30,019 nt of DNA, from positions 1 through 30,019 of IMG/VR virus record IMGVR_UViG_3300028392_000223; one strand, written 5' to 3'. How positions within the stretch are numbered: position 1 is the stretch's first letter; each line of letters starts with the position of its first letter. The notes below the pieces were generated by a model. It was not told where the DNA came from. It saw only the letters and a program-made list of their open reading frames with translations, and searched no databases. A program made the translations under genes and the position numbers. Source of the stretch: a virus. Shown here piece after piece: positions 1 to 30,019 of this stretch.

Positions 1-894
1 TCTTTGTTGGGAGGCTCGGCTGGATTTATTGGCGCAAATGCAAGCGCAAAATCTTTTGGTTTTTCAGATCCAATGAGTTTATGTTTTGGATTGGTAGGTA
101 TGGCAAGTGTATCTATAATCTCTTTAAATTCTTTACCGGAAGCTCCTAACAGAGGAAGGGCTGCTGTAGAAATACAAAAAGATAAAACACAAAAAATATT
201 ATCAATTTTAAACCCAATTGGAAGTGTTGCGTTAGGTTTTTTATCTGCTAAATCAGCCGATTTAATATTTGATTCGTTAGGTTTAAATAAAGGGCAAACA
301 AGTGACGTGTTAAATGTAATATTAGCAATAATGTCTGGATTATCAGGTTTTTTAGCATTATCAGGTTTTTGCGATGCTAGAAATCAAGTATCTATTAATT
401 ATGAAGCGTTTCTTGAGCAACAAAACAATGCAGTAAGATTTTTTATAAAATTAATGAGCGTTTTGTGCTACATATCAAGTTTAGTTGTTATTGCTGCGTT
501 TACCCCCTCTATCTCATCTGTCGTTTCTGAAAAAATTAACGATAATCTTTTTACAAAAATAACAGCTTATGTTCTTAGCGGAGCTGCTTGTTATGGTTTT
601 TCAGATTTATATTATAACTGTTTTAAAATGTTTGCTCAAAAAATGAGTGAAATAATTTTAAATTTTGGAGCAGAAAAATTTCAAAATATTTTAAGAATTA
701 TTTTTGGTGCAATTTTTTTGTTTGTACAATCAATGTCAAGTTATGGGCTTGGATCAAGCGCATCAAAAAATTCAGCAGTTTTATTTAATCAATCAGAGTC
801 TAATATCGCAAATATAATTTTTGGAATATTAACAGTGGTGGGTACTACTCCAGCTTCTATTTTATCAGGTTATGCTTTATCCAAATTTATTTAA
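1..894 (+). CDS. Polytopic membrane protein, 5'-truncated by window edge
   Basis: The frame is open to the left edge, so the true start is probably outside the window; the first possible start inside is a TTG at position 4. The visible 296 residues hold about six or seven hydrophobic stretches, for example around residues 25-45, 70-85, 103-122, 147-166, 186-203, 228-248 and 268-290, so it should be an integral membrane protein. I recognise no family motif. It is followed by about 200 bases without a gene and then by the modification-type operon. It could be a host gene flanking the phage or a phage accessory gene; the sequence does not decide between them. Confidence 0.6.
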   Translation, partial: SLLGGSAGFIGANASAKSFGFSDPMSLCFGLVGMASVSIISLNSLPEAPNRGRAAVEIQKDKTQKILSILNPIGSVALGFLSAKSADLIFDSLGLNKGQTSDVLNVILAIMSGLSGFLALSGFCDARNQVSINYEAFLEQQNNAVRFFIKLMSVLCYISSLVVIAAFTPSISSVVSEKINDNLFTKITAYVLSGAACYGFSDLYYNCFKMFAQKMSEIILNFGAEKFQNILRIIFGAIFLFVQSMSSYGLGSSASKNSAVLFNQSESNIANIIFGILTVVGTTPASILSGYALSKFI

Positions 895-1097
895 AAAAAA
901 TCAAATGATTTATATCAATACGTTAAACAAAGATTTTGTTGTTAAAAACAATTAATAATATTTTTAACTGTAATTTTTGATTGATAAAAAAAAAAGAACA
1001 TTCTGTATTTTTTAAAAGGATTGTTAATTAAATTAAAACGTGTTAATATCCATAAACTATAAAATTAACATATATAAAAATAATTTAAATTATTAAA

Positions 1098-1268
1098 ATG
1101 TCTGAAAAATCTATAAAAATTAATTTTAATAAAGAAAAAAATATTTATTCTGGTATTTATAAAAGAGAGGAGGTAGCTACTTTTTTAACAGGTAAAACAA
1201 TAGAAGATATTCTTTATAAAATTATTCATTTATCTGAAAGCACATACCAACCAACAAAAGAAATTTAA
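1098..1268 (+). CDS. Small hypothetical protein, 56 aa
   Basis: ATG-initiated frame of 56 codons starting MSEKSIKINF and ending at TAA. It is charged, without membrane segments or cysteines. No strong Shine-Dalgarno site is visible, only an A-rich leader. It lies first in a tight rightward series (next start 17 bases downstream) leading into the ParB-like gene. The 200 bases before it (895-1097) are A/T-rich and hold no gene I can support. Function unknown; called a gene from codon composition and operon position. Confidence 0.5.
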   Translation: MSEKSIKINFNKEKNIYSGIYKREEVATFLTGKTIEDILYKIIHLSESTYQPTKEI

Positions 1269-1284
1269 AAAAATAGGTTATTTA

Positions 1285-1455
1285 ATGAATGTGATTTACG
1301 ATTCAAAAAATAAAACTTTTTTAAGAAGCGATGTTAATAGAAATATTGTTTGCTTAAAAACACAAGAAGGGTGTATTAAACACTTAGAAAGAAGGTTTGG
1401 ATCTTTTGATAGTAAAAGATTTTTAATTTCAACTAAAAAAAACATACAAAAATAA
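1285..1455 (+). CDS. Small hypothetical protein, 56 aa
   Basis: ATG-initiated frame of 56 codons starting MNVIYDSKNK, basic towards the C-terminus (LERRF, SKRF, TKKNIQK). The stop is only two bases before the start of the ParB-like gene, which supports it as a real, translationally coupled gene. A weak TAGGTTA lies upstream. I do not recognise the family. Confidence 0.5.
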   Translation: MNVIYDSKNKTFLRSDVNRNIVCLKTQEGCIKHLERRFGSFDSKRFLISTKKNIQK

Positions 1456-1457
1456 AA

Positions 1458-2090
1458 ATGAAAAAAATACCGGAAATTATATTAATTAACCCAACAGAAT
1501 TAAAGCCGTATGAAAACAATCCCCGCAATAATATTGCAGCGATAGATCCTGTCGCAAAAAGCATAGAAGAATTTGGCTTTAGATCCCCAATTATTATTGA
1601 TGAAAATTACAACATAATAAACGGGCATACTCGCTTTTTAGCCGCCTTAAAACTTTCATATGAAGCAGTGCCTTGCCTTATTGTAGATGATTTAACAGAA
1701 ACTCAAATTAAAGCGTTTAGAATAGCAGACAATAAAGTTTCTCAATATTCAAGATGGGACGATTCTTTATTGATAAAAGAGTTAGAGCTTTTAAGAGAAT
1801 TAGAATATGACTTAGATTTCACTGGTTTTCGTGAGTTTGAAATTGATAGTTTGTTTCAAGAAAACAAAGAGGTTGATTATTCTATATTAGATGATAATGC
1901 AGATGAATTAAACAAAAAAACTAATGAAATGTCAGAAGGAGTAAGAAAGGCGATAGTCATTGATTTTGAATTAGAGCATTACAAAGAAGCTTATGATCTT
2001 GTTCAATTTTGGAAAAGCAAAGATGCTTATATCGGATATATGTTTTTAGATTATTTAAGGTCAGAAAAAGAAAAGTTAGATGTTCAATAA
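1458..2090 (+). CDS. ParB/Srx-superfamily protein
   Basis: 210 residues. The N-terminal half reads as a ParB/sulfiredoxin-like nuclease domain: an INPTELKPYENNPR opening (residues 10-23), an FGFRSPIIID strand, the GHTR box at 56-59 (GxxR class) and the ETQIKAFRIADNKV segment typical of phage and methyltransferase-linked ParB proteins. The C-terminal 80 residues are acidic and unassigned. It overlaps the next gene by 11 bases. Known context: ParB-domain proteins of this type are recurrent partners in phage DNA-modification clusters, where their role is still debated (DNA recognition, nuclease or nucleotide hydrolysis). The two genes downstream support that role over plasmid-style partitioning; no ParA is visible. 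Confidence 0.85.
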   Translation: MKKIPEIILINPTELKPYENNPRNNIAAIDPVAKSIEEFGFRSPIIIDENYNIINGHTRFLAALKLSYEAVPCLIVDDLTETQIKAFRIADNKVSQYSRWDDSLLIKELELLRELEYDLDFTGFREFEIDSLFQENKEVDYSILDDNADELNKKTNEMSEGVRKAIVIDFELEHYKEAYDLVQFWKSKDAYIGYMFLDYLRSEKEKLDVQ

Positions 2091-2985
2091 TAACCTTATT
2101 TATTTAAGCAATAGCCAATATGGCGGCTGGGTTTCTTTTTCTTATCATCTTGCAAAGATACTTGGTGCAAATCATATTCTAAAAGTTAAAGAGACTTTTG
2201 GCGGTGGCGGTTTATTTTATGGAGATTTAAAATATCAAAACATCAAGTCATCAATAATTGATAAATTTAAAAATCCGATAATTCTTGCTGTAGATAAAGC
2301 CAATACAAAATATCTTGATTTTTTTAATTCCGCAACAATCATAATACATGACCCAACAGAACTCTCGCCTGAAATAATAAATTTTTGTAAAAAAAATAAT
2401 GTTATAACAATAAGGGAGACTGTTCATTTATTGTTAAATAAAATTGGCATAAAAAATAAATTTTTAAAACATCCATTTTTTAAATACAGGAAACAAGAAG
2501 CCATAAAGTCTTTTAATAGATCACTTTCCAGGGTAGATTTTGACAAGAATATTGATATAATTTGCAAAGCTAATAACATTGGGGCTGATATAGAAATTTA
2601 TGGTTATAAGAATCATATTTACTATTTTCATAAATTGAAGCAATTAGGTTTTGATCAGTATTACAAAGGATATTACTCTAAAAATTTAGAAGAAATTAGT
2701 CTTTTATATGCGCAAACAAAATTTCTTATTGATTTGTCAACAATAAAAAAAGATGGAGGCGGGACTCAATATACATTTTTAGAGGCCGAGTACCACGATT
2801 GTACTTTAATTTTGCATGAAAATTGGTGTAATGTTGAAGGAAGTGTATATAAGAAAGGGGTTAATTGTTATGCTGTGGAAAATGAAGAACAGCTTGTTTT
2901 ATCGCTAAGAAAACAACCATTAAAAAGCAATCTTTTACCAACAAAATATGAAAACAAAATGTGGAAGGAAATATTAATAAATTAA
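2080..2985 (+). CDS. Glycosyltransferase-like protein (GT-B/GT4 type)
   Basis: 301 residues. Seen: an N-terminal SNSQYGGWVSFSYHLAKIL segment like the glycine-rich opening of GT-B enzymes, an SRVDFDKN segment (150-157) as in the linker before the C-terminal Rossmann domain, and DGGGTQYTFLEAEYHDC (225-241), which matches the nucleotide-sugar-binding acidic motif of GT4-like enzymes (E235 and E237 candidates). It starts inside the ParB-like gene and is followed 12 bases later by a TET/JBP-like oxygenase. Inference: it transfers a sugar to a hydroxylated DNA base made by the oxygenase. The alternative is surface or capsid glycosylation. The family call is by motif only. Confidence 0.7.
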   Translation: MFNNNLIYLSNSQYGGWVSFSYHLAKILGANHILKVKETFGGGGLFYGDLKYQNIKSSIIDKFKNPIILAVDKANTKYLDFFNSATIIIHDPTELSPEIINFCKKNNVITIRETVHLLLNKIGIKNKFLKHPFFKYRKQEAIKSFNRSLSRVDFDKNIDIICKANNIGADIEIYGYKNHIYYFHKLKQLGFDQYYKGYYSKNLEEISLLYAQTKFLIDLSTIKKDGGGTQYTFLEAEYHDCTLILHENWCNVEGSVYKKGVNCYAVENEEQLVLSLRKQPLKSNLLPTKYENKMWKEILIN

Positions 2986-2997
2986 AAAGGTAGTTCT

Positions 2998-3789
2998 TTG
3001 AAAAAAATAGATTTAATAAAAGTTGGAAACAATGTAAAAATGGGGCAGCAATGCCCTGATATTGAGCCAAACATAACAGAAGATTGTATGTTTTATGAAG
3101 ACGGCGTTTTGGTCGGTTTTTATATAAAAAAGATGCCAAAAAAAATGATTGACTTGGCAGATTTAGCAAATAAAGAATTAAGAAGCAAGAATGTACCAAA
3201 AACAAAAATGCTTCGAAAACATAACGATGGCTGGGATGACGAGAAACAACAATGGAGATATAAAAATCAGGTAGCTCAGTATTCGGCGATTTTAGGCAGT
3301 ATACCACCTAAAGCTCATCTTAGAAGGAATTATTTAACACGATCCAGTATACATCAGATTCCATCGGCCAAAACGTTTGTGCAAGCTATGCTGTTGCTTG
3401 CAAAAGAAAGTGAAGAATTAATCAAAGAAATATTTCCAGAACAATTTGAAAAACAAATGAAACTATTTGAAAAAGTTCCGAAAGAGTGGAGGTTTGGACG
3501 TTTGTTTACTAGTTCAATTTCTAATTATAATATTTCAGCACCTTTTCACAGAGACGCTGGTAATATTGTTGGGGCTGTAAATGTAATTATAACTAAAAAG
3601 ATGAATGCAACAGGTGGAAACCTTCATGTTCCTGATTATAATGCCACAATGGATTCCGCTAACAATTCAATTCTAGTTTATCCCGCATGGAAAAATATTC
3701 ATGGAGTGACGCCTATTCATGCAACGAAAGAGGGGGGATATAGAAATTCTTTGGTATTCTACCCGCTTAAGGCTTTTGTTGTTAAATAA
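2998..3789 (+). CDS. TET/JBP-like Fe(II)/2-oxoglutarate dioxygenase
   Basis: 263 residues from a TTG start with AAAAAGG upstream. The C-terminal half has the double-stranded beta-helix dioxygenase signature: HRD at 184-186 (HxD iron ligands), distal H235 in NIHGVTPI, and R249 in GGYRNSLVFYPL as the 2-oxoglutarate anchor. The NYNISAPFHRDAGN context and the GGNLHVPDY segment resemble phage TET/JBP proteins, which hydroxylate 5-methylcytosine or thymine in DNA. With the adjacent ParB-like and glycosyltransferase-like genes it forms a hypermodification cassette. No cytosine methyltransferase is visible, so the substrate (5mC or T) is open. It ends convergently 57 bases from the next leftward gene. 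Confidence 0.75.
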   Translation: MKKIDLIKVGNNVKMGQQCPDIEPNITEDCMFYEDGVLVGFYIKKMPKKMIDLADLANKELRSKNVPKTKMLRKHNDGWDDEKQQWRYKNQVAQYSAILGSIPPKAHLRRNYLTRSSIHQIPSAKTFVQAMLLLAKESEELIKEIFPEQFEKQMKLFEKVPKEWRFGRLFTSSISNYNISAPFHRDAGNIVGAVNVIITKKMNATGGNLHVPDYNATMDSANNSILVYPAWKNIHGVTPIHATKEGGYRNSLVFYPLKAFVVK

Positions 3790-3846
3790 AATACCGTTAT
3801 TTATAAATGAAATCTTTAAGTTTTTACATTTTCTCCTGTTTTTGTT

Positions 3847-4131
3847 TCAAATAAAATGCCGGGTATCCTGTTCGTTATATAGATCTTCAAATGGCGCGGG
3901 CTCGTAAACTTCATTATAAGGAATTAAAATTACAGCCTTTTCTTTTTCTGTTACAGATTTAACCTTGTCAAGCAGCTCTTCGAATATAAATTCTTTGTTG
4001 CAATGCGAGCAACGCCTAATATGATCTATTGCTATTCTTTGGTCTCTTTCTATTTCTAATTCTCTACCGCAACAAGGGAATTGTGATTCTAAGCTTGAAA
4101 CTTGATTTAAAGAAAACATATTACTTGACAT
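3847..4131 (-). CDS. Small zinc-ribbon-like protein, 94 aa
   Basis: Distal gene of the leftward early block. It has two cysteine pairs, CC at 20-21 and CxxC at 41-44, spaced like a small zinc ribbon, then an acidic, hydrophobic C-terminal part. Its start directly abuts the stop of the upstream gene, so the two are probably translated together. No function can be assigned; DNA-binding or adaptor roles are common for such phage proteins but are not shown here. Confidence 0.6.
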   Translation of the reverse strand: MSSNMFSLNQVSSLESQFPCCGRELEIERDQRIAIDHIRRCSHCNKEFIFEELLDKVKSVTEKEKAVILIPYNEVYEPAPFEDLYNEQDTRHFI

Positions 4132-4563
4132 TTAATCAACCCAATTTAGTTTTATGCCGCAATCAGGGCAGAACTTTGTTCCAAATCCGTCATATTCGCT
4201 ATGTGGTTTTTTAAGCTCGTCGCATTCACAATTCGGGCATTCGTAGCTGTCATATCCGCATTCTAAATTACGACCAACTAAATAGTCTTTCTCTGTTACG
4301 TAAACAATAGAAGGCTTAATATCCCCCCTCGACCTCAGCGAATTGCGCCAGTCTCCGGAGTAGTCTAATAAAAATTCGGGGATCTGAAAGTATTTTGTAC
4401 CCCTCTCATAGATCCAATCCTCTTTATTTTCATCTAAAATCGGCTTATTTAAAGGAAAACAAAGCTCTACCGTTTTAAAGGGAATGAAGTAATCGGGATT
4501 GGTAATGCAAACAAAATTATAGCCTTTTAACTCTTCTAAAATCTGCTCAAGCGTTAGTTTCAT
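4132..4563 (-). CDS. Hypothetical protein with C-terminal zinc ribbon, 143 aa
   Basis: The start is set by a good ribosome site, AGGAGG followed by ATATGAAAA before the ATG, lying inside the upstream gene (17-base overlap). The C-terminal 35 residues contain CPNC (109-112) and CPDC (132-135), a clear four-cysteine zinc ribbon. The N-terminal 100 residues have aromatic and acidic patches and no motif I know. Part of a leftward cluster of short phage genes; function unknown. Confidence 0.7.
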   Translation of the reverse strand: MKLTLEQILEELKGYNFVCITNPDYFIPFKTVELCFPLNKPILDENKEDWIYERGTKYFQIPEFLLDYSGDWRNSLRSRGDIKPSIVYVTEKDYLVGRNLECGYDSYECPNCECDELKKPHSEYDGFGTKFCPDCGIKLNWVD

Positions 4564-4732
4564 TTTTCATATCCTCCTGTGTTCTTTGTAAAAATTTTTG
4601 GAATTCTATATGGCAATCAATTATATTGCAATTTGGATCGCCTATTTCTATAAGCCGGTCAAGCTCCAACAATCTGTCCTTGTATTTTTCTTTAAGTTTT
4701 AAAAGGTCTTTGTAAATTCTATTGCTCAACAA
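4547..4732 (-). CDS. Small helical hypothetical protein, 61 aa
   Basis: 61 residues, rich in Lys, Glu and Leu in the first 30 (KDLLKLKEKYKDRLLELDRL), predicted helical and possibly coiled-coil. It overlaps both neighbours (17 bases downstream, 14 upstream), the packing expected in a phage early operon. No recognised family. Confidence 0.55.
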   Translation of the reverse strand: MLSNRIYKDLLKLKEKYKDRLLELDRLIEIGDPNCNIIDCHIEFQKFLQRTQEDMKNETNA

Positions 4733-4964
4733 ACACCTTTTTAAGTTCGTTAACGGCTTCTTTGTTTAGATCTTGTATATCCACGCCAAGCTGCTTATAA
4801 AAAGCAGGGTTTTTATTTGCTGAATTTGCTTTTTCTGCAAATTTTAGTTTTTTAGTAAAAATTTTAAATTGTGATGCGTAGCTTAGGGCGAGATCAAAAT
4901 CACCCGCAGAGATAATTGATTTTAGCTTAGTTACTCTATAATCTTCTTTTTCTTTATTTTCCAT
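4719..4964 (-). CDS. Hypothetical protein, 81 aa
   Basis: 81 residues, mostly helical and charged, with no cysteine. The ATG has a clear AAGGAG site six bases upstream. It overlaps the downstream 61-aa gene and the end of the broken gene upstream. No known motif. Confidence 0.6.
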   Translation of the reverse strand: MENKEKEDYRVTKLKSIISAGDFDLALSYASQFKIFTKKLKFAEKANSANKNPAFYKQLGVDIQDLNKEAVNELKKVFVEQ

Positions 4965-5124
4965 AATCTACTCCTTGTTTTTTTAATTTCCAACCAAAAA
5001 ACTCTTCATTTATTTTATTTAAAAAGTTTTCTATTTCTGTTTACTCTAAATCTTTAAATACAGATATTGAATTAACTAGGATATTTACTTGCTCAGTGAA
5101 ACTGATATTTGAACGTATTTCCAT
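4954..5124 (-). pseudogene. Small gene interrupted by an in-frame TAA
   Basis: An ATG at 5124-5122 with GGAGG upstream opens a frame of 27 codons (MEIRSNISFT...), then TAA at 5043-5041. The same frame stays open for 28 more codons and ends in a TAA that overlaps the start of the next gene, as its neighbours do. The downstream half has normal coding character (NEEFFGWKLKKQG). The simplest reading is a 56-aa gene broken by one substitution, for example CAA to TAA. Alternatives are a real 27-aa peptide or a sequencing error. Function unknown. Confidence 0.5.
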
Positions 5125-5157
5125 AACTGTTAAACCTCCATTTATAATTAAAAAAAT

Positions 5158-5186
5158 ATTATAAAGTACAAATAACACAAAGTAAA
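5158..5186 (-). promoter_or_regulatory. Leftward promoter with operator-like repeats
   Basis: On the reverse strand: -35 TTTACT (5186-5181), 17-base spacer, perfect -10 TATAAT (5163-5158). The -35 box lies in AGTAAAGTACTTTAT, which contains a small dyad and matches the repeat found at the other leftward promoters. It would drive the genes from 5124 down to 3847. Confidence 0.6.
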
Positions 5187-5207
5187 GTACTTTATCGTAT
5201 TATATTG

Positions 5208-5495
5208 TTATATTTTTGTGTCTAGTAATTCCATAATGAAAAGGTTAGCTCCTTTGTCGTATCCTTTATTTTTAGCAACCATTCTTAAATCAGATTTAAA
5301 TCTAAGAAATTGCTTTTTATGTTCATTAATAATATTTGCTGCTTGCATTATCTTTTCTATAGATTTTTTAGTTGGTTTAAGTTTATTTGCTTCATATAAT
5401 GTTATTGTCGTTACTGTTTTTCCAATATAATAAGCAAATTGTGCTTGTGTTACGTCTAAAGATTCCCTTATTTTTTTTATGTCTAGCCCGTTCAT
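5208..5495 (-). CDS. XRE-family helix-turn-helix regulator, 95 aa
   Basis: Residues 5-50 form a Cro/C1-type helix-turn-helix: IKKIRESLDVTQAQFAYYIG, then TVTTITLYEANKLKP, with the usual Q and E positions. The C-terminal 40 residues are basic and may dimerise. The start has AGGAGTACTAAA before the ATG. Likely a DNA-binding repressor or activator of the early block. The repeated AGTAAAGTAA-type sites at 5158-5186, 7222-7299 and 28802-28877 are candidate operators, but nothing in the sequence proves that this protein binds them. Orientation and size also fit a Cro-like role. Confidence 0.8.
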   Translation of the reverse strand: MNGLDIKKIRESLDVTQAQFAYYIGKTVTTITLYEANKLKPTKKSIEKIMQAANIINEHKKQFLRFKSDLRMVAKNKGYDKGANLFIMELLDTKI

Positions 5496-5553
5496 TTTAG
5501 TACTCCTAGTTGATATGACTTATGTTTTTATTTTATAACTTATTTATAAATTA

Positions 5554-5820
5554 CTATATTAAAACAGGTATTATTTTTCTTTTTACAGATTTTATTTTAC
5601 AATTTTTTTCAATCCATATTTTTAATTCTTTTAAAGATAAAGTCGTTCCAGAAACCCCTTTTGCAGGCTGTCCAAATCCGTCGGATAATCTAATTTCATA
5701 TGAATTTATTGTTTTTAATTCTATACAGATCCAACTTTCACCCCCTTGTTTTATATCTGCTACTATTGTTAATTTTTTATTATAAGTCCTAAATTTAAAA
5801 TTTAAATTTTCTATTTTCAT
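5554..5820 (-). CDS. Hypothetical protein, 88 aa
   Basis: The frame could start further upstream (5898), but the ATG at 5820 has a strong AAGGAGG with seven-base spacing and is preferred. Strand-rich composition (KFRTYNKKLTIVADIKQGG, ICIELKTINSYEIRLSDG) suggests a small beta domain. It lies 10 bases downstream of a 34-aa micro-gene. No family recognised. Confidence 0.65.
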   Translation of the reverse strand: MKIENLNFKFRTYNKKLTIVADIKQGGESWICIELKTINSYEIRLSDGFGQPAKGVSGTTLSLKELKIWIEKNCKIKSVKRKIIPVLI

Positions 5821-5830
5821 TTTATCCTCC

Positions 5831-5935
5831 TTATTTTTTATAAAAGCTAAGTCCAAAAATTCTAAATTCTGGATAAATAGCTTCGATTTTATGACCACGT
5901 TTTTTATATTGAACTTTACTTAGTTTAATACTCAT
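5831..5935 (-). CDS. Micro-protein, 34 aa
   Basis: ATG at 5935 with a near-perfect AAGGAGGT site, then MSIKLSKVQYKKRGHKIEAI and a hydrophobic, aromatic C-terminus (FRIFGLSFYKK). Very basic. The strong ribosome site and tight spacing to the next gene are the evidence; function unknown. Confidence 0.6.
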   Translation of the reverse strand: MSIKLSKVQYKKRGHKIEAIYPEFRIFGLSFYKK

Positions 5936-5989
5936 TTTGTAACCTCCTTGTTAATTTTTAAGTTTCATATTCAGTTGTAAAATTTTAAT

Positions 5990-6256
5990 CTAGTCTTCAT
6001 GTTTAGCTATAATTTTTTGTAATTCCCCTAAATATTCTTTCATTAAAAGTGCGGTTAATTTCCCTTCATATTCTGATTCACTTTTTAACCAATTATCACC
6101 AACAAATGTGTTAAAGTCGTTGGGATTCAGCTCAACAATTGATAATCCAAAAGCCCCCAGATTGTATTTATTAAAATATATTTTTGCTTCTTGTTCAGCC
6201 TCAAAAAAAACAAGATTGTATTTTGTGCAAATATTACTTATTTTAAATCTTTTCAT
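5990..6256 (-). CDS. Hypothetical protein, 88 aa
   Basis: ATG with GGAGAGATAAA upstream. Mixed alpha/beta composition, containing NPNDFNTFVGDNWLKSE and an acidic, helical C-terminus. Separate short gaps on both sides place it in the leftward early operon. No motif recognised. Confidence 0.6.
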   Translation of the reverse strand: MKRFKISNICTKYNLVFFEAEQEAKIYFNKYNLGAFGLSIVELNPNDFNTFVGDNWLKSESEYEGKLTALLMKEYLGELQKIIAKHED

Positions 6257-6316
6257 TTTATCTCTCCGTTTTAATTAGTCTAGCCAGTTTGTATTTATCT
6301 GCTATTTATTTTATAT

Positions 6317-6628
6317 TTAAACAATACAGCAAATGCTTTTTTCTTTTTCATAATATTTAAAATCAAATTCGTTTAATTTTGGGCTTGAAATAAATTCTTC
6401 GGTAAGGCAATAAAACTTGGCTAAATATTTTTCATTTTTAAAGCCAAAATTTGAGTACATTTTAAAAAGGCCACCTTTAAAATTTTTAACGTAAAATTGC
6501 TTGATTATTTGCTTCATTATTTCTTTATCAAAATTATTTGATTTTGCTATTAAAATTGGTGTATGACCAAATTCAATTAAAAATAATGATACAGCTATTT
6601 CGTTATTTTTTTGTAGTTCAATTTTCAT
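6317..6628 (-). CDS. Hypothetical protein, 103 aa
   Basis: ATG preceded by CGGAGAATATAAA, a leader almost identical to that of the gene at 28761, so the two blocks share initiation style. The protein is Phe/Lys-rich with a CC pair near the C-terminus (residues 100-101). No recognisable domain. Confidence 0.6.
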   Translation of the reverse strand: MKIELQKNNEIAVSLFLIEFGHTPILIAKSNNFDKEIMKQIIKQFYVKNFKGGLFKMYSNFGFKNEKYLAKFYCLTEEFISSPKLNEFDFKYYEKEKSICCIV

Positions 6629-6658
6629 TTTATATTCTCCGTTGAAGTAAATTCAAAT

Positions 6659-6898
6659 TTAAGCGCTATCACGTTTAGTTAATCCAGCACAACAATCTAA
6701 AATACTTTTTACTACACTTTGATCAAGACTACGCAAAGAAGTATGATTTAATTGCATAAATATTTTAGTTCTCTGGTCTTGTATTAATAATCCACTATCC
6801 CACCCATCGCGCGTAATTAATCCTAATAATTCAAACCCATCTGGTATTTTTTGAGCAAAAAGCCACGTAGGTTTAAACTTTTTATTAATCTTATACAT
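6659..6898 (-). CDS. Hypothetical protein, 79 aa
   Basis: The start is supported by GGGGAGG inside the end of the upstream gene (8-base overlap). Contains FELLGLITRDGWDSGLLIQD and a CC pair near residue 69. Looks like a small alpha/beta protein; family unknown. Confidence 0.6.
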   Translation of the reverse strand: MYKINKKFKPTWLFAQKIPDGFELLGLITRDGWDSGLLIQDQRTKIFMQLNHTSLRSLDQSVVKSILDCCAGLTKRDSA

Positions 6899-7184
6899 AA
6901 TTTATAACCTCCCCAGTTTCACTAGCACCCCAGATTGAAAAAGGGCCTTTTGAAGGCGGAGTTGCTATAAAGTCGTCAAATTTTGATAAGTTTGTAACGA
7001 TATAATCACCATTAGATTGTTTTTCTAATTCTAATTCTTCAGCTTGATTAAAACGTAAACCGTTTGCGTTTTTACCAATTGCTGCAAACTGATATTCGTT
7101 GTAGCAAATTTCTGGTCTAACATCTATACCGTTAATTAATAATCTATATCCTATTTCGCCTTTTAGTTTTTCTAGTTTTATCAT
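6891..7184 (-). CDS. Hypothetical protein, 97 aa, first gene of leftward block
   Basis: First gene after the divergent promoter region. Its ATG has a GAGAATATAGA leader. Strand-rich sequence with GEIGYRLLINGIDVRPEICY and a central acidic stretch (QAEELELEKQ). No motif recognised. Probably among the earliest transcribed leftward genes because the promoter in the 7224-7299 element lies about 40 bases upstream. Confidence 0.6.
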   Translation of the reverse strand: MIKLEKLKGEIGYRLLINGIDVRPEICYNEYQFAAIGKNANGLRFNQAEELELEKQSNGDYIVTNLSKFDDFIATPPSKGPFSIWGASETGEVINYV

Positions 7185-7223
7185 TCTATATTCTCTTTTT
7201 TTAGTTAATTTTTACTTATTTAG

Positions 7224-7299
7224 TAAAGTAAGTATACTATAACTTAATAAAAAGTAAAGTAATTATTTAAAATAAATGATAATAAATTGCTTTACTTTT
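7224..7299 (-). promoter_or_regulatory. Repeated promoter/operator element, copy A
   Basis: A 76-bp element that recurs at 28802-28877 with five mismatches and no gaps. On the reverse strand it holds -35 TTTACT (7258-7253), a 16-base spacer and -10 TATACT (7236-7231), pointing at the gene starting at 7184. AGTAAAGTAA occurs at 7222-7231 and 7253-7262, with an inverted, slightly altered copy at about 7289-7298. The repeats straddle both promoter boxes, as operators do. Confidence 0.65.
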
Positions 7300-7336
7300 T
7301 TAAAATAATATAGTTCTATTTAGTATAAAATATATA

Positions 7337-7352
7337 CTACTAATATTAGTAG
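7337..7352. promoter_or_regulatory. Perfect 16-bp dyad, operator candidate
   Basis: CTACTAATATTAGTAG is a perfect palindrome between the leftward promoter and the structural operon, followed by further TTAGTA half-sites. Its size and position suit a dimeric repressor site. No binding evidence. Confidence 0.4.
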
Positions 7353-7389
7353 GAATTAGTAAAAGTTTATTAGTTTATTTTATAGATTG

Positions 7390-7418
7390 TTGCAACATTT
7401 TAAAAAGGATGTTACATT
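7390..7418 (+). promoter_or_regulatory. Candidate rightward promoter of the structural operon
   Basis: TTGCAA, 17 bases, TACATT. The same -35 hexamer precedes the genes at 16790 and 29071. If used, transcription would start about at the ATG at 7426, leaving a very short leader or none; AAGGAT at 7405-7410 would then be outside the transcript. The call is therefore tentative. Confidence 0.35.
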
Positions 7419-7425
7419 TTACGTT

Positions 7426-7956
7426 ATGGCTAAAAAAATAATAAAAGAAGCCAAAAGATCTCCGGGAAAGCCCCGCATACAATTTGGCGATAATGTTGCT
7501 ACGCAAGTTAAGCAAATGGCTGGTTTTGGTCTTACTCAACAGCAAATTGCCTTGATCATTGGCGTTTCAGAAACTACTTTAAAAAATAAATTTAAAACGG
7601 AACTATCTGCTGGTACGCCAAGTGTTATTTATGCATGCGCATCAAATTTGATGATTCGTGCAAACGGAATCAGAAAACCACCCAAACAAATTGTAGATGA
7701 AAATGGAAAGATTTCTAAAGTTCTAGGTGATTGGATATACCCCCCAGATCCTGTTTCTAACATGTTTATTTTAAAATGCCGTGGAAGATGGCAAGAAACA
7801 GCTAATAAGAAAATTGAAGATAGCGATGAAGAAGGGGAGGCTCTAAAATTAAATGAAAATATTAGCGCAAAAGAATCTGCTATTCATTATCAATCAGTCA
7901 TGAATGGCGGTAAAAAAATAGAAATAACAAAATCTAAAAACAAGGTAAAAAAATGA
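7426..7956 (+). CDS. Small terminase subunit-like protein
   Basis: The frame extends upstream to a TTG at 7387, but the ATG at 7426 (MAKKIIKEAKRSPGKPR) is the likelier start; 176 residues. A helix-turn-helix follows at about residues 24-50 (VKQMAGFGLTQQQIALIIGV, then SETTLKNKF), as in terminase small subunits that recognise packaging sites. The middle holds GDWIYPPDPVSNMFILKCRGRW, also typical of these phage proteins, and the tail is charged. First gene of the rightward structural operon, though the large subunit follows only after five intervening genes. The last four bases overlap the next start (ATGA). Confidence 0.65.
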   Translation: MAKKIIKEAKRSPGKPRIQFGDNVATQVKQMAGFGLTQQQIALIIGVSETTLKNKFKTELSAGTPSVIYACASNLMIRANGIRKPPKQIVDENGKISKVLGDWIYPPDPVSNMFILKCRGRWQETANKKIEDSDEEGEALKLNENISAKESAIHYQSVMNGGKKIEITKSKNKVKK

Positions 7957-8243
7957 AATTATATAAAAAAATAAAAATTATGTTTTTATGTATTCCCTGC
8001 TTTGCGTTTGCAAATTCAATTGTAGTAAGCGTACCTGATGCAACACAAATTGATCTAGACTCAGTAGTACATTCTTTTAACTACAATGGTCCAAATTTAA
8101 TATCTGATACAGTAATTGCTGTGTCCAAGCAAACAAGAGTTCCTACATATTATACTCAAACTTTAGAATATTCTGGAGCTGCTTTAATTTCAACTTCTCA
8201 ATGGATCATGGGTAGCCCTGTTTCATCCTTACTTAAAAAATAA
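7953..8243 (+). CDS. Small exported protein with signal peptide, 96 aa
   Basis: Starts MKLYKKIKIMFLCIPCFAFA, a standard Sec signal peptide with probable cleavage after AFA. The mature part of about 76 residues is polar and strand-rich, with no cysteines. It overlaps the terminase-like gene by four bases and is followed 12 bases later by a second gene with a signal peptide, so both products should leave the cytoplasm. No family recognised; it could assist or anchor the large spike-like protein. Confidence 0.6.
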   Translation: MKLYKKIKIMFLCIPCFAFANSIVVSVPDATQIDLDSVVHSFNYNGPNLISDTVIAVSKQTRVPTYYTQTLEYSGAALISTSQWIMGSPVSSLLKK

Positions 8244-8255
8244 ATAAGAGTTCCT

Positions 8256-11045
8256 ATGCGTAATTTATTAAAATATTTAACAGTTTCTATATTTTTAATT
8301 CCTTCAGTTTTATTTTCTATTCCTGTTTCAGAATTAATCGCTCCACTTACTGCTTTAAAAGTTTATCCTCCTAATGGAGGCGGTGGTGGATCAACAATTG
8401 TAACTGCTTCAACACCTATTGTTTCAACAGAAGTTACTGGAGGTTATAATATTTCATGCCCAACTTGTACAACAGGATCTTTACTTGCTTATCAGCAAGC
8501 TTTTGGTGTTCCGCCAGCAGGAAGTATTAGTGGTGGACCTTATGTATCGATTGGACCAACAAGCGATATGCATTTTACATATGGAACTGGATTAACTTTT
8601 ACTTCAGCTAATTTAATTGGAAAAATATATCAGTATTTAGATAATAATTATATCTGGCATTTTTCGCCTTATTTGAATTCGCCAATGAACGGTGTACAAG
8701 TTGATACAGGATCATCAGTAATATTGTCTGATAGTACAGATACTAGTAAAGTTAAATTAAAAAATAATCAAGGAAATTTAGAAGTAACAGGCGAAAACGG
8801 AAGCATTGGAACAATTACTACAGCGGGTGCAATTGTTGCAGAAAAAGGGGCTGTATTTAGTGATGACGTAACAATGTTAGCTGGCAAAAAAACAAGATAT
8901 TTTAATCCAAACAATACAAAATTAGCAACAACAAATTTAGATGCTTCAGGAAATTTAAATAATTTAGGGGCTAATAATTATAAGTATGATGCCCCAATTT
9001 TATTAACAGATCCTACAAATACATATTTTGGGTCTATTTCAAAAAAATTACTTGGAGGCCTTGTTCCTGCAATGTCAATATCATCAAATAATACAATTAT
9101 AACTGGCGATGACGGAGCGTCTCCCGGAAGTTTTTTATTAGGTTATGGTTCTAATATTAATTTTCAAAATTCAACAAATAGTAGTAGTACTCGTGTTTCT
9201 TTAGATGACCTAGGCAATTTAAATTTTACGGGGCCAACAAATTATACGTTTGATTCAAATTTATTAATTAAAAACGGAACAAGTTTAAAATTACAAAGCG
9301 CCGATCAAACTGCACAATCAACTTTGAGCACTGATGACAATCATGATCTTATTGCAACTTCACAAAATGAAATAAAATTAATCGCAAATGAAAATGTTGA
9401 AATTAATGCTAGTTTAATTTTGAAAAATAAAGACACGGATATTACATTGGGAGTCTGGAATAAAGATAATGGGTCTTTAGGAATAATAGATTCTGAAACC
9501 GGATTATTTTCTGAATATTTGTCGATAAAAACTGTTGATGGGCAAAGCTGGCTACAAATTGGTGATGGAAATACTACACAGCCAATGGCTTTTAATCACA
9601 ACACAAATAAAAACGGAGTTGTTTATCTTGATAATGATTATCGCATGATAACGCCGGTTTTGTTATCCGGCCAAGCTTTAGTGGGTAATACTTCAGATGC
9701 CCCAACGCCTCAAAATATTTTACTTTCCACAACCCCTTTAAATTCTATTGCGGCACCTACAAATGATGTATCTTTAAATTCAAAAAAAATAACAAATCTA
9801 GCTAAAGGGATAAGTACTGGGGACGCAGCTACAGTAGGTCAATTGCAGGGATACCTGCCGGCCGAAACTCCTTTAAATAATATTGCGGCACCAATTGCAA
9901 ACGTATCGTTGAATAATTATCAAATTAATAATTTAAAACCAGGCATTTTACTTTCAGATTCAGCTACAGTAGGGCAAGCAACTAAGCAACTAGAAAAAGT
10001 ATATTACGTTTCGACGACGGGTAATGATGCAACTGCGACCGGTTCTCAATCTTCTCCTTATTCAACTGTGAATAAAGTAATTTCCTTGATTCCTGTCAAC
10101 AATGCAACAAATGTAACAATTTATGTTGCGCCCGGAACCTATACTGAAAATATCGTTATAAATAAACAAAGGGTTGATATTATCGGCATGGAAGCTCCCT
10201 CATCACAACCAAAAGCAGTTAAATTCCCAAGCATCTCAATAACAACAACTGGAAGTAATGCGGGGGATTATGTCGATAATGGCGTCTCAATTTCAAACAT
10301 TACTTTAACCGCTAGGACTGGGTTGGAAACTTACGCAATATCTTATACCGCTTCTAATCTTTTTTTAAGCTTAAATGATGTATTGATCAGCAACAACATA
10401 AATATCGATGGTATCGTTATGAATGTTGCGGATAGCAGTCGACTTTATATAAATAACTCGTCAATCAATGTGCTTGGTACAGGGGTCGCTATGCGATTTA
10501 ATCGTGGAGAATTATGGGATTTTAGAAACAGCCAAGCAACCAGCACAAACGGAGCTGCTTTAATCGCAAACAGCAATAATGTTGCTATTTATTCTGCTAT
10601 TAATAGTACTTTTTCGTCAACAGGAATAGTTTTAAATTTTACAGGGTCAAATAATAAATCCATTATTGCTGTATTTAGCCAAAGCTTAATCCAAGGGGCT
10701 CCGATTGGAGGCGGTGGAACAAACGCCATGATTCAACTTGGTGCAAGTTTTAATTTAAGTTTAAATAATTGCAGTGTAACCAGCTTAGGTGGTGTCGCTC
10801 AAATCGCCAATCCTATGATTTACTTAGGCTCTAGCTCTGTATTGCTTGCAACCTACAATTCAATTAGTGCAAACGCCACTGGTTCAGCTGCTTTTGTGCC
10901 AATCCAAAGCGTTGCGGGTAATAATAGTATCTTTAGCTACTATGGAAATGTATTTTTAACATCGGGAGGTACTAACGTTTATTCGAAACCTGTGTCAGGA
11001 GTGGGCGGGTTTTTAATAGTATCTAAAATGCAAACAGATAGTTAA
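8256..11045 (+). CDS. Beta-helix tail-spike/adhesin-like protein with signal peptide
   Basis: 929 residues. N-terminus MRNLLKYLTVSIFLIPSVLFS is a Sec-type signal peptide, unusual for a virion tail protein, which normally assembles in the cytoplasm. A GGGGG linker follows at about 41-45. Residues 50-480 are Gly/Asn/Thr-rich, strand-forming fibre sequence. Two repeats at about 494-530 and 537-575 (LNSIAAPTNDVSLN and LNNIAAPIANVSLN, each ending in an ATVGQ box) resemble the neck repeats of trimeric fibres and autotransporters. From about 583 (VYYVSTTGNDATATGS) to about 900 the pattern is that of a right-handed parallel beta-helix, as in spikes and pectate-lyase-like proteins. Likely a trimeric host-binding or glycan-processing fibre. 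Confidence 0.7.
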   Translation: MRNLLKYLTVSIFLIPSVLFSIPVSELIAPLTALKVYPPNGGGGGSTIVTASTPIVSTEVTGGYNISCPTCTTGSLLAYQQAFGVPPAGSISGGPYVSIGPTSDMHFTYGTGLTFTSANLIGKIYQYLDNNYIWHFSPYLNSPMNGVQVDTGSSVILSDSTDTSKVKLKNNQGNLEVTGENGSIGTITTAGAIVAEKGAVFSDDVTMLAGKKTRYFNPNNTKLATTNLDASGNLNNLGANNYKYDAPILLTDPTNTYFGSISKKLLGGLVPAMSISSNNTIITGDDGASPGSFLLGYGSNINFQNSTNSSSTRVSLDDLGNLNFTGPTNYTFDSNLLIKNGTSLKLQSADQTAQSTLSTDDNHDLIATSQNEIKLIANENVEINASLILKNKDTDITLGVWNKDNGSLGIIDSETGLFSEYLSIKTVDGQSWLQIGDGNTTQPMAFNHNTNKNGVVYLDNDYRMITPVLLSGQALVGNTSDAPTPQNILLSTTPLNSIAAPTNDVSLNSKKITNLAKGISTGDAATVGQLQGYLPAETPLNNIAAPIANVSLNNYQINNLKPGILLSDSATVGQATKQLEKVYYVSTTGNDATATGSQSSPYSTVNKVISLIPVNNATNVTIYVAPGTYTENIVINKQRVDIIGMEAPSSQPKAVKFPSISITTTGSNAGDYVDNGVSISNITLTARTGLETYAISYTASNLFLSLNDVLISNNINIDGIVMNVADSSRLYINNSSINVLGTGVAMRFNRGELWDFRNSQATSTNGAALIANSNNVAIYSAINSTFSSTGIVLNFTGSNNKSIIAVFSQSLIQGAPIGGGGTNAMIQLGASFNLSLNNCSVTSLGGVAQIANPMIYLGSSSVLLATYNSISANATGSAAFVPIQSVAGNNSIFSYYGNVFLTSGGTNVYSKPVSGVGGFLIVSKMQTDS

Positions 11046-11047
11046 AA

Positions 11048-11260
11048 ATGAACTTTATAAATAAAATAATTAAAATATACAAATCAATAGAAGCTAAAGA
11101 ATGGAGATCTGCCGGTAATCTTTGTTTATACATTAGTGTTTTTTTAGAAATGCACAAAGTTTTTATAAATGATCAAGAACAGAATGGTTTAATTCTTGTT
11201 TTTGGTTTAGCAGCAAAAATTTTCACAAAAATAGCAGAAAAATCAACAAAAGGAGAATAA
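11048..11260 (+). CDS. Small hydrophobic protein, holin candidate, 70 aa
   Basis: 70 residues with two moderately hydrophobic stretches (about 23-40 and 45-60) and charged ends, three bases after the spike-like gene. Its place before a single-span protein and a lipoprotein suggests a lysis or envelope micro-operon, but no endolysin is visible and no holin motif is clear. Called by position and composition. Confidence 0.45.
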   Translation: MNFINKIIKIYKSIEAKEWRSAGNLCLYISVFLEMHKVFINDQEQNGLILVFGLAAKIFTKIAEKSTKGE

Positions 11261-11262
11261 AA

Positions 11263-11400
11263 GTGAGTGTAATAAAATTAGCAGCAAAACATAGTTTATT
11301 TTTTTTTATTTCAGTAAGCCTTGCATTTGCATTTTCAACAATACAATCTAAGCTAAAATTACAGACAAATATTTACGAATATTCTAGTATTAAAAAATGA
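11263..11400 (+). CDS. Single-span membrane micro-protein, 45 aa
   Basis: GTG start with AGGAG upstream. MSVIKLAAKHSLFFFISVSL, then AFAFSTIQSK, forms one N-terminal transmembrane segment, with a short polar tail. The stop overlaps the next start (ATGA), so it is coupled to the lipoprotein gene. Arrangement and topology resemble a very short inner-membrane spanin paired with a lipoprotein; this is inference. Confidence 0.5.
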   Translation: MSVIKLAAKHSLFFFISVSLAFAFSTIQSKLKLQTNIYEYSSIKK

Positions 11401-11531
11401 AAAAATTATTATTAATAATCCCATTTTGTTTCTTATTTTCTGGCTGCTCAATTTTATCTCAACCAGAAATTGTCTGTGAATTATCAAAGTTAGCCTCTAG
11501 CTGTATAAATGCAGCAATAAAAAATAAATAA
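11397..11531 (+). CDS. Small lipoprotein, Rz1-like by position, 44 aa
   Basis: MKKLLLIIPFCFLFSGC is a type II signal peptide with lipobox LFSGC; the lipidated Cys is residue 17. The mature part is 28 residues with two more cysteines. It overlaps the upstream membrane protein by four bases and the large terminase start by one. Phage o-spanins are short outer-membrane lipoproteins in this kind of overlap, but the proline richness usual for Rz1 is missing. It implies a Gram-negative host. Confidence 0.6.
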   Translation: MKKLLLIIPFCFLFSGCSILSQPEIVCELSKLASSCINAAIKNK

Positions 11532-13195
11532 TGATTGAAAATAATTTTGACTTTAAAAATCCAGAATACGGAAAAATATTTGTTGATCGTTTTGAAAGAA
11601 TAGAATATTTAAGGAAACTTTCAAAAACAAGGCCTTCTACTTTCCCAAATTTAAAAGCTTTTTATAGAAAAAATATAGCTAGGTTTATTATTGACTGGGG
11701 AACAACAATAGATCCTCGAAGCGTTAATAAAGGAAGTTCGACATTATTACCTTTTATTTTATTCCCCAGGCAAATACAAGCTATAAATTGGCAAATTTAT
11801 TTATTAGAAAATGAACTAGACGGCGTTTTTGTAAAGACGAGAGAGATAGGGTTTACTAGTCAATTAGCTGCATTAGATTCGTCAATGTGTATGTTTAATG
11901 AAGGCTTCAAAGCTGGAATAACATCTTATAAATCATCTTATATAGATAAGATAGGAAGTACAGATTCAATTTTAGGAAAATGCAGATCTTTTATTGAAAA
12001 CGTACCTCGTGAATTTTCAAATAATTGGGAGCAAGGTAAAAACTCAAAATTAATGCAAATTAGTTTTAATAAAAGCTCTTCATTAATTATGGGGGATGGC
12101 GGAAATATGCCATTCCGAGGCAGTCGTTATAGTTGGATTCATATTGATGAACACGCTGCTTTTGAACCTTCTGTTGCTTCTTCGATGGAAAGCTCTTTAG
12201 TTTCTGCAACGAATACAAAAATATTTGGGTCTACAGTAAGAGGTAGTGCGAATGAGTTCGCAAAAAAAATTTTAGCAATTAAAGAATCTCCACAAGAATC
12301 AGAAAAAGAAAGGCTTTTTGAATTTCCGTGGACTGATGATCCAAGAAAAAATGAAGAATGGTATAAAAGAGAAGTAGAAAAAATTGATAACCCAGTGATT
12401 AAAGCGCAAGAACTTGATATGGATTTAGATGCTTCTGCTGAAGGTATACTAATACCTACTGAATGGGTAAAAGCATCCATAGATGCGCATATTAAATTAA
12501 ATATACAACCAAGCGGGTCAAGGTGGGCTGCGTTAGATTTAGCCGACGAAGGTATAGACAAAAATGCAATATGTGGTATATATGGATTCTTGGTAGAATA
12601 CCTTGAAGAGTGGTCTGGCGTTGGTAGTAACTTATTTAAAACGGTAGAAAAAGCATTTGAAATATCAGATAGAGAAGGTTACGAAAAAATAATATTTGAT
12701 AGTGACGGGCTTGGAGCAGGAGCTAGAGGTGACGCAGAAGAAATAAATAAAAAAAGACCTAAAGACTCTCAATTAATTTTCGAGCCTTTTAGAGGTTCTG
12801 GTGCTATTATAGATCCTGAGAAAGAAGTTTTTCCTGATAAAAGCACTATTAATTCTATGCAAAAATCTATATCAAGAAAAAACAAAGATTATTATAAAAA
12901 CAGGAAGGCGCAAGCTTATTTTGATTTAAGAAGAAGGTTTGAAAATACATATAAAGCAGTAGTAAATGGAGAAAGTTTTGAAGAGGGGAATATTATTTCA
13001 ATTAGCTCATCTTCAAATTTACACTTAAAACTTGTAAGAGAAATTTCTCAGCCTGTTGCAATACAGACACCAGAAGGTAAATTTATAATTGATAAAAAGC
13101 CTAATAGTACAAAATCGCCAAATTTGTCCGATGCTTTGATGATGGCTTTTGCAAAAGGTAAAGAACTTCCTTATTGGGCAAATGCAAAATGGTAA
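11531..13195 (+). CDS. Terminase large subunit
   Basis: 554 residues, normal length. ATPase domain: FPRQIQAINW adenine-binding Q region (79-88), a degenerate Walker A VKTREIGFTS (101-110) and Walker B WIHIDEHAAF (D206, E207). RNase H-like nuclease domain: ALDLADEG (about 334), IFDSDGLG (about 390) and SDALMMAF near 533, giving the three acidic clusters for metal binding. It drives ATP-dependent DNA packaging through the portal encoded next. It starts inside the preceding lipoprotein stop. Confidence 0.92.
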   Translation: MIENNFDFKNPEYGKIFVDRFERIEYLRKLSKTRPSTFPNLKAFYRKNIARFIIDWGTTIDPRSVNKGSSTLLPFILFPRQIQAINWQIYLLENELDGVFVKTREIGFTSQLAALDSSMCMFNEGFKAGITSYKSSYIDKIGSTDSILGKCRSFIENVPREFSNNWEQGKNSKLMQISFNKSSSLIMGDGGNMPFRGSRYSWIHIDEHAAFEPSVASSMESSLVSATNTKIFGSTVRGSANEFAKKILAIKESPQESEKERLFEFPWTDDPRKNEEWYKREVEKIDNPVIKAQELDMDLDASAEGILIPTEWVKASIDAHIKLNIQPSGSRWAALDLADEGIDKNAICGIYGFLVEYLEEWSGVGSNLFKTVEKAFEISDREGYEKIIFDSDGLGAGARGDAEEINKKRPKDSQLIFEPFRGSGAIIDPEKEVFPDKSTINSMQKSISRKNKDYYKNRKAQAYFDLRRRFENTYKAVVNGESFEEGNIISISSSSNLHLKLVREISQPVAIQTPEGKFIIDKKPNSTKSPNLSDALMMAFAKGKELPYWANAKW

Positions 13196-13203
13196 ATAAA
13201 AAA

Positions 13204-14874
13204 ATGAAAATAATAAAAAAAATAAAATCAATTTTTAAATCTAAAATTAAAAGTAAAATTCCTGAAAAAAATGAAATTGAAAAAAGAAATGAACAGGTTT
13301 TTTCTGCGTTTTTTAACGACAAAACAAAACAAGAAGATTTTTTTAATAACAATGAATTAGAAGAAAAAACAAGAGAGAAGTTATTAGCTATAGCTATTAA
13401 TAACAATTTTAGAAGAAACGCAAGTAATGATATACAACCAATTAATATAAAGAATAAAGATGGTCTTGTTGTCGCAATGGACTCTAGAGATAAGACTATT
13501 GCACTTTCATTGGAACAAAATATTAATATACAAAATCAAAATAGTTTTGCAAGTATGCAAAATAATCAAATAGGTTACTCAATTCAAGAGTTTAATTTTT
13601 TTGCAAAACAATCATTTATAGGCTGGCAAGCTTGCGCAATATTATCGCAACATTGGCTAATTGATAAAGCTTGTAGTATTCCAGCCCAAGATTGTGTGCG
13701 AAATGGTTACGAAATAACAGTTAATGATGGGAAAGAAGTACCTTTAGAAGCGCTAAATAAATTAAAAGATTTTGATAAAAAATTTGATATACATAGGCAA
13801 TTAGTAGAAGTAGTTAGAAATTGTGATATTTTTGGAATTAGACTATGTCTTTTTATTGTTGAAAGCAAAGATCCAAAATATTATGAAAAAATATTTAATA
13901 TTGATGGAATTACACCCGGGTCTTATAAAGGAATAAAACAAGTTGATCCGTATTGGTGTACCCCTTCTCTTGAATCTGAAGATGTAACTAATCCTGGTAG
14001 TTTAAATTTCTATAACCCTACTTATTGGACTATAGCCGGTAAAAGATATCATCGATCTCATCTTGTTATTATAACAACAAACAAAGTTCCTGATGTTTTA
14101 AAACCAACTTATTATTATGGGGGGGTACCTAAAACGCAACAAATATTTGAAAGAGTTTATCAAGCAGAATACTGCGCAAATGACGCATCAAAATTAATGT
14201 TATCTAAAAGAGCTAAAATATATAAAACAGATTTAAAGCTAGCTGTTCAAAATCAAGCAGATTTTCAAGCAAATTTACAGTTTATAGCTAATACGCTTAA
14301 TAATTACTCTTATCATGTTGTTGATAAAGAGTCTGATGATATACAGCATATAGATACAGCTTTATCTGATGTTGATAAAGTAATTATGAATAATTATCAA
14401 CTTGTTGCCGCTTCTGCTAATGTCCCGGCAGTAAAACTTATGGGTTCAGAGCCCACAGGTTTCCAATCTTCAGGATCTTATAGTGAAAATAGTTATAAAG
14501 AATATTTAACAGATTTAAGAGTTTTAAGATGCAATCCTGTTTTACATAGGCACCACTTACTAATAATAAAATCAGAAATATTACCAGAGTTTGAAGTTAA
14601 AGAATTTTCTGTTGATATTAAATGGAATCCTTTAGATGAGCTAACTTCAAAAGAACAAGCAGAAATTAATAAGATAGATGCTGAGACAGATTCTGTTTTA
14701 GTAAATACTGGAATTATAATGCCGGATGAAGCAAGAAAACGTTTAATTAATAACCCTAATAGTGGGTTTAATGGGATAGAACAAGAAAACGAAGAATTAA
14801 ATAATCAAAATGGAAACGAAGGGAAAAATGAAATTGAAGAGCTTGAAGAATTAAGTTTAAATAATAATTTATAA
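13204..14874 (+). CDS. Portal protein (DUF1073-like)
   Basis: About 556 residues from ATG 13204; an ATG at 13189, overlapping the terminase end, is also possible, and neither has a Shine-Dalgarno site. The first 60 residues are basic and charged. The core has GWQACAILSQHWLIDKACSI and PAQDCVRNG, as in DUF1073-type portals, then YGGVPKTQQIFERV and the hallmark PAVKLMGSEPTGFQSSG segment before the stem helices, followed by PEFEVKEFSVDIKWNPLDEL. The dodecameric portal forms the DNA channel and joins head to neck. Its place between terminase and MuF is standard. Confidence 0.88.
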   Translation: MKIIKKIKSIFKSKIKSKIPEKNEIEKRNEQVFSAFFNDKTKQEDFFNNNELEEKTREKLLAIAINNNFRRNASNDIQPINIKNKDGLVVAMDSRDKTIALSLEQNINIQNQNSFASMQNNQIGYSIQEFNFFAKQSFIGWQACAILSQHWLIDKACSIPAQDCVRNGYEITVNDGKEVPLEALNKLKDFDKKFDIHRQLVEVVRNCDIFGIRLCLFIVESKDPKYYEKIFNIDGITPGSYKGIKQVDPYWCTPSLESEDVTNPGSLNFYNPTYWTIAGKRYHRSHLVIITTNKVPDVLKPTYYYGGVPKTQQIFERVYQAEYCANDASKLMLSKRAKIYKTDLKLAVQNQADFQANLQFIANTLNNYSYHVVDKESDDIQHIDTALSDVDKVIMNNYQLVAASANVPAVKLMGSEPTGFQSSGSYSENSYKEYLTDLRVLRCNPVLHRHHLLIIKSEILPEFEVKEFSVDIKWNPLDELTSKEQAEINKIDAETDSVLVNTGIIMPDEARKRLINNPNSGFNGIEQENEELNNQNGNEGKNEIEELEELSLNNNL

Positions 14875-14882
14875 ATAAAAAT

Positions 14883-16718
14883 ATGAAGAGAAAAGAAATT
14901 TCTATTTCTAAAAAAAAAAGAGATCGGTTAAGTAGTAGAAAAAATACTATACTTAAAGGTTCTCCTTTAAATTATAACGCCGGCTTTAAAACTTATTATA
15001 TTAAAAAGGTTCAAAGCATTATAGATCCATTAATGGAATATGTTGAAAAATCAGTGATCAAGTTTTTTAATTCTGACGTTTCAGAAGATTTTTTTGAAAG
15101 CCAATCAATTGCAATGGATGAAGCGATATCCAGCCAATCAAGAATATTTATGAATAAATTAATGAATAGAGTTATGCCGTGGCTTGATAAAAAAAGTATT
15201 CTTTTTTCAACAAGGATGGTAAAAGAAGCAGAAAAACTTAGTAAAGCATCTTTACATAGTAGCCTAAAAAAATTAACGGGTGCTGTAACAATAAAAACTT
15301 CAAATATTAGCCAAAATTTAAAACAAATAATGAAAGCTAATATTGAAGAAAATGTAGCTTTAATAAAAACAATAGGAGAAAATTATTTAACTAATGTTGA
15401 AAAAGCTGTTTATAGATCTATAACAACCGGTAAAGGCTTAAAAGATTTGGTACCCGAAATTCAAGGTTTCTTAAAAAAACAATATAAAACGCATCATAAT
15501 AAAGCTAAAAATGTAGCTTTAGATCAAACAAGAAAAGTTTTTACAAGTATTAATATTCAAAGAATGAAAGAAATAGGGCAAAAAAAGTTTGAGTGGGTTC
15601 ATAGCGGCGGAGGACAACATCCAAGGGAAGATCATATTGCGATGAATGGTAAAATATATAATATAGATAACCCACCTATAATTGATAAAAAAACAGGCGT
15701 ACGTGGTTTCCCTTCACAGGCTATTAATTGCTTTGTTGGATCAACAGAAATATCTCTTGCTAATGGTTGTGTTGATTTGTGGAGGCACTTTTATAGTGGA
15801 GATATTATTAATATAATCTTGAGCGGAGGGCATGTCTTCCAGTGTACACCGAATCACCCAATACTGACCCTTAGGGGGTGGTTGCCTGCTAACGAAATCA
15901 AGGAGAGCGATTATTTGATCGGGGATAATTTCAACAACGATTTTGCTGTTAGTAATAAAGTAACACGGGATAAGGTCACTTTTAAAGATACTTTTAATTC
16001 TCTCCATATTACTTTCAACGCTAAGAGACTTCTTAGTTCTGATTTTAACTTCCACGGCTACATTCCTGAAACGGATGTCGACGCTATAAGCCCCGATAAT
16101 ATTTTGCCGAATTGGATTGAATCCATGAGTGAGAAGCAGATTGAAAAGTTCGTTCTCGCACTCTCCGATATCATAACTAATGATTTTATCCCTAGCTTTA
16201 ATTCCAAGGTTTTTAAGCCTAGCTTTCCTAGCCATTTCGGAAAGTTTTTTTCTTTCGTCGGTGGTAAGTTTAGACATTCTGATTTTAGTAGCCTTGCTGC
16301 TATCCCTGATCAGGATTCCGAACTCTTTAATGATATTCAGTATGGAACTTCTACTAATATTGTACCTCTTAGAAATACTAAGAATGCTTTCACCTTTTTC
16401 ATAACTTGTGACGATGTTAGTTTTATTCGAGTTTATATAGTCGACTTTCCTAGTGATAGGAATTTTGTACCCGATGAATTTATAAAGAGCCTGAGAGAGC
16501 CTTCCAGGGCTGCACCCATGTTTAGCTGCAAATTTCCTAATAGATTCTCCAGCTTCAAGAATCTCTTTAGAGTAAGTCAAAAAATCAAGAGTGTATTTAG
16601 CGGTCATGTTTATACAATGCAAAGTTATAATGGCTGGTATAGTGTATCATCTGCAAACATAATAAGCAAGAATTGCAAGTGTATTATGTTGCCAGTTATT
16701 GAGTATAATAATGATTAA
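14883..16718 (+). CDS. MuF-type head morphogenesis protein interrupted by an intein
   Basis: The 611-codon frame encodes a minor head protein of the SPP1 gp7/Mu F family. The N-part (1-282) is helical and carries the conserved block FEWVHSGGGQHPREDHIAMN, then GKIYNIDNPP and GFPSQAIN. The last 14 residues (CKCIMLPV...) complete the usual NCxC-x-LPV ending. Between N282 and C598 lies a 315-residue intein, so splicing would give a 296-residue protein. MuF proteins bind the portal and enter the procapsid. No Shine-Dalgarno site, just an A-rich leader after the portal stop. Confidence 0.88.
   Translation: MKRKEISISKKKRDRLSSRKNTILKGSPLNYNAGFKTYYIKKVQSIIDPLMEYVEKSVIKFFNSDVSEDFFESQSIAMDEAISSQSRIFMNKLMNRVMPWLDKKSILFSTRMVKEAEKLSKASLHSSLKKLTGAVTIKTSNISQNLKQIMKANIEENVALIKTIGENYLTNVEKAVYRSITTGKGLKDLVPEIQGFLKKQYKTHHNKAKNVALDQTRKVFTSINIQRMKEIGQKKFEWVHSGGGQHPREDHIAMNGKIYNIDNPPIIDKKTGVRGFPSQAINCFVGSTEISLANGCVDLWRHFYSGDIINIILSGGHVFQCTPNHPILTLRGWLPANEIKESDYLIGDNFNNDFAVSNKVTRDKVTFKDTFNSLHITFNAKRLLSSDFNFHGYIPETDVDAISPDNILPNWIESMSEKQIEKFVLALSDIITNDFIPSFNSKVFKPSFPSHFGKFFSFVGGKFRHSDFSSLAAIPDQDSELFNDIQYGTSTNIVPLRNTKNAFTFFITCDDVSFIRVYIVDFPSDRNFVPDEFIKSLREPSRAAPMFSCKFPNRFSSFKNLFRVSQKIKSVFSGHVYTMQSYNGWYSVSSANIISKNCKCIMLPVIEYNND
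15729..16673 (+). other. Intein in the MuF gene (Hint splicing domain)
   Basis: 315 residues, C283 to N597 of the MuF frame. N-terminal splicing block: CFVGSTEISLANG (Cys1 nucleophile), then HVFQCTPNHPILTLRGWLPA with the TxNH block B. C-terminal blocks: GHVYTMQSYNGWYSVSSANI followed by ISKN|C, with terminal Asn and +1 Cys. The residue before the Asn is Lys rather than the usual His, which can slow cleavage but occurs in active inteins. The middle (about residues 335-570 of the frame) shows no LAGLIDADG or HNH motif in the sense reading. The insertion point is the most conserved motif of MuF, typical of inteins. Confidence 0.88.
15741..16607 (-). CDS. Putative homing endonuclease on the antisense strand of the intein
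   Basis: 288 codons from ATG 16607 (a TTG at 16622 is also possible), lying wholly inside the intein. Residues 18-45 and 66-98 read as two helix-turn-helix segments (ESIRKFAAKHGCSPGRLSQA; ESILSISKRYNISRSSILNI). A basic linker follows at 103-135. Residues 148-190 look like a PD-(D/E)XK/Vsr-like core: E151/E153, VDIRF (D177) and VAVEVK (E186, K188). This is the order found in HTH-nuclease homing enzymes. The last 45 residues lie opposite the Hint N-terminal block and may not be part of the nuclease fold. The frame is codon-aligned with the sense frame. No clear ribosome site. Confidence 0.7.
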   Translation of the reverse strand: MTAKYTLDFLTYSKEILEAGESIRKFAAKHGCSPGRLSQALYKFIGYKIPITRKVDYINSNKTNIVTSYEKGESILSISKRYNISRSSILNIIKEFGILIRDSSKATKIRMSKLTTDERKKLSEMARKARLKNLGIKARDKIISYDIGECENELFNLLLTHGFNPIRQNIIGAYSVDIRFRNVAVEVKIRTKKSLSVESNMERIKSIFKSDLIPCYFITNSKIVVEIIPDQIIALLDFVSRQPPPKGQYWVIRCTLEDMPSAQDYINNISTIKVPPQINTTISKRYFC

Positions 16719-16733
16719 TATTTTAATAAAAAC

Positions 16734-16762
16734 TTGCAATATTGTTTTAAAATGCCTACAAT
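16734..16762 (+). promoter_or_regulatory. Candidate rightward promoter before protease/capsid genes
   Basis: TTGCAA (16734-16739), 17 bases, TACAAT (16757-16762), 28 bases before the GTG of the protease gene. Five of six -10 bases match consensus. It could boost expression of the capsid genes independently of the long upstream operon. Confidence 0.5.
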
Positions 16763-16789
16763 AAATTAAAACAATAATAAAGGCTTAAA

Positions 16790-18088
16790 GTGGCATTTAA
16801 AGAAGATATTAATGGGTATTTAGAATTTGAAAATGTTCCGCTTATAAAAGTTGGCGTTTTTCCTTATTCTGGATCTCAAATACGACTAGAAGACGGTTCA
16901 TATCCTTTTGATGAAAACGAAATTGTAAATGTATATAGGTCAGCTGAAGAATTAAGTAAAGAAGAATGTATTGAGTCTTTTAAACGCAAACCATTATTTA
17001 ACGATCACACAATGGTTGGTTTTAAAGACGGACTTACATTACCAGACGATGTCCAGATAGAAGGAGTTTCAGCTGATAAGCCATATTTTGATGGCGAATA
17101 TATAAGAAACGGAATAACAGGTTATACAAAAAAATTTAAAGATTTAATTGATTCTGGTAAAAGGCAGTTATCTGCTGGTTACCGCTGTATTTATGTGCTC
17201 TCATCGGGTGTTTTTAATGGCATACCTTATAAGGTTAGACAAAAAAACATAAAATTAAACCATGAGGCAATTGTTGATGTAGGTAGAAATGGGTCAGATG
17301 TTGCTATTAGTTTAGACTGCCTTGACTTTGCTTTAGATAGTAAAAATGGGGAAGTTAAAAATAAAATAGCTGTCTGGGATTATATAAACTTTTCCTGTGA
17401 TTCAATTACAGGATTGGAGAAAAAGATGTTAAACGATAAAGAAGAACAAAAACAAGAAGAAGTCGTTGAAGTCAAAATTTTAGCTGAAGAAAATGAAGGC
17501 GAAAAAACTGACGATGTTGAACTTAATACAAGCAAAACAATAGAAGAAAAATTAGATAAAGCAATAGATCTTTTGTTAAAAATTGTTTCTATGGAGAAAA
17601 AAGAAGCAACATTAGATGCTGAAGAAGTTATAGTAAAAGACGAAGATATGAAAGAAGATGAAAAAGAAATGAAAAAAGCAGAAAAAGAAATCGCTAAAGA
17701 TGAATCTTCAGAAATGACTAAGTCAAAAGATAGCGGAGCTTATAAAGCTATGGACTCTGCTGAATTAAAAAATCTTGTTGATAAGCAAGTAAGCGAAGCA
17801 ATTATGAAAAGCAAACAAGATTTTACAAAAAAAGAATCTTTTGCAAAAAGGTTAGAACAGCATATTGGGCATTTTGCAACAGATTCAATGAGCTTTTTAG
17901 ATGTTCTTAATAAAGGTATTAAAGAATTAAAAATTAAAAACGTCCCTAAGGGCGCAGAAGAAATAGCATTAGACGCTTATTTACAAGCTATTCCAGCTCG
18001 TTCTTTAGAAAGTTCTACTGCTGCTATGGATTCTGCAGTTTCTAATAAATATCAAACAGAAATAGATTCTCTATTTGGAGGCAAATAA
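16790..18088 (+). CDS. Prohead protease/scaffold, DUF2213-like
   Basis: 432 residues from a GTG with AAAGG upstream. The N-terminal 170 residues match DUF2213-type head maturation proteases: FNDHTMVG (H73 candidate), RQLSAGYRC (S128 nucleophile candidate), GIPYKVRQKNIKLNHEAIVD and GRNGSDVAIS. Residues 215-330 are highly charged (long Glu/Lys runs), helical and scaffold-like. The C-terminal 90 residues are a mixed helical domain. It probably acts inside the procapsid as internal scaffold and then cleaves itself and capsid proteins. Directly upstream of decoration and major capsid genes, as usual. Confidence 0.82.
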   Translation: MAFKEDINGYLEFENVPLIKVGVFPYSGSQIRLEDGSYPFDENEIVNVYRSAEELSKEECIESFKRKPLFNDHTMVGFKDGLTLPDDVQIEGVSADKPYFDGEYIRNGITGYTKKFKDLIDSGKRQLSAGYRCIYVLSSGVFNGIPYKVRQKNIKLNHEAIVDVGRNGSDVAISLDCLDFALDSKNGEVKNKIAVWDYINFSCDSITGLEKKMLNDKEEQKQEEVVEVKILAEENEGEKTDDVELNTSKTIEEKLDKAIDLLLKIVSMEKKEATLDAEEVIVKDEDMKEDEKEMKKAEKEIAKDESSEMTKSKDSGAYKAMDSAELKNLVDKQVSEAIMKSKQDFTKKESFAKRLEQHIGHFATDSMSFLDVLNKGIKELKIKNVPKGAEEIALDAYLQAIPARSLESSTAAMDSAVSNKYQTEIDSLFGGK

Positions 18089-18089
18089 T

Positions 18090-18692
18090 ATGAGTTTTTC
18101 AGGTCAATTAAAGGTAAATACTTTTCAGCCTACCGCATTTCCTGGTAGTAAATTTTCAACAGCACCAATGACTGCTTATAGTTATTTACTTTGGTCAATA
18201 AATTTAGCTGGAGACGCAGTTGATAATGTTATTGGATCAACAGGCTATACTAATGTAAAAAATCAAAATGGAACAGTTCAAGCTGGAAATCCAAATTATT
18301 TAACAAGCCCCGATCCTTTTGCAGGTATTTTAGTAAATAAAGATGATCATGTTTCTTTTGGTACGGCTTTTAACCCATTAGCACCAACAATGAAATTACC
18401 AAACGGATCTACGGCTACTTTGGCTACGCAAGGCGATGTTGCGGTTACTATATCAAATTTTCCAGCAAATATTGGAGATTTAATAGTAATGAATAATACA
18501 ACAGGGCAATTGTCATCTATACCTAGATTTACAGCGCCTACTGCGACCCAAACCCCTTGTAATGCTGAAATTAAATATTTTAATAATCCGACTGGATCTG
18601 GGCCAACTGAATGTATTATTAATATTAATAATACTGTCGCAGCTTATTATTCTCCTACAGGATTAAGTACAAAAGAAAAAACAATAAAATAA
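18090..18692 (+). CDS. Capsid decoration/cement-like protein
   Basis: The start at ATG 18090 is fixed by GGAGG at 18077-18081; 200 residues. Gly/Asn/Thr-rich, strand-dominated, no cysteine pattern, containing NYLTSPDPFAGILVNKDDHV. Position between DUF2213 protease and DUF2184 capsid is that of the head-stabilising (cement) protein in related phages. Family assigned by context and composition rather than by motif. Confidence 0.6.
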   Translation: MSFSGQLKVNTFQPTAFPGSKFSTAPMTAYSYLLWSINLAGDAVDNVIGSTGYTNVKNQNGTVQAGNPNYLTSPDPFAGILVNKDDHVSFGTAFNPLAPTMKLPNGSTATLATQGDVAVTISNFPANIGDLIVMNNTTGQLSSIPRFTAPTATQTPCNAEIKYFNNPTGSGPTECIININNTVAAYYSPTGLSTKEKTIK

Positions 18693-18739
18693 AAAAATAT
18701 TTTGTAAATAACTTAAAAATAAAAATAAAGAGGCGTTAA

Positions 18740-20038
18740 ATGAATCAACAACAAACAGGAATAATCTACGATCCAATACCAAAAAGTTTTATATCAGCAA
18801 AAAAAGCATCAGAATTAATTTCTTTAGAAAATGCTCCAAAATTAAATTGTTTTGATTTTGCAAGTGCAACTGATTCAGCTGATTTTTCAGATAAATTAAA
18901 TGCACAAAAAAAATTAGGATACCACATTAATGAAAGAGCTTATTCTGCATTAAAACCTGGTGTTAATTTTTATGCACAAGATGTTGCTCCTACGAACGGG
19001 TTTATACAAGCTCCTAATACTATTCCTAGTATCGGCGTTCCTGTTCAATTTACTCAATTTTGGGATCCGGGTTTTATACTTAATATTACTAAAACAAGGA
19101 AAGGTGATGCTTTAGTGGGTCGCACAGTAACTGGCGATCAATGGGATAACCAAGTTGTTTTGACTCAATTAGAAGTATCTGGTTCTCCTACTCCGTACCA
19201 AGATTATTCTAATTACAACTTGACCGGTCAAAACTTAAATTTTGGCTATATGTCTATTGTTCGTTTCGCATTAGGTTTGCAATCATTTTTGCAAGAAGAA
19301 GAAACATACGCAAAAATGAAGCAAAATGTAACTGCAAACAAACGTCTTGGCGTTATGCGTGGCTTGGCAATTCTTCGTAACCAAATTTGTTTTTACGGTT
19401 ATAATAACGGACTTAATACTACGACAGGTATATTAAATGATCCTAGCTTACCAGCTCCTGTAACTCTTGCTCCTGGTGTTTCTGGATACTCTAACTGGAA
19501 TAATAAAACTTTTATTGAGATAATTAACGATATTATATTTTTAACATCTACTTTATTAGTTCAGTCTGGTAGTAATATTGACCCTAACAAAGATGAAATA
19601 ATTCTTGCTATTCCTTCATCTTTTAAACAAGCTTTGGATCGACCAGCAGAACAACCCGGAATTGGTATTAGTGTTAATGAATGGATTAACAAAACTTATA
19701 AAAATTGTCGTGTTGAATATTCACCTGAATTTACAGATGGTATTTCTGGCTTAAATGCTGTATATTGCTATGCTGATCACATTAAAGATGACGGATCAAC
19801 AGACGGCGGTAAAACATGGCTGCAAGCTGTTCCTGCTGAATTTTTTACTATCGGCGTAAAACCTGAAATTAATGGTTTTATTGAATTAGATGGTATGGCT
19901 ACAGCAGGTACTAAAGCAAAACGTCCTATATTAGTTGTTGTTGCAACTGCTGATAATGGACCTGGCTTTGGTAATTCTAAAGGCACACAAGCATCTACTG
20001 ATGAAAAACAAAATTTATCAATATTAGATGCAGCTTAA
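18740..20038 (+). CDS. Major capsid protein (DUF2184-like)
   Basis: 432 residues; AGAGGCG before the ATG. An N-arm of about 70 residues is followed by an HK97-like core: TRKGDALVGRTVTGDQWDNQ, a long helix QSFLQEEETYAKMKQNVTAN, the GLAILRNQICFYGYNNG segment typical of DUF2184 capsids, EIILAIPSSFKQAL, and a strand-rich end (KRPILVVVATADNGPG). Codons are well adapted and the gene is flanked by a hairpin, consistent with high expression. Forms the icosahedral shell. Confidence 0.85.
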   Translation: MNQQQTGIIYDPIPKSFISAKKASELISLENAPKLNCFDFASATDSADFSDKLNAQKKLGYHINERAYSALKPGVNFYAQDVAPTNGFIQAPNTIPSIGVPVQFTQFWDPGFILNITKTRKGDALVGRTVTGDQWDNQVVLTQLEVSGSPTPYQDYSNYNLTGQNLNFGYMSIVRFALGLQSFLQEEETYAKMKQNVTANKRLGVMRGLAILRNQICFYGYNNGLNTTTGILNDPSLPAPVTLAPGVSGYSNWNNKTFIEIINDIIFLTSTLLVQSGSNIDPNKDEIILAIPSSFKQALDRPAEQPGIGISVNEWINKTYKNCRVEYSPEFTDGISGLNAVYCYADHIKDDGSTDGGKTWLQAVPAEFFTIGVKPEINGFIELDGMATAGTKAKRPILVVVATADNGPGFGNSKGTQASTDEKQNLSILDAA

Positions 20039-20044
20039 AAATAT

Positions 20045-20076
20045 TTGCCTAGCTATAATATATTATAGCTAGGCAA
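20045..20076 (+). terminator. Perfect 32-bp palindrome after the major capsid gene
   Basis: TTGCCTAGCTATAATA is followed immediately by its exact reverse complement. It would form a long, near loopless stem in the capsid mRNA. No T-run follows, so it is a poor intrinsic terminator. RNA stabilisation, processing or partial attenuation between capsid and downstream genes is more likely; a protein-binding site is also possible. Confidence 0.5.
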
Positions 20077-20097
20077 TATAAAAAATGAGGGATAAAA

Positions 20098-20574
20098 ATG
20101 AGTGAAAAAATACATGTATACTCCACAGCAACCCATTCTTTTTTAGTTTGTGTTTATGAACAATTGCCATTAATAATGGAAGCTGGATCTATCAAAAATA
20201 ATCCTAGGTTTAATCAATTAGCTGTAAAAAAAAGAATTAAAATAAATGGCGGCGCAAATGTTGCAATGCGTGATAATAATGGTGTTAATACTCGAAATAT
20301 TATAGAAACTGTTTTATCAAGAGAAGATTTTGATTTAGTAAGGCAAGACAGTACATTTAGACAATTATTTGCTAATGGTTTAATTACTTTCTCAAAAAGC
20401 GGAGAAAAAAAAGAAAAAGTTTTAAAAGATTTAGTTGAAAGAGATGAGTTTTCACCTATCACCCCAGAAAGATTAAAAAAAATTAATCAAACAAAAGGAG
20501 CTTCAATTATCGATACAGAAAAAGCGCCTGTACCATTGGAATTAACAAACGAAGTAATTAGAAACTATAAATAA
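20098..20574 (+). CDS. Hypothetical head-associated protein, 158 aa
   Basis: ATG with GAGGGATAAAA upstream. Contains a basic centre (AVKKRIKINGGANVAMRDNN) and a long charged helical end (EKKEKVLKDLVERDEFSPIT). Placed between major capsid and the connector gene, where phages of this type encode minor head or fibre-attachment proteins. No motif allows a firmer call. Confidence 0.55.
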   Translation: MSEKIHVYSTATHSFLVCVYEQLPLIMEAGSIKNNPRFNQLAVKKRIKINGGANVAMRDNNGVNTRNIIETVLSREDFDLVRQDSTFRQLFANGLITFSKSGEKKEKVLKDLVERDEFSPITPERLKKINQTKGASIIDTEKAPVPLELTNEVIRNYK

Positions 20575-20575
20575 T

Positions 20576-21022
20576 ATGTCTTATGCAAGTGTTTTTACAT
20601 TTGATTATGAAGCTTTTATTTCTCTTTTTCCTGAATTCAACAACCCTGTAACTTTTCCAGAATTAATATTACAGGGTAATTGGGATCAGGCAGCTTGTTA
20701 TTGTTCAAATATAAATTTTGGCAGGTTAAATAACGCAAAAAGGCTACTAGCACTACAATATATTACTGCCCATATTACCCAATATTTTTATAATACAACA
20801 AAAGGGAAAAGAAGCCTTCCTATCACGCAGTCTACAGTAGATAAAATTGCTGTCTCATTATTAGCCCCACCTGTAAGTAATTCTTGGCAATTTTTCATGA
20901 GTTCAACACCTTATGGCCAAGCTTATTTGGCTTTACTACAGTCAGCTTCTGCTGGTGGTTTTATAGTAAATGGGGTTCCAAATAGTTTAGCGATACGTGG
21001 CTTTAACGGTAATTACTCATAA
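20576..21022 (+). CDS. Head-tail connector protein (DUF4054-like)
   Basis: 148 residues, starting one base after the preceding stop. FDYEAFISLFPEFNNPVTFP opening, helical NNAKRLLALQYITAHITQYF, then VDKIAVSLLAPPVSNSW and PYGQAYLALLQ are the landmarks of DUF4054 adaptor proteins. These form the ring beneath the portal. The stop overlaps the next ATG by one base. Confidence 0.75.
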   Translation: MSYASVFTFDYEAFISLFPEFNNPVTFPELILQGNWDQAACYCSNINFGRLNNAKRLLALQYITAHITQYFYNTTKGKRSLPITQSTVDKIAVSLLAPPVSNSWQFFMSSTPYGQAYLALLQSASAGGFIVNGVPNSLAIRGFNGNYS

Positions 21023-21561
21023 TGAAAAAATCAGGTTCTGGTTTTGATAATATTATAAAAAAAGCAAAAGATCTTCAAAAACTTAAAATAGAAGTAGGTT
21101 GGTTTGACGGGTTAAGATACCCGGAAAAACAAGAAAATATAAATAACAATAAAAAAAATAAATCAAAGTTGTTATCTAAAAAAGAATCTCCTACTGTCGC
21201 TAGTATTGCGATCATACAAGAATACGGAAGCCCAAAACAGGGAATACCATCTAGATCTTTTATTCGATCATCTATAAAAGAAAATAGACAAGATATTGCG
21301 AAATTATTTTCTTCAGGTTTAAAATCCGTATTAAAAGAAAAAGAAACTATAGAAAATGTTTATGAAGGAGTCGGGCTAAGAGCTTCAAAATTAATAAGCA
21401 AAAAAATAACGCAAATACAAGAGCCTCCATTAAAAGAGGCAACAGTAAAAGCAAGAGCTAAAAAGTTAAGCAATAAAAAGATAACAGCGTCATTAAGAAA
21501 ACCTCTTGTTGATTCTGGTTTTATGCTAAGCTCACTAACACATGTTGTTTCTAAAAAATAA
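21022..21561 (+). CDS. Tail/neck completion protein (HK97 gp10-like)
   Basis: 179 residues. KLKIEVGWFDGLRYPEK, then VASIAIIQEYGSPKQGIPSR and SFIRSSIKEN match the strand, neighbour-Gly and PxRxFxR pattern of HK97 gp10-like and virion morphogenesis proteins. The C-terminal RKPLVDSGFMLSSLTHVV is also usual for them. It should cap or complete the tail tube end during head-tail joining. Lysine content is high. Confidence 0.72.
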   Translation: MKKSGSGFDNIIKKAKDLQKLKIEVGWFDGLRYPEKQENINNNKKNKSKLLSKKESPTVASIAIIQEYGSPKQGIPSRSFIRSSIKENRQDIAKLFSSGLKSVLKEKETIENVYEGVGLRASKLISKKITQIQEPPLKEATVKARAKKLSNKKITASLRKPLVDSGFMLSSLTHVVSKK

Positions 21562-21566
21562 GAATT

Positions 21567-21606
21567 TGGGGCTTGTATTATAATAATAATAAACAATGCA
21601 GCCCCA
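21567..21606 (+). other. Intergenic stem-loop
   Basis: TGGGGCT (21567-21573) pairs with AGCCCCA (21600-21606), with a further TGT/ACA pairing inside and an AT-rich loop. GC-rich arms stand out in this AT-rich region. No T-run follows, so RNA processing or attenuation is likelier than termination. The next gene begins 19 bases on. Confidence 0.45.
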
Positions 21607-21624
21607 CCTAATTGAGATATTAAT

Positions 21625-22098
21625 ATGTTTATGACGTACGGGTCTAATAATTATGATCTAGCAATGCAAGTTTTAGGCGATACAGAGGTTTTATGGTTTA
21701 AGTTTATAAGCAGAATAAATAATGATGTGATGCAAGAAATTTCACAATATGATGATCCTATGACTATAAGCGGAAGCTTGCAACCTGTAAACAGAAATCT
21801 TTATGAGCAATATGGCTTTGATCAAAACAAAATACTTTATATTTTTTATATAAACGCAGAATTAACGGATGTTCAAAGGAATAGTGCAGGAGATAAACTT
21901 GTATTTAAAGATCAAATTTTACAATGTGAATCATCTGTTCCCGATATTTTTAAAATGGATGGGTGGATAGGGATGCTTTGTTCTGTTTTTAAAATTAATA
22001 CTGATAAAGGTTTTAAGTTAAAATTAGAAGAATATCAAAAAAAAATATCAAAACAAATAAAAGAAAAATCGTATATTGCTTGGAATAGGCAGCTATAA
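21625..22098 (+). CDS. Neck/tail accessory protein, 157 aa
   Basis: ATG at 21625 (a second ATG is two codons later). Contains EVLWFKFISRINNDVMQEIS, then GSLQPVNRNLYEQYGFDQNK and GDKLVFKDQILQC followed by DGWIGMLCSVFK, a pattern seen in phage collar proteins found next to neck terminator genes in myovirus operons. Family named from context and general resemblance; no catalytic motif. Confidence 0.55.
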   Translation: MFMTYGSNNYDLAMQVLGDTEVLWFKFISRINNDVMQEISQYDDPMTISGSLQPVNRNLYEQYGFDQNKILYIFYINAELTDVQRNSAGDKLVFKDQILQCESSVPDIFKMDGWIGMLCSVFKINTDKGFKLKLEEYQKKISKQIKEKSYIAWNRQL

Positions 22099-22101
22099 AA
22101 A

Positions 22102-22680
22102 ATGAAAATAAAAAATATAGACACTACAAATATATCTGATAATGATATATTTAGCTTATTAAAAATAATACTTAATGAAGGTTTAACTTTAATGGGTTAT
22201 TCTAATTTTCAAACTTGGCAATCTTATCAACCGACAAGGCAGGGCTTGCCGGACGATCCCTCAACCATTATTTTTGTTCAGAAGATACCTGGCGATCACG
22301 CTTATGGAATGCCTTCAAAGAAAGATACGTGGGATGAAGATGAAGAAAAAATGTTTCATACCGAAACACAAAAATACCAATCTACTTTTCAAATATCAGG
22401 GCTTCAAATTCAGGATCCCGAAGACATTTCATTTACCGCTTCTGATTTAGTTAATTCAGCAAAATTACTACTTTACAGCGATAGAACAATATACAGCCTA
22501 TATGAAAATGGTCTTGGAATTTTAAAGCCAAGTGACGTTCAAAATATACCTTTTATTGATGATAAAGACAGGAATGAATTTAACCCGGTTTTTACTTTTG
22601 ATCTAACTTATAACAGAACATTTAAATACGAAATACCTGTTATTTCAGGAATTCAGCAGCAAGGCGTTTATGGGTTTTAA
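22102..22680 (+). CDS. Neck terminator protein, gp12-like
   Basis: 192 residues, three bases after the preceding stop. Key blocks are QPTRQGLPDDPSTIIFVQKI, KYQSTFQISGLQIQDPEDIS and FTASDLVNSAKLLL, typical of the phage neck terminator family that usually sits directly before a DUF3383 sheath gene. Here the sheath-like gene is 6.4 kb further on, separated by the second leftward block. Confidence 0.7.
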   Translation: MKIKNIDTTNISDNDIFSLLKIILNEGLTLMGYSNFQTWQSYQPTRQGLPDDPSTIIFVQKIPGDHAYGMPSKKDTWDEDEEKMFHTETQKYQSTFQISGLQIQDPEDISFTASDLVNSAKLLLYSDRTIYSLYENGLGILKPSDVQNIPFIDDKDRNEFNPVFTFDLTYNRTFKYEIPVISGIQQQGVYGF

Positions 22681-22683
22681 AAA

Positions 22684-22860
22684 TTAATCTATAAAAAATT
22701 CAGAATTAGCCAATATTTTACCCGCATCCAAATATAAAACTTTATTTTTAATATAATGAAAATAGATTGTAGCGTGTAATACGACAACAGAAAATTCTTT
22801 CCCATTAAAAAAGCACCTAAGTTCATCATTAGGGTTAGAAAAAACAGTTAGAAAGCATTT
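22684..22860 (-). pseudogene. Possible gene remnant
   Basis: 58 open codons without any start codon, ending in TAA at 22684-22686, with protein-like character (FSNPNDELRCFFNGKEFSVV, then LYLDAGKILANSEFFID). The preceding codon is TAA inside the hairpin at 22853-22881; upstream of that the frame is open back to an ATG at 22977. It may be the tail of a gene lost or broken at this junction. Product unrecognised. The rest of 22681-22983 holds only the terminator and a doubtful 19-codon frame (22932-22991, plus strand). Confidence 0.3.
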
Positions 22861-22881
22861 TTATAAAAATGCTTGTTTTTT
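22853..22881 (+). terminator. Intrinsic terminator of the structural operon
   Basis: AAGCATTTTT (22853-22862) pairs with AAAAATGCTT (22865-22874), followed by GTTTTTT. Stem plus T-run on the plus strand fits rho-independent termination 170 bases after the neck terminator gene and before the convergent leftward block. Confidence 0.7.
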
Positions 22882-22983
22882 ATCATTATGCAAGCTAAAA
22901 CGAGCTTTAACAACAAACAAAGAGGCAAAAAATGAGTCAAAAAACAGGGAAATGTCGTGGTGGGGAAGCAAGAGCATTAGCGA

Positions 22984-23319
22984 TTACATAGGTGGTTTTT
23001 GATGTCTTTTTACTTCTTCTATGAAATTTTTTGTTTTAAGCTTATTTTGAGATGTATTAAGGAACTGCTCCCTTCTGATTTTTACTCTTAAGATATCATT
23101 AATTGCAAACGATACGTCCCCAGATTTTACTTTTTTCAAGAAAGATTCATCTTCAACAATTGCGTAAAAACTAGATTGGCCATCATTAACATACCACTTA
23201 TTTCCTTCCTTAAATGAAAGATTAATAATATGTATGCTGGTATCAAAATGAACAGAATCATTAATTTTTTCTTCTTCTGTTTCCGGGCATTTAAAATAAT
23301 AAGTTTCCTCTTTTCCCAT
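22984..23319 (-). CDS. Hypothetical phage protein, 111 aa
   Basis: AGGAGG site overlapping the stop of the phosphoesterase gene fixes the start one base after it. Strand-rich, with a WYVNDGQSSFYAIVEDESFL core and an ending VSFAINDILRVKIRREQF then KNFIEEVKRH; this DIL(R)VKIR...EEVKRH ending is common in uncharacterised bacterial and phage proteins. Last gene of the leftward block. No function known. Confidence 0.65.
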   Translation of the reverse strand: MGKEETYYFKCPETEEEKINDSVHFDTSIHIINLSFKEGNKWYVNDGQSSFYAIVEDESFLKKVKSGDVSFAINDILRVKIRREQFLNTSQNKLKTKNFIEEVKRHQKPPM

Positions 23320-23320
23320 T

Positions 23321-23842
23321 CTAACCTCCTATTACCGAATTAAAATTAATCGGGCTATAATCTATCTGCTCGACTGAAACACAGCGGTACCAATCATCTA
23401 TAATCGGAATATCAATACCATCATAAAATATTTTATTATGATGTAAATGCCCATGAATATTGCCTTTGAATCGCTCTTTTTGCGACGGGTGAACCGGCAT
23501 GTGAGACAAAATATAATCTTTATAAATTACACATCCTTTAATATCTTTGAAATAAGGGATATATTCTTCAAGTCTGAAAACGTCATGGTTACCCGCAACA
23601 AGAATGATATTTCCTTTCAGCCTTCCTAGCGTGGGCAAACACCGCCTATTGATAGCCACATCCCCAAGCAAATACACCTTGTCAACGTCCCTGACCGTTT
23701 TATTCCAATTATCTACCAAGACCTCGTCCATCTCTTCCGGAGTGCTCCAAGGCCTAATTTTCTTGCCATTGGAGTCTTCAAAATTACAGACTCCGGCGTG
23801 GCCAAAGTGAGTGTCTGCGATTACGTAGGTTTCATGGCTCAT
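23321..23842 (-). CDS. Calcineurin-like metallophosphoesterase
   Basis: 173 residues with all metal-binding blocks: DTH (10-12), GDV (D61), GNHD (84-87), H114 in SHMPVH and GHLHH (131-135). The family hydrolyses phosphomonoesters or diesters with two metal ions; in phages the substrate is mostly unknown, and nucleotide, RNA and anti-defence roles have been found. The AGGAGG upstream is best spaced for an ATG that opens a five-codon frame (MDKIT) ending in TGA across the gene's own ATG, so start may depend on reinitiation. Confidence 0.85.
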   Translation of the reverse strand: MSHETYVIADTHFGHAGVCNFEDSNGKKIRPWSTPEEMDEVLVDNWNKTVRDVDKVYLLGDVAINRRCLPTLGRLKGNIILVAGNHDVFRLEEYIPYFKDIKGCVIYKDYILSHMPVHPSQKERFKGNIHGHLHHNKIFYDGIDIPIIDDWYRCVSVEQIDYSPINFNSVIGG

Positions 23843-23883
23843 GTTATTTTATCCATAATTCCTCCTGTTTAATAAGAAACCGA

Positions 23884-23912
23884 ATACTACTTTAATTTTA
23901 ATAAATAGTAAA
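23884..23912 (-). promoter_or_regulatory. Leftward promoter for the phosphoesterase gene
   Basis: Reverse strand: -35 TTTACT (23912-23907), 17-base spacer, -10 TAGTAT (23889-23884). The -35 hexamer is the same as at the other three leftward promoters, though the flanking AGTAAAGTAA repeat is incomplete here. It would keep the last two genes expressed despite the broken helicase gene upstream. Confidence 0.45.
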
Positions 23913-25000
23913 GCTTTATTTTTTATTTTATTTTGTCACTTGATCTATTATTTCTTGCTTTTCTATAATTTTCTCAATTAACATCCCGTCTATACTTTCA
24001 TCAAAAACCATATGCGTAATACTTACGTAATTTTTTTGACCTATCCTGTGGCATCTATCTTCCGCTTGACATAATGTTGCAGGAGTCCAATCTATTTCTG
24101 CAAATAAAACATCGCTTGATGGTGTTAATGTTATTCCTTGCCCGCAGCTATGTAACGTTCCGATAAATAATTTACAACTAGAATCATCTTGGAATTTATC
24201 TACTAAAGCTTGTCTCTTCGAAACGTCAACAGAGCCAGTTATTTTTACGCATATTTTTTTAAATTCTTCTTCAATCTTTGTTGCCACTTCATTGTGATGA
24301 CAAAATAAAACTAATTTTCTATTCGTAGAATTAAAAAATTCATTTATAAAATCTATTAAATAAGGTATTTTTGAGATGGATGTTTTTTTTCTAAGGGTTG
24401 TTATTAACCCTATTTCGCTATGCTTTAATGATTTGATAGCCGCTAACGCAGAATCAAATTCTTCCTTATTATTTTTCTCTAATTTTTTGATTTTTGAAAG
24501 TGATTTTTTATACTCTTCGATTCCTTGTTTGTATTTTTATAGCTCTTTTTGCTCTTTTAAAACAGCTTCGTTCTTTTCGAGTGTTATTATTTTCCTCATT
24601 TTTGGCGGTAGATCTTTTAGTACATCTTTTTTGTGACGCATAACCATTACATTAGATCTAAGTATTTCCTGTAATTCTTCTAAGTTCCTAGCTCCTGCGT
24701 AATGACCGTCATCATCTAAACAATATCTATTCAAAAAAGTTCTCCTACTTTTATTAAACCCTTCCATTGCGTTGTTTCCGAGAATTTCTAATTGCGTTAA
24801 TAATTCTACAGGACGGTTCATGATCGGCGTCCCAGTCATGCAGATTACTTTTATACACTTTTTTGAGATTTTTAAAACAGCTTTTGTTCTTTCTGATTTA
24901 TAGTTTTTTAAATAATGTGATTCATCGCAAATTAATAGATTGCGAGTTTTATTAGATAGTTTCCCTTGAATTTTTTTAGCTATTTCATAATTCATTATTA

Positions 25001-25008
25001 AAATATTT
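25001..25008. repeat. Target site duplication, left copy
   Basis: AAATATTT, itself palindromic, directly beside the left IS end. The identical right copy is at 27459-27466. Eight bases is the usual duplication for the IS1595 family. Confidence 0.85.
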
Positions 25009-25067
25009 CGGAAGTATGTACTTAAGTAAACGTGTATTTAATTTATATTGATAACTGAGGAAGATAC

Positions 25068-25202
25068 TTATTTTTTTGAGGTTTTCAATTTATCAAACTC
25101 CTCTTTTTGGGGCGGTTTTTTTAAAGCTTTCCCTATCGCACTTTCCCAATTAAGATCAATCTTGACCCGTTGAGGTTCTGCGCCAGATTTTTTTTTGTTC
25201 AT
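25068..25202 (-). CDS. IS passenger micro-protein, 44 aa
   Basis: ATG 25202, sequence MNKKKSGAEPQRVKIDLNWE then SAIGKALKKPPQ, ending before the left IS end. The basic start followed by a V-K-I-D-x-N-W-E-x-A-x-x-K-A-L-K-K pattern resembles a short protein family that I recall near transposon and tRNA-like loci; I cannot confirm it here. No clear ribosome site. Kept because the pattern is far from the local AT-driven composition. Confidence 0.5.
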   Translation of the reverse strand: MNKKKSGAEPQRVKIDLNWESAIGKALKKPPQKEEFDKLKTSKK

Positions 25203-25326
25203 ATTTTTTAATTTCAAAATAAAAGTTAGCGTTTTTGACGAAAAAGTAAAAAGTTATTTTCAAAAAGTAAAATATTTTCTGGATCTTTTTAAAAAGGACT
25301 GATAAACTGCTCAAGTTGTAGAATTT

Positions 25327-25393
25327 GGGGCGCCCCAGGTGGGATTGAGTCTTTGATAGGGCCACAAATCCGGTTCGATACCGGAGCGCTCCA
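25327..25393 (+). ncRNA. tRNA-like sequence (acceptor stem plus T-arm) in the IS
   Basis: A 7-bp acceptor, GGGGCGC (25327-25333) with GCGCTCC (25386-25392, one G-T), sits directly against a perfect T-arm: TCCGG, loop TTCGATA, CCGGA (25369-25385), followed by A. That geometry is tRNA-specific. The 35 bases between do not fold as D- and anticodon arms; the only clear pairing is GTGG (25339-25342) with CCAC (25362-25365). At 67 bases it is too short for a normal tRNA. It may be a tRNA mimic or a degenerate tRNA. Confidence 0.6.
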
Positions 25394-25482
25394 AACCATT
25401 ACAACAAAATATAAAAATCAGGGCTATTAAGTGAATCTTGTTCACACCCCTTTTATCTTAAACTGCAACTACGAGAAATGTT

Positions 25483-25968
25483 ATGGTACACGATTACATT
25501 AAAACTGTAAAGCATCAAATAAGCTATTTTGATCATATTTTATCTAGGGAGCCAAAAAGGACTGAAATACAAGCTAAATTCTGGCCTCTAAAATATGAAT
25601 TTGAGAAGCTTTTAGAATATTTAGAGAAACAACAAGCTGTAGAATCCACCTCATCATTGAATGGTCAATTCATAACCCGTAAAACTGAATCAGCCTATAT
25701 TCCCTCACATAATGGAATGACTCAGACTAGCATATCAAAATCTACTATCCCTAAAAAACCTCGCTCTAAAACTTTAGAAATAGAAAATAATATCTACAAC
25801 ATAGTTAAGGAACACTCTTCTGGAATACACATAAAGGAAATTAGTACGATTTTAAGACAAAGGTTCAATATAGAATTGAAAGAAGCCACTCTTTCAACAC
25901 GTATCTTTAATATGTGTAAAAAAAATATGCTTATTAACATCAGCAAAGGAACTTACATATATTTTTAA
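25483..25968 (+). CDS. IS passenger protein with C-terminal winged-helix-like domain
   Basis: 161 residues. The N-terminal 55 residues are helical (TVKHQISYFDHILSREPKRT), the middle is a Ser/Thr-rich linker, and residues 95-161 form a compact helix-rich end (IYNIVKEHSSGIHIKEISTI, then ATLSTRIFNMCKKNMLINIS) like a winged helix. Encoded opposite to the transposase. It may regulate transposition or bind the IS ends, but no function is known to me. ATG 25483 has only a weak GAGAA upstream. Confidence 0.6.
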   Translation: MVHDYIKTVKHQISYFDHILSREPKRTEIQAKFWPLKYEFEKLLEYLEKQQAVESTSSLNGQFITRKTESAYIPSHNGMTQTSISKSTIPKKPRSKTLEIENNIYNIVKEHSSGIHIKEISTILRQRFNIELKEATLSTRIFNMCKKNMLINISKGTYIYF

Positions 25969-25993
25969 GTTTTATACTTAAAGAGGAATTTTT

Positions 25994-26075
25994 ATGAAAA
26001 GAATTTAAGGCTGATCTAGCAGCCAAAACCAAGCGGTAATGATAAACCCTTTCGTGAGTGCGTTTATCATTACCG
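25994..26075 (+). ncRNA. Leader-like region: MKRI mini-frame and two hairpins
   Basis: AGAGGAA precedes ATG AAA AGA ATT TAA (25994-26008). Immediately after the stop comes GGCTG-ATCTAG-CAGCC (26009-26024), then a perfect 14-bp stem, CGGTAATGATAAAC (26034-26047) with its complement (26062-26075), loop of 14. The order mini-ORF, small hairpin, large hairpin, then a micro-gene looks like a translated leader with structured RNA. Neither hairpin has a T-run. Confidence 0.4.
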
Positions 26076-26219
26076 ACCTAGACATATCAACCATCATGAG
26101 CGGAATTTAATGATCACTGATGAAGGCTTTCACAAGATACTACGTCGTAATTCTTACACCTTCCTCAGTATAAGTCAACTTCCACTCATACTTTTAATCT
26201 TCAAGTAGGAGGACTTATT

Positions 26220-26330
26220 ATGGCTATTATTTGTAATTTGCCAAAGGGAGTTCACGTATGTCCATATTTGCGCTTTAAAAAAGGCAAAATAGAGCATGTA
26301 CGTGAGCACTGCCGCAGTTACCCACACTAA
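26220..26330 (+). CDS. IS passenger micro-protein, 36 aa
   Basis: A perfect AGGAGG (26207-26212) stands seven bases before the ATG. Sequence MAIICNLPKGVHVCPYLRFK then KGKIEHVREHCRSYPH: very basic, with three Cys and four His, possibly metal- or nucleic-acid-binding. The GVHVxxYxRxxxGKxEHVREHxRxYP layout recalls short proteins found in several mobile elements. It lies convergent to the transposase gene, 56 bases away. Confidence 0.6.
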   Translation: MAIICNLPKGVHVCPYLRFKKGKIEHVREHCRSYPH

Positions 26331-26386
26331 ACGAGGGAGCCGATCTTTAGAAATTTTAAAGTTCGGTTTTAATAAACAAAATTAGA

Positions 26387-27337
26387 TCATGCTATACATT
26401 CTTTGTACATTAATCTCTTTCCTTGTGAAGAGTGTATAGCCTGAATGGTGCGTTCTCCGTCTTCCATTTCCCTAAAATTGTATCTAAATTCATATTCAGC
26501 CATATAGCGATGTAGATGCTCTTTGCTAACAGCATGATAGATGCCATTTAAACCCCTTTTAACAATAGCAAAGAAGCTTTCAATAGTATTTGAGTGGATA
26601 TCCCCACGCACATACTCTTTTGCACTATGACATACTGATTCGTGACCTCCTTCGTAATGTTGACCTATCCCATTATAAGAAGGGTTTTCATCTGTAATGA
26701 TACGTGAAGTCTTGCAAACATTATCCAGTATTAGAGTCTTCAAAGTTTTACCTGTTACGTTAGCCACTGGCTTGGTTTTAACCCGTCCCTGACGCTCTAC
26801 TAGAGCAACCACGGGTTGTTTGTTAGTTCCACGTCCACGCTTGCTTTGCCCCTTATAACGAGGTTTTCCACCAACGTATGTTTCATCTACTTCAACATCA
26901 CCTTTAAGTGGATCTTGCACGCTATCAGCCATCGCAAAACGAATACGATTTAACATGAATAAAGAGGATTTATAAGATAAACCTGTTTGACGATGAACTT
27001 CTAAAGCACTTACGCCTTTCTTAGAAGTAGAGGCACGCCAAAAGCCAAAACACCAATGACGTAATTCTATTTTGCTATCTTCAAATACAGTGCCTGTACG
27101 CACAGTATATTGCTTCCTGCAATCACGACAACGCCAACGAAAGTTTTCTTGACGCACACCATCTAAACTTCGCATTTGATAAACATCAAGGCTTGCACAG
27201 CATGGGCAAAAAGGATGATCGCCCCATCTTTTAGCTTCCATAAATTCAACAGCTAGTTTTTCATTAGAACAAGCCATTGGAATTTCTTTTGTGATAATAT
27301 CGTCTTTAGTAGAGCGATTTTGTATTTTAGTTTTCAT
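26387..27337 (-). CDS. IS1595-family transposase (ISXO2-like)
   Basis: 316 residues. An N-terminal zinc ribbon (CPCC 44-47 and CRDC 70-73) is followed by a helix-turn-helix around 105-130 and the ISXO2-like DDE domain: VEVDETYVGG (D151), RIITDENPSY (D216) and HSNTIESFFAIVKRG (E253). Length and motif order are complete, so the enzyme is probably active. It cuts and rejoins the element ends, giving the 8-bp duplication seen here. Starts 121 bases inside the right end. Confidence 0.93.
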   Translation of the reverse strand: MKTKIQNRSTKDDIITKEIPMACSNEKLAVEFMEAKRWGDHPFCPCCASLDVYQMRSLDGVRQENFRWRCRDCRKQYTVRTGTVFEDSKIELRHWCFGFWRASTSKKGVSALEVHRQTGLSYKSSLFMLNRIRFAMADSVQDPLKGDVEVDETYVGGKPRYKGQSKRGRGTNKQPVVALVERQGRVKTKPVANVTGKTLKTLILDNVCKTSRIITDENPSYNGIGQHYEGGHESVCHSAKEYVRGDIHSNTIESFFAIVKRGLNGIYHAVSKEHLHRYMAEYEFRYNFREMEDGERTIQAIHSSQGKRLMYKECIA

Positions 27338-27458
27338 GATTACACCCTGAGTTTATGAGTATAATTTTATACTTAAATAAAGTTTTAGTCAAGTAAAATA
27401 TTAAATAAATCTTATTTTGATTATATTTTATGCTAGTTTAGTTAAATACATACTTCCG

Positions 27459-27466
27459 AAATATTT
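27459..27466. repeat. Target site duplication, right copy
   Basis: AAATATTT, identical to 25001-25008. One copy belongs to the original helicase codons (part of lysine, Asn and Ile codons in KNI). Confidence 0.85.
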
Positions 27467-28022
27467 TTATCAAAACTTTGATCTAAAGATTTTGATGTTA
27501 TAATTTCAATAGTTAAATCTTGATTTATCAGCCATTTCTTAATCTCTCTATACCAATTAACTTTTAATGAAGCAGGACAAATTATAATTGCTGTTTTAAA
27601 ATCAGAAATGTTATTCATTACGCCAATTGCCTGTATTGTTTTACCAAGCCCCATCTCATCTCCGATCAAACATGACTTTTTTTGAAGAGCATAAGTGATC
27701 CCTACTTTTTGATAACCTAAATAATTTAAATTGTCAGGTTTTAATAGTACATCTTCTGTTGTTAATTCTTCCTGTTTTGAAAGCCGATTAAATTCTTTAT
27801 CTAATTTTTTAACGTGATCGGGTACGTCTTCCCAGCGATTTACAAACCATGCAGAATCATACCCGTCACCTTTTTTGCTTACACTAAATCCTTTATTTTT
27901 TACCGATCCTTTATCGCTTCGCCAAGCTTCCCAAAATTCTTCTGTTGGGGTTGCGTTAAAGACATATTTCTGGCCTTTTCTAGTTAAAACTTTTTTCCCT
28001 GAATCAAAAATTAATCCGTACA

Positions 28023-28106
28023 TTATTTAACCCGCTTTTTAAACAGCTTGATTGCTGCGATAAAGTAATTATAATTGATTCCCGTTTTTAAAACGTAAAA
28101 TCTCAA
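28023..28106 (-). CDS. Micro-protein coupled to the helicase gene, 27 aa
   Basis: TTG start, then RFYVLKTGINYNYFIAAIKL and a basic end. Its TAA overlaps the helicase ATG (TAATG), a classic coupling arrangement. The sequence also contains TATAATTACTTTATC, the same 15 bases as the -10 region of the element at 28802-28877, so part of this stretch may be regulatory rather than coding. No ribosome site. Confidence 0.35.
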   Translation of the reverse strand: MRFYVLKTGINYNYFIAAIKLFKKRVK

Positions 28107-28114
28107 ATTTTTAA

Positions 28115-28387
28115 TTAAGCCACTGAATAGGTGTTACAAGCTATTATCTCAAGCATTTCCATAAATTTTCCCATAGCAAAATCCCTCTCTTCTTCGCTAA
28201 ATTCATCATCAGTGCAAAACTCGCAATGTAAGGACTCTTCACGTTTACTTAATTGCACTGTTCCGCTTCTTCCATCATCAGTTTTAAATTCAACTGATTC
28301 AATTATAAAACCATGATCGTCAAATGTTCTTCCAAATTCTAGTTTCATTTTTGTTTTTCCATATTGTGATAATTGCGTCATTTCCAT
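28115..28387 (-). CDS. Hypothetical acidic protein, 90 aa
   Basis: ATG 28387; a second ATG two codons on has better spacing to GAG and is an alternative start. Contains KLEFGRTFDDHGFIIESVEF, then DDGRSGTVQLSKREESLHCE and an acidic helical end (DDEFSEEERDFAMGKFMEML). Strand-rich first half, helical second half. No family recognised; part of the second leftward block. Confidence 0.6.
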   Translation of the reverse strand: MEMTQLSQYGKTKMKLEFGRTFDDHGFIIESVEFKTDDGRSGTVQLSKREESLHCEFCTDDEFSEEERDFAMGKFMEMLEIIACNTYSVA

Positions 28388-28430
28388 CTCTTTTTTGTTT
28401 TAATTCACCCAAGCAAAAAGCAAAATTTTA

Positions 28431-28505
28431 TTAACCGTATTTTATTTTATATTTAACACATCCAGCCACAGCAGTATCAAAAATATGGATTTCAGCTTCA
28501 TTCAT
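28431..28505 (-). CDS. Possible micro-protein, 24 aa
   Basis: The ATG lies in the last codons of the upstream gene (8-base overlap). MNEAEIHIFDTAVAGCVKYK ends in IKYG. Overlap and non-random composition suggest a small gene, but length alone does not exclude chance. Confidence 0.3.
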   Translation of the reverse strand: MNEAEIHIFDTAVAGCVKYKIKYG

Positions 28506-28761
28506 TGGGAATATCAAACTCAAAATCGAAATACTTATTTAACACAAAAGCTAATCTCGAAGCTCCTTCCAACTCGCCTACTGCGTGTTTATAATTTCGT
28601 CTATCTAGTACTATATGTTTATTTGTATATATAGTGTTTTTCTCAAGCTTAAGCATGATTTTATTGTCATCTAGTCTAGATACATAAAAATCTACTGCGT
28701 AATGATTTAATCTTGAGTTGCCTACGCTGCACTTAAATTCATATTCTTTTTTAATTGTCAT
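28498..28761 (-). CDS. Hypothetical protein, 87 aa, first gene of second leftward block
   Basis: ATG with AGGAGAATATAAA upstream, a leader nearly identical to that of the gene at 6628. Strand-rich, basic sequence (NHYAVDFYVSRLDDNKIMLK, then YTNKHIVLDRRNYKHAVGEL) with an acidic end. It sits about 40 bases after the promoter in the repeated element, as does the gene at 7184, suggesting co-regulation. No domain recognised. Confidence 0.6.
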   Translation of the reverse strand: MTIKKEYEFKCSVGNSRLNHYAVDFYVSRLDDNKIMLKLEKNTIYTNKHIVLDRRNYKHAVGELEGASRLAFVLNKYFDFEFDIPNE

Positions 28762-28801
28762 TTTATATTCTCCTTTTTTAATTAAAATTTTACTGCTTTG
28801 A

Positions 28802-28877
28802 TAAAGTAATTATACTATAACTTAACAAAAAGTAAAGTAATTCTTTAAAATAAATAATAATAAATTACTTTACTTTT
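28802..28877 (-). promoter_or_regulatory. Repeated promoter/operator element, copy B
   Basis: Second copy of the 76-bp element (see 7224-7299), 71 of 76 bases identical. Reverse strand: TTTACT (28836-28831), 16-base spacer, perfect TATAAT (28814-28809). AGTAAAGTAA at 28831-28840 and its inverted copy at 28865-28874 frame the promoter, with a partial copy at 28801-28810. It drives the second leftward block. Confidence 0.65.
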
Positions 28878-28927
28878 AATAATTTATAGGATCTATGATA
28901 GTATATTTTTTAAACTATTTTGGTTTC

Positions 28928-28951
28928 TTTAAAACATAATTATGTTTTAAA
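28928..28951. repeat. Perfect 24-bp AT-rich palindrome
   Basis: TTTAAAACATAA is followed by its exact reverse complement. It lies between the leftward element and the candidate sheath promoter. With no T-run on either side it is more like a protein-binding dyad than a terminator, though long AT palindromes can arise by chance in such sequence. Confidence 0.35.
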
Positions 28952-28968
28952 AAATAAAAAATATTAAC

Positions 28969-28996
28969 TTGCAATTTAATAAAGAAAAGTGATAAT
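28969..28996 (+). promoter_or_regulatory. Candidate promoter of the tail sheath gene
   Basis: TTGCAA (28969-28974), 16 bases, GATAAT (28991-28996) with a TG before it (extended -10 style). It shares the -35 hexamer with the promoters before 7426 and 16790. It would restart structural transcription after the leftward block. Leader 29000-29070 has AAGGTG before the ATG. Confidence 0.45.
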
Positions 28997-29070
28997 ATCT
29001 ATTTATAAAAATAAAAAAAAGATGACGCAATGATCATCCTTTAAAAATAATAAAAATAATAAGGTGAAAC

Positions 29071-30019
29071 ATGAGCTTTTCTGCTATTCCTATTCAGCAA
29101 TATATTGATATTAAATCTGGCATGCTTGCTGGTCAAACTATAGCTGTAAGAGCTTTAGTTGGAAGGCTTTTCACTTCAAATGAATTACTCCCTCCCCAAA
29201 CTTATTTAAACTTTTCAAATGCACAAGCAGTTGGAAATTATTTTGGAACTTCTTCTGTTGAGTATAGCCGAGCCGTTTCTTATTTTAGTTTTATGAGTAA
29301 GCAATTAACTTCCCCCCCATTTATTTCTTTTGGGCGCTGGGTTAGTTCTGATATAGCTCCTATGATTTTTGCAGCAAAACCATCTATTAGCTTAACTAAT
29401 ATGCAGCTGATTACTGATGGATCCATAAATATCACTTTAGGCGCTAACACAGCAGAGCTTGCATCTTTAGATTTTTCTGCTGCAACTAGCTATAGTGAAA
29501 TTGCTTCTGTTATTGAAACTGCTTTAAATGCATCATATCCTGCAGTACCTCAATTTGCTGATGCTACCGTAGCCTGGGATTCTGTAGCTGGAGCTTTTGT
29601 TTTAACTGGCGGCAATACTATCGCTGATGCTGTTTCTATTACAAACGGAACAACAGGAACGGATATAGCTGTTACTTTTGGTTTTTTACCACAATCATTA
29701 AACGGGTCAACCGGTGCAATATGGGCAAATGGCAGCTTAACAGAAAGCTTAACAGATTGCTTAACTACAAATATCGGACTTCCCGGGGGAGTTAACTTTG
29801 GTTCTTTCTTGTTTCAAGATCAATTAACTTTAGAACAATATAAAGAAATATGCGCTTGGAATGCTTCATATAATATTTATTTTATGTTTTTGTTTAACAG
29901 CTCAAATGCAAACGCAGTCACTTGGGCAACAGAATTAAAAAATACAGCGTATGGAACAGGCATGGAAATAGCAGACCCTTCTACGGGCTATTCTGAAATG
30001 CTACCAATGAAAATTTTGG
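29071..30019 (+). CDS. Tail sheath-like protein (DUF3383 type), 3'-truncated by window edge
   Basis: 316 codons visible, open to the right edge. Starts MSFSAIPIQQYIDIKSGMLA; contains FSNAQAVGNYFGTSSVEYSR, then AVSYFSFMSKQ and FISFGRW, the N-terminal pattern of DUF3383 sheath-like proteins, followed by an inserted domain with SINITLGANTAELASLDFSA and NTIADAVSITNGTTGTDIAV as in other sheath insertions, and NFGSFLFQDQLTLEQYKEIC. It implies a contractile tail. AAGGTG lies six bases before the ATG. Confidence 0.78.
   Translation, partial: MSFSAIPIQQYIDIKSGMLAGQTIAVRALVGRLFTSNELLPPQTYLNFSNAQAVGNYFGTSSVEYSRAVSYFSFMSKQLTSPPFISFGRWVSSDIAPMIFAAKPSISLTNMQLITDGSINITLGANTAELASLDFSAATSYSEIASVIETALNASYPAVPQFADATVAWDSVAGAFVLTGGNTIADAVSITNGTTGTDIAVTFGFLPQSLNGSTGAIWANGSLTESLTDCLTTNIGLPGGVNFGSFLFQDQLTLEQYKEICAWNASYNIYFMFLFNSSNANAVTWATELKNTAYGTGMEIADPSTGYSEMLPMKIL

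Follow-up and report, generated by a model that had tools for sequence, protein, structure and literature searches.

Classical inteins are known to carry their endonuclease in the middle of the splicing frame, and some group I introns in rDNA carry an endonuclease gene on the complementary strand. Another relevant system is I-Bth0305I (PDB 3r3p), a Vsr-like homing endonuclease and the type of the EDxHD family. In phage methylases, the accessible part of one report describes a ShiLan-type insert in which a third-frame HNH comes from the same transcript and no self-splicing domain was detectable (PMC11855218, Genes 2025). Reference 7 of that report, a 2025 preprint, concerns actinobacteriophage inteins with a 'non-canonical architecture' (doi 10.1101/2025.01.02.630785); it may overlap with our findings, possibly including the Gordonia MuF inteins discussed below, and priority is uncertain. 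Among open-licence papers, preprints excluded, we found no title or abstract describing an antisense intein endonuclease, which does not show its absence from print. Of the strand terms sought, PMC9957025 and PMC5050341 contain none, and those in PMC8966425 concern recognition sites.

Here we analyse a virus record of 30,019 bases with a G+C content of about 0.31 (hereafter the window), which very probably holds a mobile intein that divides splicing and homing between its two strands. The sense frame would encode a Hint domain that excises itself from the MuF protein, its middle being a loose spacer, and the antisense frame would encode a separate site-specific homing endonuclease composed of two helix-turn-helix (HTH) units and a Vsr-like PD-(D/E)XK domain. 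Most likely made independently of MuF, the nuclease would cut intein-less MuF genes near the codons for N-C-x-C, with the intein entering between N and C, and double-strand-break repair would then copy the intein into the cut gene. There are no activity, splicing or transcript data, and splicing, cutting, the target site and antisense transcription with its timing are all inferred.

The host gene and the sense-strand intein

MuF belongs to a plus-strand gene block of the window that also includes portal, upstream of it, DUF2213 and major capsid, downstream, and a cement-like gene. The MuF open reading frame (ORF; 14883-16718, plus strand, 611 aa) matches Pfam Phage_Mu_F above the family cut-off (E 2.2e-9), its N-extein matches NCBIfam phageSPP1_gp7 (E 7.1e-11), and codon 283 is the intein insertion point. 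The intein itself matches Pfam Intein_splicing with E 4.5e-7, yet its 30.2 bits remain below the cut-off of 35.8. The plus-strand features are:

14883-15728, plus strand: N-extein, first 282 codons of a MuF-like minor head protein (Phage_Mu_F, phageSPP1_gp7, neighbouring genes)
15729-16673, plus strand: intein of 315 codons with Cys1, block B TPNH, block-F His293 and terminal Asn315
15729-16100, plus strand: N-terminal part of the sense Hint domain, intein aa 1-124, predicted to fold except at 69-79 (AlphaFold2 pLDDT mostly >70)
16101-16556, plus strand: sense spacer, intein aa 125-276, predicted disordered (AlphaFold2 pLDDT <50)
16557-16673, plus strand: C-terminal part of the sense Hint domain, intein aa 277-315, blocks F/G (AlphaFold2 pLDDT about 86-96)
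16674-16715, plus strand: C-extein CKCIMLPVIEYNND, 14 codons

The initial annotation had placed the intein at 15729-16673 on the plus strand, and these limits proved correct: Cys1 is encoded at 15729-15731, Asn315 at 16671-16673 and Cys+1 at 16674-16676. The splicing residues C1, T40 and H43 (block B TxxH), N315 and C+1 are all present in the window, where block F reads GHVY, and comparison with relatives bears out this anatomy. In an alignment of 31 rows C1, T40 and H43 are each kept in 31, while H293 is kept in 28 and N315 in 30 of the same set (one gap). The residue preceding the terminal Asn is K in the window, S in 20 of the 31 and the usual His in 6.

An AlphaFold2 prediction of the sense intein from 31 sequences was confident at aa 1-124 (minus 69-79) and at aa 277-315. 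Given the pLDDT below 50 at aa 125-276, the sense frame would have a spacer of roughly 150 codons, which face the HTH units and the beginning of the nuclease core. With classical inteins in mind, which have their endonuclease in just this position, one could instead suppose that a divergent endonuclease lies in frame in the sense middle and that the antisense frame is irrelevant. We give this reading hardly any credence: the sense frame changes faster than the antisense one (see below), and domain searches returned no family match and no in-frame endonuclease domain in the sense middle, in keeping with what had been claimed from the letters alone. On this lack of a match, together with the predicted disorder, an in-frame endonuclease was ruled out.

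The open frame on the opposite strand

A 288-codon frame noted earlier on the minus strand was borne out; it runs from an ATG at 16607 to a stop at 15741 (codon 15741-15743) and is codon-aligned with the sense frame, sense positions 1, 2 and 3 facing antisense positions 3, 2 and 1. Its features are:

15741-16607, minus strand: antisense nuclease gene, 288 aa plus stop
16605-16607, minus strand: ATG start of the nuclease, opposite the codon of block-F His293
16473-16589, minus strand: first HTH unit, nuclease aa 7-45 (predicted helices; KorB DNA-binding domain match at aa 1-46)
16317-16448, minus strand: second HTH unit, nuclease aa 54-97 (HTH_28, E 7.7e-7; gamma-delta resolvase HTH, Z 7.1)
15873-16169, minus strand: predicted Vsr-like PD-(D/E)XK core, nuclease aa 147-245, with E151, D177 and E186
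16050-16061, both strands: doubly constrained motif, sense FHGY (FHGD in most relatives) opposite antisense V183-A184-V185-E186

An in-frame TTG upstream would lengthen the protein to 293 aa; the ATG is the start common with relatives. The avoidance of sense TTA, CTA and TCA that had been claimed is real: none occurs in the 288 codons opposite the nuclease, whereas the three together make up 387 of the 4915 codons of 15 ORFs nearby. Leucine is written there as CTT, TTG, CTC or CTG, whereas TTA is dominant in the neighbouring genes, and the naive chance of such an open antisense frame is 5e-11.

Predicted fold and active site of the nuclease

The nuclease is recognisable by its family profile and predicted fold rather than by the window sequence alone. 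With the window protein, the best phmmer match against PDB was an unrelated protein (E 0.049), and against Pfam UPF0102 remained below the cut-off (E 0.06); among 13 members, Pfam searches at E up to 1 gave REase_MTES_1575 in 7 and DUF559 in 3. The family profile, on the other hand, matched the PDB sequences of the I-Bth0305I nuclease 3r3p (9.4e-6) and of 3hrl (1.9e-5). The AlphaFold2 model of the antisense protein (88 sequences; pLDDT 84.8, pTM 0.65) shows two HTH units, a long helix and then the PD-(D/E)XK core; both HTH segments of the initial annotation are thus predicted, as HTH_28, a KorB-like domain and a gamma-delta resolvase HTH. Foldseek returned nothing at E 0.001 with this model, its top match being I-Bth0305I (3r3p, E 2.4e-3, probability 1.00), with 3hrl also among the first. 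VIA-align gave Vsr at Z 10.3 (111 residues, rmsd 2.8) and 9.4, 3r3p at 9.2 and 3hrl at 8.5. Structural Z values of 9-10 are modest. Structure prediction and profile search, proposed beforehand as a check, name Vsr and I-Bth0305I as the nearest solved folds, and on model and profile the antisense protein has a Vsr-like PD-(D/E)XK core fold.

The active site first proposed stood only in part. Across 88 aligned relatives E151 is kept in 87, and D177 and E186 in all 88, but E153 is kept in just 30, and position 188, a Lys in the window, is variable (F in 45). For this lack of conservation at E153 and K188, the E-x-K motif of the initial annotation was rejected. The EDxHD family motif includes a His after the second acidic pair; 68 of the 88 members have a His no more than 8 residues after E186, and the window protein has none.

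Relatives of the element

The opposite-strand arrangement is, on sequence comparison, not peculiar to this phage. A tblastn search of phages with the antisense protein matched 53 records (best 1e-21, all below 60% identity), 23 of them at 80% cover or more. In 10 of 11 inspected phage records the nuclease lies antisense to an intein-bearing MuF or MuF-position gene, and in these ten (Edwardsiella MSW-3, Klebsiella KpTDp1, Aaphi23, Gordonia Vivi2, Fosterous and Malisha, Vibrio PvVp04 and H2, Pantoea AH01, Pseudomonas BR313c) the antisense gene is unannotated. Acinetobacter IME285 has an annotated freestanding nuclease gene, tail to tail with an intein-less MuF gene; within the matched part of this nuclease gene, 11 stops interrupt the frame opposite. 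P1068 has the same freestanding layout.

Searches with the antisense protein yielded a set of 128 loci, of which 114 are on viral contigs, 3 on genome contigs and 11 in phage records (one contributing contig scan was limited to the best 80 of 110). At the DNA level their nucleases comprise 102 distinct sequences, which fall into 93 clusters at 85% identity. Both frames are open in 127 of the 128, IME285 being the sole exception. Each of these 127 shows one or more Hint motifs; block B is recognisable in 124 of them and a motif resembling FHGD in 123. The search for homologous MuF inteins proposed beforehand thus found the antisense frame intact in the related inteins examined. As a control for bias, three sense inteins were used as queries, which gave at least 557 relatives; the best 80 of these were examined, and all 80 carry a codon-aligned antisense nuclease. 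Since the ranking favours full-length inteins, shorter nuclease-free inteins are not excluded by this result. The host genes of 91 representatives belong to Phage_Mu_F (67), Phage_portal (13) and VG15 (1), with possible overlap of members.

Selection on the two frames

The codon-aligned frame could be a mere shadow of a conserved sense protein. In genes rich in G+C such antisense frames often stay open, some relatives reach 0.6-0.7 G+C, and conservation of the sense frame is mirrored onto the other strand. The codon positions at which relatives differ bear directly on this. In 2030 of 2068 non-independent pairs, from alignments built on the antisense protein, antisense position 3 has changed more often than position 1, and in 2066 of them identity is higher in the antisense than in the sense frame. 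The same holds for 28 disjoint pairs, of which 27 have more changes at antisense position 3 than at position 1 (p 2e-7; totals at antisense positions 1, 2 and 3 of 2350, 1422 and 3149 over 7047 codons), L035/L036 being the sole contrary case; by codon position, antisense is the better conserved frame in these 27. The MuF N-exteins served as a control, and in all 15 pairs compared their changes follow the sense frame; 13 pairs were left out for want of a usable N-extein or at less than 30% identity.

Close pairs point the same way. Between the window and its 97% relative L004, changes at sense positions 1, 2 and 3 number 8, 6 and 36 in the N-extein and 13, 1 and 8 in the nuclease span, with 13 sense and 7 antisense amino-acid changes in the latter; a Jerseyvirus pair shows 24 sense and 11 antisense changes. 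Where the nuclease frame faces Hint blocks A/B, in its last fifth, changes at position 1 equal or exceed those at position 3, which indicates that the sense frame dominates there. Apart from this sense-dominated end, the check for purifying selection favours the antisense frame, which is, judged from these substitutions, under purifying selection.

We therefore see virtually no room for a shadow frame: the window has a G+C content of only ~0.31 and its frame is open against the small naive chance given above, the antisense frame is the better conserved one, one relative is freestanding and has no open frame opposite it, and the antisense protein folds confidently in prediction where the sense middle does not. 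The codon-position tests and the freestanding relative also ruled out an open frame driven by chance or G+C content.

Interlocking of the two coding strands

One point of contact between the two genes is the nuclease start. Of 92 representatives, 53 have a detectable block-F pattern and 39 do not; in the former, the codon opposite the block-F His is ATG in 50 and GTG in 3. Upstream of the nuclease start, GGAG, GAGG or AGGA occurs in 31 of the 53, compared with 88 of 1204 control windows, and the Leu codon opposite this putative ribosome-binding site is CTC in 35 of 49, where 9.2 would be expected from the same genes.

A second point of contact lies in the nuclease core, where VAVE (aa 183-186) stands exactly opposite sense FHGD (FHGY in the window), which is exact in 71 of 88 aligned rows. 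Codon choices that are silent for the nuclease keep FHGD: GTC in 63 of 67 Val183, GCC in 84 of 87 Ala184, GTG in 72 of 73 Val185 and GAA in 81 of 88 Glu186, whereas elsewhere in those frames the same codons account for 43, 41, 22 and 49%. The freestanding row reads GTG GCG CTG GAA at this position, opposite FQRH. This skew toward FHGD indicates that VAVE/FHGD is constrained on both strands, a conclusion drawn from codon usage alone.

Empty sites and mobility

Empty alleles locate the insertion precisely. Gordonia Vivi2 differs from Bibwit by a 948-nt insert of exactly 316 codons between VI and NC, with 2209 of 2304 flanking bases equal; 110 Gordonia records match the Vivi2 region and 7 cover at least 80% of it (duplicates counted). 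Klebsiella RCIP0113 and FZ14 differ by a 325-codon insert at the corresponding place, while for the KpTDp1, MEW1 and KLPPOU148 pairs a simple breakpoint scan settled on no single place. The MuF gene and intein N-part of Pantoea AH01 match 788 records, 109 of them over at least 80%. Shemara, M01, PA_LZ02 and BP15, which match AH01 partially, have intein-less MuF genes and were accordingly ruled out as further intein types. No empty allele was found among the window's own close relatives.

Similar inteins also occur in dissimilar host genes: in one pair of loci (L061/L072) the nucleases are 79% and the MuF proteins 30% identical, and in another (L069/L085) the nucleases are 61% identical with no MuF match. 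Exactly empty sites, and inteins that are almost identical while their MuF genes diverge, indicate, as far as such comparisons reach, that the intein is mobile and has been transferred between these genes.

A second type of antisense frame at the same site

In Gordonia Lennon the same MuF site is occupied by a different intein of 275 codons, which has an antisense frame of 196 aa (L134:2029-2616). This frame does not match the PD-(D/E)XK family profile and was ruled out as kin of the same nuclease; against Pfam it had no match at E up to 1. It holds the stretch AAYVAAFIDGEG, presumably a LAGLIDADG motif. A LAGLIDADG reading of the frame rests on this motif, on a weak match to I-MsoI (whole-sequence E 0.0013, single-stretch E 5.5) and on tblastn matches (2e-6, 8e-6) to phage genes labelled 'DNA endonuclease' and 'HNH homing endonuclease'. 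Between Lennon and Barsten, changes at antisense positions 1, 2 and 3 number 16, 6 and 51, with 15 antisense and 55 sense amino-acid changes in 196. Sedona and Kewpiedoll have a third insert at the Lennon MuF site, with a PD-(D/E)XK-type nuclease (1e-46).

These inserts bear on a further reading, in which the antisense protein is real but is no homing endonuclease, being instead a regulator, a Vsr-like repair nuclease or an anti-competitor nuclease that rides in the intein as a passenger. HTH units do dominate its Pfam matches, Vsr is the top structural match and there are no cutting data. Nevertheless, we judge a passenger quite improbable. The gene is part of a mobile insert that occupies a single conserved site, its E/D/E residues are kept in 87-88 of 88 relatives, the family profile matches I-Bth0305I, precise empty sites exist, and the antisense frame of the Lennon-type intein, which shares this MuF site, is another one and LAGLIDADG-like.

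Expression of the nuclease

How the nuclease would be expressed in this phage is less clear. No Shine-Dalgarno motif lies upstream of its start in the window, where 7 of 13 inspected minus-strand ORFs have one, and there is no convincing antisense promoter: the window has 5 promoter-like sites as against 8.0 in shuffles, a deficit on which such a promoter was set aside. The plus-strand late genes of the window run on past MuF. In Klebsiella RCIP0113, MuF is flanked by minus-strand ORFs, six ending just 3' of it and two at its 5' side, which would make the nuclease part of a series of opposite-strand genes; Edwardsiella MSW-3 has a similar layout. Expression independent of MuF remains an inference without transcript data.

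The element may once have been mobile, its antisense gene now being unexpressed or inactive in this phage and the intein persisting by splicing alone. The missing Shine-Dalgarno site and promoter fit this scenario, as does the finding of only two near-identical relatives. Against it, the frame is open, the active-site residues are intact, and the changes between close relatives are mostly antisense-silent (the 13, 1, 8 pattern and the 7 antisense versus 13 sense replacements given above, which are small numbers). We regard present inactivity as unlikely, though it is the most serious of the alternatives.

Implications and comparison with known systems

Overall, the proposed division of splicing and mobility between the strands is supported by homologues, codon-position tests, fold prediction on both strands and empty sites, and none of the outcomes named beforehand as refuting it (a broken frame, no nuclease fold, a sense endonuclease) occurred. 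We also lean, with less assurance, towards a broader proposition: MuF inteins may form a widespread opposite-strand splicing/homing class that arose with two or more unrelated endonuclease folds, among them a Vsr-like and a LAGLIDADG-like one, at a shared host site, and whose strands are interlocked at their active parts, namely start and block-F His, in many members ribosome-binding site and block-F Asn-Leu, and VAVE/FHGD.

If this is true, the locus is a natural mobile element with double coding, where one stretch of DNA specifies recognisable catalytic parts of two proteins. Opposite-strand (early) transcription could supply the nuclease before, and apart from, the late head gene, offering a way to express a homing nuclease early and its host gene late, and interlocked strands would hinder the loss of one function alone. 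How an intein keeps its endonuclease would become testable, as with an opposite-strand overlap a mutation in one frame often hits the other. Overlapping-gene theory would gain more than 100 natural examples and a freestanding control, from an element that occurs in phages across several bacterial phyla or classes and is mostly annotated as a head gene only.

The element shares with canonical homing inteins the in-frame insertion at a conserved site, the Hint blocks, the precise empty alleles and the linked endonuclease; however, canonical inteins hold a LAGLIDADG or HNH endonuclease in frame, whereas here it is predicted on the opposite strand, in its own frame, facing a disordered sense spacer. 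I-Bth0305I is the best homing-endonuclease match in PDB by profile (9.4e-6) and by fold, but 3r3p is labelled a 'mobile intron protein', whereas our gene is antisense to an intein and has two N-terminal HTH units. ShiLan-type inserts, as far as the accessible part of PMC11855218 describes them, likewise hide an endonuclease in another frame of a read-through insert, although theirs is a same-strand HNH without a splicing domain and ours an antisense PD-(D/E)XK nuclease inside a Hint intein. Finally, group I introns with an antisense gene also combine a self-splicing element with an antisense homing gene; since they splice at the RNA level they need not be open in both frames, whereas in the MuF intein the same DNA would code on both strands.

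Other ORFs and start signals of the window

Outside the intein, the phage record contains an IS1595-type transposase ORF, which is adjoined by a 193-aa ORF of SNF2-type helicase fragment length (27442-28023). A 929-aa ORF sits upstream of the terminase-like ORF and, besides its phage tail family match, has Pectinesterase and YadA-stalk matches, both of them weak.

8256-11045 (+), 929-aa ORF, phage tail family match (9.3e-12)
26387-27337 (-), IS1595-type transposase (DDE_Tnp_IS1595, 7.5e-41)
4131-7184, 23319 and 28761 (-), minus-strand ORFs compared with plus-strand genes for start signals

Among the ATG-starting ORFs that we looked at, a Shine-Dalgarno-like motif was found in 7 of 13 minus-strand ORFs versus 2 of 14 plus-strand ones, as if, judging from sequence alone, start signals might differ between early and late genes.

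The MuF locus in other phages

Of the 64 Salmonella phage records hit by the sense search, two from Jerseyvirus were looked at (L143 and L144), and in both the antisense nuclease is intact in the MuF inteins. Klebsiella phage FZ14 carries a gene annotated as 'homing endonuclease' in its record (L137:1954-2517, minus strand) between portal and intein-less MuF, on the strand opposite MuF. Across the compared loci of Gordonia Vividuovirus phages (L008, L133, L134 from Lennon, L141 and L142), a single MuF site carries an insert of one of three dissimilar types (Vivi2, Sedona or Lennon) or, as in Bibwit, no insert.
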